64,000 nt of DNA, taken from assembly GCF_000231405.2 (NCBI RefSeq), contig NZ_CP007032.1, forward strand, positions 1,116,001 to 1,180,000. Reading direction: 5' to 3'. Source of the stretch: Desulfitobacterium metallireducens DSM 15288. GTDB taxonomy: Bacteria; Bacillota; Desulfitobacteriia; Desulfitobacteriales; Desulfitobacteriaceae. Shown in pieces: positions 1 through 64,000 of this stretch (its first letter is position 1; each line of letters opens with the position of its first letter). The notes beneath the pieces were generated by a model, which saw only the letters and a list, made by a program, of their open reading frames with translations, made no database searches and was not told where the DNA came from. The position numbers were made by a program, and so were the translations under genes.

Positions 1-401
1 CATTGAATATAATTTATGCGTTGGATACATCAGTAGAAATGCTCGCTGAGGTTGAAAAAAGGATGAGGGAGGAAGAGCTTTCCAATGTCATTCCGATAAA
101 AAGTGAAGAGTATAATTTTAAACTTTCTTCTGAATCAGTAAGTTTTGCGCTTTTGGTTACAGTTCTTCATGAGATTGAAAACAAGGAACGATTTCTTCAG
201 GAAGCCCGTCGAATTCTGAAACCTGCTGGGAGAATAGCCATCATAGATTGGGAGAAAAAGCCGACTGAGATGGGCCCGCCGCTTAACCACCGTCTCAGTT
301 TAGAAGAAGTCGAGGAGCTTTTGATGATGACCGATTTTGAAGTCAATCAGGAACACCATTTTACCGAAGCATTTTATGGCCTAGTTGCTGTAAAAAAATA
401 A
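1..401 (+). CDS. SAM-dependent methyltransferase, C-terminal part (5' end outside window)
   Basis: This reading frame is open from the left edge, so the N-terminal SAM-binding glycine loop is missing and only about 133 codons are seen. The visible part fits a class I methyltransferase. A short acidic stretch, ALDTSVEML, resembles the ribose-binding strand. VLHEIENKERFLQEARRIL followed by KPAGRIAIIDW is the usual 'Ea.r.LkPGG...iiD' block of UbiE/Methyltransf_11 proteins. The substrate cannot be told from this fragment. It is followed by about 150 bases without a gene and then a broken MOSC gene, so no operon partner is evident. The family is fairly sure, the function is not. Confidence 0.75.
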   Translation, partial: LNIIYALDTSVEMLAEVEKRMREEELSNVIPIKSEEYNFKLSSESVSFALLVTVLHEIENKERFLQEARRILKPAGRIAIIDWEKKPTEMGPPLNHRLSLEEVEELLMMTDFEVNQEHHFTEAFYGLVAVKK

Positions 402-552
402 GAGATTTTAGAGCTAGATATAATATCTTTTGTGGTAATAAAGCATGATGATTCGCTTTTTACCTTGTAAACTTCAATAAGAATATTGAACACATTTCAA
501 CCAGAATATTTAATTAGATTAAAAGCGGATGGAGGTAAAGAAGCAATAGAAG
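402..552. other. Intergenic stretch, no gene seen
   Basis: AT-rich sequence between the methyltransferase stop and the MOSC remnant. I see no convincing terminator. A GGAGGT at 531-536 lies about 17 bases before the ATG of the remnant, farther than usual, which fits decay. Confidence 0.4.
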
Positions 553-671
553 ATGGCTATAGTTTTATCAATTCATATTAGTGACAAAAGGGGACCCTAA
601 AAAATGATGTTGCAGAAGTCAAAGTCCTTGAAGGTTGAGGACTTGAGGGGGATGCACACGGGGGAAACTAG
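553..671 (+). pseudogene. MOSC-domain protein remnant (frameshifted, truncated)
   Basis: From ATG 553 the translation AIVLSIHISDKRG matches the start of small MOSC-domain (molybdenum cofactor sulfurase C-terminal type) proteins. Shortly after this (about 588-592) the frame shifts. The continuation LKNDVAEVKVLEG, then GLEGDAHGGN, is read in another frame and is interrupted by TGA at 636 and TAG at 669. GLEGDAHAG is the conserved family signature. The remaining two thirds of the domain (usually about 150 residues) is absent. This is therefore a relic, not a working gene. The assignment rests on motif recognition by eye. Confidence 0.65.
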
Positions 672-719
672 TCATTGAAAATAAATAATAAGAACAAAAT
701 AAAATTGGAGGGTTTCACA

Positions 720-1076
720 ATGAAAAAAATAGCAATTCCAACTAATGGTGAGGTTTTAGATGCCCATTTCGGCAGAGCTTTAGCATTCACAGTCTTTGAA
801 ATCGAAGGAAATGAAGCGCGTAAAGTAGAGGTTCTCAGCGCTACTGGCCTGCAGCATCAACATGAAGGACTTGCAAGTATGTTTAAACGTGATGGGGTAA
901 ATGTCCTCGTCTGCGGAGGTATTGGTGGGGGTATGATCAATGGTCTTAATGCTGTAGGTCTGGAAGTAGTTACAGGAGCTTCGGGAAATGTGGTTGATGT
1001 GGCGAATTCGTATGCCAAGGGGAATCTTGTGAGTACCGGGTCTGTCTGTCATGAACATGAACACGAACACCATTAA
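720..1076 (+). CDS. NifX/NifB C-terminal-like FeMo-cofactor-binding family protein
   Basis: This 118-residue protein belongs to the dinitrogenase iron-molybdenum cofactor biosynthesis family (NifX/NafY/NifB C-terminal fold). The sequence shows the early HFGRALAFTVFEIE segment, the glycine-rich VCGGIGGGMING block and the GLEVVTGA strand typical of the fold. The tail CHEHEHEHH is rich in histidine and could bind metal; that is inference. The start at ATG 720 is set by GGAGGG at 707-712; an in-frame upstream extension to 675 lacks a good ribosome site. No nif genes lie nearby, so a general metal or Fe-S cluster role (as for MTH1175-like stand-alone members) is more likely than nitrogen fixation. 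Confidence 0.8.
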   Translation: MKKIAIPTNGEVLDAHFGRALAFTVFEIEGNEARKVEVLSATGLQHQHEGLASMFKRDGVNVLVCGGIGGGMINGLNAVGLEVVTGASGNVVDVANSYAKGNLVSTGSVCHEHEHEHH

Positions 1077-1125
1077 GAATAAGAACCAGGTAAAGTAAAG
1101 ATTGAGAATATCTTTCAGAAAAATC

Positions 1126-1155
1126 TATACAAACAATCTTTTTTGATGCTATAAT
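1126..1155 (+). promoter_or_regulatory. Promoter of the cobalt/B12 operon
   Basis: A perfect -10 hexamer TATAAT at 1150-1155 is preceded by a TATACA -35-like hexamer at 1126-1131 with 18 bases between them. Transcription would start near 1162, just before the riboswitch. Confidence 0.6.
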
Positions 1156-1176
1156 TAGTAAGAATTAAATATCTGG

Positions 1177-1340
1177 ACATGAGTGATTTTTCCTGAGGGA
1201 AAAATTTAAAAGGGAAGTTAGTGCAAGCTAACGCGGTACCCGCCACTGTAAGAGGGAGTTAACTTACATAGTGTCACTGGGGATATACCTGGGAAGACGT
1301 AAGTTGATGAAGATCTTGAGCCAGGAGACCTGCTCATACC
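1177..1340 (+). ncRNA. Cobalamin (B12) riboswitch
   Basis: The conserved blocks of the adenosylcobalamin aptamer appear in order: GGGAAGTTAGTG, then the B12 box region GCGGTACCCGCCACTGTAAG (1232-1251), GTCACTGG, CCTGGGAAGACG, GATGA and AGCCAGGAGACCTGC. ATGAG at 1179-1183 can pair with CTCAT at 1333-1337 to close P1. The aptamer precedes a terminator hairpin and a cobalt uptake operon, the usual target: B12 binding is expected to switch transcription off. Confidence 0.95.
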
Positions 1341-1424
1341 AAACATTACGACTACCTACGGGATGTTAGGAAGGTGAATGCTTGTGTCTGCGGTTTTCGT
1401 ACCGGATACTAGTTATGAACTCTG

Positions 1425-1453
1425 AACCCTTCTGTTGGTGAAGGGTTTTTTTT
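1425..1453 (+). terminator. Rho-independent terminator of the riboswitch expression platform
   Basis: AACCCTTC (1425-1432) and GAAGGGTT (1440-1447) form an 8-bp stem with a 7-base loop followed by a run of T. It lies between the aptamer and cbiJ, so it is the likely regulated attenuator. Confidence 0.85.
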
Positions 1454-1470
1454 ATTGGAGGTAAACACGA

Positions 1471-2205
1471 ATGTTCATTCTTTTGGGAGAAACGGCTGCA
1501 GCACGTGAGATCAGTGAACATCTTAATAACAAGAGGATTGAGTATAAACGAATTCAAACCTGGTCAGAGAAGTCTAGTACGCAAATACCTACGGCCATTC
1601 TTGATGCCAGCCATCCTTCCTGTGGTGCTAAGTTTACCTCGTTGGGTAAATGGTGCGAACACCAAGGAATCCCCTTTCTGCGGCTGGAAAGACCTGAGAC
1701 TCAGCTTCCGACCAACTCCTTAATTTCTTCAGTACATAATTGGGAGGAAGCCTTGCTTCATTTGGAACAATGCGTCGAGACACTTTACCAAGCGAAAGGT
1801 CGACCGGTTACGATTTTTGCGACGACAGGGAGCCATCAACTCGAAAGTATGGTGAATAGTTCTTTTGCCAGCCATGTTCGTTTCGTTGTGCGTGTTCTTC
1901 CTGAAGGGCGCATCGTACAGAAATGCCAGGATATGGGCATCCACCCTAAAAATATTGTTGCGATCCAAGGTCCCTTCTCAAAAGAGCTAAATCGGGTATT
2001 ATTTAAGTCTTATGGAGCAGATATCATTTTAACACGAGATAGTGGTTCTGCCGGTGGGACGGATACCAAAATATTAGCTGCCTTAGAACTGGGGTTAAAA
2101 GTTGTACTTCTAAGGAAGACCAAAATAAGCGGAGGATTGACCATGAATAATGTTAATGAATTACTGGATTGGGTAGATAAGTATCAACAAGCGGAATCTA
2201 CCTAA
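1471..2205 (+). CDS. cbiJ: Precorrin-6A / cobalt-precorrin-6A reductase (CbiJ/CobK family)
   Basis: This 244-residue protein matches the NAD(P)H-dependent reductase that reduces the macrocycle of (cobalt-)precorrin-6A in corrin ring synthesis. Family landmarks are all visible: the N-terminal [13 protein letters not shown] nucleotide-binding start, [11 protein letters not shown] (usually DATHPFA), FLRLERPE, the ATTGSHQLE motif, [19 protein letters not shown], and the C-terminal [17 protein letters not shown]. The start ATG 1471 follows TTGGAGGT at 1456-1463. It is the first gene after the B12 riboswitch and 28 bases before cbiM, linking ring synthesis to cobalt import. Other cbi genes are not in the window. 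Confidence 0.85.
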
Positions 2206-2233
2206 GGGAATAGAAAATGAGGAGGTTATCAGA

Positions 2234-2998
2234 ATGAAAAAAAGCATATTACTTGCCTTAGTTTACTGTTTATCCGTATTTGCCCTCTTTCCTGATAACG
2301 CCTATGCCATGCATATCGCTGAAGGATTTTTGCCCATGAAGTGGGCTGCATTCTGGTGGATTGTCATTCTCCCTTTTCTGATGGCGGGGTTACGTTCGAT
2401 CAACAAAACGGTGAAAGATAATGCTAACCTTAAAATGCTGCTGGCGATGGCAGGGGCCTTTGCTTTCGTTCTTTCGGCCTTGAAAATTCCATCAGTCACG
2501 GGCAGTAGTTCACACCCAACAGGTGTAGGCTTAGGAGCTATTCTTTTTGGACCTGCTGCAATGAGTGTGCTCGGGGTAATCGTTTTAATCTTTCAGGCTG
2601 TTCTCTTAGCTCATGGCGGCTTGACTACACTCGGAGCGAACACCTTTTCCATGGCAATAGTTGGACCTTTTGTTTCTTATGGGATCTATAGAGGCCTTCA
2701 AAAGTTGGGCGTTTCAAGAAGCATTTGTGTTTTCTTAGCCACAGCTTTGGGTGATCTTGGTACTTATATAACGACTTCTCTCCAGTTAGCTTTTGCTTTT
2801 CCATCTACTCAGGGCGGTGTAATGGCTTCGGCCACTAAATTTATGGGCATTTTTGCTGTAACTCAGATTCCTCTGGCGGTTAGTGAGGGTTTGCTTACAG
2901 TCTTAGTATTTAATCTCTTGACTAAATACAGTAGTAAGGAGTTAAAGCAACTTGCGATTTTCAGCACCCCAAAAGATTTAGAACTTGAGGTGAAATAA
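2234..2998 (+). CDS. cbiM: Cobalt ECF transporter S component CbiM
   Basis: This 254-residue membrane protein is the substrate-capture subunit of the CbiMNQO cobalt importer. It begins with a cleavable-looking signal (hydrophobic stretch ending DNAYA), after which the mature N-terminus MHIAEGFLP carries the metal-binding Met-His pair known in CbiM. Several hydrophobic helices follow, with the conserved [10 protein letters not shown] segment and the [16 protein letters not shown] block. GGAGG at 2221-2225 is a good ribosome site for ATG 2234. It overlaps cbiN by one base (TAATG), indicating translational coupling. Regulation is by the upstream B12 riboswitch. Confidence 0.95.
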
Positions 2999-3297
2999 TG
3001 AAATCTATTATGAAAAATATTTTATTGATAGTTCTCGTTGTTGTCTTAGTGGCTATCCCATTATTCATGGTTAAAGGAGAATTCACAGGAGCAGATAGTC
3101 AAGCTACAGATGCCATCATGAGTATTGAGCCTAATTACAAGCCTTGGTTTAATTCAATTTATACGCCGTCGAGTGGTGAGGTTGAGTCATTCTTGTTTGC
3201 ACTGCAAGCGGCAATGGGGAGTGGAATTGTTTGCTTCTATCTGGGTTATAAAAAAGGGCAACATAAGAAGTCTCATGAAGAAGCTTATCATGATTAA
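2998..3297 (+). CDS. cbiN: Cobalt transporter accessory protein CbiN
   Basis: This is a 99-residue protein with two membrane helices (about residues 5-23 and 68-86) flanking an extracytoplasmic loop. It carries the CbiN signature EFTGADSQA and PWFNSIYTPSSGEVES followed by FALQAA. CbiN works with CbiM to load cobalt into the importer. The ATG overlaps the cbiM stop by one base, and the end overlaps the start of cbiQ. Length and motifs are normal for the family. Confidence 0.95.
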   Translation: MKSIMKNILLIVLVVVLVAIPLFMVKGEFTGADSQATDAIMSIEPNYKPWFNSIYTPSSGEVESFLFALQAAMGSGIVCFYLGYKKGQHKKSHEEAYHD

Positions 3298-4078
3298 TAT
3301 TGATCAATATGTTTATGCGAACAAACTTTTAACAATTCATCCTGCTGAGAAATCTTTTTTGGCTATGGCGACCATGGTTGTCTGTTTAATTTCAACCTCA
3401 ATCTATACACCAATAATGGCTTTGACTTTAATGGCTGGATTAATTATCTTTAAGGCGGATATTCCTGCTAAGTTCTTTGGACATTTGATGCTGATCCCCA
3501 TTGCATTTTTAGTAATGGGGGAACTCACCCTGGCGATTTCAATCTCCGATCATGCTGAAGGTTTCTTGTATCATTTTGTTGTAGGCGATATTCTTATAGG
3601 GGTTACAGCTACAGATTTAGACAAGGCTGTTCTGCTTTTGAGCAAATCGCTAGGTTCTGTTTCTTGTCTCTATTTCCTTGCTCTCACGACACCGATGCTT
3701 GAAATTACTTCCGTACTTCGTAAACTAAAGGTGCCTGCTCTTTTCCTTGAATTGATGAGTCTTATTTACAGGTTGATCTTCGTTCTATTGGATTCGGCTG
3801 CAACGATTCGGACTTCACAGAGTTCACGGCTAGGATATGTGAATTGGAACAGCTCTTTTCGTTCAACGAGTCAGTTATTTTATGCTTTATTAATAAAATC
3901 TTTTCAACGTTCTCAGGCGCTTGCGACTGCTCTGGAGGCCCGCTGTTATCAAGGGGACATCAGGGTTTTAGAGAAAGAATTTCCATGCTCGGTGCGTAAT
4001 TATATAATTATCAGCATTATCGAAGTTTCTCTGATTTTGCTCAATTTCTACATTGGAGGAGGCAAGCTTTTTGGTTGA
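3290..4078 (+). CDS. cbiQ: Cobalt ECF transporter T component CbiQ
   Basis: This 262-residue integral membrane protein couples the ATPase to CbiM. After a short cytoplasmic start (MINIDQYVYANKLLTIHPAEK) come several hydrophobic helices. The cytoplasmic arms include ALATALEARCYQGD, corresponding to the conserved A-(A/L)-x-A-R-x-x-G coupling motif. I chose ATG 3290 because family members begin close to INIDxxAY; ATG 3275 in the same frame is possible. A longer frame extends far into cbiN and is unlikely to be used. It overlaps cbiN by 8 bases and cbiO by 8 bases. Confidence 0.9.
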   Translation: MINIDQYVYANKLLTIHPAEKSFLAMATMVVCLISTSIYTPIMALTLMAGLIIFKADIPAKFFGHLMLIPIAFLVMGELTLAISISDHAEGFLYHFVVGDILIGVTATDLDKAVLLLSKSLGSVSCLYFLALTTPMLEITSVLRKLKVPALFLELMSLIYRLIFVLLDSAATIRTSQSSRLGYVNWNSSFRSTSQLFYALLIKSFQRSQALATALEARCYQGDIRVLEKEFPCSVRNYIIISIIEVSLILLNFYIGGGKLFG

Positions 4079-4931
4079 AACGATTTTAGAAGCAGAAGAT
4101 ATAGAATACACGTATACTGACGGAACAAAAGCGTTAAGAAAAGTCAATATGGTGGTGCGCTGTGGCGAAAAAATAGCAGTGCTTGGCTCAAACGGAGCAG
4201 GGAAATCGACGTTGTTTTTACATTTTAATGCTATTCTTCAACCAGAAAGAGGATGTATCCGTTTTCATGGCCGGAAACTTTCTTATAAAAAAGATGAGAT
4301 CATGGAATTACGTCGCAAGATTGGTATCGTTTTTCAAGATCCGGATAATCAATTGTTTTCTGCGAGTGTCCTACAGGAAGTTTCTTTTGGCCCGATGAAC
4401 TTAGGTTTGTCAGAGGCTGAAGTGCGCAACTGTGTAGAGAAGGCTCTTCGAGCCACAGAAATTAGCGACCTCATTGATAGGCCGACACATATACTGAGCT
4501 TTGGACAAAAGAAAAGGGTCTCCATCGCCGATATCTTGGCAATGGAACCTGAAGTGATCATTTTTGATGAGCCAACAGCCTGGCTGGATCCTAGGCATGC
4601 CCGAGAATTCATGCAACTCCTTGATGAACTGAGTCAACAAGGGAAGACAATCATTATTTCTACGCACGATGTGGATTTGGCGTATTCTTGGGCTGATCGA
4701 ATATTTGTTATGAAACAAGGACAGGTGCTTACGGATGGAAAGCCAGAAGAGGTGTTTTGCCAACAAGAAGTGATCAGTAGTGCTGATCTTAATCGGCCTT
4801 GGCTAGTAGAAACTCATGATGAATTTATTCGTTTGGGGTTATTACCGTCGAGTACTTGTTTACCTAGAAATAAAGAGGAATTATATGAAAGCCTGGCTCG
4901 GCCGTGTTATAATGTATTCAGACACTTCTGA
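4071..4931 (+). CDS. cbiO: Cobalt ECF transporter ATP-binding protein CbiO
   Basis: This 286-residue ABC ATPase powers the cobalt importer. Walker A is GSNGAGKST, the Q-loop is VFQDPDNQLF, the signature is LSFGQKKR (F in place of the usual G), Walker B is VIIFDEPTAWLDP and the switch His is in ISTHD. The C-terminal extension is typical of cobalt-type ATPases. I place the start at TTG 4071 because GGAGGAGG at 4056-4062 lies 8 bases before it; the frame opens slightly earlier at 4053. It overlaps cbiQ by 8 bases. Only 26 bases separate it from the MerR-like gene, with no terminator between. Confidence 0.92.
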   Translation: MVETILEAEDIEYTYTDGTKALRKVNMVVRCGEKIAVLGSNGAGKSTLFLHFNAILQPERGCIRFHGRKLSYKKDEIMELRRKIGIVFQDPDNQLFSASVLQEVSFGPMNLGLSEAEVRNCVEKALRATEISDLIDRPTHILSFGQKKRVSIADILAMEPEVIIFDEPTAWLDPRHAREFMQLLDELSQQGKTIIISTHDVDLAYSWADRIFVMKQGQVLTDGKPEEVFCQQEVISSADLNRPWLVETHDEFIRLGLLPSSTCLPRNKEELYESLARPCYNVFRHF

Positions 4932-4957
4932 ACAAGGATAGAGCGTGTGGTGATTTT

Positions 4958-5374
4958 ATGTTAGATGAAGAAAAAGGGGTATATTCTATAGGTACTGTTG
5001 CCGAGTTGATTAGCGAACATCCAGAGACCTTAAGAGTCTGGGAAAAAAATGACCTAATTCGACCGGATCGGGCAAATTATCAAAGGAAATACTCCAATAA
5101 TGATTTATTAAGGTTGAAATTTATAAAATACTTGATGGATCAAAAGGGTTTAAATATAGCTGGAGTAAAGCAACTCACATCAATGTATGCATGTTGGTAC
5201 AAGCGAAATTGTAAGGGCGGGGCAATGAAGAATAGCACAGTCATGGTTAATGAGTCTAAGCCTTGTTGGAAGCTAGAAAAAACCTATTGTCTTGTCGCAA
5301 GTGATAAGAGTGAACTGTGTAATTCCTGTGAAATGTATAAGAATTGCTCGGATTGCAATGGCTGTAGATCTTAA
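4958..5374 (+). CDS. MerR-family regulator with Cys-rich C-terminal domain
   Basis: This 138-residue protein starts with a MerR-type winged helix (residues about 8-75: YSIGTVAELISEHPETLRVWEKNDLI, then NDLLRLKFIKYL). The C-terminal half is not a long dimer helix with a short sensor loop but a compact region carrying nine cysteines: CWYKRNC, CW, YC, C, C, C, C and a final CNGC. Such a cluster could bind a metal or Fe-S cluster, or sense redox state; this is inference. It sits 26 bases after cbiO in the cobalt operon, so a role in metal response is plausible. A strong hairpin follows. Confidence is high in the DNA-binding class, low in the ligand. Confidence 0.8.
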   Translation: MLDEEKGVYSIGTVAELISEHPETLRVWEKNDLIRPDRANYQRKYSNNDLLRLKFIKYLMDQKGLNIAGVKQLTSMYACWYKRNCKGGAMKNSTVMVNESKPCWKLEKTYCLVASDKSELCNSCEMYKNCSDCNGCRS

Positions 5375-5376
5375 AT

Positions 5377-5418
5377 CTTAAGCATAACATCAATAAGATT
5401 ATTGATGTTATGCTTAAG
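5377..5418. terminator. Perfect 19-bp hairpin, likely transcription terminator
   Basis: The arms 5377-5395 and 5400-5418 are perfect inverted repeats with a 4-base loop (AGAT). The T run after it is short (AAATTTTA). The position directly behind the last gene of the cobalt operon argues for termination, but the unusual stem length leaves a protein-binding site possible. Confidence 0.6.
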
Positions 5419-5442
5419 AAATTTTAGAGAAGGGTGATTTTT

Positions 5443-6459
5443 GTGGATGAACTGATCCTTCGGTCGATATTAAAAAATCAGGATAAACAAAAATCGGTAC
5501 TTGCAACTATTGTCCATACAGAGGGATCTACACCTCGCGAACCGGGTACCCAAATGTTGATTATGGAAAATGGCCAAACATTAGGGACTGTTGGGGGAGG
5601 AAGTGTAGAAAAGCATATCTATCAAAGGGCCCAGGCACTGATGACAGTTGATAGTCAAGTTCAAGTGGAAATACAGCATTGGAAAATTAACGATGAGCCA
5701 GGTCATGATGAATTTCCAAGTTGTGGTGGTAATCTGGATGTCTTGCTGGAGCTTATTAAAGAGCAGGATATATGGCAATTGGTTTACAATTTACAAATAA
5801 ATTCTAAAGCAGTGTTGATAACCGCCTTATTCCCCACTTATCAGAAGAGTCTTGTGGATCTTGAAGGAAATTTCCTCGGGGGTTCACAAACAAATTTCGA
5901 GTGCTCTCCTCAAGAACTGCAAAAGTTAATCACCAGTAAGCGTGCTGAAGTTTTGGAGAACAATGAAAAACAAAGATGGTTGGTTGAACCTATCTTAAAA
6001 AAAGAACGCCTACTTATCTTAGGAGCTGGTCATGTGGCAAAAGAAGTTGCTCAATATGCCAAGTCCTTGGATTTTGAAATAACGGTAATCGATGATCGGA
6101 TAGATTTCGCCAAGACCAAATTTTTTCCGGGAGCGTATCAGGTTTTATGCAGCGATTTTGTGCAGGGAATTCAAAATTATCGACCGAACGACGACACCTA
6201 TGTAGTGATTGCGTCATGGAGTCATCAGACAGATGCGGATTGTGTCAGAGAGGTTTTGAAGTTTGAAGCCAAATATGTAGGAATGCTAGGCAGTACTAAA
6301 AAAGTAGCAACTATTGTTAATAAATTGAATGAGGAAAATTACTTAACACAAAATATAGCTCGTTTACGAGCACCGATTGGCTTAGATATCGGTGCCCAGA
6401 CTCCTTCTGAAATAGCGCTCAGTATTTTGGCGGAGATCATTTCTGTTCGGAGAAAATAA
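5443..6459 (+). CDS. XdhC/CoxI family protein
   Basis: This 338-residue protein has the two-part build of XdhC/CoxI, which handle molybdenum cofactor for xanthine dehydrogenase and CO dehydrogenase-type enzymes. The N-terminal XdhC domain shows ATIVHTEGSTPREPGTQML and GTVGGGSVE. The C-terminal Rossmann domain shows LLILGAGHVAKEVA and ends with RLRAPIGLDIGAQTPSEIA. Start GTG 5443 is favoured by GAGAAGGG at 5427-5434; GTG 5434 overlaps that site. No molybdenum hydroxylase gene lies next to it, so its partner must be elsewhere. It is followed by a strong terminator. Confidence 0.88.
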   Translation: MDELILRSILKNQDKQKSVLATIVHTEGSTPREPGTQMLIMENGQTLGTVGGGSVEKHIYQRAQALMTVDSQVQVEIQHWKINDEPGHDEFPSCGGNLDVLLELIKEQDIWQLVYNLQINSKAVLITALFPTYQKSLVDLEGNFLGGSQTNFECSPQELQKLITSKRAEVLENNEKQRWLVEPILKKERLLILGAGHVAKEVAQYAKSLDFEITVIDDRIDFAKTKFFPGAYQVLCSDFVQGIQNYRPNDDTYVVIASWSHQTDADCVREVLKFEAKYVGMLGSTKKVATIVNKLNEENYLTQNIARLRAPIGLDIGAQTPSEIALSILAEIISVRRK

Positions 6460-6511
6460 AAAAGCGAGGTCCAGTTTAGTTCATCATAAAATCTGGACCT
6501 CGCTTTTTTAT
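6459..6511. terminator. Bidirectional rho-independent terminator
   Basis: AAAAGCGAGGTCCAG and CTGGACCTCGCTTTTTT form a long GC-rich stem with A and T runs at both ends. It can end both the xdhC-like gene (plus) and azlD (minus), which converge here. Confidence 0.9.
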
Positions 6512-6533
6512 AATATCCTAAGGCTACTAGGAG

Positions 6534-6869
6534 CTATGTAAATACAAACTGAACTAGAGCCATGTAAAGTAGAGTTCCTCCTCCAATACTCAGGAGAACG
6601 TTATTTTTCCAAAGGTGAACCAGGACAATGCAGGCAATGGCAATCCCTTCGGGAAGACCATAAGGGGTAGAAATAAGAGACACGTTTTTTAAGCAGTAAA
6701 TAATCAGTAAACCAATTGAGGCAAAGGGGAGAACATTTCCCAGATAGAGAACGAATTTAGGGGTATCCCGGTTAGCAGGAAAGAGGAAGAAGGGCATTGC
6801 TCTCGTTAAAAAAGTGCCGAAGGCAATGGTGGCGATTAAGATGAGTGACTGTTGGATGGTAAGTAACAT
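6534..6869 (-). CDS. azlD: Branched-chain amino acid exporter small subunit AzlD
   Basis: This 111-residue, almost wholly hydrophobic protein has about four membrane helices. The conserved N-terminal pattern ATIAFGTFLTRAMPFFLF is typical of AzlD. AzlD and AzlC (LIV-E family) form a two-component exporter of branched-chain amino acids and analogues. GGAGG lies 7 bases before ATG 6869 (minus strand). It overlaps azlC by 34 bases and is the last gene of lrp-azlC-azlD. Confidence 0.9.
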   Translation of the reverse strand: MLLTIQQSLILIATIAFGTFLTRAMPFFLFPANRDTPKFVLYLGNVLPFASIGLLIIYCLKNVSLISTPYGLPEGIAIACIVLVHLWKNNVLLSIGGGTLLYMALVQFVFT

Positions 6870-7564
6870 TTCTCTGCCTCCTTCTCAAATGGTTTCCTGT
6901 AAAAGCCTAAGGTAATAAGAATCAGACCCATTGCAGGAATAATGAAGTTTTGAGCGCCAAAAATCAATAAACATATGACCGAGGCGCTAATACCAATCAA
7001 GGCAGGAGCATGATGCTTTTGGGATTTCCACTGGTTAATAAAAATAACAACGAATAACGCAGTCATTACAAAATCGATCCCTTTCGTGTTAAAGGAGACT
7101 AATGATCCTAATATACCTCCAAGCGCACAAGCAGTAATCCAATAAGAGTGGTTGAGAAAGGTGACAAAGAACATAAACCATCCCTTATCGATTTCTGCTG
7201 GAGTTTCAGTTGCACAGAGAATGGAAAAAGTTTCATCAGTAAGTCCAAACATAAGATAAAGCTTTTTTTTGCCAGCTTCATTGTATTTTCCTAAAAGAGA
7301 TAGTCCATAAAATAAATGTCTGGCATTAACCATCAGAGTCATAAAAAAGGCGTTCAGTGGATCAAAGGCCACAGTTAGTAGCTCAATGGCAACATATTGC
7401 ATTGATCCGGCAAAAATAATGATACTCATGAAAATGGCCCATTTAAAGGAATAGCCTTTACTGTTTAGAAGTATCCCAAAGGCCATTCCCAGAAATAGAT
7501 ATCCGGTCATCACAGGAAGGGTATAGGGAAAGGCTGCTTTTAAGGCTTTTATCTGTTCCTGCAT
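6836..7564 (-). CDS. azlC: Branched-chain amino acid exporter large subunit AzlC
   Basis: This 242-residue membrane protein is the larger part of the AzlCD exporter. Family features are the first helix PVMTGYLFLGMAFGILL, FAGSMQYVAIELL, the MVNARHLFYGLSLL block and LTDETFSI. I chose ATG 7564 (minus), ten bases after GGAG; a TTG at 7579 overlaps that ribosome site. It follows an Lrp-type gene after 54 bases, the classical arrangement in which Lrp-like AzlB controls azlCD. Confidence 0.92.
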   Translation of the reverse strand: MQEQIKALKAAFPYTLPVMTGYLFLGMAFGILLNSKGYSFKWAIFMSIIIFAGSMQYVAIELLTVAFDPLNAFFMTLMVNARHLFYGLSLLGKYNEAGKKKLYLMFGLTDETFSILCATETPAEIDKGWFMFFVTFLNHSYWITACALGGILGSLVSFNTKGIDFVMTALFVVIFINQWKSQKHHAPALIGISASVICLLIFGAQNFIIPAMGLILITLGFYRKPFEKEAEKCYLPSNSHSS

Positions 7565-7618
7565 TGTCACGTTCTCCAATCGTTTTTTATCATCTATATC
7601 TATGCGATCATTAAATAG

Positions 7619-8095
7619 TCACTCTTCATCAAGGGGAATAGATAAGGTTCTTTTTTCAGTCTGCATAACGATACTTGTTTCCACACGGTTTACGCCAGGT
7701 ATAGCCATAAGATAATCGATGATAAAATCCCTGTAAGTAGACATATCTTTGGCCACCACTTTTAAGAGATAGTCCTGACCGCCCGTAATCGTATAGCACT
7801 CAAGTACGTTTGGAGTTTCATTAATCTTTTGCACGAAGGAATTTGCAATCTCACGGTTAAGAGGAGATAAACTCACCATTGTAAAGGCAAGCGTCTCTAT
7901 GCCTAGCTTTTTTTCATCTACAAATGCTGTAAAACGCTGGATGACTCGTAATTCTCGTAAGTTCTTGGTTCGGGCAAGGCAAGCCGAAGGGGACAATCCA
8001 ATGGATTTGGATAGCACGAGGTTCGAGATCGATGAATCCTCTTGGAGTGCATGAATTATTGCTTTGTCATAATGATCAAGGGTTATGTTCATCAT
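7619..8095 (-). CDS. Lrp/AsnC family transcriptional regulator
   Basis: This 158-residue protein has an N-terminal helix-turn-helix (about residues 6-60, LDHYDKAIIHALQEDS and LSKSIGLSPSACLARTKNL) and a C-terminal ligand-sensing RAM domain (about 70-150, with VLECYTITGGQDYLLKV and PGVNRVETSIVM). The start is one of two adjacent ATGs (8095 or 8092) behind AAAGGCG. It probably controls itself and azlCD in response to an amino acid, by analogy with AzlB. An inverted repeat overlaps its own promoter. Confidence 0.92.
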   Translation of the reverse strand: MMNITLDHYDKAIIHALQEDSSISNLVLSKSIGLSPSACLARTKNLRELRVIQRFTAFVDEKKLGIETLAFTMVSLSPLNREIANSFVQKINETPNVLECYTITGGQDYLLKVVAKDMSTYRDFIIDYLMAIPGVNRVETSIVMQTEKRTLSIPLDEE

Positions 8096-8133
8096 ATAAT
8101 TCGCCTTTCACATAGAATAGGAAATAATATTTT

Positions 8134-8174
8134 TATATAGACCATTTATACTATATATTATTTCGAGATGTCAA
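8134..8174 (-). promoter_or_regulatory. Promoter of lrp-azlCD with overlapping inverted repeat
   Basis: On the minus strand TTGACA (8174-8169) and TATAAA (8150-8145) are separated by 18 bases. TATATAG (8134-8140) and CTATATA (8151-8157) form an inverted repeat flanking the -10 element, a plausible Lrp operator. Confidence 0.6.
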
Positions 8175-8203
8175 GTTATTATTGAATAATTATGCATATA
8201 AGG

Positions 8204-8241
8204 AAAGGACGCAGAATGATAATCATTCGTACGTCCTTTTT
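8204..8241 (-). terminator. Terminator of hom-thrB
   Basis: AAAGGACG and CGTCCTTT arms, with an inner AATGA/TCATT pairing, form a hairpin just behind thrB. T-rich sequence is present on both sides, stronger in the plus direction. Confidence 0.65.
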
Positions 8242-8254
8242 AGAGCTATTCAAT

Positions 8255-9148
8255 TTACAAGATGTGAGCTCCTCGAGGGCTGATTTCAAGAGGATAAGCT
8301 TGAGCATTTAAACCATGATTCGCAAAGGTTTTAACCATCCCTTCGGCAACATCTTGAGTATACTCAGGTGCGAGGAAGGCCAAAAGAGTAGGGCCTGATC
8401 CACTGAGTGCTGCTCCGTAAGCTCCATTGTTTAGGGCAGAGCTTAGGGCTTCTGGTAGACCTGGAACGAGTGCAGCTCGTTGGTCTTGATGAAGCCGATC
8501 GCGCATTCCTTCTTTGAGAAGCGTGTAATCGCCTCGGATGAATGCTTCAATTATCAATCCGGCATGGGCGATATTAAAGACTGCATCAGAGCGGGAAACC
8601 TGAGAGGTAAGGACCTTGCGGCTCTTCGACGTATTGAGCAGAAATTCGGGGATCACCACTAAGACATCAATGTAAGGATTCTCATTCAGGACTCGAGGTA
8701 GGATCCCTTTTGCGGTTTCGACAGCAAGGGTAACTCCTCCATATAAAGCAGGAGTGACATTGTCCGGATGTCCCTCCAGTTCGTTGGCCATTTGGAGAAG
8801 GTCAAGCTGAGAAAAAGGATTTCCAGCGAGGGAGTTTGCAACGACTAGCCCACCAACGATCGCAGCCGAACTGCTTCCTAAACCTCTTGCAGGAGGAATA
8901 TTATTCTCTAACGTTAATGTCAATTTAGGTGTTGGATAGTTTACTTTTTCCCAAAGATAAAGTATCGTTTTCCAAACGAGATTACTTTCATCTACTGGTA
9001 AATCGGCGGTGTATTTTCCAGATAAACGAATTTCCCAGTTTGAACTTTTTTCAACGGTAATCGTATTGAACAAATTAAGGGCCAGGCCCAGGCAGTCAAA
9101 GCCTGGGCCGAGATTGGCCGAAGTCGCGGGTATTCTAGCGGATAGCAT
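8255..9148 (-). CDS. thrB: Homoserine kinase
   Basis: This 297-residue GHMP kinase phosphorylates homoserine in threonine synthesis. Visible features are the start RIPATSANLGPGFDCLGLALN, the ATP-binding loop PPARGLGSSSAAIVGG, ELEGHPDNVTPALYGG, and the C-terminal GAALSGSGPTLLAF. Start ATG 9148 (minus) is fixed by GGAGGT six bases upstream; the frame is open to 9190 but the added residues are not family-like. It follows hom with a 16-base gap, so the two are co-transcribed. Threonine synthase (thrC) is not in the window. Confidence 0.95.
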   Translation of the reverse strand: MLSARIPATSANLGPGFDCLGLALNLFNTITVEKSSNWEIRLSGKYTADLPVDESNLVWKTILYLWEKVNYPTPKLTLTLENNIPPARGLGSSSAAIVGGLVVANSLAGNPFSQLDLLQMANELEGHPDNVTPALYGGVTLAVETAKGILPRVLNENPYIDVLVVIPEFLLNTSKSRKVLTSQVSRSDAVFNIAHAGLIIEAFIRGDYTLLKEGMRDRLHQDQRAALVPGLPEALSSALNNGAYGAALSGSGPTLLAFLAPEYTQDVAEGMVKTFANHGLNAQAYPLEISPRGAHIL

Positions 9149-9164
9149 TTTTTTACCTCCAGAT

Positions 9165-10448
9165 TTAGTTGCCTTCAAAACGAATGACATTGTTGACGGC
9201 TAAAACTTTACTATAGGCTTTGACTGATTCAAGGGCTTCTCGAAGTTGACCCTCATAGATAGGGTGAGTTAATAGGACGATTTCTGCTTCCTTGTTTCCC
9301 TTTTGCTTCTGAATAATTGATGCAAAACTGACATTTGCTTCAGCAAAAAGAAGGGCGAGTGTCGCTAGAACACGTGGCTCATCTTTAACCCGAAGCCGGA
9401 TATAGAAGGCCGTATTAAAATTATCGGATTTTTTCAGTGGAAGATCATTATAACAGGTACAGTTGATTGTTGCGGTGGATTTGGATTCAATATTACGCGT
9501 TACTTGAATAATATCTGATACGACGGCGCTACCTGTCGGTAGTGAACCCGCTCCTCGGCCGAAAAACATCGTCTCACCTATGGCATCTCCAATTACATAG
9601 ATGGCGTTATAGACACCTCCGACAGAAGCTAAGGGGTGAGATTTAGGAATAATCGCAGGATGAACGCGAATTTCTAAGCCATCTTGCTGATGCTTAGCAA
9701 TAGCTAGTAATTTGATGCATGAGTTGAGTTCGGAGGCATAAGCAATATCATCCGCAGTAATCCGCGAAATTCCATCAACATGAACATCATTGATGGTCAC
9801 ACGAGAATTAAAGGCAATGGAAGAAAGAATGGCTAATTTTCGTGCAGCATCTAGACCATCAACATCTGAAGAGGGGTCTGCTTCAGCATAGCCTAATTTT
9901 TGGGCCTCCCCTAATACTTCATCGTAATCTCGACCTTGTTCAGCCATTGCAGTAAGGATATAGTTAGTCGTACCATTGATGACGCCAACGACTGTAGAAA
10001 TTCGATTCGCTGCTAAGGATTGTTTAAGGGCAGCGATAATGGGGATTCCTCCCGCTACACTTGCTTCAAAATAAAGGTCTTTCCCTACTTCTTTGGCAAC
10101 ATCAAGAAGTTCATGCCCATAGAGTGCAAGCAAATCCTTATTCGCAGTGACGACGTTTTTTCCTTGGTGTAGTGCTTCTAAAATATAAGTCCGAGCAGGT
10201 TCGATCCCCCCCATGACTTCAACAACGATATCAATATCAGGGTCTTCTAAGATATCTTTCGGTTTATCTGTGAGGGTAAAACTTCCACTCACGGAACGAG
10301 GAGTTTGTATATCACGAACGAGTACCTTCTTAATATTAATATGACTATTAGTCCTGTTAGTAATGTCTTCAGCGTTCTGGGTGAGAATTTGGATTACCCC
10401 ACTACCCACTGTTCCGAGTCCTAATATTCCGATTTGTATCTCTTGCAA
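9165..10448 (-). CDS. hom: Homoserine dehydrogenase
   Basis: This 427-residue enzyme reduces aspartate semialdehyde to homoserine. The N-terminal Rossmann motif is IGILGLGTVGSGV. The catalytic domain shows VVTANKDLLA, FEASVAGGIPI and GTTNYILTAM, and a C-terminal ACT domain (about residues 345-425) is the usual site of threonine feedback. The start is TTG 10448 (minus): GGAGGAGC lies 5 bases before it. A longer frame to ATG 10502 cannot be used because that codon lies within the -10 region, upstream of the predicted transcript start. First gene of hom-thrB. Confidence 0.94.
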   Translation of the reverse strand: MQEIQIGILGLGTVGSGVIQILTQNAEDITNRTNSHINIKKVLVRDIQTPRSVSGSFTLTDKPKDILEDPDIDIVVEVMGGIEPARTYILEALHQGKNVVTANKDLLALYGHELLDVAKEVGKDLYFEASVAGGIPIIAALKQSLAANRISTVVGVINGTTNYILTAMAEQGRDYDEVLGEAQKLGYAEADPSSDVDGLDAARKLAILSSIAFNSRVTINDVHVDGISRITADDIAYASELNSCIKLLAIAKHQQDGLEIRVHPAIIPKSHPLASVGGVYNAIYVIGDAIGETMFFGRGAGSLPTGSAVVSDIIQVTRNIESKSTATINCTCYNDLPLKKSDNFNTAFYIRLRVKDEPRVLATLALLFAEANVSFASIIQKQKGNKEAEIVLLTHPIYEGQLREALESVKAYSKVLAVNNVIRFEGN

Positions 10449-10500
10449 AATAAGCTCCTCCAATCCACCTTGTATAAACACTTGTATTTGTATAGTGGAC

Positions 10501-10529
10501 ATTATAGTATGAAAGAGGGCGTTTTACAA
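10501..10529 (-). promoter_or_regulatory. Promoter of hom-thrB
   Basis: On the minus strand TTGTAA (10529-10524) and a perfect TATAAT (10506-10501) are spaced by 17 bases. Transcription would start near 10494. Confidence 0.75.
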
Positions 10530-10567
10530 GAGTGATGAATAAATTTTAACTTTAGTGGAATAATGGG

Positions 10568-10596
10568 TTGACACTCTAAGCTGTAGCATATACACT
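10568..10596 (+). promoter_or_regulatory. Promoter of the ilv-leu operon
   Basis: A perfect -35 TTGACA (10568-10573) is followed after 17 bases by TACACT (10591-10596). It diverges from the hom promoter and lies about 50 bases before the leader RNA. Confidence 0.65.
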
Positions 10597-10647
10597 AACA
10601 ATAATAAATCAATGTATTATAACACGATACAAATCATGATAACACGA

Positions 10648-10750
10648 AGGAAGTGTACCTAGGGTTCCGGGGTAATCCTGTCTGGACCGAGCGGTACAGA
10701 AGTCCAGTGAATTGGACTTACACCGTGGGTAGAAAAAGCCCGAGCGGAAA
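10648..10750 (+). ncRNA. ykkC-family riboswitch, probably subtype 2a (ppGpp)
   Basis: The ykkC core is clear: ACCTAGGGTTCCGG, TCTGGACCGAGCGG, then ACACCGTGGG with AAAAAGCCCGAGCGG. GTGTA (10653-10657) can pair with TACAC (10719-10723); AGTCCA/TGGACT forms a hairpin; GGG/CCC closes the 3' helix. Guanidine-binding members carry ACGG/ACGA after the P1 strand; here it reads ACCG, which argues for subtype 2. Subtype 2a RNAs bind ppGpp and, from published work, often precede branched-chain amino acid genes, exactly as here. A terminator follows, so ligand binding probably permits read-through into ilvD. The exact ligand is inferred. Confidence 0.82.
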
Positions 10751-10786
10751 GTTCCTATGTCTGGAACTTTTGCTCTGGTTTTTTAT
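10742..10786 (+). terminator. Intrinsic terminator of the ilv leader RNA
   Basis: GAGCGGAAAGTTCC (10742-10755) pairs with GGAACTTTTGCTC (10763-10775) and is followed by a T run. Its 5' arm overlaps the 3' end of the aptamer, giving a direct switch between ligand-bound and terminated forms. Confidence 0.85.
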
Positions 10787-10990
10787 TTTATTTAAATAAT
10801 AATTATAATTAAGATTTATACTTTCTAGGTATTATTATATGAAGTAACAGAGGAAGGGGTTGAATAATTAAAAATATCCTTAAATTAAATTAGATAACAT
10901 ACCATGTCGATGATGTGGCAACTAGGTTATAATTAAACTAGTTTAGATGAAATAAGATATATTAATAATTGGAGAAAAGAGGAATAGCCA

Positions 10991-12679
10991 ATGAATAGTG
11001 ACATTATTAAACAAGGTGTAGATCGAGCTCCTCATCGGTCTTTGCTGAAAGCGTTGGGTTTAACTGATCGGGAAATTAAAAATCCGTTTATCGGTGTGGT
11101 TAGCTCTTTTACCGAGATGGTGCCAGGGCATATGCATTTAAGACAAGTTGCAGAGGCTGTAAAAGCAGGAATCCGTGCAAATGGGGGAACCCCTTTTGAA
11201 TTCTCAACCGTTGCGGTCTGTGATGGTTTAGCGATGGGACATGTGGGAATGCATTTTTCACTGGCCAGTCGTGAGTTGATTGCTGATTCCATTGAAGTGA
11301 TGGCGAAAGCGCATCAATTGGATGCCTTAGTCTTGATTCCGAGCTGTGATAAGGTTGTTCCGGGGATGATGATGGCGGCAATGCGCCTTAATCTGCCGGC
11401 GATCGTAGTGAGTGGCGGACCAATGTTACCGGGGCATTTTGAAGGAAAACCTGTTACACTAAGCACTGTTTTTGAAGCGGTAGGGCAGGTCCATGCGGGT
11501 AAAAAGGATGAAGAATGGCTTTATGACTTGGAATCCAAAGCATGTCCTACCTGTGGTTCATGTGCAGGTATGTTTACGGCAAATTCAATGAACTGTCTAA
11601 CTGAGGCTTTAGGGCTTGCCTTACCGGGGAATGGCACGATTCCAGCCGTTTATTCTGAACGGTTAATTTTAGCGAAAGAAACTGGTTATCAAGTGATGGA
11701 GCTTCTGCGAAAGAATATTAGACCTAGGGATATCGTGACGAAGACATCACTTAAAAACGGGGTTGCTCTCGATATGGCCTTGGGCTGCTCGACGAACACT
11801 ATCCTTCATTTGCCAGCCATTGCGAATGAAGGAGATATCGATTGGGATCTTCGCAACGTTAATGAAGTGAGTGCTACAACTCCTCAAATTTGCAAACTAG
11901 CTCCTGCGGGGGATAACGTTCTCGCAGACTTGAATGAAGCAGGTGGAGTGAGTGCTGTCTTAAAACAACTTTTAGATAATGGGTTCATTGATGGAACTCC
12001 GATGACGGTTTCCGGGGTCAGTCAAGCTGAACGCTTAAAGAATTATAAAGTACAAAACGCTGAAGTTATTCATCCCATGGATCACCCTTATAGTGTCCAA
12101 GGGGGATTGAAAGTCCTCTTTGGTAATCTTGCTCCCGAAGGGGCAGTTATTAAACAAGGGGCCTTAGACAATCAAGAAATGGTTTTTGAGGGTACTGCAA
12201 AAGTGTTTAATGGTGAAGTTCCAGCGGCTGAGGCCATTCGTAATCGTGAAATCAAAGCCGGTGATGTTGTGGTCATTCGTTATGAAGGGCCTAAGGGAGG
12301 ACCGGGAATGCGAGAAATGCTCGGACCTACAGCAACCTTAGCAGGAATGGGTTTAGACGCTTCTGTTGCTCTAATTACGGACGGACGCTTCTCAGGTGCC
12401 AGCAGAGGTTTATCTATCGGTCATTGTTCTCCTGAAGCTGCACTTGGCGGAGAAATTGCTCTTCTGAAGACAGGAGATAAGATTCGTATTGATTTAAAAG
12501 AAGGACGCCTTAATTGGGTAGCTTCTGATGAAGAAAGAAAAATGCGACGTGAGCAATATGAACAGAATCCGCTTCCGTTGGAAAACTTAAACCCCGAATT
12601 AAGAGCAGGGTATCTGGGCCGATATTCGGAATATGTACAATCAGCATCACGGGGGGCATCTTTTAGACGAACAACATAG
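10991..12679 (+). CDS. ilvD: Dihydroxy-acid dehydratase
   Basis: This 562-residue Fe-S dehydratase makes the 2-oxo acids that precede valine and isoleucine. Cluster-ligand motifs are visible: LIPSCDKVVPGM (about residue 118) and CPTCGSCAGMFTANSMNCL (about residue 190). It also shows GCSTNTILHLPA and the C-terminal DGRFSGASRGLSIGH signature. Length is normal. It is the first gene after the ykkC-type leader, and about 200 untranslated bases separate the terminator from its ATG. About 30 bases before ilvB. Confidence 0.97.
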   Translation: MNSDIIKQGVDRAPHRSLLKALGLTDREIKNPFIGVVSSFTEMVPGHMHLRQVAEAVKAGIRANGGTPFEFSTVAVCDGLAMGHVGMHFSLASRELIADSIEVMAKAHQLDALVLIPSCDKVVPGMMMAAMRLNLPAIVVSGGPMLPGHFEGKPVTLSTVFEAVGQVHAGKKDEEWLYDLESKACPTCGSCAGMFTANSMNCLTEALGLALPGNGTIPAVYSERLILAKETGYQVMELLRKNIRPRDIVTKTSLKNGVALDMALGCSTNTILHLPAIANEGDIDWDLRNVNEVSATTPQICKLAPAGDNVLADLNEAGGVSAVLKQLLDNGFIDGTPMTVSGVSQAERLKNYKVQNAEVIHPMDHPYSVQGGLKVLFGNLAPEGAVIKQGALDNQEMVFEGTAKVFNGEVPAAEAIRNREIKAGDVVVIRYEGPKGGPGMREMLGPTATLAGMGLDASVALITDGRFSGASRGLSIGHCSPEAALGGEIALLKTGDKIRIDLKEGRLNWVASDEERKMRREQYEQNPLPLENLNPELRAGYLGRYSEYVQSASRGASFRRTT

Positions 12680-12709
12680 AGAAGAAGAGGAGAAGAGGAG
12701 GAGAGGCGA

Positions 12710-14422
12710 ATGGGTAAAGGTAAAGCAAAAGAGCAAGAGCAAGCACTTGTTAAGGTTAGTGGTGCTGAACTCTTACTAAATTCTTTGGTTAAAGAAGGCG
12801 TAAAAGTTATCTTTGGGTATCCGGGAGGTACGGTGTTATCAATTTATGATGCCCTTCTTCATTCCCCAATTCGCCACATTTTACCTCGACATGAGCAAGC
12901 AGCTGTTCACGCTGCTGATGCCTATGCTCGGGTCAGTGGGGAAGTCGGCGTATGCTTGGGAACTTCTGGACCCGGTGCGACAAATTTAGTGACAGGTATT
13001 GCCACAGCTTATATGGACTCAATTCCTATGGTAATCTTAACGGGACAGGTTCAGACTACGCTACTGGGAACAGATTCGTTTCAGGAAGTAGATATATCAG
13101 GGATTACGATTCCAATTACTAAGCACTCCTATATAGTTAAAGATGCCAGTCAAATTCCTCGCATTGTTAAAGAAGCATTTTATATTGCGCGTACGGGACG
13201 TCCTGGGCCAGTACTCATTGATCTACCGAAGGATATCCAAGCGGCTTTTGTCGAACCTACATCAGATGACCTGAAACTTAAAAGCTATAAGTTTTTCAGT
13301 AAGGGGAATGCGGGACAGATCGAAGAAGCAGCTCGTGTTTTGGCTGAATGTGAACGCCCAATCTTGTATGCCGGTGGAGGGGTAATTAGCTCTGGTGCGG
13401 GAGAAATTCTTCGCAAGATCGTTGAGAAAGGAAACCTTCCGGTTGTAACTACGCTGATGGGAATGGGCAGTTTACCTACGACTCATCCCAATCTTCTCGG
13501 TATGGTGGGAATGCATGGTACTGTGTCAGCAAATTACGCAGTCAATGATTGTGATTTGCTCATTGCGGTAGGTGTGCGTTTTGACGATCGTGTCACGAGC
13601 GGGTTAGGTCACAAATTTGCCACTAAAGCAAAGATTATTCATATTGATATCGATCCGGCTGAAATTGGAAAAGTCGTCAAGACCCATATTCCGATTGTCG
13701 GTGATGCACGGAATGTGCTTGAAGATTTGTCCAAGCATTTGGTTCCACCCCAGATCGATACTTGGTGGAAACAAATCCGCGAGTGGCAAAAGGAACAAGT
13801 ATCAAGGCAAGAATCGTATGAAAATACACATCAGTTAACGCCACAAGACGTCATTCGCATTCTCGGAGAAAAAGCAGACCCACAAGCCATTGTCACGACA
13901 GATGTTGGACAGCATCAAATGTGGGCGGCACAATATTATCCAGTTTCCCAACCACGACGTTTTATTACGAGTGGAGGATTAGGAGCGATGGGCTTTGGTT
14001 TGCCTGCGGCGATTGGCGCACAAGTAGCTGACCCAGACGCCCAGGTCTTCCTGATTACAGGGGATGGCTCTTTCCAAATGTGTATTCAGGAATTAGCAAC
14101 AACAGTGCAATGTAAACTCCCTATTAAAATTATTTTGCTGAATAACGGAGTTTTAGGAATGGTTCGGCAATTGCAGAAGCTCTTCTATGATGAACGTTAT
14201 AGCCAGATTCAACTGAGGGATAATCCGGACTTTATCAAAGTCGCGGAGGCTTACCATATTCTCGGAATTCGGGTTACATGTTTGGACGAAGTAGAGTCAG
14301 CATTTGATAAAGCCATCGCTTATGATGGGCCAGTGCTTATCGACTTTACCATTTCTGAAGACGAACTCGTTTTCCCGATGGTTCCTTCAGGAAATGAACT
14401 AACCGATATGATAGGGAGGTGA
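12710..14422 (+). CDS. ilvB: Acetolactate synthase large subunit
   Basis: This 570-residue thiamine-diphosphate enzyme joins pyruvate units (or pyruvate and 2-oxobutyrate) in the first common step to valine, leucine and isoleucine. It shows the catalytic-Glu segment LPRHEQAAVHAADAYAR, the FAD-domain middle part, and the ThDP motif GDGSFQMCIQELAT running to LLNN (about residues 455-485). A ribosome site rich in GAGG precedes ATG 12710. Its end overlaps the region before ilvN, so the two subunits are translated together. Confidence 0.96.
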   Translation: MGKGKAKEQEQALVKVSGAELLLNSLVKEGVKVIFGYPGGTVLSIYDALLHSPIRHILPRHEQAAVHAADAYARVSGEVGVCLGTSGPGATNLVTGIATAYMDSIPMVILTGQVQTTLLGTDSFQEVDISGITIPITKHSYIVKDASQIPRIVKEAFYIARTGRPGPVLIDLPKDIQAAFVEPTSDDLKLKSYKFFSKGNAGQIEEAARVLAECERPILYAGGGVISSGAGEILRKIVEKGNLPVVTTLMGMGSLPTTHPNLLGMVGMHGTVSANYAVNDCDLLIAVGVRFDDRVTSGLGHKFATKAKIIHIDIDPAEIGKVVKTHIPIVGDARNVLEDLSKHLVPPQIDTWWKQIREWQKEQVSRQESYENTHQLTPQDVIRILGEKADPQAIVTTDVGQHQMWAAQYYPVSQPRRFITSGGLGAMGFGLPAAIGAQVADPDAQVFLITGDGSFQMCIQELATTVQCKLPIKIILLNNGVLGMVRQLQKLFYDERYSQIQLRDNPDFIKVAEAYHILGIRVTCLDEVESAFDKAIAYDGPVLIDFTISEDELVFPMVPSGNELTDMIGR

Positions 14423-14427
14423 GGCGT

Positions 14428-14907
14428 ATGTTGCATACTTTAGCCGTACTTGTAGAGAATAACCCGGGTGTTTTAACACGGGTTTCTGGGCTTTTTGCTC
14501 GACGGGCTTATAATATCAATAGCCTTTCCGTTTGTCAGACAGAAGACCCCGGTATTTCTCGGATGACCATTATGGTTGACGGAGATGACGCGGTGATTGA
14601 ACAAGTCACGAAACAATTGATTAAATTGGTTGTCGTTCATAAAGTTACAGATCTAACAGAGGAACAGATTGTCGATCGTGAACTCGCTCTTGTAAGGGTC
14701 AAGGTTAAGCCGGATACACGTCTTGAAATTCTTCAAATCGTAGATGTCTTTCGCGGTCGCGTTGTCGACATGGGTAGAACTAATGTGACTGTAGAACTTA
14801 CCGGTGATGCTGAAAAAATTGATGCATTCGTTCGTACGATTCGACCGTTTGGGTTGATGGAACTTGTTCGAACAGGTAATATAGCAATTACACGCCTCGA
14901 CAGTTAA
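14428..14907 (+). CDS. ilvN: Acetolactate synthase small (regulatory) subunit
   Basis: This 159-residue protein has an N-terminal ACT domain (LAVLVENNPGVLTRVSGLFA, RRAYNINSLSV) that binds valine for feedback control, and the standard C-terminal half with RELALVRVKV and FRGRVVDMG. I place the start at ATG 14428 behind GGGAGGTGA (14414-14422); GTG 14419 would lie inside that ribosome site. It follows ilvB with a 5-base gap. Confidence 0.95.
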   Translation: MLHTLAVLVENNPGVLTRVSGLFARRAYNINSLSVCQTEDPGISRMTIMVDGDDAVIEQVTKQLIKLVVVHKVTDLTEEQIVDRELALVRVKVKPDTRLEILQIVDVFRGRVVDMGRTNVTVELTGDAEKIDAFVRTIRPFGLMELVRTGNIAITRLDS

Positions 14908-14981
14908 TAATTGACTATCCTTACATTTTAATTCAGATAGAAAAAGGATAAGAAAGCAAAATTAAAGGAGAGATAATAATC

Positions 14982-15977
14982 ATGGCAAAAATGTATTATG
15001 ATTCAGATGCAAATTTAGAAGTACTCGCAAAGAAAACGATTGCGATTATGGGTTACGGAAGTCAAGGACATGCACATGCTCAAAATCTTCATGACTCAGG
15101 ATTAGACGTTATCGTTGGTCTACGCGAAGGCTCTCGTCGGTGGAAACAAGCTGAAGAAGCAGGATTAAAAGTTATGACTGTTTCTCAAGCTGCTGAAAAA
15201 GCGGATGTAGTCATGATACTCCTTCCAGATGAAAAACAAGCTGAAGTTTATGATACCCAAATCAAACAATATATGACCCCTGGTAAAGCTCTTGCCTTTG
15301 CACACGGTTTCAATATTCATTTTGGACAAATCATTCCTTCAAGTGATATTGATGTCTTCATGATTGCTCCAAAGGGCCCAGGGCATATGGTTCGCAGAAC
15401 TTATGAAGAAGGTGCTGGAGTTCCTTGCTTGATCGCAGTTCATCAAGATGCTACGGGTAAAGCGCATGACATAGGAATGGCTTATGCCAAAGGAATCGGT
15501 GGTACACGAGGCGGAGTTTTGCAAACAACCTTTAAAGAAGAGACTGAAACCGACCTCTTTGGTGAACAAGCTGTTCTTTGCGGTGGAGTTACCGAACTGA
15601 TGAAAGCCGGCTTTGAAACTTTGGTTAATGCGGGTTATCAACCAGAAAGCGCTTATTTTGAGTGTCTACATGAAATGAAATTGATTGTAGATTTAATCAA
15701 TGAAGGTGGATTTGGCTGGATGCGTTATTCCATTTCCGATACGGCTCAATATGGAGACCAAATGATCGGTAAACGGATTATTACAGATGAAACTCGTAAG
15801 GAAATGAAGAAAGTTCTCGAAGAAATTCAAGATGGAACCTTCGCCAAGAATTGGTTAATGGAAAACAAAGTAGGTCGTCCTCAATTCAATGCTATTGCCC
15901 GTCGCGAACAAGAGCATCAACTCGAAAAAGTCGGTGCTGAAATTCGTAGCATGATGCCTTGGTTGAAAAAACACTAA
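14982..15977 (+). CDS. ilvC: Ketol-acid reductoisomerase (class I)
   Basis: This 331-residue NADPH enzyme isomerises and reduces acetolactate. The N-terminal Rossmann motif [13 protein letters not shown] and GLREGSRRW (phosphate-binding residues), the metal-binding segment with [15 protein letters not shown], and [12 protein letters not shown] are all present. Length is that of the short class I form. AAAGGAGAG precedes ATG 14982. It continues the operon after a 74-base gap. Confidence 0.97.
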
Positions 15978-16056
15978 TATTTCTTATTAAGAATATGAAT
16001 AAACGGAGCTGTAAGTCTTTAAAATAGCGTATAAAAACATAGTATGGTCTCAAGAA

Positions 16057-16087
16057 CTTCAGGTGGAGTCTAAAACTCCGCCTGAAG
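16057..16087. repeat. Hairpin between ilvC and leuA
   Basis: CTTCAGGTGGAGT and ACTCCGCCTGAAG form a 13-bp stem with one G-T pair and a 5-base loop. The following sequence has only a weak T run, so it may be an mRNA-processing or weak attenuating hairpin inside the operon. Confidence 0.5.
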
Positions 16088-16140
16088 TCAATTTCTATAT
16101 TTAGGGAGTATCTCAAGTCTAGAGGTGAGGAGGTTCATAT

Positions 16141-17670
16141 ATGCGCCAAATCGATATTTTTGATACGACATTAAGGGATGGAGAGCAATCTCCGGGTGTG
16201 GCCTTAAATCCTGGTGAAAAAGTGCAGATCGCTCGGCAACTCGCAAAGCTAGGTGTCAATGTTATTGAAGCCGGATTTCCTATCGCTTCGCCAGGAGATT
16301 TTGAAGCGGTTAAACGAATAGCAGAGGAGGTCCGTCAAGTTTCAATCTGTGCTTTGGCGAGAACCCAAGCGCAAGATATTGAGAGAGCTTGGGAAGCAAT
16401 TTTAAAGGCGGAAAGCCCGAGGATTCATACATTTATCGCAACTTCTCCGATTCATATGCAGTATAAATTGAAGAAATCTCCTGACGCTGTGTTGGAACAA
16501 GCGGTGGCTGGGGTTAAACTGGCAAAATCCAAGGTAGCAGACATTGAATTTAGCGCAGAGGATGCTTCACGCAGTGATGTCGATTTTCTGGGGCGCGTAT
16601 TCTCTGCAGCGATTAAGGCAGGCGCAACCGTGCTCAATATTCCAGATACGGTCGGATATGCAACACCGGATGAATTTGCTCAGTTCCTTAGGGCTGTTAT
16701 GGAACGTACGGAGGGTATTGAGAAGGTCAAGGTTAGTGTGCACTGCCATAATGACTTAGGGTTAGCGGTTGCTAATTCGCTAGTTGCTGTTCAAGCAGGG
16801 GTTCATCAGCTTGAAGGTGCTATCAATGGAATTGGTGAACGTGCAGGAAATGCAGCTGTCGAAGAGCTTGCAATGGCTTTAAAGACGCGACGTGATCAAT
16901 ATCAAGTTGAAACGACGATCAACAGTAAAGAAATTGCGCGCACCAGTCAAATGGTAAGTCGGTTGACAGGGATGATAGTTCAGCCGAATAAGGCAATTGT
17001 CGGAAAAAATGCCTTTGCACATGAGTCGGGGATCCATCAAGATGGCGTTTTAAAAGAACGCTCAACGTATGAGATTATGTCTCCGGATTCGATTGGTCTA
17101 GATATGGATACCATCGTTCTAGGCAAACATTCAGGACGACATGCTGTGCGGGAACGACTAACTGAATTGGGACTCGAAGTTGATGAGGCACGTATGGATG
17201 AAGTCTTTAAGGAATTTAAACTTTTAGCAGAACGGAAAAAAGAGGTGACATCTGCGGATTTGTTTTCCTTGGTTGACACACATGTACATGATGTTCCTGA
17301 AATCACCTTAGAATACTTGCAAGTTTCCAGCGGTACTCAAATTGTACCTACCTCAACTTTAGGATTGAATTATAAAGGTCAGCGCTTTGAGGATGCAGCT
17401 TGCGGAGATGGTCCTGTGGATGCGGCTTATAAAGCGATTGATAAAATCTTAGGAATAGATCATAAACTCCTTCGTTACGCTCTTCAAGCGATCGATGGAG
17501 GTGAAGATGCTCAAGGGGAAGTCACCATCAGCGTTCAGTTTAATGAACATACTGTTGGTGGACGCGGCGTAAGTACGGATATCATTGAATCCAGTATTAA
17601 AGCCTATATCCAAGCTGTTAATCGGGCGTCTGAACGAGGCTGGATTTCTATTAAGATCGGGGGTAATTGA
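16141..17670 (+). CDS. leuA: 2-isopropylmalate synthase
   Basis: This 509-residue enzyme condenses acetyl-CoA with 2-oxoisovalerate, the entry to leucine. The TIM-barrel part shows [16 protein letters not shown], the metal-binding [13 protein letters not shown] and [13 protein letters not shown]. The C-terminal part (about 370-505) is the LeuA dimer/regulatory domain for leucine feedback. GAGGAGGT before ATG 16141 sets the start. leuC begins 4 bases after its stop. Confidence 0.96.
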
Positions 17671-17674
17671 AACA

Positions 17675-18940
17675 GTGGGTATGACAATTACAGAAAAAAT
17701 CTTAGCTGATCATGCCGGACTTACGGAAGTTGTTCCAGGACAATTAATTACAGGAAAGCTTGATCTTGCACTAGCAAATGATATTACCGGTCCAGTAGCG
17801 ATTCAAGAATTTGCAAAGTTTGAAACGGATAAAGTGTGGGATCCGGCAAAGGTTGCTTTGGTTCCCGATCATTTTACCCCAAACAAAGATATTGCCTCAG
17901 CAGAATTGAGTAAATCCTTGCGCGTGTTTGCCAAAAATCAAAAAATTGTGCATTACTGGGAACAAGGACGAGTAGGGATTGAACATTGCCTTCTTCCTGA
18001 ACAAGGGGTAACGCTTCCTGGAGATGTTATCATTGGTGCAGATTCACACACCTGTACTTATGGAGCACTGGGTGCTTTCGCTACGGGTGTAGGTAGCACT
18101 GACTTAGCAGCTGGATTGGCAACAGGCGAAGCTTGGTTTCGCGTTCCGGAATCGATAAAATTTATATTTAAGGGTCAAAACTTTCAACCTTGGGTTGGAG
18201 GGAAAGACCTGATTCTTTATACCATTGGCAAGATTGGTGTTGATGGCGCTCGGTACAAGGCGATGGAATTCTCTGGAGAGGGAATTGCGGCTCTGTCAAT
18301 GGATAATCGTTTCACAATTTGTAATATGGCTATTGAAGCTGGGGCGAAGAATGGAATTATCGTCGCGGATGAGAAGACGCTCGCTTATGTGAAGGAGCGT
18401 GCCCAACGTCCGTTTAAGGTCTATGAAAGCGATCCTGATGCACAATACTCAGAGGTATTTGAATTTAATGTTGCTGATATTCCGCTCCAAGTAGCATTCC
18501 CTCATCTGCCAGAGAATTCGAAAGCCGTTGAAGAAGCACGCGGAATAAAGATCGACCAAGTCGTTATTGGTTCTTGTACGAATGGACGGCTGGAAGATCT
18601 GAGGATTGCAGCCGAAATTTTACGTGGGAAGAGCGTTCATCCTGATGTTCGTCTCATCGTAATTCCAGGGACGCAAAATATTTATAAGCAAGCCATGAAG
18701 GAAGGATTAATCGACATCTTTATTGATGCCGGAGCGGTTGTGAGTACTCCGACTTGTGGACCTTGTCTTGGTGGATATATGGGGATCCTTGCCAAGGGCG
18801 AGCGTGCCTTGTCGACGACGAACCGTAATTTTGTGGGTCGGATGGGACATCCCGAAAGTGAAGTTTATCTTTCTGGCCCAGCAGTTGCTGCAGCATCCGC
18901 TGTTAAAGGCGAAATTGTACATCCACAGGAGGTGGCGTAA
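17675..18940 (+). CDS. leuC: 3-isopropylmalate dehydratase large subunit
   Basis: This 421-residue aconitase-type subunit carries the [4Fe-4S] ligands in [14 protein letters not shown] and [10 protein letters not shown], plus [20 protein letters not shown]. Its length is that of the shorter homoaconitase-like LeuC found in clostridia and archaea rather than the 466-residue enterobacterial form. Start GTG 17675 lies 10 bases after GGGGGT; ATG 17681 is an alternative. The frame is open upstream inside leuA, but those residues are not family-like. It overlaps leuD by one base. Confidence 0.95.
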
Positions 18941-19428
18941 TGAGTAAGGCATGGAGATTTGGCGATGATGTGGATACAGATGTCATCATTCCAGCACGCT
19001 ATCTGAATCAAACCTCACCTGAACATCTAGCCGCACACTGCATGGAAGATGCAGATACTCATTTTGCTCAGGCAGTTAAGGTTGGGGATGTTATAGTTGG
19101 TGGCAAAAACTTTGGATGTGGATCGTCTCGCGAGCATGCTCCTTTAGCCATTAAATCCGCAGGAGTTCAAGTAGTAATAGCAGAATCGTTCGCTCGGATT
19201 TTTTATCGGAATTCATTAAACATTGGGCTTCCTATTCTTGAATGTCCAGAAGCAGTACAGGGTATTCAAGCGGGAGATGATGTTTCTGTAAATCTATCAA
19301 CGGGTGAAATTCAAAATATAACTCGGGGAGCGAGTTACCAAGCACGCCCTTTTCCACCATTTATGCAAGAGTTGATTAAAGCGGGTGGACTTATTCCTTA
19401 TGTGAAAGGACGGAAGAACAATGCCTAA
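18940..19428 (+). CDS. leuD: 3-isopropylmalate dehydratase small subunit
   Basis: This 162-residue subunit completes the isopropylmalate isomerase. It shows [34 protein letters not shown] and [15 protein letters not shown], all standard for the swivel domain. Its ATG overlaps the leuC stop (TAATG), and its end overlaps leuB by 8 bases. Confidence 0.96.
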
Positions 19429-20479
19429 AATTGCAGTACTACCTGGAGATGGTATCGGACAAGAAATCATTCCTGAGGCAGTTAAAGTTTTAAAGACTGT
19501 CTTGGCGAATTCTCCGGAAGACTTCGAGTTTAAAGAGTATTGGGTTGGCGGTACCGCTATCGATAAATGTGGAAAAGCTTTACCTGAGGAAACCTTAAAA
19601 GGCTGCGAAGAAGCAGATGCTGTTCTGCTCGGTGCAGTAGGCGGACCGAAGTGGGATCACCTTCCTGCTGCAGAGCGCCCAGAAACAGCAGCTCTACTTG
19701 GCTTAAGAAAAGGGCTAGAGTTCTACGCCAATATTCGCCCTGTTAAAATGTTAGTAAGTTTGATTGATTCTTCAACACTAAAAAAAGAAATAGTGGAGAA
19801 CGTTGATATGGTTGTCATTCGGGAACTTACGGGAGGCGTTTATTTTGGGGAGAAGAAGAGAATTGATAATCCTCTCTCCGCTTATGACATGATGTCTTAT
19901 TCTGCTCCTGAAATTGAGCGGATTGTCCGTTTAGCTTTCGAAATCGCTCAAAATCGCCGGAAAAAAGTGTGTTCGGTTGATAAAGCGAATGTCCTCGAAA
20001 CCTCGCGTCTCTGGAGAGAGATTGCAATCAAAGTCTCGAAAGATTTCCCAGAAGTAGAGCTATCCCATTTGTATGTTGATAATGCGGCAATGCAACTCGT
20101 TCGTTATCCCGAGCAGTTTGACGTTATTGTTACGGAGAATATGTTTGGAGATATCCTTACTGACTTAGCTTCAATGTTAGGTGGTTCGATTGGAATGTTG
20201 TCTTCAGCAAGCATGAATGGTAAAAAGGGAATGTATGAACCCGCTCACGGCTCGGCACCAGATATTGCCGGTAAGAATCTTGCTAATCCTTTAGCTACGA
20301 TTCTATCTGCAGCTTTAATGCTGAGAAATACATTTGGACTTGAGGAAGAAGCACAAAAGATCGAAGCAGCGGTTACTAAAGTTCTCGCTCAAGGCTATCG
20401 AACGGCGGATCTTGCTCGTCCAGGGGATAAACGTATGGGGACAAAGGAAATGGGTGATGCCGTAGTCGCAGCACTGTAA
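19421..20479 (+). CDS. leuB: 3-isopropylmalate dehydrogenase
   Basis: This 352-residue NAD enzyme oxidises and decarboxylates 3-isopropylmalate. Motifs are the start [26 protein letters not shown], the catalytic VDKANVL region, [16 protein letters not shown] and [18 protein letters not shown]. Length is normal. It is the last gene of the ilv-leu operon, and the next transcript-related element is the proline T-box leader. Confidence 0.97.
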
Positions 20480-20552
20480 AAAGGTTAACTTCAAGAAGCA
20501 GTGGATAATTGAATCTAGTTATGGTAATATAAGGTTAATTTAAATAACATTA

Positions 20553-20775
20553 AAATGCTGATGAACGACCTAAACGGTCTACTAGTTGCTTTTAGAAGAG
20601 AGAGTGGCGGATGCTGAGAGCTACTTAGGGCACAGGCCGAAACCCAGTCGTGAAGTGCTGATGCTAAATCAGACGGCTCCCACCGTTAATGGGCTAAAGT
20701 TGGCATAAGCAATTAAGGTGGTACCGCGGAAGGTTACTTTCGTCCTTGTAAAGAGGATGAAAGTAACCTTTTTGA
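20553..20775 (+). ncRNA. T-box leader, probable proline specifier, before proCBA
   Basis: The T-box AAGGTGGTACCGCGG (20715-20729) is followed by a terminator whose arms are 20730-20746 and 20753-20773. AGAGAG and the GATGCTGAGAG apical region lie in Stem I. ACGAC (20565-20569) can pair with GTCGT (20647-20651) to close Stem I. Just inside it on the 3' side is CCC followed by A (20643-20646), a proline codon in the place expected for the specifier. Uncharged tRNA-Pro should favour the antiterminator and switch on proCBA. The T-box is certain, the specifier is inferred. Confidence 0.93.
20730..20774 (+). terminator. T-box-controlled terminator
   Basis: AAGGTTACTTTCGTCCT and AGGATGAAAGTAACCTT form a long stem followed by T residues. 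The 5' arm directly follows the T-box sequence, so antiterminator and terminator compete. Confidence 0.9.
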
Positions 20776-20803
20776 TTATTAAACATTGAGAGGAAGTAGA
20801 GTT

Positions 20804-21610
20804 ATGCAAGCAATAGGTTTTATAGGCGCGGGCAATATGGCGGAGGCCATTATTCGTGGCTTGCGCGCAGTAGGAATCTCTAGTGAAATACGTGTGACGA
20901 ATCGTTCAAATCAAGAAAAACTACAGAAAATGGCAGAACAGTATATGATCATACCTTCCACTCTTGAGAAAATCGTCAAAGAATCAGAGATTATCCTGCT
21001 TGCTGTGAAGCCAAAAGATATGCTCGGGGTCTTAAAGGATCTGCAAAAGGACCTGAAATCCAGTCAACTCCTTATTACCGTTGCCGCTGGAATACCTTTA
21101 AAAACTTATGAAATGAATTTACCTGGAATTCCTGTGGTGCGCGTTATGCCAAATACTTCAAGCTACGTATTGAAGTCCATGACTGGCTTAGTTCAGGGAA
21201 GTGTAGTTCATGAAAATCACAAGCGAATGGCTGAAGAAATTTTTCAAGCGGTCGGAAAAACACTATGGATCACTGAAGATAAATTGAATCCTTTGATGTC
21301 AATCAGTGGAAGCGGACCTGCTTACATCTATCTCTTCACAGAAACCTTAATACAAGCAGGAGTAAGTTCGGGACTTTCTGAAGTGGATGCGGAGATGCTT
21401 GCAAAAGAAACTTTATTTGGAGCATCTCAAATGTTGCAAGAATCAGGAAAATCACCTGCTCGTTTACGCGAAGAAGTGACTTCGCCTAAGGGGACAACTT
21501 TAGCCGCTTTAACTGTTTTTTGGGAAAAAGATCTGCAAGACATTGTTACGAGTGCGGCTAAGGCTTGTCAAGATCGGGCAGAAGAAATGGAAAGGGAGTA
21601 TCAGGGGTGA
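20804..21610 (+). CDS. proC: Pyrroline-5-carboxylate reductase
   Basis: This 268-residue enzyme performs the last step of proline synthesis. It starts with the Rossmann motif IGFIGAGNMAEAIIRG and shows VVRVMPNTSSYV, SGSGPAYIYLF and SPKGTTLAAL, all typical. ATG 20804 follows GAGAGGAAG; the frame opens 18 bases earlier at a TTG that would lie in the ribosome site. It overlaps proB by 4 bases. Confidence 0.96.
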   Translation: MQAIGFIGAGNMAEAIIRGLRAVGISSEIRVTNRSNQEKLQKMAEQYMIIPSTLEKIVKESEIILLAVKPKDMLGVLKDLQKDLKSSQLLITVAAGIPLKTYEMNLPGIPVVRVMPNTSSYVLKSMTGLVQGSVVHENHKRMAEEIFQAVGKTLWITEDKLNPLMSISGSGPAYIYLFTETLIQAGVSSGLSEVDAEMLAKETLFGASQMLQESGKSPARLREEVTSPKGTTLAALTVFWEKDLQDIVTSAAKACQDRAEEMEREYQG

Positions 21611-22710
21611 GCCGAAGAATCGTTATTAAAATCGGAAGTAGTAGTTTGAATCATCCTACGGGTGGTTTAGATGATACCGCCATTGAAAATATCGTTAAGG
21701 TAATCTCTGAAATATGTACCCAGGGTATTGAATGCATCCTTGTTAGCTCTGGTGCTGTCGCGGCTGGGGTGGGTAAGCTAGGCCTCTCATCAAAACCTAA
21801 AGATATTGCAGGTAAGCAGGCAGTGGCTTCGATTGGACAAGGGGTTTTGATTGAAAAATATGCTCAGGTACTTGATAACTACGACTTGGTTGGTGCCCAA
21901 GTCTTACTCTCAAGAATTGATTTAGCCGATTCATCACGTTACAAAAACGCCCAAAATACATTAGAACAATTGCTTAAATTTAAAGCAATCCCGATTATTA
22001 ATGAAAATGACACAGTCGCTGTTGAAGAGCTTTGTTTTGGTGATAATGATCGGCTTTCTGCGCTTGTCGCAGGAATTGTCCACGCCGATTTGCTAGTTAT
22101 CTTTACGGATGTCGACGGCCTCTATACGTCAAATCCCAAGACCCACCCAGGCGCTCGCTTGATTGAAAAGGTTGAAGATATTACAAAAGTAAAAGGACTT
22201 GCTGGCGGTGCGGGATCCAAGTTGGGCACAGGTGGGATGATTACCAAGATTAAAGCTGCTGAAATTGCAACACGGTTCGGTATTGGAACCTATCTCGTGA
22301 ATTCTAGTCGGATGAAAGATTTGCCCGCGTATTTTAAAGGAGAAAATTTATTAGGTACCTATTTTGTTCCTACTACTCATCGTTTGGTGGGGAAGAAAAG
22401 ATGGATCGCTTATGGCGGACTTTCTGAAGGGAGTATCATTATTGACGAAGGAGCAGTTAAAGCATTAGCTAAAGAGGGTAAAAGTCTCCTTGCTACAGGG
22501 ATTATCGGTGTTGAGGGAGAATGGGAGAGAAAAGAACTTATCCGGATAGTTAATGCCAAAGGAATGGAAATTGGTCGTGGCTTAGTGGAATTAAGTAGCG
22601 AAGAGGTTATCTGCACCCAGGGTAAACATTCTGAAGAAGTGTTAAGGCTTATCCCTGATCTCGAGGGATATGAAATTGTACACCGAGATAATATGACGTT
22701 AATGGTATGA
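21607..22710 (+). CDS. proB: Glutamate 5-kinase
   Basis: This 367-residue enzyme phosphorylates glutamate in the first step to proline. The amino-acid kinase domain shows [33 protein letters not shown], and [11 protein letters not shown] with [11 protein letters not shown]-terminal PUA domain (about 275-360) is present, as in the longer family members. GTG 21607 overlaps the proC stop (GTGA) and has AAGGGAG 8 bases upstream. Confidence 0.96.
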
Positions 22711-22796
22711 AATGAATTGATTAAATTTAATTTAATTTAATGTGGCTATTTAGAAAGAGAAGATCTTGAAATCTTATTTAAGTTCGGAGGATGTTT

Positions 22797-24053
22797 ATGA
22801 GCGAGTTTGATTCTGTACTTCTGAATATTGGACTGAACGCAAAAAACGCTGCGCGTAAATTGGGCTATATTGGGACAGCAGCCAAAAATGAAGCGCTTAC
22901 AGAAATGGCAAACGCTTTGATTCTTCATGAAGAGGAAATTCTTCAGGCTAACAGCAGGGATATTGTTGCAGCTGAGAAGAAAGGAATCAAGAAAAGCTTA
23001 GTGAATCGTTTGCGCTTAAGCTCAGAAGGAATTCATCAAATTAGCGAAGCTTTACTCGATGTGGTCCATTTAGCGGATCCCGTTGGAGAGGGTGAATTTT
23101 GGACACGTCCTAATGGGTTAAGGATGCAGAAGATGAGAGTTCCGCTTGGGGTTGTGGCCATGATTTATGAGGCAAGACCCAATGTCACTGTTGATGCAGC
23201 GGCGCTTTGCTTAAAATCTGGGAATGCCGTGATTTTAAGAGGAGGCTCCGAGGCGATTGAAAGCAATAAAGTGTTAGCACGCGTTATTGCTAAGGCAGCA
23301 GAAAGTAAAGGGATGCCCGTAGGAACAATTCAACTCGTTGAAGAAACGTCACATGAATGGGTTCATCAAATTATTAAAATGAATCAGTATATCGATGTCG
23401 TTATACCTAGAGGTGGAGAAGGGTTAATCAAAACTGTGGTACAAAATGCAACTGTGCCAGTAATTGAGACAGGAACAGGAATTTGCCATGCCTATGTTGA
23501 GAAGGAAGCGGATATCAAGAAAGCAATCCCCATTGTGATCAATTCGAAAACTCAGAAACCTGGAGTTTGTAATGCCTTGGAGACTCTCCTTGTGGATCAG
23601 TGTATTGCTGAATCATTTTTACCCTTAATGGGTGAAGAATTGGAGAAGCATAACGTTGAAATTCGTGGCTGTGCGGAAACCTGTAGAATTCTTCCTTATG
23701 CAGTTCCAGCGACTGAAGAGGATTGGGCGACAGAGTATCTCGATTTGATCATCAGTGTTAGAGTTGTTAAAAATGTAGATGAAGCAATGGATCATATCTA
23801 TCAATATAGTACCAAGCACTCTGAAACAATAATTACAGAAAACTATAGTATCGCTCAGAGATTCCAAAGGGAAGTGGATGCAGCAGCAGTATATGTCAAT
23901 GCATCAACGCGATTTACGGATGGTGGACGCTTCGGTTTTGGCGCAGAAATTGGGATAAGTACTCAGAAACTTCATGCGCGTGGTCCTATGGGCTTAAAAG
24001 AATTAACGACTGTCAAATATCTCATTTATGGCGATGGGCATATTGTGCCTTAA
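22797..24053 (+). CDS. proA: Gamma-glutamyl phosphate reductase
   Basis: This 418-residue NADPH enzyme reduces glutamyl phosphate to the semialdehyde. It shows VPLGVVAMIYEARPNVTVDAA, the catalytic cysteine in KPGVCNALETLL, and the C-terminal FGFGAEIGISTQKLHARGPMGL. ATG 22797 has GGAGG 6 bases upstream. An 86-base AT-rich gap with TTTAATTTAATTTAAT separates it from proB. It is the last gene of proCBA and is followed by a 5S rRNA relic and terminator. Confidence 0.96.
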   Translation: MSEFDSVLLNIGLNAKNAARKLGYIGTAAKNEALTEMANALILHEEEILQANSRDIVAAEKKGIKKSLVNRLRLSSEGIHQISEALLDVVHLADPVGEGEFWTRPNGLRMQKMRVPLGVVAMIYEARPNVTVDAAALCLKSGNAVILRGGSEAIESNKVLARVIAKAAESKGMPVGTIQLVEETSHEWVHQIIKMNQYIDVVIPRGGEGLIKTVVQNATVPVIETGTGICHAYVEKEADIKKAIPIVINSKTQKPGVCNALETLLVDQCIAESFLPLMGEELEKHNVEIRGCAETCRILPYAVPATEEDWATEYLDLIISVRVVKNVDEAMDHIYQYSTKHSETIITENYSIAQRFQREVDAAAVYVNASTRFTDGGRFGFGAEIGISTQKLHARGPMGLKELTTVKYLIYGDGHIVP

Positions 24054-24076
24054 CCAGTGGGCGAGCGGCTCTGCCT

Positions 24077-24119
24077 TACTTGGACTGAAAAGTCCTAGTA
24101 AAGTTTGGTCGTTGCCAGG
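24077..24119 (+). pseudogene. Decayed 3' end of a 5S rRNA gene
   Basis: Starting with TACTTGGACTGAAAAGTCCT and ending GTCGTTGCCAGG, this segment aligns with the 3' end of the intact 5S gene of this window (42291-42332). By hand about 43 of 54 columns agree from 24077 to 24130, with one inserted base, continuing into the terminator. The 5' two thirds of the gene is absent, so it is a relic. Confidence 0.7.
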
Positions 24120-24120
24120 C

Positions 24121-24166
24121 AAACAAAAGCGAAGGGACTATATTAATAGTCCCTTCGCTTTTGTTT
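24121..24166. terminator. Bidirectional terminator behind proA
   Basis: A perfect 20-bp stem (arms 24121-24140 and 24147-24166) has A runs before and T runs after. It resembles the terminator behind the intact 5S gene. It can also serve the minus-strand rhodanese gene that converges here. Confidence 0.9.
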
Positions 24167-24219
24167 ATTGTGTAAAAGTTTTTAAGGTTTTATTAGTTTG
24201 CTTAAGAAGTAAATTGTGA

Positions 24220-25221
24220 TTATTGGACAACCTCGTAAGATTTGTCAGCACTCCACCCTTTGGCAAAGCCATCCATACCAAATCCGAAATTTAGACTCTT
24301 GGCGTTGATTCCATAGAGATTAAGCATGGAGTCTATCTGTCCAGCCGTTTGTCCGGTATAGCAATAGACAACTACAGTTTTGCCTTTGCCATTGTCTTTA
24401 ATTGAATCAAGATTTTTCGCAATTTCTGGACCGTAAGGAATGTTCACAGCTCCTTTAATATGGCCTTTGGCGAAATCAGCTGCTTGGCGAACATCAACAA
24501 TATAGTATTTATCTGCTTCTTTAGCTAGGGCATCTTTCATAGCAGGAAGATCGATCTTATAGGAGTCTTTTACTGTAGAACCAATTGCAGCAAAATATTT
24601 TTGGACTGCATCGTCAATTGCTTTACTCTTAGTAGCAACTGCTGTAGCTGTTGGCATTGGAGTTGCTTCAGTTACAGTCGGGTAGTTCTGTCCTAACCAT
24701 CCTCTAGTCTCAAAGCCTGGAGTACCGCTACCACCCATTCCTGAGTTTAAAGAGACGGCGTTGATTCCGGCAGCATTGAGAAGTGAATCTGTTTGACCAG
24801 CTGTTTGGCCGGTATAACAAGTAACAACTAAAGTCTTATCTTTGGCAATAGCCCGGATGTTATCAAGGTTTTTCGCGATGTCTGGGCCATAAGGTACGTT
24901 TATAGCTCCCTTGATGTGGCCAGCAGCATAATCTTTTGCTTGACGAACATCCAATACTACATATTTATCAGGGGTTGTATCAAGCGCAGCTTTGAGATCT
25001 TTCTCAGGAATTTTATAAGAATTTTTAACAGTGGATCCAATATTACCAAAATAAGTTTCAATTGACCCTTTAATTGCTTTAGATGAGTCTTCCGCAGGAG
25101 CAGTTGCTGCTGTTGTATTTGTTGGAGTAGTGGCAGCTGGCTTTGCTTGACTGCATCCGGTAACGAGAAGGCCGACAATTAGGAGGTTTGATAAGAGAAT
25201 AGATAAATTCCTTTTTTTCAT
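24220..25221 (-). CDS. Exported lipoprotein with two tandem rhodanese domains
   Basis: This 333-residue protein has a signal peptide with lipobox LVTGC (Cys23), so it should be anchored outside the membrane. After a Thr/Ala-rich linker come two similar rhodanese repeats (about 65-190 and 210-333). Each has DVRQA, AGHIKGAINVPYGP or its variant, and an active-site loop CYTGQTAGQ. Both catalytic cysteines are present, although the loop lacks the usual CRxGxR form. Each repeat begins with a YFxxIGSTVKxSYKI segment. Start ATG 25221 follows AAAGGGTG. A sulfur-transfer role in extracellular thiosulfate or polysulfide use is inferred from its neighbours. Confidence 0.88.
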   Translation of the reverse strand: MKKRNLSILLSNLLIVGLLVTGCSQAKPAATTPTNTTAATAPAEDSSKAIKGSIETYFGNIGSTVKNSYKIPEKDLKAALDTTPDKYVVLDVRQAKDYAAGHIKGAINVPYGPDIAKNLDNIRAIAKDKTLVVTCYTGQTAGQTDSLLNAAGINAVSLNSGMGGSGTPGFETRGWLGQNYPTVTEATPMPTATAVATKSKAIDDAVQKYFAAIGSTVKDSYKIDLPAMKDALAKEADKYYIVDVRQAADFAKGHIKGAVNIPYGPEIAKNLDSIKDNGKGKTVVVYCYTGQTAGQIDSMLNLYGINAKSLNFGFGMDGFAKGWSADKSYEVVQ

Positions 25222-25541
25222 GTCTGAGCACCCTTTCAAATTTTATTTTTTAAGTTTGGTTGGAAAACCATATATAACATATTCTCCAAGATGTGAAAAA
25301 TCCCTCTATCACAATTTATAAACATTTATTATATAGCCATAAAATTAAACTATAGAACATTGTGCAGGAGAGAACATGTACATGGCGAATATAATATCCA
25401 TAAACATCTGCAGAAAAATCTATTTTGCGTCTTTGGCTACATCGCAGCGTGTAAAAATGCAAAATGCAATTTCTGTAGTAGAGCCTACATGTTTCTTCTA
25501 AAACATGTAGGAATTAATTATTTAAGAGGAGGGCGAGTGAT
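25222..25541. other. Divergent intergenic region with a hairpin
   Basis: This region separates the two rhodanese lipoprotein genes. It is AT-rich and should hold both promoters; only weak candidates are visible, for example TATAAT-like sequence near 25389. CCTACATGTTT (25484-25494) and AAACATGTAGG (25501-25511) form a perfect 11-bp hairpin shortly before the plus-strand gene, perhaps a regulator site. A short open frame here has no convincing features. Confidence 0.5.
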
Positions 25542-26129
25542 TTGAAAGCTAAGTCGAAGTCAATGAGATCGAAGAGTTTAATGTTTAGTTTTCTGTTGTT
25601 ACTAGGTTTTGGCATGATTTTTTTATCCGGCTGCAGCAACAGTCAATCAACGGCGGGGCAGGATCCGCCAAAGGCTAATAGCAGCCAAGAACAGGCGAAT
25701 GTTAACCAGACTGCCACTACCATGATTCCTGATACTGCTAAGGTATCGACCGATGAGTTGGATGCTGCTATGCAAGCTAATAAAGGGTGGCAGTTGATTG
25801 ACGTTCGGGAATCCAGAGAATTTGCAGCAGGGCATATCAAGTTGGCGATTAATAGACCTTTGGCTGACTTGAAAAACAACCTTAACCAAATTAGTAAGGA
25901 CAAAGAAATTGTACTAATCGATCTTAATGGTAGTCGTTCTGAGTCAGCGTGGCAAATATTGGTAGATAGCGGTTACGATAAAAACAAAGTTAAAGTTTTA
26001 ACCGGGGGCATGCTGTACTGGAACGGTATTATCAGTTCAGCAGGTAGTAATAGCGTTAACAATAGTAGTAGCGGTAGTGCTGCGACAGCGCCTAAGCCTG
26101 AAGTCCAAGGAGTGGTTGGCGGTTGTTAA
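25542..26129 (+). CDS. Rhodanese-like lipoprotein lacking the catalytic cysteine
   Basis: This 195-residue protein has a signal peptide with lipobox LSGC (Cys31), a low-complexity linker, one rhodanese domain (about 68-165: LIDVRESREFAAGHIKLAINRP, VLTGGMLYWNG) and a Ser/Asn-rich tail ending GVVGGC. In the active loop Asp127 stands where cysteine is expected (IDLNGSRS against the usual YCRSGNRS), so it should not be a normal sulfurtransferase. The last residue is a free cysteine. TTG 25542 is supported by AGAGGAGGG 8 bases upstream. It lies just before the molybdopterin oxidoreductase operon and may be its first gene. Confidence 0.85.
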   Translation: MKAKSKSMRSKSLMFSFLLLLGFGMIFLSGCSNSQSTAGQDPPKANSSQEQANVNQTATTMIPDTAKVSTDELDAAMQANKGWQLIDVRESREFAAGHIKLAINRPLADLKNNLNQISKDKEIVLIDLNGSRSESAWQILVDSGYDKNKVKVLTGGMLYWNGIISSAGSNSVNNSSSGSAATAPKPEVQGVVGGC

Positions 26130-26191
26130 TAAATGTTATTAAATTCTTATTATATTAGATGTCAGATTTCAACATGAATGGAGGGGAACGT

Positions 26192-28432
26192 ATGAAACGT
26201 AGAAATTTCATAAAGGGTTTACTTTATGGAACTGGCGGTACCATGGCTTTCATGGGCGGGTTCGGAACCTTTAGTAACCTGAACAATCTCAAAGCTGAGG
26301 CGACAGATTCTGAAACAACAGTATTTTCTTCATGTGAAATATGTCGGAATCAGTGTCCTATTGCTGTTAAAGTCAAAGATGGGAAAGTCACTAAAATTGA
26401 GGGTAATCCCAATGATACAGCTTTTGGTGGCGTGATTTGTGCTAGAGGAAATGCAGGCCCGTCACTTCTTTATGACCCGCAAAGAATTAAAAAACCGATG
26501 ATTCGTACTGGCGAACGGGGTTCTGGTAAGTTCAAAGAAGTAAGTTGGGATGAAGCATACACTTATATTGCCGATAAATTATATAACGTAAAAGACCAAT
26601 TCGGCGGTGAAGCTATCGCTCTCGCAAGCCGTAAAGGACCCCATGATTGGTTTTTCCGGTCAATCGGGAAAGCGATGGGTTCGCCTAATACGTTTTCCCA
26701 TGAAGCTTCTTGTCCACTAACTCGTAATGTGGCCTTAGATACTACCTTTGGAACTGAAGCGATTGCTGCTGATTATGGAAATGCTAAGTATATTATCTCT
26801 GTTGGACGAAACTGGTTTGAGGGAATTCAGGTTGCTCAGACTAGAGCAGTTTCCAAAGCAATCAGCAATGGAGCTAAACTTGTAGTCCTTGATCCGCGTT
26901 TTAGTGTCACTGCATCGAAAGGTGAATGGCTTCCAATTAAAGGTGCCTCTGATTTAGCCTTTGTTATGGCTATGGCCAATATCTTAATTAAGGAAAATTT
27001 GTACGATCAAGACTTTGTTTCGCAATATACGGTAGGGTTTGATAAATGGGCCGAAGCAGTTAAGGATAAAACTCCGGAGTGGGCAGAGAAAGAGACTGGA
27101 ATTTCCAAAGACAAAATCATTCAGATAACCCGGGAGTTTGCAGCTGCAAAACCAAAGGCAATCTTAGACTTTGGTTGGCGGACAGCGTATACATCGAATG
27201 ACTATCAACTGCGTCGTGCCATAATGATCGTTAATATGATGATTGGAAACTTTGAAGTTCCAGGGGGCTATTATCATAACAAAGGAGCAGGAGTCTTAAA
27301 AAAATTCCCAGATCAAGCTGCTTATGGTAAAAGCTTAGGGGGTATAGCTCAACCGAGTTTTCCTACGCCTTCAAAAGCGAGAATTGATGGTACAGGCGTT
27401 AAAGGAACACTAGGTCAAATCATTCCTGCTTATGATGGAGCTGTCGGGAAAATCGTAGAGAGCATCTTAACTGAAGATCCATACCCGATTAAAGCATGGC
27501 TTGTTCACCGTTTTAATCCCTATATAACAATTACTGAAAGTGAGAGGGTTTTAGAGGCATTCAAAAAACTCGATCTCTTGGTAACCTGTGATGTCTACAT
27601 GACTGACACTGCATATTTTTCCGATGTAGTATTACCGGAATGTACGTATTTAGAGCGTTATGAACCCATTTTTGATATGTCAGGATTAACTCCTAAATTT
27701 GTCTTACGGCAGCCTGCAGTGCCGCTTGTTTATGCAGATACAAAACCATATTGGCAGATTTATAAAGAACTTGGAGAAAAGATGGGACTCGGTGACTATT
27801 TTGGCTATAAAGATATGGAAGACTATCTCACTCAAACACTTGCGCCAACGGGTATAACCTTAGATCAAATGAAGGAAAAAGGCGTTTGGACTCCTTCAGG
27901 TATGAAAGCGTTCTACGTTCGAGCTAACGATCCCAAAGCTTCTTTAGATAATGTCTTGGAAAATAAAAGTAAAAAAATAGAGATATTCTCTGAAGAGTGC
28001 GAAGAAGCAGCAAAACAAGGTATCCCGCAATATGTGAGCCATCCACAACCAGAAGAGGGTAAGTTCCGTTTTGTCCAGGGTAAAGTCGCAGTACACACGA
28101 ATGCGGGAACGGCGAATATCCCGGTATTGAACGAGTTAATGCCGACAAATACGTTATGGATGAATCCAGTGAGTTGCACTAAACTCGGCTTGAAAGATGG
28201 AGATGACATTGTTATTTCTTCTGGTAAGTATGAGCAAAAAGGTAAGTTAAAAATGACCGAAGGAATTCGGCCGGATACCGTATTCTGTTATCATGGGTTT
28301 GGACGAATTTCACCTGAACTGAAGAGAGCATACGGTAAGGGCATCAATGGTAATTGTTTGATTCCTAATGAAATTGGAGATGTGGGTAACACCGTTACCT
28401 CTGCTACGTTTGTAACGGTCCGAAAAGCCTAA
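26192..28432 (+). CDS. Tat-exported molybdopterin oxidoreductase, PhsA/PsrA-like catalytic subunit
   Basis: This 746-residue Mo-bisMGD enzyme is probably a thiosulfate, polysulfide or related sulfur-compound reductase. A twin-arginine signal (KRRNFIKGLLYG) starts it. The [4Fe-4S] ligands are Cys48, Cys51, Cys55 and Cys83 (CEICRNQC, then VICARG). HEASCPLTRN places Cys174 as the likely Mo ligand, as in Psr/Phs/Nap-type enzymes. LPECTYLERYEP and a C-terminal molydop-binding domain with NEIGDVGNT follow. ATG 26192 follows GGAGGGG; the frame opens 33 bases earlier. Downstream are chaperone, ferredoxin and NrfD-like genes. The substrate is inferred from the rhodanese neighbours; tetrathionate or arsenic compounds are not excluded. 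Confidence 0.9.
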   Translation: MKRRNFIKGLLYGTGGTMAFMGGFGTFSNLNNLKAEATDSETTVFSSCEICRNQCPIAVKVKDGKVTKIEGNPNDTAFGGVICARGNAGPSLLYDPQRIKKPMIRTGERGSGKFKEVSWDEAYTYIADKLYNVKDQFGGEAIALASRKGPHDWFFRSIGKAMGSPNTFSHEASCPLTRNVALDTTFGTEAIAADYGNAKYIISVGRNWFEGIQVAQTRAVSKAISNGAKLVVLDPRFSVTASKGEWLPIKGASDLAFVMAMANILIKENLYDQDFVSQYTVGFDKWAEAVKDKTPEWAEKETGISKDKIIQITREFAAAKPKAILDFGWRTAYTSNDYQLRRAIMIVNMMIGNFEVPGGYYHNKGAGVLKKFPDQAAYGKSLGGIAQPSFPTPSKARIDGTGVKGTLGQIIPAYDGAVGKIVESILTEDPYPIKAWLVHRFNPYITITESERVLEAFKKLDLLVTCDVYMTDTAYFSDVVLPECTYLERYEPIFDMSGLTPKFVLRQPAVPLVYADTKPYWQIYKELGEKMGLGDYFGYKDMEDYLTQTLAPTGITLDQMKEKGVWTPSGMKAFYVRANDPKASLDNVLENKSKKIEIFSEECEEAAKQGIPQYVSHPQPEEGKFRFVQGKVAVHTNAGTANIPVLNELMPTNTLWMNPVSCTKLGLKDGDDIVISSGKYEQKGKLKMTEGIRPDTVFCYHGFGRISPELKRAYGKGINGNCLIPNEIGDVGNTVTSATFVTVRKA

Positions 28433-28495
28433 TGAAGTAAATATTTAGTTTGCAAAGTTGATTGAGTCAATGCGTCAACTAAAAAGGGAGAATTC

Positions 28496-29077
28496 ATGGA
28501 CAAAAGTATAATTGCAGAGCTCTATTTGTCTTTTGCAGCAATTTTTCACCGTCCTAACCAAGATGTTTCTGATCATTTGGAAGAGTTAATTATCCTCTGG
28601 TCTGAAGAAATACCAGGAATAGACATGCAGACTCAGGAATTGAAGAATTTTTGTCATCAATTCCTGCAGGGGGAACAGAGGCTCAATGCTTTGTGGGAAC
28701 ATTATATTCCTCTTTTTGAAACAGGTGCAGTTGAAGCCTCTCCTTATGCCTCTGTTTATTTCGAGGTCGAAGGCAGGGTTCTTGGTAAGGAAGCTTTTAA
28801 TGTTAAACAATTTTATGCAAAATGTGGGTATGCAATGGGAACGGAAAGTGGCGAGCTTCCTGATCATTTGGCGGTTGAATTAGAGTTCTGTGCCTTGCTT
28901 GCCCAAAATGGACAGGAGTACACATTGAAAGAATTTGAAGAAAATCATTTAAATCCTTTCTTAAAGTGTATTTTGCCTAAGATTAAGAATTCTTCTCGTC
29001 CTGTTTACGCCGCTGTTGCGACTATTCTTGAAGTCAAACAGTTTAATTTACTGAAAGAGGGTGATTTTGTTGGCTAA
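28496..29077 (+). CDS. TorD/DmsD-type molybdoenzyme chaperone
   Basis: This 193-residue soluble helical protein resembles TorD-family chaperones that hold the Tat-exported molybdoenzyme until cofactor is inserted. The pattern ELYLSFAAIFHRPNQDV, EHYIPLFETGAVEASPYASVYFE and DHLAVELEFCALLA matches the family. AAAGGGAG precedes ATG 28496. It is placed directly between the catalytic and the ferredoxin subunit genes and overlaps the latter by 8 bases. Confidence 0.88.
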   Translation: MDKSIIAELYLSFAAIFHRPNQDVSDHLEELIILWSEEIPGIDMQTQELKNFCHQFLQGEQRLNALWEHYIPLFETGAVEASPYASVYFEVEGRVLGKEAFNVKQFYAKCGYAMGTESGELPDHLAVELEFCALLAQNGQEYTLKEFEENHLNPFLKCILPKIKNSSRPVYAAVATILEVKQFNLLKEGDFVG

Positions 29078-29633
29078 AAAATATACTATGGTTGTTAACC
29101 TAGCTAAGTGCATAGGGTGTCAAGCCTGTACTGTTGCTTGTAAATTCCAGAATAATGTACCTGAAGGACAATTTAGAACGAAGACTCCCACAGAAGGGAT
29201 TAAGGGGACTTATCCTAATGTTTCGACATATTTTATAAAAGAAGCATGCCAAATGTGTCAAGAGGCACCTTGTGTCAGTGTCTGTCCGACAAAGGCTTCT
29301 CACTACAATGAAGACGGAGTAGTCTTGATCGATATTAATAAGTGTGTGGGCTGCAAGTATTGTATGACAGCCTGCCCTTATGATGCTCGTTTTCTCAACA
29401 AGGAAACGGGTGCGGCTGATAAATGCACATTCTGTTACGAAGCAAGGGTTTCTAAAGGGGAAAAACCAGCCTGTGTTTCAACGTGTCTTGGTGGGGCTTT
29501 GATGTTTGGAGATCTTAATGATCCGTCAAGCGATGTTTCCAAGTTTCTGGCCACACATAAAAGTGAAGTTCGTAAACCTGAGTTCGGCACACACCCAAGT
29601 GTCAACTACATCTATGAAGGGGTGGTGAAGTAA
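29070..29633 (+). CDS. Four-cluster ferredoxin subunit (PhsB/PsrB/DmsB-like)
   Basis: This 187-residue electron-transfer subunit carries four cysteine groups for [4Fe-4S] clusters: CIGCQACTVACK, CQMCQEAPCVSVCP, CVGCKYCMTACP and CTFC with CVSTC. It links the catalytic subunit to the membrane subunit. It has no signal peptide and is expected to travel with the Tat-exported partner. TTG 29070 fits AAAGAGGG at 29054-29061; the frame opens at GTG 29061, which lies in the ribosome site. One base separates it from the next gene. Confidence 0.93.
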   Translation: MAKKYTMVVNLAKCIGCQACTVACKFQNNVPEGQFRTKTPTEGIKGTYPNVSTYFIKEACQMCQEAPCVSVCPTKASHYNEDGVVLIDINKCVGCKYCMTACPYDARFLNKETGAADKCTFCYEARVSKGEKPACVSTCLGGALMFGDLNDPSSDVSKFLATHKSEVRKPEFGTHPSVNYIYEGVVK

Positions 29634-29634
29634 A

Positions 29635-30579
29635 ATGGACGTTACCTGGGGTGCGAGTGCAAGTGCAAATGAACTTGCTTGGGGCGGAATGATTGCAATT
29701 TATTTATTCCTAGCCGGGATTGCCGGTGGAGCATTTCTAACTGCTTCCTTGACAGATCTTTTCAATAAAAAGCAGTATTCAAAGGTAATTCGATCTGGAG
29801 CCTATATTGCTCCAATTACAATTATCATTGGTTTATTGTTATTGGTTGTTGACTTAGGTCGTCCGTTCACTTTCTGGAAACTTCTTCTTAATGTGAACTT
29901 TGGATCGGTAATGTCAATCGGTGTCTTTATCGTCTCGGGTTTCTCAGCTTTGTCAGTTGTATATGGTTTTCTTGTATGGTCAAGTGCTGCAGCAGAAAAA
30001 AAGGTTCTGATCACTACTGCTAACGCCGAAGTAGCAGCTACCTCAATGATAACAAAAGTTACTTCTATAGGTCAGGGCATTCAAGCTATTCGTAAACCTA
30101 TAGCCGCGTTGGGAGTTCTGTTTTCGATTGGAACAGCTTCGTACACGGGTTTCTTATTATCCGCAATAGCAACCAACAGTTTCTGGCACACATCGTTTTT
30201 AGGTAGTGAATCAATTCCATTCTTGCCTATTCTATTTTTAGTGTCTGCAATTTCTACTGGTTTAGCAGCTACTTTGATTGGAGCAGTCAATTGCAGTGAT
30301 TTAACTGTTTATAAAAAAGTTGATATTGTTCTCATCATTGTAGAGATCATCTTACTCTCTATTCTTTATCTATCCGTCAATCCTATTTACTTTACTGAAA
30401 GTATGACTGCTCTCTTCTGGTTAGGAGTTGTCTTGATAGGATTATTAATTCCATTGATTTTATCAATTTATGGTGTTGCTAAACACAAAAATATTGTTAT
30501 TCCGGTTTGTGGGATGGTCGTTATTGGGGGACTGTGTTTACGATACTTCGTTGTGTATACTGGACAGTTGTTCAGATAA
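29635..30579 (+). CDS. NrfD/PsrC-like membrane subunit
   Basis: This 314-residue protein has eight or so hydrophobic helices and the NrfD family pattern: GGMIAIYLFLAGIAGGAFL at the start, LLLVVDLGRPFTFWKLL, and SYTGFLLSAI. It should take electrons from menaquinol and pass them to the ferredoxin subunit. Position and size complete a PsrABC/PhsABC-like enzyme. A terminator follows. Confidence 0.92.
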   Translation: MDVTWGASASANELAWGGMIAIYLFLAGIAGGAFLTASLTDLFNKKQYSKVIRSGAYIAPITIIIGLLLLVVDLGRPFTFWKLLLNVNFGSVMSIGVFIVSGFSALSVVYGFLVWSSAAAEKKVLITTANAEVAATSMITKVTSIGQGIQAIRKPIAALGVLFSIGTASYTGFLLSAIATNSFWHTSFLGSESIPFLPILFLVSAISTGLAATLIGAVNCSDLTVYKKVDIVLIIVEIILLSILYLSVNPIYFTESMTALFWLGVVLIGLLIPLILSIYGVAKHKNIVIPVCGMVVIGGLCLRYFVVYTGQLFR

Positions 30580-30628
30580 TTTGGCAGTTTAGAGGATCAA
30601 TTGAATATTATATCCTCGTTTATACTTA

Positions 30629-30655
30629 TACGGGCTTTAAGCCCGTTTTCTTTTC
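30629..30655 (+). terminator. Terminator of the molybdoenzyme operon
   Basis: ACGGGCTT and AAGCCCGT form a compact GC-rich stem followed by TTTTCTTTT. Confidence 0.85.
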
Positions 30656-30728
30656 GCAAATATATCATGATTCTAAAAGAAAAGTATTGAGTGATTACTG
30701 CAGAGAAAGCATTTGCGTAAGATTAATT

Positions 30729-30914
30729 TTATGAAGTTGGCGGTGATCCTGGGGGAGGCTCTTTTATCTCGAAAAGAGCGACAAGAGTACCGATGGCTAA
30801 GGCTAAACAGCTCAGCAGCAGTAGTAGATTAGCATCTTTTAAAACAAATTTCATAAAAACAAATGCAATAAGGATTCCAAAGCCTATTCCATAAACAACG
30901 GGAAACTTCGGCAT
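30729..30914 (-). CDS. Small membrane protein of unknown function
   Basis: A 61-residue protein with two hydrophobic helices (about 5-24 and 30-47) and a Pro-rich end (PPPGSPPTS). I do not recognise a family. A strong ribosome site (GGGGGAG) precedes ATG 30914 on the minus strand, which argues for a real gene. It stands alone between two electron-transfer operons. Confidence 0.6.
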   Translation of the reverse strand: MPKFPVVYGIGFGILIAFVFMKFVLKDANLLLLLSCLALAIGTLVALFEIKEPPPGSPPTS

Positions 30915-31286
30915 CCTAACTCCCCCTCTTCTAGTCTTTCTTTCGGAATCTCTTAATCGTATATATAATAGAATATTCTGATTATATTATTGTATTCGTG
31001 GTCATATTATATGTTCCTGCTTCAAACTGAAAAAACTGTGGTTTCGTGTCTGTTAAATTTTTTATAATTGTAAATCATATAATGAATGAATAATTCGAAA
31101 AAGTTTTAAAACTGTGCAATAAAGCTTATGTAATAGAAGAAAATATGTGTTCCTAACTAAGATTGCAGGATAATGTCGTGTTGCTCTCGAAATTTTTAAT
31201 AGTAGAGACGTGTCGAATTACGGAGAAAAAGTAAGACGCGAGTTCGTAGAACTCATGGATATTAAATATATAAAGGGGTGACCTTG
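30915..31286. other. Intergenic region before the cytochrome bc-type operon
   Basis: About 370 AT-rich bases that should contain promoters for both flanking genes; none is convincing by eye. A small hairpin GAGTTC-GTA-GAACTC lies at about 31240-31254. I recognise no known structured RNA. Confidence 0.4.
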
Positions 31287-31715
31287 TTGACAGATGATCG
31301 GTTGCTCTACAGTAGGCGACAAGTCTTAAATTTGGGACGTAAAGCTCTTATTGTCATAGGGGTAGGTTGCCTTTACCCTATAGGTCGCTATTTGACGGGG
31401 AACGAGGATCGATTGGCCGAGGCCCGTATTGCTAGTAGTGAAATGCCTTTGAGTCAGAATTGGAAGCGATTGGAGCAAACTCGCTTTTGGCTACGTCAGG
31501 GAGATAATGGGGTGGAGGCGATCTGGGGTAGTTGTACTCATTTGGGGTGTGAAGTGAACTTTAATCTCGAACAGGACCAATGGCTTTGCCCCTGCCATGG
31601 TAGTCGTTATAATAGAGAAGGTCAGCCTATTCAAGGGCCAGCTGTTATTCCCTTAGTACGAGCAAGCATAAAAGAGAAAGACGGTTATTATATTCTAAAT
31701 CAGCCAAAAGGGTAA
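31287..31715 (+). CDS. qcrA: Rieske iron-sulfur protein of a cytochrome b6c-type complex
   Basis: This 142-residue protein has one N-terminal membrane helix (about 20-38) and a C-terminal Rieske domain with cluster motifs CTHLGCEV and CPCHGSRY. It passes electrons from quinol to cytochrome c. A Tat-like pair of arginines (YSRRQVLNLGRK) precedes the helix. TTG 31287 is chosen from AAAGGGGTG at 31272-31280; TTG 31284 or GTG 31278 are possible. First gene of a four-gene set. Confidence 0.9.
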   Translation: MTDDRLLYSRRQVLNLGRKALIVIGVGCLYPIGRYLTGNEDRLAEARIASSEMPLSQNWKRLEQTRFWLRQGDNGVEAIWGSCTHLGCEVNFNLEQDQWLCPCHGSRYNREGQPIQGPAVIPLVRASIKEKDGYYILNQPKG

Positions 31716-31734
31716 GTACAGGAGGGAGAACAAG

Positions 31735-32361
31735 ATGGTTAAAAAGGAAAAGAGTTCCTTTATCGGACATATTCGCCCTCGCCAAATAAAAGCAGGAGCT
31801 CTTCGTCTTAGAGCTACTTTCTGCTTGGGTGGATTTTCTTTCTTGGCTTTTACCATATTGACTATCACTGGAGTGCTACTCATGTTTTATTATCAGCCTG
31901 GAGATAAAGCATTTGCTACCCTGAGTGAAATCGATTCCGCGCTGCCTTATGGGGGATTCATACGTTCACTGCATTTTTGGGCAGGCCAGTTGATGGTGAT
32001 CAGTGTTTTTTTACATATGGTAAGGGTGGTATGGACTAGGTCCTACAGACCTATAAGCGAGCTTAATTGGATTGTTGGGGTAGTACTTTTTGTCTCGACT
32101 GTGATATTAGACTATTCTGGTTACCTTCTAAGGGGGGGACAGGAAAGCGGAGCCGCGGCATCAGTTGGACAAACTTTGCTTAGAACGTTACCTGGTGGGC
32201 AAGCTTTGGCAATAGTTTTTTTTGGACAACCTTCGCCTCTTAATGGGAGTACCATAAATGTTTTTGTTTGGCACATTTTTATTTTGTCGGGAATAGCAGG
32301 CTTTTTACAGATGTTCCATTTTTGGCGGGTACGGAAAAATGGTGGGGTGCGACCTTTGTAA
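31735..32361 (+). CDS. qcrB: Cytochrome b6-type subunit
   Basis: This 208-residue, four-helix cytochrome b binds two hemes through His pairs in HFWAGQLMVISVFLH and WHIFILSGIAGFLQMFH. TFCLGGFSFL puts Cys30 at the place of the cytochrome b6 cysteine that covalently holds an extra heme (heme c-n) in b6f and Firmicutes b6c complexes. The length is that of split b6, not full cytochrome b. A GGAGG site precedes ATG 31735. The C-terminal half is encoded by the next gene. Confidence 0.93.
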   Translation: MVKKEKSSFIGHIRPRQIKAGALRLRATFCLGGFSFLAFTILTITGVLLMFYYQPGDKAFATLSEIDSALPYGGFIRSLHFWAGQLMVISVFLHMVRVVWTRSYRPISELNWIVGVVLFVSTVILDYSGYLLRGGQESGAAASVGQTLLRTLPGGQALAIVFFGQPSPLNGSTINVFVWHIFILSGIAGFLQMFHFWRVRKNGGVRPL

Positions 32362-32376
32362 AGGAGATGCGATAGA

Positions 32377-32805
32377 GTGTGGCAAGCAAGATTACGTGCT
32401 GAGAAAGAAAGTATTACGGATGTACAGGAAGAAAATATTGAACCCAATAAAAACGATAAGGTCATATTGAGTGAGTTGCAGGCGAGGGAATATATTAGTA
32501 CATTTCTTTGGTTGGGCTTATTATTTGGCTTAACTATTCTATTAAAAGTCCCTTTAGATAGCTCTGCAGAGGCTACCGCAGTGGGTATATCTAAAGCGCC
32601 CTGGGTATTTGGATCAATTCAATGGCTTTTACAACGGTTTCCAGTTTGGCTGAGTGGGTGGGTATTGCCTGTTCTGTCGGGGATAGTGCTTTTAAGTTTA
32701 CCGTGGTGGGCACAAAAAATAGGTAAAATGTGGACATGGATCGTTTTCCTGGTTCTGAGTTTGACTTGGGTAGGATTAACATTTTTGTATTGGTTTATGG
32801 ACTGA
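32377..32805 (+). CDS. Subunit IV-like C-terminal part of cytochrome b
   Basis: This 142-residue protein has three hydrophobic helices and sits where subunit IV/QcrC is expected. The quinol-oxidation motif, usually PEWY, seems to be replaced by APWVFGSIQWLLQ, lacking the Glu. The N-terminal 40 residues are charged. GTG 32377 is 10 bases after AAGGAG. Sequence similarity is weaker than for the two preceding subunits, so the assignment leans on position. Confidence 0.78.
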   Translation: MWQARLRAEKESITDVQEENIEPNKNDKVILSELQAREYISTFLWLGLLFGLTILLKVPLDSSAEATAVGISKAPWVFGSIQWLLQRFPVWLSGWVLPVLSGIVLLSLPWWAQKIGKMWTWIVFLVLSLTWVGLTFLYWFMD

Positions 32806-32819
32806 AGGGGGGGTCAAGA

Positions 32820-34280
32820 ATGTCTAAGCGTTTAAAGGTATTTTTGGGATTGGCAATTCTTATTTGCTTTGCAATGTTTTTTTGGGCAGTGAAATCATAT
32901 AGCTCTTCCGCATGGCAGACTTGGCAAACAAAATATTTTGAAGCACAAATTGCTGTTCTTCAAGAAAATATGACTAAGGTCCAAGGAGAAGAGGAAGCGG
33001 AACAAATAAAACAAAAGATAAAGGAATGGCAGGAAAAGAAACCCACAGTGCAGGAGATCCGATTATCAAACGGCAACATTGAGCGTTGTACAACCTGTCA
33101 TTTAGGAATTGAGGAAATTTCTAAGTCCCACCCTAGTGATATGGGATGTACGGTTTGCCATGGGGGAAATGCCTTATCCTTAGATGAGAAGACGGCTCAT
33201 GAGGGGATGTATGGGGGAGGGCACTCAGGGCAGTTGGACGTGACCCGGCTAAGTTGCGGAGGTGGGAGTTCAGCAGTTGGACAGTGCCATAGTGGAAATA
33301 AACATGAGATTGATAATCAGGTGGATTTGATGAGCACCTCCTTAATGGCCAGTAAAGGGGGTGAACTCTCGATGACTAGGTACATGTATGGACTAGATAT
33401 TCCACCTCAAATCTTGCTAAAGCCTGGGGAGACGGCTACTAATGTAGAAGTGCCCTTTAATCATCGTGCAGAGGAGATGAAATTCCAAGAAACTTGTTTA
33501 TCAGCTTGCCACCAAACTGAAGGGAAACTACCGGGGCTAGAAGTTCAGTCTAACGGGTGTGAGAGTTGTCATGTACTTAGTAATAGTGAGCATACCTATG
33601 AGGGACGGGATGTTACCATATCACAAGAAAAACTAGGCTATGGGATGGAGCATAAATTAACAGTTCAAATTCCCTACACCCAGTGTAATCAATGTCATAA
33701 TCAGGGAGAATATGAACTCTACACTATGGATTTTACTCCCCGTCCTGATTTAGATCGCGTTAATTCTTCTCCGTCACCGGATAAAGAGAGTTTGGAGACG
33801 CGTTGGCAGAATGTATATTCCCCAGGATTAGTTTTTACTAAATGTGAAGTCAACTTAGATTGCATCGACTGTCATACGCGGAAGGAGGTTATGGGGGATG
33901 GAGAGATGCACGTTTCCGAATGGAAAGCATTGAAAATTCAATGTCAGGACTGCCATGGAACTACGGACAGTAAGCCTCAAGAGTGGACAATAACAGATAG
34001 ATCTGATATAGCTTGGGCGGAAGCTCGCATCAATCCTGATTTTCCCTCTCTCGAAATGGGGGATGTTATTCTGAAGACATTAAAGGGAGAAGAATTACCA
34101 TACGTCCGCCTGGAAAACGGTCAATGGTTTAGTTATCGCAAAACAAACGGAGAGAAATTTCTGATTCCGCAGGTTATAGGTAGCAAATGCCTCCAGGATC
34201 CTGATAAACAGTCTTCAGACGACTGTCATAAATGCCATGATGTATCAAAGGATAAACCTTCTTCAGGCGGGAATAAGTAA
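32820..34280 (+). CDS. Membrane-anchored multiheme cytochrome c
   Basis: This 486-residue protein has one N-terminal membrane anchor (about 6-26), a short coiled-coil-like stretch (Gln/Glu/Lys-rich, 40-75) and seven canonical CxxCH heme sites (CTTCH, CTVCH, CESCH, CNQCH, CIDCH, CQDCH, CHKCH). Two further cysteine groups end in CH with abnormal spacing: CLSACH (three residues between) and one with nine between before GQCHSG. It should accept electrons from the Rieske/cytochrome b genes ahead of it and pass them outside the membrane. ATG 32820 follows a run of G; the frame is open upstream inside the previous gene. Confidence 0.9.
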   Translation: MSKRLKVFLGLAILICFAMFFWAVKSYSSSAWQTWQTKYFEAQIAVLQENMTKVQGEEEAEQIKQKIKEWQEKKPTVQEIRLSNGNIERCTTCHLGIEEISKSHPSDMGCTVCHGGNALSLDEKTAHEGMYGGGHSGQLDVTRLSCGGGSSAVGQCHSGNKHEIDNQVDLMSTSLMASKGGELSMTRYMYGLDIPPQILLKPGETATNVEVPFNHRAEEMKFQETCLSACHQTEGKLPGLEVQSNGCESCHVLSNSEHTYEGRDVTISQEKLGYGMEHKLTVQIPYTQCNQCHNQGEYELYTMDFTPRPDLDRVNSSPSPDKESLETRWQNVYSPGLVFTKCEVNLDCIDCHTRKEVMGDGEMHVSEWKALKIQCQDCHGTTDSKPQEWTITDRSDIAWAEARINPDFPSLEMGDVILKTLKGEELPYVRLENGQWFSYRKTNGEKFLIPQVIGSKCLQDPDKQSSDDCHKCHDVSKDKPSSGGNK

Positions 34281-34378
34281 AATAGAAATACTATAGCCAG
34301 ATATGTGATATTATAGAGATAGAGTTTAGAATTTATTTACACTCATTGAAAGTCAACATAAGAAGTAGGTGAATGGCT

Positions 34379-35281
34379 ATGGACAGTTATCAACTTAAAA
34401 TATTTTGTACGGTCACTCGTGCCCAAAGCTTTTCTAAGGCTGCAAAATTGTTGCATATGAGTCAACCTGCGGTGAGTACACATATTAAGAATATGGAGGA
34501 ATATTATCAAGGAGTACTCTTTGAACGAACCCCACATGGTGTCATTTTAACAAAAGCAGGCGAGGTTTTTTACGATTATGCCCAAAAAATCCTCGACCTT
34601 CACGATGAAATGGAACAGCAACTGGAAAGTGTTCTTCTAAGGAAGAGTCATCAGATTATCGTTGGAGCAAGTACTACAATAGGGAACGTTTCTCTCCCTT
34701 GTTCGATTTATCTTTTTAAAGAGGAATATCCAGAAGTTTCAATTCGTTTGGAAATTGCCAATTCTGATGAAATTTTACGTAAGTTAATGGTTAACGAAGT
34801 TAATATTGGCGTTTTTGAAGGTCACCATGAGTCCCCCGACCTCAATGCTATTCCTGTGACTTCAGACGAATTAGTCTTAATCGCTTCTCCTCATCATTCA
34901 AAGGAGGAAGGGAGCATTTCGATTGAGAACTTTTTGAAAAGACCTCTTATTCTTCGTGAAGATGGCTCAGGTACACGGAAAATACTAGCTGATGCTTTGG
35001 AAAGACATGGGCATAACATTAATGACCTCAATGTCATTACTGAGATGACAACAATTGATGCCATTAAATCTGCAGTCGAAGCGGGCTTAGGTGAGGCTAT
35101 CGTTCCTCGTCTTGCTGTTCGTAAGGAAGCATATCTTGGAACGTTGAAGGTGCTAAAAATAACAGGAATGGAAATGCCTTTGGATTTTAACATTATTTAC
35201 CCTTCTCAAAGATCTTTATCTACAGCGGCGAAACGGTTTATCCGATTTCTATCTGATCCTGAAGAGCGTTATTTGTGCTAA
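34379..35281 (+). CDS. LysR-family transcriptional regulator
   Basis: This 300-residue regulator has the N-terminal winged helix (about 1-62: YQLKIFCTVTRAQSFSKAAKLLHMSQPAVS) and a C-terminal ligand-binding domain with GASTTIGNVSLP and the ILREDGSGTRKI segment. It resembles CysL/YeiE-type LysR proteins of sulfur metabolism, a tentative link. ATG 34379 lies 8 bases behind GTAGGTGA; ATG 34373 is also possible. It converges with the YeeE-TusA-YeeE genes. Confidence 0.88.
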   Translation: MDSYQLKIFCTVTRAQSFSKAAKLLHMSQPAVSTHIKNMEEYYQGVLFERTPHGVILTKAGEVFYDYAQKILDLHDEMEQQLESVLLRKSHQIIVGASTTIGNVSLPCSIYLFKEEYPEVSIRLEIANSDEILRKLMVNEVNIGVFEGHHESPDLNAIPVTSDELVLIASPHHSKEEGSISIENFLKRPLILREDGSGTRKILADALERHGHNINDLNVITEMTTIDAIKSAVEAGLGEAIVPRLAVRKEAYLGTLKVLKITGMEMPLDFNIIYPSQRSLSTAAKRFIRFLSDPEERYLC

Positions 35282-35303
35282 ATAGAGGGAGGGGTACAGA
35301 GGA

Positions 35304-35795
35304 CTAAACTAAGAAACGAATCAATAATTTAGTTCCGATCCAAACCCCTACCAAAATAGCGCCTCCAAAGATCCATCCGGTCAGGGAGCCCGAGGCTATA
35401 CCGTTAAGAAATCCACCAATATTACATCCGTAGGCAATCCTTGCGCCATATCCCATTAAAATTCCACCGAGTAAAGCAGAGATAAAAAATTTTTTCTTGC
35501 GAATTGGGCGAAAACGAGCTTGTGAAGCTATTAGAGTTGACCAAAAGGCACCTAATACGACTCCAAGATTTAAATATGTTCCATCCAAGGATAATAAGTC
35601 ACTAAAGGTAAAATAACTTTCTTTAGCTAGGCCTATCTTAAAGGCGAACCAAAGCGCCCATTCTTCGATATTGAGTGTTACGCCCCAGGGACATTGCCGT
35701 ACATAGAGAATGATGATATTTAGAAACGCAAGAATTATAGCTCCAACCCAATAAGGCCAGGGACCATGCGAAAAGATCTTCCAGAACGATTTCAT
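35304..35795 (-). CDS. YeeE/YedE-family membrane protein (short, second copy)
   Basis: This 163-residue protein has about four helices and the family motif GYGARIAYGCNIGGFLNG, in which the Cys is one of the thiosulfate-relay residues known in TsuA. It is about half the length of E. coli YeeE (about 350), so it probably pairs with the other short copy. ATG 35795 (minus) is chosen; GTG 35804 is possible. Last gene of a three-gene set with a TusA-like gene. Confidence 0.85.
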   Translation of the reverse strand: MKSFWKIFSHGPWPYWVGAIILAFLNIIILYVRQCPWGVTLNIEEWALWFAFKIGLAKESYFTFSDLLSLDGTYLNLGVVLGAFWSTLIASQARFRPIRKKKFFISALLGGILMGYGARIAYGCNIGGFLNGIASGSLTGWIFGGAILVGVWIGTKLLIRFLV

Positions 35796-35811
35796 AATAA
35801 TCACATTCTTT

Positions 35812-36042
35812 CTACGTGTGTGTTTTCGTAAGCTCCAAATGCCAAATTCCATTATCTATCTCAGTCTCTTCAATCATATATTTATTTTTCTTAGCCCATA
35901 CGACAATTCCTTGTGAAGTGCAACTATGTTCTGTTTCCATAATCAGCATATCTCCAATTGCCATAGTTTTAAGCTTTTTCTGGGCCTTTATCAAAGGGAT
36001 CGGGCACATTTCCCCCCAAATTTCTAATCGATACTGTTCCAT
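35812..36042 (-). CDS. TusA/YeeD-family sulfur carrier protein
   Basis: This 76-residue protein carries the CPxP motif (EMCPIPLIKAQKKL), whose Cys accepts persulfide sulfur. In E. coli the analogous YeeD (TsuB) works with YeeE in thiosulfate uptake. ATG 36042 (minus) is behind GTAGGTGA; GTG 36051 is possible. It sits between two YeeE-like genes, and the spacing shows one transcript. Confidence 0.9.
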   Translation of the reverse strand: MEQYRLEIWGEMCPIPLIKAQKKLKTMAIGDMLIMETEHSCTSQGIVVWAKKNKYMIEETEIDNGIWHLELTKTHT

Positions 36043-36051
36043 GTCAATCAC

Positions 36052-36669
36052 CTACTCCCCAAGTTGTTTATGTTGCCACCATTTAGCCAATTTCCAAAGG
36101 CCCGCTAGGATTAAAAGCTCAATAATCAGGGTCGGAATCCAACCAAGAAGAGCAGGAATAAAAATTCCAGGCCATTCTCCGAAGGTTCCCTGCCAAAAAG
36201 ATCGCGTATTTTTTCCTGCGAAGGCTCCGATGAGCACACCCACGAGAGCGAGCATTTGCATTTCAAAACCTTCACCAATCCGCATCAGTATTCCTGAGAT
36301 ACAACCGCCGGCAAGAACCATTCCTATTCCGAAAAGGATTCCGCCAACGATCGTTGCGAGTCCGAATGGAAGAATAAACAAGGTAAGCGAGTAATGAGTG
36401 TTTTGACTAATTTGATATACAATGGCAAAGCCAATAATACTTAGTCCTATTAATAAAATAACGGATCGAGTTATTTCTGTAATTCCTGTAATCATCGGGT
36501 CGCGAAAAGCAGCCGTAAAGCAGAAACGTGATTTTTGAAGAGTATAACCTATAGCTGTGCCTAAAGCGAAAATAAGAGCAATCTTAACGCTAAACTGCAA
36601 TAATGTAAGGAAAAACATAAACATAAATACTGAATAAGCAAGATTCCATTTACGTTGTGATTTTACCAT
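36052..36669 (-). CDS. YeeE/YedE-family membrane protein (short, first copy)
   Basis: This 205-residue protein has about five helices. Two conserved cysteine sites are visible: KSRFCFTAAFRD and LAGGCISGILMRIGEG, both like the thiosulfate path of TsuA. With the second short copy it would make up a complete YeeE-size unit. The first gene of yeeE-tusA-yeeE on the minus strand; the direction runs away from the rRNA operon. Confidence 0.87.
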   Translation of the reverse strand: MVKSQRKWNLAYSVFMFMFFLTLLQFSVKIALIFALGTAIGYTLQKSRFCFTAAFRDPMITGITEITRSVILLIGLSIIGFAIVYQISQNTHYSLTLFILPFGLATIVGGILFGIGMVLAGGCISGILMRIGEGFEMQMLALVGVLIGAFAGKNTRSFWQGTFGEWPGIFIPALLGWIPTLIIELLILAGLWKLAKWWQHKQLGE

Positions 36670-36936
36670 GCTGTTTCCTCACTTTAATTAGTGTAAGCTT
36701 TCACGTAAAGAATAGCATTATAGAATTGTGCTTGTCAATTAATTACGGGGAAGATATGTTTACTGGATTTCTCTAAAAGTATATATAAATAGGTTGGTTC
36801 AAAGATGAAACAAGCATTCTTGCTTAAGAGTGGAAGTCCTCAGCCTAGGTACTAGGAGCAACCCTGCAGTTATTGAATGACCTGCCATATATTTTGAGTA
36901 GTAAATTAGTTAGAAATCGACATAATAAACTTTATG
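36670..36936. other. Intergenic region upstream of rRNA promoters
   Basis: This stretch must contain the minus-strand promoter for the YeeE set. I see no gene and no recognisable RNA element. Confidence 0.4.
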
Positions 36937-36965
36937 TTGACACATAGTATTCCCTATGGTATTCT
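36937..36965 (+). promoter_or_regulatory. rRNA operon promoter P1
   Basis: TTGACA (36937-36942) and TATTCT (36960-36965) are separated by 17 bases, about 310 bases before 16S. Confidence 0.65.
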
Positions 36966-37120
36966 AATTGAGCGCTAAGGGACAGCCGTTCCGAAGCCGG
37001 CAGAAATGCTGGCAAGTGCATGGGGGCTTAGAAATGACACTTGACTCGGTAGAGAGAAAATGTTAATCTAAGAATCCACGCAGACGGGCTTCAAATGAAG
37101 TTCAGAAGCGAAAAAGGCAC

Positions 37121-37150
37121 TTGACTCGAGAGAGTCAATCTGACTAAAAT
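37121..37150 (+). promoter_or_regulatory. Possible second rRNA promoter
   Basis: TTGACT (37121-37126) and TAAAAT (37145-37150) are spaced by 18 bases. The sequence CACTTGACTCG also occurs at 37038-37048 with a weaker -10. The leader further holds TCTTTGAAAACTAAAC (about 37191), resembling an antitermination box repeated in the 16S-23S spacer. Confidence 0.45.
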
Positions 37151-37275
37151 AAATAACTGTCGCGAGTGATTGCGACGACAAAGATTGGTCTTTGAAAACT
37201 AAACAACAAGGAACAGCCAAGTGACTCGTTAAAGAGTTTGAGATGAATTTGAGCAATCAAATTTTCTTCATAAAT

Positions 37276-42112
<4,837 letters not shown>

Positions 42113-42216
42113 TGAGCCATGAAGGTTGAAACTGATGACTTGAAGAAAAACGAAAAGATCTGTGTAGTTTTGAAGGAACAGAAAGCTCTGAAAAGAGCCC
42201 TGAAAACTTCAAACGA

Positions 42217-42332
<116 letters not shown>

Positions 42333-42335
42333 TAA

Positions 42336-42382
42336 GCAAAAGCAGAGAGACTATCTTAATTGATGGTCTCTTTGCTTTTTTC
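42336..42382 (+). terminator. rRNA operon terminator
   Basis: AGCAAAAGCAGAGAGACTATC and GATGGTCTCTTTGCTTTTTT form a long stem with a T run. Confidence 0.9.
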
Positions 42383-42452
42383 TTTTTACTGCGTGAAAAC
42401 TCAATTGTGCCTGATATCTGAGGATGTTGGATACGTACGCATTTAAATGAGA

Positions 42453-42635
42453 TTATATTTGAATTGAAAAGCTCAAATATGTAACAGTGTTTTGTCCATT
42501 TATATATTGCATGTTGCAAAGATTAGCTAAAATCGTTACATCGATACAATAAGCTTCTAAAGATAAGATTGCTTTATCTGGAAATCTGCACGGCTTATTT
42601 GAAATTAGAAATTTCAATGCATTCATGAAATCCAT
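42453..42635 (-). CDS. Short possible protein, unknown
   Basis: A 60-residue minus-strand frame with a fair ribosome site (GAGAGGAAA about 8 bases before ATG). I recognise no family. Adjacent frames also look protein-like (CSREEIQNGFHECIEIS), so this could be a decayed regulator gene divergent from the MFS exporter. The coding status is uncertain. Confidence 0.25.
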   Translation of the reverse strand: MDFMNALKFLISNKPCRFPDKAILSLEAYCIDVTILANLCNMQYINGQNTVTYLSFSIQI

Positions 42636-42675
42636 TTTGAATTTCCTCTCGTGAACATTCTATTAAACCCGTTAC

Positions 42676-42719
42676 AGAGAAAGATCTACGTTGCGAGAGC
42701 GTAGCTCTTTCTCTATAAT
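42676..42719 (+). promoter_or_regulatory. Exporter promoter embedded in a palindrome (likely operator)
   Basis: Arms 42676-42690 and 42700-42714 form a 15-bp inverted repeat with one mismatch and a 9-base centre. TTGCGA (42691-42696) and TATAAT (42714-42719) are 17 bases apart, so the promoter lies within the palindrome. That layout is typical of repression of drug-exporter genes. Confidence 0.6.
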
Positions 42720-42775
42720 GAACTAGAAGCATTTAATTCTGAGTTTAATGGATTGACAGAGAGGTAAAAAGTATA

Positions 42776-44260
42776 TTGGAGATTCAACGACAAACAAAAC
42801 GCGGCTTTATATTAGTTAGTATTATGTTGGCTATGTTTATGGCTGCAATCGAAGGAACTATTATAGCGACAGCTATGCCGAATATCGTTGCTGAGCTTGG
42901 GGGATTTTCTCTCTTTAGTTGGGTATTTTCTGTGTTTTTACTGGCTCAAGCAGTGACGATTCCGCTTTATGGAAAGTTTGCAGATATTTATGGCAGAAAA
43001 CCAGTGTTTACTATTGGAATAATTATTTTTATCATTGGCTCCTTTCTTTGTGGTTTCGCAAAAACTATGCAGACGCTAATCCTCTTCCGACTCGTTCAAG
43101 GTCTAGGGGCTGGGGCAATCCAGTCTATTGCTATGACAATTGTAGGGGATATCTATTCGCTTAAAGAACGTGCAAAAGTCCAGGGTTATATTTCCAGCGT
43201 TTGGGGATTCGCTTCCATCTTCGGACCGGCTTTAGGTGCTTTTTTTGTACAGTATATTCACTGGGCTTGGGTATTCTGGGTAAATATCCCGATCGGGATC
43301 TTTGCTGCTTTAGGGATTGTTGTTTTCCTTAAAGAGGATATTCAGATGCAACCTCATGAGATCGACTATCTTGGCTCAATCTACATTTTTATTTCCATTA
43401 GCGTGTTGATGATTGTTTTAATACAAGCAGGAACAGTATGGAAATGGTTGTCTCCTCAAGTGCTGTCAATGTTTGTAGCTTTCGGAGTAGGTATAACGCT
43501 TTTTATTTTCCAAGAGAAAATAGCAAGTGAGCCTATTATTAAGCTCGAGCTCTGGAGAGATCCAGCAATTCTTATTTCAAATATTGCAACGTTGACCACC
43601 GGCATTGTCCTAATTGGTATTTCGTCCTTTTTACCTACTTATGTTCAAGGCGTGATGAACCAGTCGGCGTTAATTGCAGGGTTTAGCTTAGGCGTTATGT
43701 CAATTGGATGGTTAATTTCAGCCGCGTTAGCAGGTAAATTCGTGCTAAAATATGGTTTTAGGAAGATCGCGCTCTGGGGCGGAATCTGGATTGTATCTGG
43801 AAGTATATTTTTTGTAAATATAATGCCAAATAGAGGCTGGGTTTGGGGAGCAATTGGGTCATTTCTTATTGGAATTGGTATGGGGTTTACCCGGACTGTA
43901 TTTATAGTTGCCATCCAAGATAGTGTGGGATGGGAGGATCGTGGTGTCGCAACAGCTTCGAATATGTTTATGAATATTTTAGGGAATACAATCGGTGCAG
44001 CATTATTGGGCGGGATTTTGAACATGCGATTACTCAGTTATTTTAAAAGCATCTCCGCGGGACAATATTCTTTAGATCTGAATGTTGTAAATACACTCCT
44101 CGATGAGACTAAGAGGAGTCAATTACCACAGGAGCTCATTCAACAGATTACAACGGGCCTCTCTTTATCTCTTAAAAATGTATTTTGGGGAGTGCTTTTT
44201 TTTAGCGTTGTAAGTTTATTTCTTATCTTCCTTTTGCCTCAACATAAGGTGGAAAGTTGA
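42776..44260 (+). CDS. MFS drug exporter of the EmrB/QacA (DHA2, 14-helix) type
   Basis: This 494-residue proton-driven exporter has 14 or so hydrophobic helices. Family motifs are FMAAIEGTIIATAMPNIVAEL in helix 1 (motif D1-like), GKFADIYGRKPVF (motif A), LFRLVQGLGAGAIQSIA (motif B) and GFASIFGPALGAFF (motif C). TTG 42776 follows AGAGGT. The substrate cannot be named. A palindrome over its promoter points to control by a local repressor, which is not in the window as an intact gene. Confidence 0.9.
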   Translation: MEIQRQTKRGFILVSIMLAMFMAAIEGTIIATAMPNIVAELGGFSLFSWVFSVFLLAQAVTIPLYGKFADIYGRKPVFTIGIIIFIIGSFLCGFAKTMQTLILFRLVQGLGAGAIQSIAMTIVGDIYSLKERAKVQGYISSVWGFASIFGPALGAFFVQYIHWAWVFWVNIPIGIFAALGIVVFLKEDIQMQPHEIDYLGSIYIFISISVLMIVLIQAGTVWKWLSPQVLSMFVAFGVGITLFIFQEKIASEPIIKLELWRDPAILISNIATLTTGIVLIGISSFLPTYVQGVMNQSALIAGFSLGVMSIGWLISAALAGKFVLKYGFRKIALWGGIWIVSGSIFFVNIMPNRGWVWGAIGSFLIGIGMGFTRTVFIVAIQDSVGWEDRGVATASNMFMNILGNTIGAALLGGILNMRLLSYFKSISAGQYSLDLNVVNTLLDETKRSQLPQELIQQITTGLSLSLKNVFWGVLFFSVVSLFLIFLLPQHKVES

Positions 44261-44392
44261 TGATATACTTGCCAAGTCTGCTATTTAATGTATTATTTAA
44301 CAAGAGGAATTTATGTTAAAATATCGAAGTTACTGACATGATCGTAGTTATAGTATGAAAACTGTTTGTTTTGAGTAAAGGATGGGTGTTTT

Positions 44393-46294
44393 TTGTCTAC
44401 GAATAATGATAACCTTGCTTATAATTCAGGAGAAATCGGGCAAGCTCCGTTACTACCTTCTTCACGGAAAAGAGAAATTGACTTCAAAGCGAAGTTAGCC
44501 TTTTTCCTTAAAGATGGGCTTTTCTTTTTCATGGTTATTTCACTTTTGCTTAAATCTATTCTTTTTATTGGTTTAGTCAATAATAATGGGACAAACTTTA
44601 GTGCATTACATGCATTTAAGAGTTTTAGTTCCCCCCCCCCACTTAGTGTTTATGTTTTCTTCATCGTTATTTTTCTTAGCTTTACCTATTTATTTAAAGG
44701 TAAACGTCATTACTGGGCTTTATTGAGTATTGATTTTGTTATCTCCTTATTTCTCATCGTCGATTTAATGTATTTTCGTGGGTTTGGTAGTTTTCTTACG
44801 CCTTTTCTATTGAGTCAATCATCTAATTTGGATAATCTTTTCTCGTCGATTATTTCCATGCTCCGCCCAGTTGATCTGCTATTTGTTGTCGATTTGCTTG
44901 TTTTAGGGGTGATTGGTCTCCGCGTACGTAATCTTTATGCCCGTGCGGAAAGAAGCTTTTTATTGTGTTTCTTTTTACTTGGTGTCTCGATTTCTGGTAT
45001 TTATTATCAACATGTTCATCTAGATATCAAAGGGAACGGTGACACGATGCTTTTCAGAGTAGCCTGGGCGCCGAATCAAACGTTAACGAACTTATCCCCT
45101 TTGGGGTATCACCTTTATGACCTTTACAATTACTACGAGGATACGAAACCGTATACGTTTACGGTTCAAGAAAGTGAACAGCTCAAAACCTGGTTTGATG
45201 AAAAGCAGGAAAATTTACCTCCTAACCAGTATGCAGGGCTTTACAAGGGGGAAAATCTGCTCGTCATTCAGGTTGAGTCCCTGGAAAACTCCGTTATTAA
45301 TCAAAGGGTTAATGGACAAGAAATCACACCAAATCTGAATAAACTTCTAAGTAATAGCTTATATTTCTCGAATTACTATGAGCAAGTCTATAACGGGAAT
45401 AGTTCCGATGCAGAATTGATGACGAATACTTCAGTTTATCCCGCTCGAAAAGGGGCAACGTTCTTCCGTTTTCCTCAGAACACCTATAATTCGTTGCCAA
45501 AGCTTTTGGAAAGTCAAGGGTATAATACGCAAGCGATCCATGCTGATAAAGGAGCATTATGGAATTGGCAATCCGCACTTCAAGGGATCGGTTTTCAGAA
45601 AACGACGGATGCCTCATACTTCAATCAAGATGAACAAATTGGGTTAGGCGTTAGTGATGGGAGCTATCTCAAACAAGTGGTTCCACTCATTACTGAAAAG
45701 AAATACCCCTTCTACACCTTTATGGTGACGTTATCTAGCCATAGCCCTTTTGAGCTCCCGGAAAAGTTTCAAACGATGGATCTTGATGAGAAGTTGAATA
45801 AGACGAAGTTAGGGGGCTATTTTCAAAGTATTCATTATACGGATGAGCAACTGGGGACATTTCTGACAACGCTAGAGGAGAAAGGAATCTTAGAGAATAC
45901 CACCATCGCAATTTACGGAGATCACACTGGAGTGCATAAGTACTACGATAACGAAGTTCAAGCAATAGAAGACCCTGAAAGTTGGTATCTAGATAATTCC
46001 AAACGTATACCCTTGATCATTTATCATAAGGGGTTGACCGGTCAGGAGATTAAGACTACGGGTGGACAAATTGATCTTTTACCTACATTAGCTTATCTTA
46101 TGGGGATTCCAGAGGATAAATACAGTCAAACAGCGTTCGGGCGGAATCTGCTGAATACTCAAAAGGATTTTGCAATCCTCGCCAACGGAGAATATAAAGG
46201 AACACCTGTTTCGGTAGAAGAACAAAATCAGGAGATTCAAGGAATAGCTCTTGCAGATTTGATCCTCCGAAGTAATTATTTAAAAGACAAATGA
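44393..46294 (+). CDS. Lipoteichoic acid synthase-like membrane sulfatase-family enzyme
   Basis: This 633-residue protein has five N-terminal membrane helices (to about residue 210) and an outer sulfatase/alkaline phosphatase-type domain like LtaS. NLLVIQVESLENSVIN holds a metal-binding Glu, TPNLNKLL follows, and NGNSSDAELMTNTSVYP contains the region of the nucleophile, Ser/Thr. IYGDHTG is the C-terminal metal site. It should use phosphatidylglycerol to build a glycerol-phosphate polymer. TTG 44393 has AAAGGATGGG upstream. A run of ten C (44631-44640) in the membrane part keeps frame here but is slippage-prone. Confidence 0.9.
   Translation: MSTNNDNLAYNSGEIGQAPLLPSSRKREIDFKAKLAFFLKDGLFFFMVISLLLKSILFIGLVNNNGTNFSALHAFKSFSSPPPLSVYVFFIVIFLSFTYLFKGKRHYWALLSIDFVISLFLIVDLMYFRGFGSFLTPFLLSQSSNLDNLFSSIISMLRPVDLLFVVDLLVLGVIGLRVRNLYARAERSFLLCFFLLGVSISGIYYQHVHLDIKGNGDTMLFRVAWAPNQTLTNLSPLGYHLYDLYNYYEDTKPYTFTVQESEQLKTWFDEKQENLPPNQYAGLYKGENLLVIQVESLENSVINQRVNGQEITPNLNKLLSNSLYFSNYYEQVYNGNSSDAELMTNTSVYPARKGATFFRFPQNTYNSLPKLLESQGYNTQAIHADKGALWNWQSALQGIGFQKTTDASYFNQDEQIGLGVSDGSYLKQVVPLITEKKYPFYTFMVTLSSHSPFELPEKFQTMDLDEKLNKTKLGGYFQSIHYTDEQLGTFLTTLEEKGILENTTIAIYGDHTGVHKYYDNEVQAIEDPESWYLDNSKRIPLIIYHKGLTGQEIKTTGGQIDLLPTLAYLMGIPEDKYSQTAFGRNLLNTQKDFAILANGEYKGTPVSVEEQNQEIQGIALADLILRSNYLKDK
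44631..44640 (+). repeat. Homopolymer of ten C within the LTA-synthase-like gene
   Basis: It encodes Ser-Pro-Pro-Pro in a membrane-domain loop (FSSPPPLSV). Gain or loss of one C would shift the frame and end the protein after about 80 residues plus a short tail. Confidence 0.9.
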
Positions 46295-46411
46295 TTTGTA
46301 TGTTTATGACATAAGCCTTCCATAATATAAAAGAAACTTACTTCAGGTTGAGTTTTCAACTCTAACCAAAAGTGGAGTTAAGGGATATGGAGATGAAGGA
46401 GTGTCATACTC

Positions 46412-47107
46412 ATGCTAAAAAATAATGAGGGCTTTGAGGAAGAGTCAAAAAATCCGGAAGTACAAAATCTCAAAGAGTTAGGACAAATTCGAATACCGGA
46501 ACCTGCTGAAAATATCTATTGTTTAACCGTAGTTGGGCAAATTGAAGGACATCAGATTTTACCCGCACAATCTAAGGCGACGAAGTATGAACATGTGATT
46601 CCTCAACTAGTTGCAGTTGAGCAAAATCCAAAGATTGAAGGAATTTTGCTCATCTTAAATACAGCTGGGGGAGACGTTGAAGCAGGTTTAGCTATATCCG
46701 AGTTAGTTAGTAGTCTAAGTAAGCCGAGTGTCTCCTTGGTTCTCGGGGGCGGACATAGCATCGGAATCCCGATTGCTGTTAGTTGTAGTAAGAGCTTCAT
46801 TTCTCCAACCGGAACAATGACTGTTCACCCAATTCGTTATACTGGCTTGGTCATCAACGGTCATCAACAGTTTGAGTATCTTCAAAAAATGCAAGAGCGG
46901 ATTAATAGCTTTATTGTCCAGCATTCGAAAGTATCAGAAGAAGATCTGAAGAAATTGATGTTTGCGACAGGTGAACTAGCTCAGGATATTGGAACAATTC
47001 TTATTGGGCAAGATGCTGTTGATGTTGGGTTGATTGATGCTGTCGGGGGGCTGAAAGAAGCTTATGCAGAAATGAAGCGTTTAATTGAGGTCCAAAAGAC
47101 GAATTAG
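46412..47107 (+). CDS. tepA: ClpP-class protease TepA (YmfB-like)
   Basis: This 231-residue protein resembles B. subtilis TepA, a ClpP/SppA-like serine protease that helps translocation and spore-related proteolysis. It shows LTVVGQIEGHQ, ILLILNTAGGDVEAGLAIS and GGGHSIGIPIAVS (catalytic Ser in GGGHS), then HPIRYTG. GAAGGAGTG precedes ATG 46412. In B. subtilis its gene also lies directly before spoIIIE, as here before the FtsK/SpoIIIE gene. Confidence 0.9.
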   Translation: MLKNNEGFEEESKNPEVQNLKELGQIRIPEPAENIYCLTVVGQIEGHQILPAQSKATKYEHVIPQLVAVEQNPKIEGILLILNTAGGDVEAGLAISELVSSLSKPSVSLVLGGGHSIGIPIAVSCSKSFISPTGTMTVHPIRYTGLVINGHQQFEYLQKMQERINSFIVQHSKVSEEDLKKLMFATGELAQDIGTILIGQDAVDVGLIDAVGGLKEAYAEMKRLIEVQKTN

Positions 47108-47113
47108 AAATCA

Positions 47114-47146
47114 AGAAAAAGCGGGCATAAGTTCCCGCTTTTTCGT
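47114..47146 (+). terminator. Terminator behind tepA
   Basis: GAAAAAGCGGG and CCCGCTTTTTC form a stem with a 7-8-base loop and a T-rich 3' arm. Confidence 0.85.
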
Positions 47147-47310
47147 TCTATAAAGCGTCGAAAACTATACATAAGTGAAGTTTCTATATTATACTAATAA
47201 GAGATAATAAACGTATAGGAAAAAAATGGATAAAACAAAAGGGATACTCAATTGTGTAGAGAAAAGTATTAATTTAGAACTAAGAAATCAGAAGGTGTGG
47301 GGGATTATTT

Positions 47311-49722
47311 GTGGCGAAGAGAAAAACACCACGCCGCACGGTAAAGAAAATGCCAACGATTAAGGAAACTGTACAGCATGAAGTCGTTGGAATATTGGCT
47401 TTGGGCATGGCAACACTGGGAATTGTCATGCTCTATTCAGGACCGAGCGGATTTATGGGTGAAAAGTTAAAATATGCCCTTACTGTTTTTGCAGGCGGGG
47501 GTAGGATTTGGGTGCTTATTCTGCTCGGACTTTGGGGTATCGCTTATATGAATCGGCGTCATCTTGATAATAGATGGCGTATCGGTGGCGTACTCCTGCT
47601 TTGGCTTGTACTAGAGGGAATTCTCCATTTTCAGCTTCCGGGAGTAGAAGCCTTTTCTAGAGCTGATCTTTGGCAAGCGGGCAAAAGTGGACTAGGTGGA
47701 GGAATCGTTGGTGCCGGGATTGCTATTCTCTTGAAATCCTCGGTTGGGATCGCTGGAGGCTATGTTATCTTGATCATGTTTTCTTTGATCGGTGCTCTGC
47801 TTGTCACGAATCGTTCTTTAATTGGTGGGGTTCAGGAAGCGAAGCAGATCGCTAAGCAAATGGGACAGTGGGTCAAGGAACAGGTCCAAGAATTTGTCTG
47901 CGTGGTTCAAGATCCGGAGCCCGATGAAAAGCAAGAAGGTCAACAGGAACCAGATGCATCCGTGAAAAAGAACATGAAAAAGATCATTAAGAAAAAGGAA
48001 ATTAAGGATGAGATTATTTCCACCAAAGTTCTTGATCCTGATGTTGTAGAACGCCCCCTTATTATTCAAACATTACAAGACAGACCTGATTTTCAAGATA
48101 TCGAAATAGATACAAAAAATTTAGAAGGAGTAGAACTTGCACAATCTAGTTTTGCTTTTTCATCAAAACAGGGCCAAGAACAAGAAGGGGAAGAGAAGAA
48201 TCATCGTCAGGGGGAAATTCTGCCTCCGGGAAAATTGACGAGTACCCCCATTTCGCGACAGGTTCAAAAAGATAATACAACATACCAATTACCAAACTTT
48301 ACGTTGTTAGAGAAGTCTTTAAAAGTTAAAAACCCACGCATCAATAAGGACTTAGCGGATAATGTTAAGATCCTTGAAGATACACTAGGAAGCTTCGGAG
48401 TGAAGGTGAAAGTCACACATGTTACTCAGGGACCTGCTATTACCCGCTATGAAGCGCAACCCGCACCAGGGGTGAAGGTGAGTCGGATTACGAGCCTTGC
48501 CGATGATATAGCCTTGAGTTTGGCCTCATCTGACGTTCGGATTGAAGCTCCAGTTCCCGGAAAATCTGTTGTCGGAATCGAAGTGCCGAATCGAGAGATT
48601 GCCATGGTCCATTTTCGAGAAGTCCTGGAGACTCCAGAATTTCAAAATGCCAAGGGGAAATTATCAGTGGCTTTGGGAAAAGATATCACAGGAACCCCAA
48701 TCATTGCTGATTTAACTAAAATGCCTCATTTACTAATTGCAGGTGCGACCGGGTCCGGAAAATCGGTTTGCGTGAATACGTTAATTAACAGTATTTTATT
48801 TAAGGCCCGTCCTGATGAGGTTAAATTTTTACTTGTGGATCCTAAAATGGTAGAACTTACAAATTATAATGGCGTTCCTCATCTGATCGCCCCTGTCGTA
48901 ACCGATCCAAAGAAAGCAGCAGGTGCTCTGAAATGGATCGTTACGGAAATGGAAACACGCTATGAGTTGTTTGCATCCTCAGGTGTGCGTGATATCGTTC
49001 GCTATAATTTTCTAAAAACCCAAGAAAAAAAAGAGGATGCTCCTCCCTTACCTTATGTGGTCGTGATTATTGATGAGCTTGCTGATTTAATGATGGTTGC
49101 CCCGGGTGATGTTGAGGATTCAATTTGTCGGTTGGCTCAGATGGCGAGGGCGGCAGGTATTCATCTGATTATTGCAACCCAGAGACCTTCAGTCGATGTC
49201 ATTACGGGCTTGATTAAGGCAAATATCCCTTCACGTATCGCCTTTGCCGTTTCTTCGCAGACAGATTCACGAACGATCTTGGATATGAATGGGGCAGAAA
49301 AGTTATTAGGACGTGGTGATATGCTCTATTCGCCTATGGGTTCCAGTAAACCGATACGTGTCCAAGGATGTTTTCTAGCTGACAAAGAAGTGGAAAACGT
49401 GGTTCATTTTTTGCAAAATCAGGCAACCCCTGAATATCAGGAGATCCCTAACATCGAAATAGAGAGTAGTAAAGTTGAAGCAGCAGGAGACGAGTTGTTC
49501 CATCAAGCCTCACTTTTGTTCATCGAGTCGGGTAATGCTTCTGTGTCTCTCTTACAAAGAAGACTCAGAATTGGATATACGCGGGCAGCGCGTCTTATGG
49601 ATTTTTTAGAGGAAAAAGGCGTCGTCGGAGGATATGAGGGTTCTAAACCTCGTGAAGTTCTCTTAACAAGAGGACAATTCGAACAAAAATTTGGTTTAAT
49701 GGAGGAAATTGTCGGTAAATAA
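47311..49722 (+). CDS. ftsK: DNA translocase FtsK/SpoIIIE
   Basis: This 803-residue motor pumps DNA through the division or sporulation septum. It has a basic start, four membrane helices (to about 170), a charged linker (about 190-330) and the motor. Walker A is [14 protein letters not shown], Walker B is [12 protein letters not shown], and [23 protein letters not shown] follows. The C-terminal gamma winged helix (from about 735, [32 protein letters not shown]) reads KOPS/SRS sites. GTG 47311 follows a G-rich site. FtsK versus SpoIIIE cannot be settled from sequence alone. Confidence 0.95.
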
Positions 49723-49787
49723 GTTGCGGATTTAGCGGGTAGGATTTATGATAAAAGAGAATACAGTCTTCCAGAAGGGAATAAAAA

Positions 49788-50861
49788 ATGATTCGCGAAA
49801 TTATTGTAGAGGAATTGGAAAATTTAGAGAATCCAATTCTTGTTGATGTACGTTCCGAAGGAGAATATCAGGAGGCCACTATTCCGGGTGCTCTGAATCT
49901 GCCTCTTTTGAATAATGAAGAACGGGCGCAAGTGGGAACCACTTATACCCAAACTTCACCTGCCTTAGCGAGAGAAGAAGGATTGAAATTTATTAGCCCG
50001 AAATTGCCGGACTTGATAAAACAGGCTCAAATTTGGTCAGAACAAGGACCGCTCGTTCTTTTTTGCTGGCGAGGTGGGATGAGAAGCAAATCCTTGGCTT
50101 CGGTTTTGGATCTTATGGGAGTTCCAGTATACCGTTTGCAAGGAGGATACAAGTCCTATCGTAAAAATGTTGTCGAGTTTTTCGAACAGGAGCCATTCTT
50201 AAAATTCGTTGTCTTGAGGGGAAATACTGGAGTGGGTAAGACCGAGATCCTTAAGCAATTAAAAAGTGAGGGCTATCCGTCGATTGATCTAGAAAAATTA
50301 GCGAATAATCGAGGGTCAGTTTTTGGCGATGTCGGTTTAGGTGCTGCCCCTTCACAAAAAAAATTCGAAGCTTTACTTTACGAAGAGTTGAGGGAAATCA
50401 AAGATAAGGGATATTCGTATATCATTGTCGAATGTGAAAGTAAACGCATTGGACGTGTTACGTTACCGGTTAAATTTTATAACGCCATGCAGCAGGGGAC
50501 GCAGATCCTCGTTTACGATTCGATCCCTAATCGTGTCAAACGGCTAGTTCAAGAATATACGGAAATTCCTGATTCCCTTACTCAAATCCGGGAAGCATTG
50601 ATCCGGCTTGCGAAGACACTTGGGCATAAGAAGTTAGAACAATACAATTTGCTTCTAGAGGAAAATCGTTTAGCGGATTTTACACAAAATCTGCTTGAGT
50701 ATTATGATGCGCTTTACGGATATCCCAATGAATCAAGTCTTGAGTATGAGTTTGAGCTGAGCCAAATTGCTCCAGATCGAGCAATTCAAGAGTTGAAAAA
50801 CTTTCTGGATAAGGAAGTGGCTGTTCAAATTGGAATATCCATTCAAGCAGACGAAATTTAG
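49788..50861 (+). CDS. mnmH: tRNA 2-selenouridine synthase
   Basis: This 357-residue enzyme (SelU/MnmH) replaces the sulfur of 2-thiouridine with selenium in tRNA anticodons, using selenophosphate. The N-terminal rhodanese domain (1-135) has the active Cys in LFCWRGGMRSKS. The C-terminal P-loop domain shows LRGNTGVGKTEIL, then LANNRGSVFGDVGLG. Length is normal. selD is not in the window. It sits 65 bases after ftsK and 38 before the RodZ-like gene. Confidence 0.94.
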   Translation: MIREIIVEELENLENPILVDVRSEGEYQEATIPGALNLPLLNNEERAQVGTTYTQTSPALAREEGLKFISPKLPDLIKQAQIWSEQGPLVLFCWRGGMRSKSLASVLDLMGVPVYRLQGGYKSYRKNVVEFFEQEPFLKFVVLRGNTGVGKTEILKQLKSEGYPSIDLEKLANNRGSVFGDVGLGAAPSQKKFEALLYEELREIKDKGYSYIIVECESKRIGRVTLPVKFYNAMQQGTQILVYDSIPNRVKRLVQEYTEIPDSLTQIREALIRLAKTLGHKKLEQYNLLLEENRLADFTQNLLEYYDALYGYPNESSLEYEFELSQIAPDRAIQELKNFLDKEVAVQIGISIQADEI

Positions 50862-50899
50862 CAAAATAAACATGACGTATCAATTAAGGAGGGTTTGGT

Positions 50900-51730
50900 A
50901 TGGCAGGCGAGGGAAAACTCCTTCAGATAGCACGTGAAGAAAAAGGGTGGAGTATAATTCAGGCCGAAGATGTAACGAAGATCCGGGTGCGTTATCTTGA
51001 GGCGATGGAAAATGAAAATTATTCGATCTTACCCGGAGCGACCTATGTTAAGGGTTTCTTACGAACTTACTCCAAACATCTTGGGATAAATTCTGAGGAG
51101 GTATTGGAACTTTATAAAGCGAGTGAACCTGTCCTGCAACCGAAAAGTGAGTCCGATCTTAGAACGTCTACTTCTCTTCGAAGGCCTGTTTGGTTTCGCC
51201 CCATGGTAGCAGTTTTGGTGGGCTTTCTTGCTGTAGGAGCTGTAGCAGGAATTGCGTCATTGAGTAAGCAGGGCGGAGAAGTTAAAACGGCAGATTACAC
51301 GCCTGTTCCTTTGCCTAGTGCTCCGCAAACTGAACAAAAGCCAGCATCTGAGGTCAGCCCAGATCAAGCGCAGAATACCACACCTCAGAATCCGCCTAGT
51401 GTTATTGCTGCAACGACAGATGGATTAAAAGCACAAATCGTATTTACTCAACCTTGCTGGTTAGTCGTGAATGTTGACGGTAAACCGGCTCTCGAAGGAA
51501 CCTTTTCTCTTGGCACAACGAAAGAACTGTCTGGTGCTGAAACAATCGAATTTGTTACAGTCGGAAATGCTGGAGGAATAACAATTACCCTAAATGGTAA
51601 AAATGTTCCCTCTTTTGGTACGGCTGGACAAGTTGTTCGCAATGTCGTCCTTAATAAGGAAACCTTGAACCAAATTTCGGCTCAAACTCAAACTGGTCAA
51701 ACCTCACAACCTTCAGTACAACCGCAATAA
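50900..51730 (+). CDS. RodZ-like cell-shape protein (HTH, one membrane helix, DUF4115)
   Basis: This 276-residue protein has an N-terminal Cro-like helix-turn-helix (about 8-70: LLQIAREEKGWSIIQAEDVTKI, GATYVKGFLRTYSKHLGI), one membrane helix (about 98-117), a Pro/Gln/Ala-rich linker and an outer beta domain (DUF4115, about 175-255). RodZ ties MreB to the membrane in rod-shaped cells. GGAGG precedes ATG 50900. Confidence 0.9.
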   Translation: MAGEGKLLQIAREEKGWSIIQAEDVTKIRVRYLEAMENENYSILPGATYVKGFLRTYSKHLGINSEEVLELYKASEPVLQPKSESDLRTSTSLRRPVWFRPMVAVLVGFLAVGAVAGIASLSKQGGEVKTADYTPVPLPSAPQTEQKPASEVSPDQAQNTTPQNPPSVIAATTDGLKAQIVFTQPCWLVVNVDGKPALEGTFSLGTTKELSGAETIEFVTVGNAGGITITLNGKNVPSFGTAGQVVRNVVLNKETLNQISAQTQTGQTSQPSVQPQ

Positions 51731-51775
51731 TGAAAAGCACAGCTGTAAAAAATGTAGGAAAAGGAGAGAATGGCT

Positions 51776-52267
51776 TTGGCTAAGGAATCTTCATTCGATA
51801 TAGTTTCCCAAGTTGAGATGCAAGAAGTGAGTAATGCTATCCACCAAGCGCAAAAAGAAATTGAACAACGTTTTGATTTTAAAAATAGTAAATCATCAAT
51901 TGAACTTCAGGAGGATAAAATCATCTTAGTTTCAGATGATGATTTTAAATTGCGTAATGTTGTGGATATACTCGAGAGTAAGCTGGTGAAAAGACAGGTT
52001 TCATTGAAAGCGTTGGATTATGGAAAAGTTACACCAGCTGCAAGTGATACGGTACGGCAGGAAGCTAAATTGGTTCAGGGAATTTCTCAGGAAAAGGCCA
52101 AACAAGTCAATAAACTGATCAAGGAGAGCAAGATTAAAGTCTCAAGCTCTATCCAGGGTGATCAGGTTCGGGTTACGGGTAAAGATAAAGATGACCTCCA
52201 GGCTGTAATTGCCCTGCTCCGGCAACAAGATTTAGGGATTGACCTGCAATTTATTAATTATCGTTAA
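51776..52267 (+). CDS. YajQ family nucleotide-binding protein
   Basis: This 163-residue protein has the two ferredoxin-like repeats of YajQ/UPF0234, beginning [19 protein letters not shown] and including [14 protein letters not shown]. Some relatives bind c-di-GMP; the role here is unknown. TTG 51776 is 8 bases behind AAGGAGA; ATG 51770 would lie too close to that site. Followed by a terminator. Confidence 0.92.
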
Positions 52268-52297
52268 AAGGTTTTAGCGAAAGAGATATTTTCGAGA

Positions 52298-52327
52298 TCT
52301 CCCACTTCCAGTGGGAGTTTTACTTTT
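52298..52327 (+). terminator. Terminator behind the yajQ-like gene
   Basis: CTCCCACT and AGTGGGAG form a GC-rich stem with a 3-base loop followed by TTTTACTTTTAG. Confidence 0.85.
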
Positions 52328-52346
52328 AGTTCTTTAAAGAATTGGA

Positions 52347-54368
52347 GTGATACTGATTAAGAAGCAACAGTTTTTACCCATAACTCAAGAGGATATGAAA
52401 AAACGGGGGTGGCGGGAACTGGACTTCCTGCTCATAACCGGAGACGCTTATGTCGATCATTGCACTTTTGGAATAGCTATTATTTCAAGAGTGCTAGAGA
52501 AAGAAGGATATCGGGTGGGAGTTATTGCCCAACCGGATTGGAAAGACCTTGAATCCTTTGAAGTTTTAGGCCGACCCCGGTTGGGTTGCCTTATTTCAGG
52601 AGGAAATCTCGATTCCATGGTCGACCACTATACTGCGGCTAAGAAGAGACGCGCTAAGGATGTTTATTCCCCAGGCGGAAAAGCGGGACTAAGACCCGAC
52701 CATTCAACCGTTGTTTATTCTAATCGTGTGCGGGAGGCCTTCCCAGGACTTCCTGTCGTACTCGGAGGAATTGAAGCTTCCTTACGCCGATTTGCCCATT
52801 ATGATTTTTGGAGCAATAAGGTAAAAAACTCGATTCTCTTGGATAGTCAGGCCGATATACTTGTTTTCGGCATGGGCGAAAAGGCTATCGTGGAAATTGC
52901 CAAACAATTAGAAACAGGAATTCCTGTACGAGATATTCAAGGAATTCGAGGGACGATGGTCCCTTGGAAGGGGGAACTTCCTGAGCAAGTCATCGAACTT
53001 CCTTCAGCTAAGGAAGTCGCTGCAGATAAGAGGAAGTATGCTGAAGCATTTTGGGTTCAATATAATCAGCAGGATCCCATTCGAGGTCAAGCTATGTACC
53101 AACTCCATGGCAAGGAAGGGGTATTACAGTATGGACCTGGATATCCTCTCTCACAGTCAGAAATGGATGCAGTCTATGCTTTACCTTATATGGGTACCTA
53201 TCATCCAATATACGAAGAAGAAGGTGGGGTTCCTGCTATTACAGAAGTCGAGTTTAGCTTGGTCAGTGCACGGGGATGCTATGGTTCCTGCTCTTTTTGT
53301 GCGATCACCTTTCATCAGGGTAGAATTGTTCAAAGCCGTAGCCAAGAATCAATTATTCGGGAAGCAGAGCGCTTAACCTGGCATCCTGATTTTAAAGGGT
53401 ATATTCATGATGTGGGTGGACCTACGGCTAACTTTCGACGTCCCGCGTGCCAAGCACAGCTTAACAGAGGGGCCTGTCCCCAGCGACAGTGTCTTTTTCC
53501 CTCACCCTGCCCAAAAGCTGATGTGGATCATGGAGAATACATCCAACTTTTGCGCCGTTTGAGGAGTATTCCCAAGGTTAAGAAGGTCTTCGTACGTTCA
53601 GGTATCCGTTATGATGTAGTACTCGCCGACAAGAAAACCGACTTCTTACGCGAGCTTTGTGAATACCACGTTAGTGGACAACTTAAAGTGGCACCCGAGC
53701 ATGTAAGCGATCAGGTGCTTAAAAGAATGGGTAAACCCGGAAGAAAGGTTTATGACACTTTTGCCAAGGAATTTAAAGAGGTCAATGAGGAGTTAGGTAA
53801 GAAACAGTTTCTGGTTCCTTACCTCATGTCTTCACACCCTGGAAGTGGATTGCGAGAGGCGATTGAATTAGCAGAATATGTACGCGATATGGGCGTTAAT
53901 CCCGAACAAGTTCAGGATTTTATCCCGACTCCAGGAACTCTAGCCACATGTATGTATTTTACAGGTTTAGATCCCCGTACGATGGAAAGTGTTTACGTTC
54001 CTCGAAGTATGGAAGAAAAAGCGATGCAACGAGCCTTAATTCAGTATCGAAATCCGAAAAATTACGGACTCGTTGAAAAGGCACTGAAAAAGGCTCATCG
54101 TGAGGACCTCATTGGTTATGGACCGAAATGTCTGATTCGCCCGAAACATCCTTTTTACAATAGATCCAAAGGATCAGGCGAGGGGAAAATGGAGGGATCG
54201 ACTTTAGAAAAGTTTAGCTCGAAGAGAAGCTCCCGCGCGAGCGAACCTAGTAAAGCAGTGTTCTCTAGGGGTACTGCGAAGAGTACAAGCAGCGCAAAGA
54301 GCACTAAAAACGTAAAGAACGAAAATCAGGCCAAAAGAACAAAGCTAAAAAAGAAGAAAGCTAAATAA
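52347..54368 (+). CDS. YgiQ-family radical SAM protein
   Basis: This 673-residue protein belongs to the YgiQ group (UPF0313) with an N-terminal FLPITQEDMKKRGW and GDAYVDHCTFG start and radical SAM cluster motif ARGCYGSCSFCAITFHQG. The C-terminal block (DFIPTPGTLATCMYFTG, FYNR) is typical. The last 60 residues are a Lys/Ser-rich low-complexity tail. The start is uncertain: GTG 52347 or a nearby CTG 52353, because the conserved FLP lies just after and no ATG precedes it. The reaction is unknown. Confidence 0.88.
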   Translation: MILIKKQQFLPITQEDMKKRGWRELDFLLITGDAYVDHCTFGIAIISRVLEKEGYRVGVIAQPDWKDLESFEVLGRPRLGCLISGGNLDSMVDHYTAAKKRRAKDVYSPGGKAGLRPDHSTVVYSNRVREAFPGLPVVLGGIEASLRRFAHYDFWSNKVKNSILLDSQADILVFGMGEKAIVEIAKQLETGIPVRDIQGIRGTMVPWKGELPEQVIELPSAKEVAADKRKYAEAFWVQYNQQDPIRGQAMYQLHGKEGVLQYGPGYPLSQSEMDAVYALPYMGTYHPIYEEEGGVPAITEVEFSLVSARGCYGSCSFCAITFHQGRIVQSRSQESIIREAERLTWHPDFKGYIHDVGGPTANFRRPACQAQLNRGACPQRQCLFPSPCPKADVDHGEYIQLLRRLRSIPKVKKVFVRSGIRYDVVLADKKTDFLRELCEYHVSGQLKVAPEHVSDQVLKRMGKPGRKVYDTFAKEFKEVNEELGKKQFLVPYLMSSHPGSGLREAIELAEYVRDMGVNPEQVQDFIPTPGTLATCMYFTGLDPRTMESVYVPRSMEEKAMQRALIQYRNPKNYGLVEKALKKAHREDLIGYGPKCLIRPKHPFYNRSKGSGEGKMEGSTLEKFSSKRSSRASEPSKAVFSRGTAKSTSSAKSTKNVKNENQAKRTKLKKKKAK

Positions 54369-54939
54369 TCGCTCCAAACTCTTCGATCAAAGCATCCTCC
54401 ACTTCATTAAAATCAATAAACCCTAATTCCTTGGTATAGGTTGGTTCAAAATCGAGGAATTCCTCAAGCGTGAGGGGTTCATCTGAATAGAATTTGTTTA
54501 AAGAAAACCAGGTTCCTTTTTCATCCTTCTGAAGATATTGCAGTTGATAAAATTCGGTATTATCCAGTTGACTCTGAAAGATAATGGATTGCGCAGGGAT
54601 GATAAAAACGACAGTGGCATCCTCATATTTGCGATTGTTAAATTTCCAGATAAAGGCTTCGATAAGAGCCAAAGAATCCTGTGGACCATCCTCCTGATCT
54701 TCCCAACTAAAATCTAAAGAATTTAGATTTCGCTGTTCCATCATATCGGCTAAGTCATCAATGCGCGGAACAACCGGTGAGGGAAGGGTATATTGGTCAC
54801 ATAGTTTACTGCCACAATGATAGACGGGGACTTGATGAATATGGCCCATTCCCTGAGCCAAGTCGATCGGAATTGTTCGTTTAGTTAAATAACCGGTATC
54901 GCCACAACCACAAAAATCTACGGGAGAAAGTTCTTTCAT
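54361..54939 (-). CDS. Uncharacterised protein with YgiT-like zinc-finger start
   Basis: This 192-residue soluble, acidic protein begins with two Cys pairs (VDFCGCGDTGY and VYHCGSKLCDQY) separated by about 35 residues, like a small zinc ribbon of YgiT type. The remaining part, rich in aromatic and acidic residues, I do not recognise. ATG 54939 (minus) has AGTGAGGCG upstream. It overlaps the end of the YgiQ-type gene by 8 bases tail to tail. Confidence 0.7.
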   Translation of the reverse strand: MKELSPVDFCGCGDTGYLTKRTIPIDLAQGMGHIHQVPVYHCGSKLCDQYTLPSPVVPRIDDLADMMEQRNLNSLDFSWEDQEDGPQDSLALIEAFIWKFNNRKYEDATVVFIIPAQSIIFQSQLDNTEFYQLQYLQKDEKGTWFSLNKFYSDEPLTLEEFLDFEPTYTKELGFIDFNEVEDALIEEFGAII

Positions 54940-55110
54940 TGTTAAAAACGCCTCACTCTTTAAATATTCAAGTTTATTATACACATATATTATAGGATAA
55001 AAATTGTCTTGTGAAACTTTATTGTTCTATATAGTTTTTGACCGTTAGGAGAAGTTGGTTTATACTATTAGAAGAATGCATGAGGTTATGTAGATATTGA
55101 GGTGCAGTTT

Positions 55111-56439
55111 TTGAGTAAAAAAGTAGCTATAGTGACACTCGGATGCCCGAAAAATCAGGTGGACAGCGAGGTTATGTCCGGTCGTATCAGTGAAAAATAT
55201 GACTTAGTTCAGGAACTTGAACAGGCTGATATTATTATTGTTAATACGTGTACTTTCATTGATAGTGCTAAAGAGGAGTCTGTTGATACAATTCTTGAAA
55301 TGGCTCAGTACAAACAAGAGGGGCACTGCCAAACTTTGCTTGCGGCAGGTTGTCTAGCACAACGTTATGGCGAAGAACTGATGACGGATATTCAAGAACT
55401 TGATGGAATTTTAGGCACAGGCAATTTGGCAGAGGTTCTTGAAGTCATTGATGAGGCTCAAATTCATAAGACCAAACATGTGACTCAAGGAGCTCCTGAA
55501 TTTCTTTATAATGATTTGATGCCGAGGCAACGTCTTTCACCAAAACATTACGCGTATGTAAAGGTCGCGGAAGGGTGCGATAATTTTTGTACTTATTGCA
55601 TTATTCCTAAAGTAAGAGGGCATTTTCGGAGTCGTCCTGAAGAATCCATCCTGCGCGAAATTCGACAGATGGCTGATGAAGGGGTTAAAGAAATACTTCT
55701 GATTGCTCAGGATACAACGCGATATGGCAAGGATCTTTATGGAGAATTAAGACTTCCTTCTTTAGTCCGTAAGGTTGCCGAGATTCAAGGAATCGAATGG
55801 ATCCGTCTGATGTACTGTTACCCTGATTTATTTTCAGACGAACTGATTCAAACGATGAAGGAGACGCCAAAGGTTTGCCGCTACATTGATTTACCTCTGC
55901 AACATGCGGACAACCAGATTCTAAAAGAAATGAATCGCCGGGGAACGAGTGAAGAAACTGAAATATTGATTAAGAAATTGCGTCAAGCGATGCCGGATAT
56001 CCAGATTAGAACTACGATGATTACGGGGTTCCCGGGAGAGACGGAGGTCCAGTTCGCCAATTTATTGGCATTTGTTAAACGCGTAGGTTTTGATCGCTTA
56101 GGTGCCTTTGCTTATTCGCAAGAAGAATCTACACCTGCGGCTCAACGAGAAGATCAGGTTCCGCATGAAATTCGTGAACAACGTCGTGACGATTTGATGC
56201 AGGTTCAACAAGGGATAGCCCTAGAACGCCAGCAACGCTGGATAGGGAAGACCTTAAAAGTCTTAATCGAAGAAAAATTACCGGATGGACGCTATCTAGG
56301 ACGATCAGAAGGGGATGCGCCCGAAATTGATGGTTCAGTTTATGTAAACTCGTCACAAGAATTGAAAATTGGTGAATTTACTCAAGTCAAAATCCATGAA
56401 GTGGATAGTTATGACTTAATGGGAGAGGTTGTTTCGTGA
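55111..56439 (+). CDS. rimO: Ribosomal protein S12 methylthiotransferase RimO
   Basis: This 442-residue radical SAM enzyme adds a methylthio group to Asp of ribosomal protein S12. The N-terminal domain has VTLGCPKNQVDSE, NTCTFIDSAKEESV and AAGCLAQRY with three cluster Cys; the radical SAM motif is CDNFCTYCIIPKVRG; a C-terminal TRAM domain (about 375-440) follows. RimO rather than MiaB is favoured by the CPKNQVDSE start. TTG 55111 is 7 bases behind GAGGTG. It overlaps pgsA by 4 bases. Confidence 0.95.
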   Translation: MSKKVAIVTLGCPKNQVDSEVMSGRISEKYDLVQELEQADIIIVNTCTFIDSAKEESVDTILEMAQYKQEGHCQTLLAAGCLAQRYGEELMTDIQELDGILGTGNLAEVLEVIDEAQIHKTKHVTQGAPEFLYNDLMPRQRLSPKHYAYVKVAEGCDNFCTYCIIPKVRGHFRSRPEESILREIRQMADEGVKEILLIAQDTTRYGKDLYGELRLPSLVRKVAEIQGIEWIRLMYCYPDLFSDELIQTMKETPKVCRYIDLPLQHADNQILKEMNRRGTSEETEILIKKLRQAMPDIQIRTTMITGFPGETEVQFANLLAFVKRVGFDRLGAFAYSQEESTPAAQREDQVPHEIREQRRDDLMQVQQGIALERQQRWIGKTLKVLIEEKLPDGRYLGRSEGDAPEIDGSVYVNSSQELKIGEFTQVKIHEVDSYDLMGEVVS

Positions 56440-56993
56440 ATTTACCCAATCGACTCACATTGGCCCGAATTATTTTAATACCGGTTTTTATGGCTTTTTT
56501 GCTGATTCAAGATGCTAAAGGGCATACGATTATCCCTTATCAAGATACAGTGGCTGCTATAATTTTTATTTTAGCAGCCACTACCGATGGCTTAGATGGC
56601 TATATCGCTCGCAAACGCGGTCAGGTCACGACTCTTGGTAAATTTATGGACCCGCTGGCGGATAAACTCCTCGTATCAGCAGCGTTGATTTCTTTAGTTG
56701 AGCTTGGAAGTGTACCTGCCTGGGTTGCTTGGGTGATCCTTGGACGGGAGTTCGCGGTTACAGGACTAAGAGCCATTGCCTCAGCAGATGGAATCGTCAT
56801 TAGCGCGAGTAAGCTGGGTAAGATTAAAACCGTCACCCAAGTCATTGCTATTTCGGCTATACTCCTTGAGGATTGGCCCTTATCGCTCGTGCATATTCCG
56901 GTAGGCCAGCCGTTCCTCTATATTGCCTTATTCTTTACGTTACTTTCAGGTATAGATTATATGGTGAAAATGAAGACGATATTCCGTAAGTAA
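56436..56993 (+). CDS. pgsA: CDP-diacylglycerol-glycerol-3-phosphate 3-phosphatidyltransferase
   Basis: This 185-residue membrane enzyme makes phosphatidylglycerol phosphate. It starts MNLPNRLTLARI and has the CDP-alcohol phosphotransferase motif DGLDGYIAR with eight residues to G, then KFMDPLADK (pattern D-x2-DG-x2-AR-x8-G-x3-D-x3-D). GTG 56436 overlaps the rimO stop (GTGA). Its product feeds the LTA-synthase-like enzyme encoded 10 kb upstream. Confidence 0.95.
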   Translation: MNLPNRLTLARIILIPVFMAFLLIQDAKGHTIIPYQDTVAAIIFILAATTDGLDGYIARKRGQVTTLGKFMDPLADKLLVSAALISLVELGSVPAWVAWVILGREFAVTGLRAIASADGIVISASKLGKIKTVTQVIAISAILLEDWPLSLVHIPVGQPFLYIALFFTLLSGIDYMVKMKTIFRK

Positions 56994-57013
56994 ATTAACG
57001 ATAAAAAGTGTTC

Positions 57014-57052
57014 AAAGAAGGATTCTCTAAAAAGAGCAATTCTTCTTTTTTT
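57014..57052 (+). terminator. Terminator behind pgsA
   Basis: AAAGAAG with inner CTCT/AGAG pairing and CTTCTTT form an imperfect stem followed by a T run. Confidence 0.65.
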
Positions 57053-57183
57053 GTTCTCTAAATTTAACATATGTGGATATATTTATATAACCGTCAAGTA
57101 TACATTTGATGATATAATGTGATATATCAAAATTGATATACCAAATTTTTGTTGAGATCAAGTACATGAAATGGAGGGTACAG

Positions 57184-57708
57184 ATGTCGATGATGAAACA
57201 AAGAATTCTAAGGATTAGTTTTGTGGGAATTCTCGCTTTTGGACTTTTATTGGGTGGCCAAATTCTTTATAGAACGAACTGGGTTAATGGACAGTTAGCT
57301 CAAAATAGTCGCCAAATAAGTGGTGTCATTTCGGCGCAGATTACAGCGGAGAATGGACAAAAAGTTTTAGAAGTAACGACAAACCATGTTCAAAATCTAG
57401 AAAAAGTAGGGCAGCAACTCGAAACGCTGGCAGGGGAAAATCCAATACGTTTAAAAGATCAGAGAACACCTGAATTAGAAAGGCTAATGGCGAAGATGGA
57501 ATTTCCCTTACAAGAAGGTATCACTCAAGGAAATTTCACGCAGATGGAAGAAACACTTCAACAACAAGCAACCCAAGCCAGGGTGGATCTCGAGTTATCG
57601 ATGAACAGTGAAGGAATTTATGTGAACTTAACACAGGGACAAGCTCAGTTGCTTGAGGTTATTGAACGCCCGGGTCAAGGAAAATTTTTACCATCTAGAA
57701 GTCAATGA
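57184..57708 (+). CDS. Single-span membrane protein of unknown function, upstream of FtsH-like gene
   Basis: This 174-residue protein has one N-terminal membrane helix (about 10-29) and a predicted outer region rich in Gln and charged residues, probably helical (about 60-135). I recognise no family. ATG 57184 has GGAGGG upstream; a TTG far upstream in frame is unlikely. It is 14 bases before the FtsH-like gene, so the two are surely co-expressed, and the protein may be a membrane partner or adaptor. Confidence 0.75.
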   Translation: MSMMKQRILRISFVGILAFGLLLGGQILYRTNWVNGQLAQNSRQISGVISAQITAENGQKVLEVTTNHVQNLEKVGQQLETLAGENPIRLKDQRTPELERLMAKMEFPLQEGITQGNFTQMEETLQQQATQARVDLELSMNSEGIYVNLTQGQAQLLEVIERPGQGKFLPSRSQ

Positions 57709-57722
57709 GAGGAGGAGCATAA

Positions 57723-59195
57723 ATGGGTATTGATATTGTAATAGGTGCTGGAATTGGGCTTTTCCTCTTTCTTTGGGTAATCGGTTATAACGTTTTACCT
57801 CTTGCGTTTTTAGGAGTGGGGGCTTTTCTTGTTTGGAAATTAGTTATTCAGAGACAGGTGTTAACGACGTCCGGAAGAGGGGTTCAGATTTCAGATACCT
57901 CGGTGGATTTTGAAGATATTGGGGGACAAAGCGCAGCCAAAAAAGAACTACAGGAAGCTTTAGATTTTTTGTTATATTCAGAGCGTATGAAGGAATTGGG
58001 AATTCGTCCGCTGAAAGGGATTTTATTATCCGGCCCGCCAGGGACAGGTAAAACTCTTTTGGCGAAAGCAGCGGCTCGCTATACAAATTCTTCATTCCTA
58101 GCAATATCAGGAAGCGAATTTGTGGAAATGTATGCTGGCGTAGGCGCTGAACGGGTTCGTAAGTTATTCCACAGAGCCAAAGATCTTGCCCATAAACAAA
58201 AAAAATCGAGTGCGATTATTTTTATCGATGAGATTGATATTCTTGGGGCAAAGCGAGGAAGTAACGTTTCTCATCATGAATATGATCAAACCTTAAATCA
58301 GCTCTTAGTCGAAATGGATGGATTAGGGTTAGAGCAAGAAATTCAAATCTTGGTTCTTGCGGCGACGAACCGTGCAGATGCTCTTGATTCTGCTTTATTA
58401 AGACCGGGTCGTTTTGACCGGCAGGTCAAGGTTGATTTGCCAGATAAGGAAGGCAGGCTGGCAATCCTCAACATTCATACACGGAATAAACCTTTAGCAG
58501 AGGATGTTAACTTAGAAAAAATCGCTCAAGAGACATTTAGCTTTTCAGGGGCACATCTCGAAAGTGTCACGAATGAAGCTGCCGTTTTGGCGTTGCGTGA
58601 TGACGCCCAAGAAATTGAAATGAAACATTTTCGAGAAGCGGTTGAAAAAGTCTTATTAGGAGAAAAACTCGATCGTAAACCCACCGTCGAAGAATTAAAA
58701 CGAGTGGCTGTTCATGAAAGCGGGCATGCTATACTGGCTGAACGGGTCCATCCCCATTCAGTATCCCAAATTTCAATTCGCTCACGAGGAAATACTTTAG
58801 GGTATGTTCGCCATTACCCGAAGGACGATCTTTACCTTTATACTCAAGAAATGTTAGAAGAGCAAATTATGATTGCCTTGGCTGGCGCTTTAGCAGAAGA
58901 AGCCGTGTTGGGCGCACGAAGTACTGGCTCGGCGGGAGACTACGAACAGGCCTTGCGCTTAGTTGAGAAAATGCTAGCTTCAGGGATGTCCGAATTGGGA
59001 GTTGTGGATGTCAGCAAACTCGGTACTGATCAGAGGCAGGCAGTGACTCGTGATATTCTAAGCAAACTTGAGCAAAGAACTCAGGAAATCATAAACGAGG
59101 GAAAAACAATTTTACTCCAAATTGTTGATCTTTTGAAAGAGGAAGAAAGTATTAGCGGAGAAAAACTTCGTTTGTACCTTGGAACAGTAGCATAA
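57723..59195 (+). CDS. Short FtsH-like AAA+ zinc protease
   Basis: This 490-residue ATP-dependent membrane protease is shorter than FtsH (about 610-650). The N-terminal 40 residues are two close hydrophobic segments without the usual outer domain. The AAA module shows DIGGQSAAKKELQEAL, LSGPPGTGKTLLAKA, IIFIDEIDILGAKRG and ATNRADALDSALLRPGRFDR. The protease has VHESGHAILA (HExxH) and the Asp in GSAGDYEQAL. FtsH proper normally lies elsewhere in such genomes (near hpt), so this is probably a second, specialised copy. Confidence 0.88.
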   Translation: MGIDIVIGAGIGLFLFLWVIGYNVLPLAFLGVGAFLVWKLVIQRQVLTTSGRGVQISDTSVDFEDIGGQSAAKKELQEALDFLLYSERMKELGIRPLKGILLSGPPGTGKTLLAKAAARYTNSSFLAISGSEFVEMYAGVGAERVRKLFHRAKDLAHKQKKSSAIIFIDEIDILGAKRGSNVSHHEYDQTLNQLLVEMDGLGLEQEIQILVLAATNRADALDSALLRPGRFDRQVKVDLPDKEGRLAILNIHTRNKPLAEDVNLEKIAQETFSFSGAHLESVTNEAAVLALRDDAQEIEMKHFREAVEKVLLGEKLDRKPTVEELKRVAVHESGHAILAERVHPHSVSQISIRSRGNTLGYVRHYPKDDLYLYTQEMLEEQIMIALAGALAEEAVLGARSTGSAGDYEQALRLVEKMLASGMSELGVVDVSKLGTDQRQAVTRDILSKLEQRTQEIINEGKTILLQIVDLLKEEESISGEKLRLYLGTVA

Positions 59196-59202
59196 ATAAT
59201 TT

Positions 59203-59231
59203 GAAACTCGGCCTTGACCGAGTTTTTTTAT
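59203..59231 (+). terminator. Terminator behind the FtsH-like gene
   Basis: AACTCGG and CCGAGTT form a stem with a short loop followed by a T run. Confidence 0.85.
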
Positions 59232-59388
59232 ATCTGAATTTTAGTCAACCGGAAGCAGGATAAATCTTTTTACGATAAGAAATAAGATATAAATAGAGAC
59301 GTAATGGGAATCCTTATAAAAAGAGAAATCTTAAATGATGGAAAAATCGCGTTAGTTTGCGTTTAATGGTGGAGAGTGATAAAATACT

Positions 59389-60645
59389 ATGAAAGCTGAA
59401 ATTATCGCTACAGGTACAGAGATACTACTCGGACAAACTCTAAATACCAGCGCCCATTATTTAACGGGCAAATTATCAGAGCTTGGGATTGAAGTGGATT
59501 ACCATACCACAGTAGGGGATAACCGGGAACGGGTCGAACAGGTTCTGAAGCGGGCTATTAATCGTTCAGAATTATTGGTGACGACAGGTGGAACCGGGCC
59601 TACTGTTGATGATATGACGAAGGAATTAGTCGCTAAGGTCCTAGGCCTGAATTTACAGCTCGATTCTGGCAGCTTGGAGCGTATCCAGCATTTTTTTTCG
59701 AGTCGTGGTTCAGTTATGCCTAAAACCGAAGAAAAGGAAGCTTATTTCCCTGAAGGTTCAAAAATTCTTACTAATAATCATGGAACAGCCCCAGGTGCAA
59801 TTATTCAGCATAAGGGGAGAACGATTGTGATCTTGCCAGGCCCGCCGGCTGAAATGAAACCCATGTTTGATGATTCTGTGTTTCCTTTCTTGGAAAAATT
59901 AGTAGTAAACAACATGGAACGTATGTATAGTCGGGTGATCAAGATCTTTGGTTTAGGAGAATCGGAGATAGAACAATCACTGCAGGATTTGATGGGGAAT
60001 GATCAATTAGGGATGACGTTGCTTGCCAAACATTCAGAGATGCATGTCCGATTGGTTATTAGATCAGAAAGTGAGCCGAAAGCAATAGCACTTTTTGATA
60101 AAACTGAGCGGATCATTCGAGAACGTTTAGAAGCTAGGGTATTCGGAACAAATGATGAAACTATGCTGGGAATTGTCAATGAGATCTTAAAATCAAGACA
60201 ATTCACGATCTCGACAGCGGAATCTTGTACGGGAGGGTTGCTTGGAGCAACTTTAACTCAAGAACCCGGTAGTTCGGAGATTTATTTAGGCGGTGTCGTA
60301 AGTTATTCCAATTCACTAAAAGAGAAGTTCCTAGGAGTTAACCCTCAAACGTTGCAAGCGTATGGAGCGGTTAGCCCAGAAACTGCGTGCGAAATGGCAG
60401 CGGGAGTCAAAGAACGCTCAGGTTCTGATCTCGCGGTTGGAATTACAGGAATTGCGGGTCCAGGTGGTGGAAACGATGTAAAACCGGTAGGCTTAGTCTA
60501 CATTGGCCTAGCTACTCCGGAAGGCGTCCAAGCGAGCAAATTTCAGTTTCACGGTCAGAGGGAGTCAATTCGGCAATTGTCAGTGATGGCTGCCTTAGAT
60601 ATGGTCCGTCAATATATGTTAAAAGTTGAAAGGAGCACATTATAG
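59389..60645 (+). CDS. cinA: CinA, competence/damage-inducible protein (NMN amidohydrolase type)
   Basis: This 418-residue protein has the N-terminal MoaB-like domain (EIIATGTEILLGQTLNTSAHYL, TTGGTGPTVDDMT) and the C-terminal CinA/PncC domain (STAESCTGGLLGATLT, GITGIAGPGGG). It recycles pyridine nucleotides. In many Firmicutes it sits just before recA; here two genes intervene. It ends at the start of the helicase gene. Confidence 0.95.
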   Translation: MKAEIIATGTEILLGQTLNTSAHYLTGKLSELGIEVDYHTTVGDNRERVEQVLKRAINRSELLVTTGGTGPTVDDMTKELVAKVLGLNLQLDSGSLERIQHFFSSRGSVMPKTEEKEAYFPEGSKILTNNHGTAPGAIIQHKGRTIVILPGPPAEMKPMFDDSVFPFLEKLVVNNMERMYSRVIKIFGLGESEIEQSLQDLMGNDQLGMTLLAKHSEMHVRLVIRSESEPKAIALFDKTERIIRERLEARVFGTNDETMLGIVNEILKSRQFTISTAESCTGGLLGATLTQEPGSSEIYLGGVVSYSNSLKEKFLGVNPQTLQAYGAVSPETACEMAAGVKERSGSDLAVGITGIAGPGGGNDVKPVGLVYIGLATPEGVQASKFQFHGQRESIRQLSVMAALDMVRQYMLKVERSTL

Positions 60646-60649
60646 TCAT

Positions 60650-62242
60650 ATGGTAGAACGTTTACAATCCTTTGGGGAAATTGCCTTAAGCAAACAAGTA
60701 CTACAATCGCTTTCAGAAATGGGATTTGAGGAGCCCTCCCCAATTCAGAAAGAAGCAATCCCTTTAGCGCTTGAAGGTGTTGATTTAATTGGACAGGCTC
60801 AGACGGGAACTGGTAAAACTGCAGCTTTTGGTATTCCCATCATCGAAAAAGTAAACCCAAAGTTCCAAGCCGTTCAAGCCATTATTTTAAGCCCAACGCG
60901 AGAACTTGCAGTGCAAGTGTCTGAAGAGCTTGCGAAAATTGGAAAGTATCGCCATGTTAAGATTTTGCCTATCTACGGAGGACAATCGATTGATCGTCAA
61001 ATAAGAGCCCTTCGCTTCGGAAGCCAAGTCGTTGTGGGAACACCAGGACGGATTCTTGATCATCTGAAGCGGGGAACCTTGAAACTGCAATATGTTAAAA
61101 TGGTCGTGCTTGATGAAGCAGATGAAATGCTAGATATGGGCTTCGTGGAAGATATTGAGCACATTTTAAAAGAAGTTCCCCCAGAAGATCGTCAAGTAAT
61201 GCTATTTTCGGCAACAATGCCACTCGCTATTCGTAAGTTAGCCCAACATTATATGAAAGACCCTAAATCTGTTGCTGTCAGCCGAGATGAATTGACCGTA
61301 CCTCTTATTGAACAGGTATTCTATGAGACTCGGGATAAAATTAAGGTTGATGCACTTTGCCGAATTATCGACATGGAAGATATTGGGCAAGCTATTATTT
61401 TTTGCCGGACGAAACGCGGGGTTGACGAACTCGTTGCGAGTTTGGAAGCACGGGGATATTTTGCAGATGCACTGCACGGGGATTTAAGCCAACAACAACG
61501 GGATCGTGTTATGAAACGCTTCCGGGATGGTAAGATTGAACTACTCGTGGCAACAGATGTTGCAGCCCGTGGTTTAGATATTGATAACGTAACCCACGTT
61601 ATTAACTTCGATATTCCTCAGGATCCTGAATCTTATGTTCATCGGATCGGTCGGACCGGGCGGGCAGGACGGAAGGGTCAAGCTATCACGTTGATCTCCT
61701 CAAAAGAATATCGTCAACTTCGCTTGATTGAACGCCTGATTAAGACGCGTATTATTCGGAAAGAACTTCCTTCCTTAGCAGATGTGAGTGAACGACAAGC
61801 AGATAACCTAAAAGAACAACTCATTAAGTTGTTGCAAAAGGACCATTTGGCAACGTATCGCCCGATTGTTAGTGCCCTAGTTGAAGAATATGACTCGATC
61901 GATGTCGCCGCTGCTGCGCTACAATTTGCTGTTGAAGGAGCCGAAGAGCGGACTGACGATAACGATGAAGAATTTAGCTTTGGAAACACGGGAGCAGCTC
62001 AAGGTATGGTTCGCATGTTTATGAATATTGGGCGACTTCAACAAATTAGGCCGCAGGATATTGTACGCTGGATTGCAGATGAAAGTGGCATACCTGGAAA
62101 TATCATTGGGATGATCAATATTTATGATAAATTTACTTTCGTTGAAGTACCTGAAGAGTATGCGAACCGAGTCCTCAGTTGTATGCATCAAAACTTCATT
62201 AAAGGACGGAAGGTTAATGTTGAGCCCGCAAAAGCTCGGTAA
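60650..62242 (+). CDS. DEAD-box RNA helicase with DbpA-type RNA-binding domain
   Basis: This 530-residue helicase has a Q motif (EPSPIQKEAIP), AQTGTGKTAAF, PTRELAVQ, TPGRILDH, VLDEADEML, LFSATMP, DVAARGLDID and HRIGRTGRAGR. Residues about 455-530 form the DbpA/CshA-type RNA-binding domain (RMFMNIGRLQQIRPQDIVRW). ATG 60650 is chosen; the GGAG site lies about 14 bases upstream, longer than usual, within the end of cinA. Role in ribosome assembly or cold response is inferred. It is followed by a strong terminator. Confidence 0.93.
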   Translation: MVERLQSFGEIALSKQVLQSLSEMGFEEPSPIQKEAIPLALEGVDLIGQAQTGTGKTAAFGIPIIEKVNPKFQAVQAIILSPTRELAVQVSEELAKIGKYRHVKILPIYGGQSIDRQIRALRFGSQVVVGTPGRILDHLKRGTLKLQYVKMVVLDEADEMLDMGFVEDIEHILKEVPPEDRQVMLFSATMPLAIRKLAQHYMKDPKSVAVSRDELTVPLIEQVFYETRDKIKVDALCRIIDMEDIGQAIIFCRTKRGVDELVASLEARGYFADALHGDLSQQQRDRVMKRFRDGKIELLVATDVAARGLDIDNVTHVINFDIPQDPESYVHRIGRTGRAGRKGQAITLISSKEYRQLRLIERLIKTRIIRKELPSLADVSERQADNLKEQLIKLLQKDHLATYRPIVSALVEEYDSIDVAAAALQFAVEGAEERTDDNDEEFSFGNTGAAQGMVRMFMNIGRLQQIRPQDIVRWIADESGIPGNIIGMINIYDKFTFVEVPEEYANRVLSCMHQNFIKGRKVNVEPAKAR

Positions 62243-62276
62243 ACCAAATGTTGCACTAGAGAAACATTTGTAACAT

Positions 62277-62321
62277 GAAACAGGATAGCGTTAAAAATTA
62301 AAACGCTATCCTGTTTTTTAA
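62277..62321 (+). terminator. Terminator behind the helicase gene
   Basis: AAACAGGATAGCGTT and AACGCTATCCTGTTT form a 15-bp stem with flanking A and T runs. Confidence 0.9.
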
Positions 62322-62473
62322 TTAAGATATTTAGCCAGAAACAGAATATTAACTATAAGTACATAGGCGTTTCTCAGTTCGACAATCTCTCGGAAGAATG
62401 ATAATATAATAAGTTAGAAGTTATATTTAAGACTTGTTCAGGGAAAATTTTTGTAAAAGGGATGAAAAAGTCA

Positions 62474-63163
62474 ATGGCAGGACTATTAGGAGGAGTACTA
62501 AGTATTGTTGCTATCGATTTAATTTTAAGCGGAGACAATGCAGTAGTTATCGCTTTAGCGACACTCCGTTTAAATGACAGGGATCGAAAGAAAGGGATAT
62601 TCTGGGGAACCTTTGGCGCAGTCGCTCTTAGAATTTTTCTCGCGACGGTTGCAATTATGCTCTTAAAACTACCATTCATCCAGGCTGTGGGAGGAGTATT
62701 ATTATCGGGGATCGCTATTAACCTTCTCAAGGATAAACATGATGATGAAAACGTTAAAGCAGCAGGAAGTCTTAAGGAAGCCATTCAAACCATTATTTTT
62801 GCTGACTTCTTAATGAGTTTGGATAATGTCCTTGCTGTAGCAGGTGCAGCTAAAGGAAATATATTACTCTTAGTATTTGGTTTAATGATTAGCATTCCAA
62901 TCGTCATTTTTGGTAGTAATATTATTTCAAAGTTTATGAAAAAATGGCCCTGGTTGGTTTCTCTGGGTGCTGGTCTGTTAGGATTTACCGCAGGTGGTAT
63001 GATATTAAATGACTCATATTTTAGTTTCCTATCGGAAATACCGATTCTTAATTATCTGATTCCAGGTGTGTTTGCGATGTGTGTTATTATTATTGGAAAT
63101 GCATTGAAGAAAAGGAATAAGTTAAAATCTGTGGAACAAGAGGATGAGCATGAAATTGCATAA
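62474..63163 (+). CDS. TerC-family (YjbE/YceF-type) membrane protein
   Basis: This 229-residue protein has about seven helices with the repeated family motif: IDLILSGDNAVVIALA near the start and ADFLMSLDNVLAVAGA in the middle. The acidic residues of the DN pairs are thought to bind metal; relatives export manganese. A cytoplasmic KHDDENVK loop and a charged C-terminus are seen. ATG 62474 is 12 bases after AAAGGG; ATG 62462 abuts that site. Confidence 0.88.
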   Translation: MAGLLGGVLSIVAIDLILSGDNAVVIALATLRLNDRDRKKGIFWGTFGAVALRIFLATVAIMLLKLPFIQAVGGVLLSGIAINLLKDKHDDENVKAAGSLKEAIQTIIFADFLMSLDNVLAVAGAAKGNILLLVFGLMISIPIVIFGSNIISKFMKKWPWLVSLGAGLLGFTAGGMILNDSYFSFLSEIPILNYLIPGVFAMCVIIIGNALKKRNKLKSVEQEDEHEIA

Positions 63164-63181
63164 AGATCACAATCCAATATA

Positions 63182-63224
63182 CCCAGAGTAGTAAAATATT
63201 GACGACTACTCTGGGAGTTTTTTT
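63182..63224 (+). terminator. Terminator behind the TerC-family gene
   Basis: CCCAGAGTAGT (63182-63192) and ACTACTCTGGG (63205-63215) form an 11-bp stem followed by a T run. Confidence 0.9.
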
Positions 63225-63281
63225 ATATATTGTTGTTTCCTATTGCATTTTGTCAGAGATTGTATTATCCCATAAAAGTGA

Positions 63282-63309
63282 TTGACATGGTTGAAGGATA
63301 AAGTATAAT
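63282..63309 (+). promoter_or_regulatory. recA promoter
   Basis: A perfect TTGACA (63282-63287) and a perfect TATAAT (63304-63309) are spaced by 16 bases. Confidence 0.85.
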
Positions 63310-63314
63310 TAAAT

Positions 63315-63328
63315 CGAACAAATGTTTT
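63315..63328. promoter_or_regulatory. LexA (SOS) box of recA
   Basis: CGAACAAATGTTTT matches the Gram-positive SOS box CGAACRNRYGTTYG except at the final position, and covers the predicted transcript start. Confidence 0.8.
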
Positions 63329-63376
63329 GTTTTTGACGTTTGTAAACTGATTTTTGAGTTAAAGGGAGGAAAATTG

Positions 63377-64000
63377 ATGGCAGGGACGGACAAGCTAAAG
63401 GCTTTAGATGTGGCATTAAGCCAGATTGAAAAGCAGTTTGGGAAGGGTTCCATCATGAGACTGGGAGAAGCTTCTGCGAAGATGGTAGTTGATGTTATCC
63501 CGACGGGTGCCTTATCCTTGGATATAGCCTTGGGCGTGGGAGGAATACCCCGGGGAAGAATGATTGAAATTTATGGACCAGAGTCCTCAGGAAAAACGAC
63601 AGTAGCTTTGCATATTGTTGCTGAGTCACAGAAAATGGGGGGGACAGCGGCATTTATCGATGCTGAACATGCCCTAGATCCTGTCTATGCGAAGTCGATT
63701 GGCGTCGATATTGATAATTTACTCATTTCCCAGCCTGATACGGGAGAACAGGGATTAGAAATTTGTGAAGCCTTAGTTCGGAGCGGAGCGGTCGATGTTG
63801 TAGTTATTGATTCCGTGGCTGCACTGGTACCTCGGGCTGAAATTGAAGGCGAGATGGGAGACTCCCACGTGGGATTACATGCTCGCTTAATGTCACAGGC
63901 TTTACGTAAATTAACGGGTGTCATTAGCAAAAGCCATGCGTCAGTAATTTTTATTAATCAACTTCGCGAAAAAGTAGGAATTATGTTTGGTAATCCGGAA
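63377..64000 (+). CDS. recA: RecA recombinase, N-terminal part (3' end outside window)
   Basis: The first 208 residues of RecA are present and the frame is open to the right edge. Visible motifs are [21 protein letters not shown], Walker [31 protein letters not shown] and the L1 loop region [20 protein letters not shown], then [24 protein letters not shown] at 63364-63370 precedes ATG 63377. It drives homologous recombination and LexA self-cleavage. Control by LexA is indicated by the box in its promoter. Confidence 0.98.

Follow-up and report, generated by a model that had tools for sequence, protein, structure and literature searches.

A probable ppGpp riboswitch of ykkC subtype 2a in the leader of an ilv-leu gene cluster of Desulfitobacterium metallireducens

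Introduction

Riboswitches for ppGpp were described in 2018 and are associated with branched-chain amino acid (BCAA) genes (PMC5912903, PMC7266159). The closest described system is the ilvE leader of Desulfitobacterium hafniense (Sherlock et al. 2018; PMC12373219), a (p)ppGpp riboswitch which acts through a terminator and binds ppGpp and pppGpp equally well in vitro; its reporter activity in B. subtilis requires (p)ppGpp synthesis as well as the riboswitch sequence (PMC12373219). At position 49, guanidine-I RNAs of the ykkC family carry an A, whereas ppGpp and PRPP aptamers carry a pyrimidine (PMC6031431). In PRPP aptamers C75 pairs with a conserved G96; the exchange G96A is by itself enough to shift specificity to ppGpp, 40,000-fold, and the guanine of the ligand then takes over the pairing with C75 (PMC6031431). 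T-box leaders of BCAA operons are likewise ON-type terminator leaders of the same pathway, sometimes found in tandem with ppGpp riboswitches (PMC9481103). We analysed a stretch of 64,000 nt, hereafter the window, from the genome of D. metallireducens DSM 15288 (NZ_CP007032.1, positions 1,116,001 to 1,180,000, forward strand). The genome consists of a single contig of 3.18 Mb and belongs to the same family as the Desulfosporosinus genomes found in our search.

Results

A complete aptamer of the ykkC family lies at window positions 10648-10756 (+), as judged from sequence, Rfam alignment and folding, and is composed of the following elements.

10648-10652 (+): P0 5' strand, AGGAA, pairs with 10752-10756
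10654-10698 (+): P1 with internal-loop arm (P1a/P1b), UGUACC / GGUACA, contains CUAGGGUUCCG and GACCGAGC (Rfam alignment, alignment A1)
10700-10719 (+): P2 hairpin, AAGUCCA / UGGACUU (Rfam alignment, folding)
10720-10751 (+): P3 and ligand pocket, GGG 10727-10729 / CCC 10739-10741 (alignments A1, A2)
10752-10756 (+): P0 3' strand, UUCCU (folding)

In crystal numbering, A10652 and G10653 correspond to A5 and G6, and G10691 and C10692 to G48 and C49. The pocket residues are assigned by alignment, with their roles taken from PMC6031431: C10721 is the equivalent of C75 and lies within a conserved ACACCG, C10723 is C77, and A10743 occupies position 96. GGAAGTGT is invariant in 36 BCAA-context relatives, a count to be read with the caveat that GGAAGTG belonged to the search and extraction pattern. 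P0, an extra helix between the 5' and 3' ends that links the aptamer to the expression platform, forms when the aptamer-only transcript is folded. The 151-nt leader folds at -57.4 kcal/mol, compared with -41.3 +/- 4.1 kcal/mol for its shuffles (z -3.95). Just 5' of the aptamer, at 10618-10648, there is a short duplication consisting of two copies of ATAACACGA, which most relatives do not have.

The guanidine-I family RF00442 aligns full-length to 10648-10748 (+) with 52.5 bits (E 1.8e-6 over the 64-kb window). This alignment bears out the ykkC core that the initial annotation had read in the leader, with its three helices (P1, P2, P3 with CUAGGGUUCCG), and the coordinates given there for the element, 10648-10786, are correct. 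The curated gathering cut-off of RF00442 is 63 bits; at the gathering threshold Rfam yielded no match in the ilv leader and no ppGpp or PRPP model among its results, and covariance models labelled by genomic context were therefore built. Model R1 was derived from 36 ykkC RNAs preceding BCAA genes in other genomes (alignment A1). Model R2 was derived from 15 purine-type leaders (alignment A2): 12 belong to the purB group, two precede a purine-permease-like and a purL-like gene, respectively, and the last has no downstream gene that could be read. Neither model included the window RNA or the second ykkC RNA found in this genome. Scoring against subtype models, which the initial annotation had suggested as a check, placed the window RNA at 108.8 bits with R1 (E 3e-32), twice the 54.6 bits obtained with R2, and below the cut-off of the guanidine-I model. 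The second ykkC RNA of the genome served as an internal control and gave the reverse order (R1 64.2, R2 98.8), while guanidine-I controls scored 32.6-44 with R1 and 31-33 with R2. The two models do not separate all purine-type RNAs, one of which (L155) scores 59.7 and 53.6, and the evidence at the level of single bases therefore also matters.

Across 74 genomes of the same taxonomic order, a search returned guanidine-I RNAs above the cut-off, at 77-95 bits, and a second cloud at about 33-56 bits, most of which falls into three groups when the sequences are read with their downstream genes (named from translations and BLAST to the window proteins, not from family models). In the first group, which includes the window RNA, the leaders precede ilvE (branched-chain aminotransferase) operons and read CCC-RA-GCGG-AAAG-UUCC; those of the second stand before purB and related genes and read CCC-AG-GCGGGUAGG-UUUC; those of the third stand before citramalate synthase (cimA) and have a variant P3. 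When public genomes were scanned for the 5' element, 101 stretches with named records were obtained, many of which precede ilvE-(ilvD)-ilvB-ilvN-ilvC, several with additional leu genes, in Desulfosporosinus, Desulfofundulus, Desulfoscipio, Desulfotruncus, Carboxydocella and others; dozens of relatives carry a ppGpp-type ykkC RNA before ilv(-leu) operons. As a separate observation, genomes of one genus (g4) have a variant subtype-2 ykkC RNA (ACACCGUGUGGGAAAAAAGCCCCGUGGCAAGUUCUU) before a citramalate-synthase-like gene (L017, L020, L026, L029-L031, L035, L037-L042, L045 and others), whose P3 and position-96 region is unlike both the ppGpp and the PRPP consensus; L026 is nearer to the BCAA model (79.6 versus 43.1 bits).

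The subtype-defining bases of the window RNA point in the same direction as the scores. Position 49 is a pyrimidine (C10692), and the base that separates ppGpp from PRPP aptamers, whose inspection had also been proposed, is A10743 and hence ppGpp-type; among the BCAA-set leaders, labelled by downstream gene, the junction could be read in 47, and 42 of these likewise have A at position 96. The class consensus used here was drawn from PMC6031431, PMC5912903 and our own alignments. The 3' stretch of the pocket, GCGG-AAAG, is 1 nt shorter than in many other members, which have AUAGG, and offers a single G (10751) where the class has two contacts to the 5'-beta-phosphate/5'-pyrophosphate, G104/G105. 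Since nearly all ilvE leaders of the same family have the short AAAG form, it appears to be tolerated. The shortened pocket could nevertheless be taken to indicate another subtype-2 ligand, such as the nucleoside diphosphates of subtype 2c or the ligand of the orphan subtype 2d, or to mean that pppGpp or pGpp is preferred to ppGpp; natural aptamers are reported to differ in whether they favour pppGpp or ppGpp (PMC12373219). We consider this very unlikely: the models scored were guanidine-I, the BCAA-context R1 and the purine-context R2, but context and consensus match the BCAA group throughout, and the other subtypes accompany nucleotide hydrolases and transporters (PMC7266159).

A PRPP riboswitch (subtype 2b) is less probable still. 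It would share the scaffold, P0 and the ON-type antitermination design with the window RNA, and the class is present in the same genome (L002); however, PRPP riboswitches are distinguished by G96, by the 3' end CCCAGGCGGGUAGGUUUC and by purine genes or nucleobase permeases downstream, whereas the window RNA has A at position 96, reaches only half of its BCAA-context score with the PRPP-context model and is accompanied by neither a purine gene nor a tandem guanine aptamer. All purB-context leaders of the same order read CCCAG before GCGG, i.e. G96, under a pattern that leaves this base free; this reading was used in place of the G96 count from the purine-set extraction, which was discarded because its pattern already demanded G. 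The second ykkC RNA (G000:C1:2933196-2933290, minus strand) lies directly behind a purine riboswitch (79.8 bits), and purine riboswitch, PRPP-type ykkC aptamer and terminator together span G000:C1:2933196-2933390 (L002, L105), which corresponds to the known tandem guanine-PRPP layout. This tandem precedes an NCS2-type nucleobase permease-like gene; the tandems of relatives precede pur genes.

The assignment to guanidine-I (subtype 1) is barely tenable. RF00442 is the best and only Rfam match of the aptamer, and the P1-P3 core and CUAGGGUUCCG are common to both; yet the score stays below the cut-off and far from the 77-95 bits of the true guanidine-I RNAs of relatives, the downstream genes are unrelated to guanidine, and guanidine-I RNAs lack P0. 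The guanidine-specific bases are altered, with CCGAG-C for CCGAG-A (C10692) and ACACCG for CACGGA (10720-10725), so that both A49 and the ACGG element of guanidine-I are absent; the change in the ACGR element had been correctly noticed from the outset.

The aptamer is followed by a putative switchable terminator, as the initial annotation had described.

10733-10784 (+): intrinsic terminator, 21 bp; 5' arm 10733-10755, loop 10756-10762, 3' arm 10763-10784, U-rich tail to 10788

The hairpin alone has -25.7 kcal/mol. Its 5' arm contains the 3' strands of P3 and P0, aptamer and terminator are mutually exclusive, and the predicted terminators capture both strands in 47/47 readable BCAA-context leaders, the window included. 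For the full transcript the terminator fold (-55.4 kcal/mol) is favoured over the best P0-containing fold (-42.8 kcal/mol), whereas the minimum fold of a transcript ending before the terminator 3' arm has P0, P1, P2 and P3 (-40.3 kcal/mol). The ligand would therefore need to hold P0/P3 only until the polymerase has passed, and such holding of the aptamer for long enough has been shown for another ppGpp riboswitch (PMC10687018). That the hairpin is a mere strong attenuator or constitutive terminator behind a degenerate aptamer would fit its advantage of more than 12 kcal/mol at equilibrium, but is scarcely credible given that every helix of the class and nearly every invariant base are intact (108.8 bits) and that the strand overlap is conserved in all 47 leaders.

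Downstream of the riboswitch candidate, NCBIfam models confirm the eight genes ilvDBNC-leuACDB of the initial annotation in order and strand, at 10991-20479 (+).

10991-12679 (+): ilvD, dihydroxy-acid dehydratase
12710-14422 (+): ilvB, acetolactate synthase large subunit
14419-14907 (+): ilvN, acetolactate synthase small subunit
14982-15977 (+): ilvC, ketol-acid reductoisomerase
16141-17670 (+): leuA, 2-isopropylmalate synthase
17663-18940 (+): leuC, isopropylmalate dehydratase large subunit (domain begins near 17681)
18940-19428 (+): leuD, isopropylmalate dehydratase small subunit
19421-20479 (+): leuB, 3-isopropylmalate dehydrogenase

The score of leuD is slightly below the equivalog cut-off and above the cut-off of the LeuD/DmdB subfamily. 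We infer co-transcription of all eight genes. The 163-nt gap between ilvC and leuA contains a 14-bp hairpin with a weak T-tract (16056-16088), a possible internal terminator or attenuator that may partly separate leu from ilv expression. The earlier statement that the whole valine-isoleucine-leucine pathway is placed under this RNA is too strong, because the threonine deaminase gene ilvA (415 aa, near 627 kb of G000:C1) and the only PF01063 aminotransferase gene, ilvE (355 aa, near 832.5 kb of G000:C1), lie elsewhere, and the only other ykkC match of the genome adjoins neither of them.

A T-box in the ilv leader, whether as the only element or as a tandem partner of the aptamer, was considered and rejected: there is no RF00230 match near 10500-11000, and 18 T-box matches occur elsewhere in the genome. 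Between leuB and proC, a T-box leader at 20552-20772 (RF00230 83.2 bits, below the cut-off of 93) probably has the specifier CCC (proline), read from GAAACCC, which fits the downstream proC. Elsewhere in the window, genes named by eye as azlD-like, azlC-like and Lrp/AsnC-type regulator-like (6534-8095, minus strand) would form a BCAA export set near the ilv cluster, adjoining genes that resemble thrB and hom, likewise named by eye and on the minus strand, and a cobalamin riboswitch (RF00174, 109.6 bits) is found at 1164-1351 (+).

Upstream of the aptamer, the promoter region has conserved features of its own.

10568-10596 (+): likely promoter, TTGACA, 17 nt, TACACT (scan, 10/12 matches)

The promoter overlaps an operator-like inverted repeat, TGTAGCATATACA (10582-10594). 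Among 34 related ilv leaders, TTGACA is found in all 34, the inverted repeat TGTATCATATACA is exact in 24 and present with at most one mismatch in 29, and TGTATTATAACA, within the 10568-10624 region, is found in all 34 with at most two mismatches; the spacing from TTGACA to the repeat varies between genera while the repeat persists. In the window the palindrome has no second copy with at most two mismatches, and a genome-wide regulon is unsupported, with 10 near-matches versus 16 for a reversed control pattern. Since the promoter region carries this family-conserved repeat, the RNA may not be the sole control of the cluster. It is conceivable, though we rate it as rather doubtful, that a transcription factor devoted to ilv-leu uses the repeat as its operator and that control thus has two layers, of which the riboswitch is the second. 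If this were true, initiation would sense one signal and read-through would sense ppGpp.

Discussion

We propose, with a probability of roughly nine in ten, that the ilvD leader carries a riboswitch of ykkC subtype 2a which senses ppGpp and works as an ON switch. The scores, A10743 and the conserved expression platform support the subtype 2a reading of the initial annotation as far as sequence allows. The RNA shares with the D. hafniense ilvE riboswitch the scaffold, the pyrimidine at position 49, A96, P0, the shared-strand terminator and the association with BCAA genes, a likeness judged through the ilvE leaders of the same family rather than from the D. hafniense sequence itself; it differs in that the first gene is ilvD, not ilvE, and that the terminator lies about 205 nt upstream of it.

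Control by antitermination in the ON direction is likely, given the architecture, the behaviour of tested relatives and the fact that in every readable leader both the P3 and the P0 strand are sequestered by the predicted terminator. In the proposed mechanism, RNA polymerase would start at the promoter near 10568-10596 and transcribe the aptamer. Without ligand, 10763-10784 would capture the P0/P3 3' strand at 10733-10755, and the resulting terminator would stop transcription before ilvD. Upon amino-acid starvation, the RelA/SpoT-type enzyme, of which the genome encodes one homologue (856 bits), would make (p)ppGpp, the guanine of ppGpp would pair with C10721 in the space left by the absent G96, and the ligand would stabilise P3 and P0, thereby blocking the terminator and allowing read-through into ilvDBNC-leuACDB.

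The class is already known and has been demonstrated in close relatives, and the copy in the window is a further example where the class is expected, so that it confirms rather than extends the knowledge of ppGpp riboswitches. It is nonetheless a useful genome annotation, because Rfam 15 is without a subtype model and misses the RNA at its default threshold. The same genome contains a ppGpp-type RNA and a tandem purine-PRPP switch, two related elements with a difference at one key base and with different metabolic associations. If the ligand binds as proposed, this locus would illustrate cleanly how an mRNA leader can sense an alarmone directly in front of a cluster of eight biosynthetic genes.
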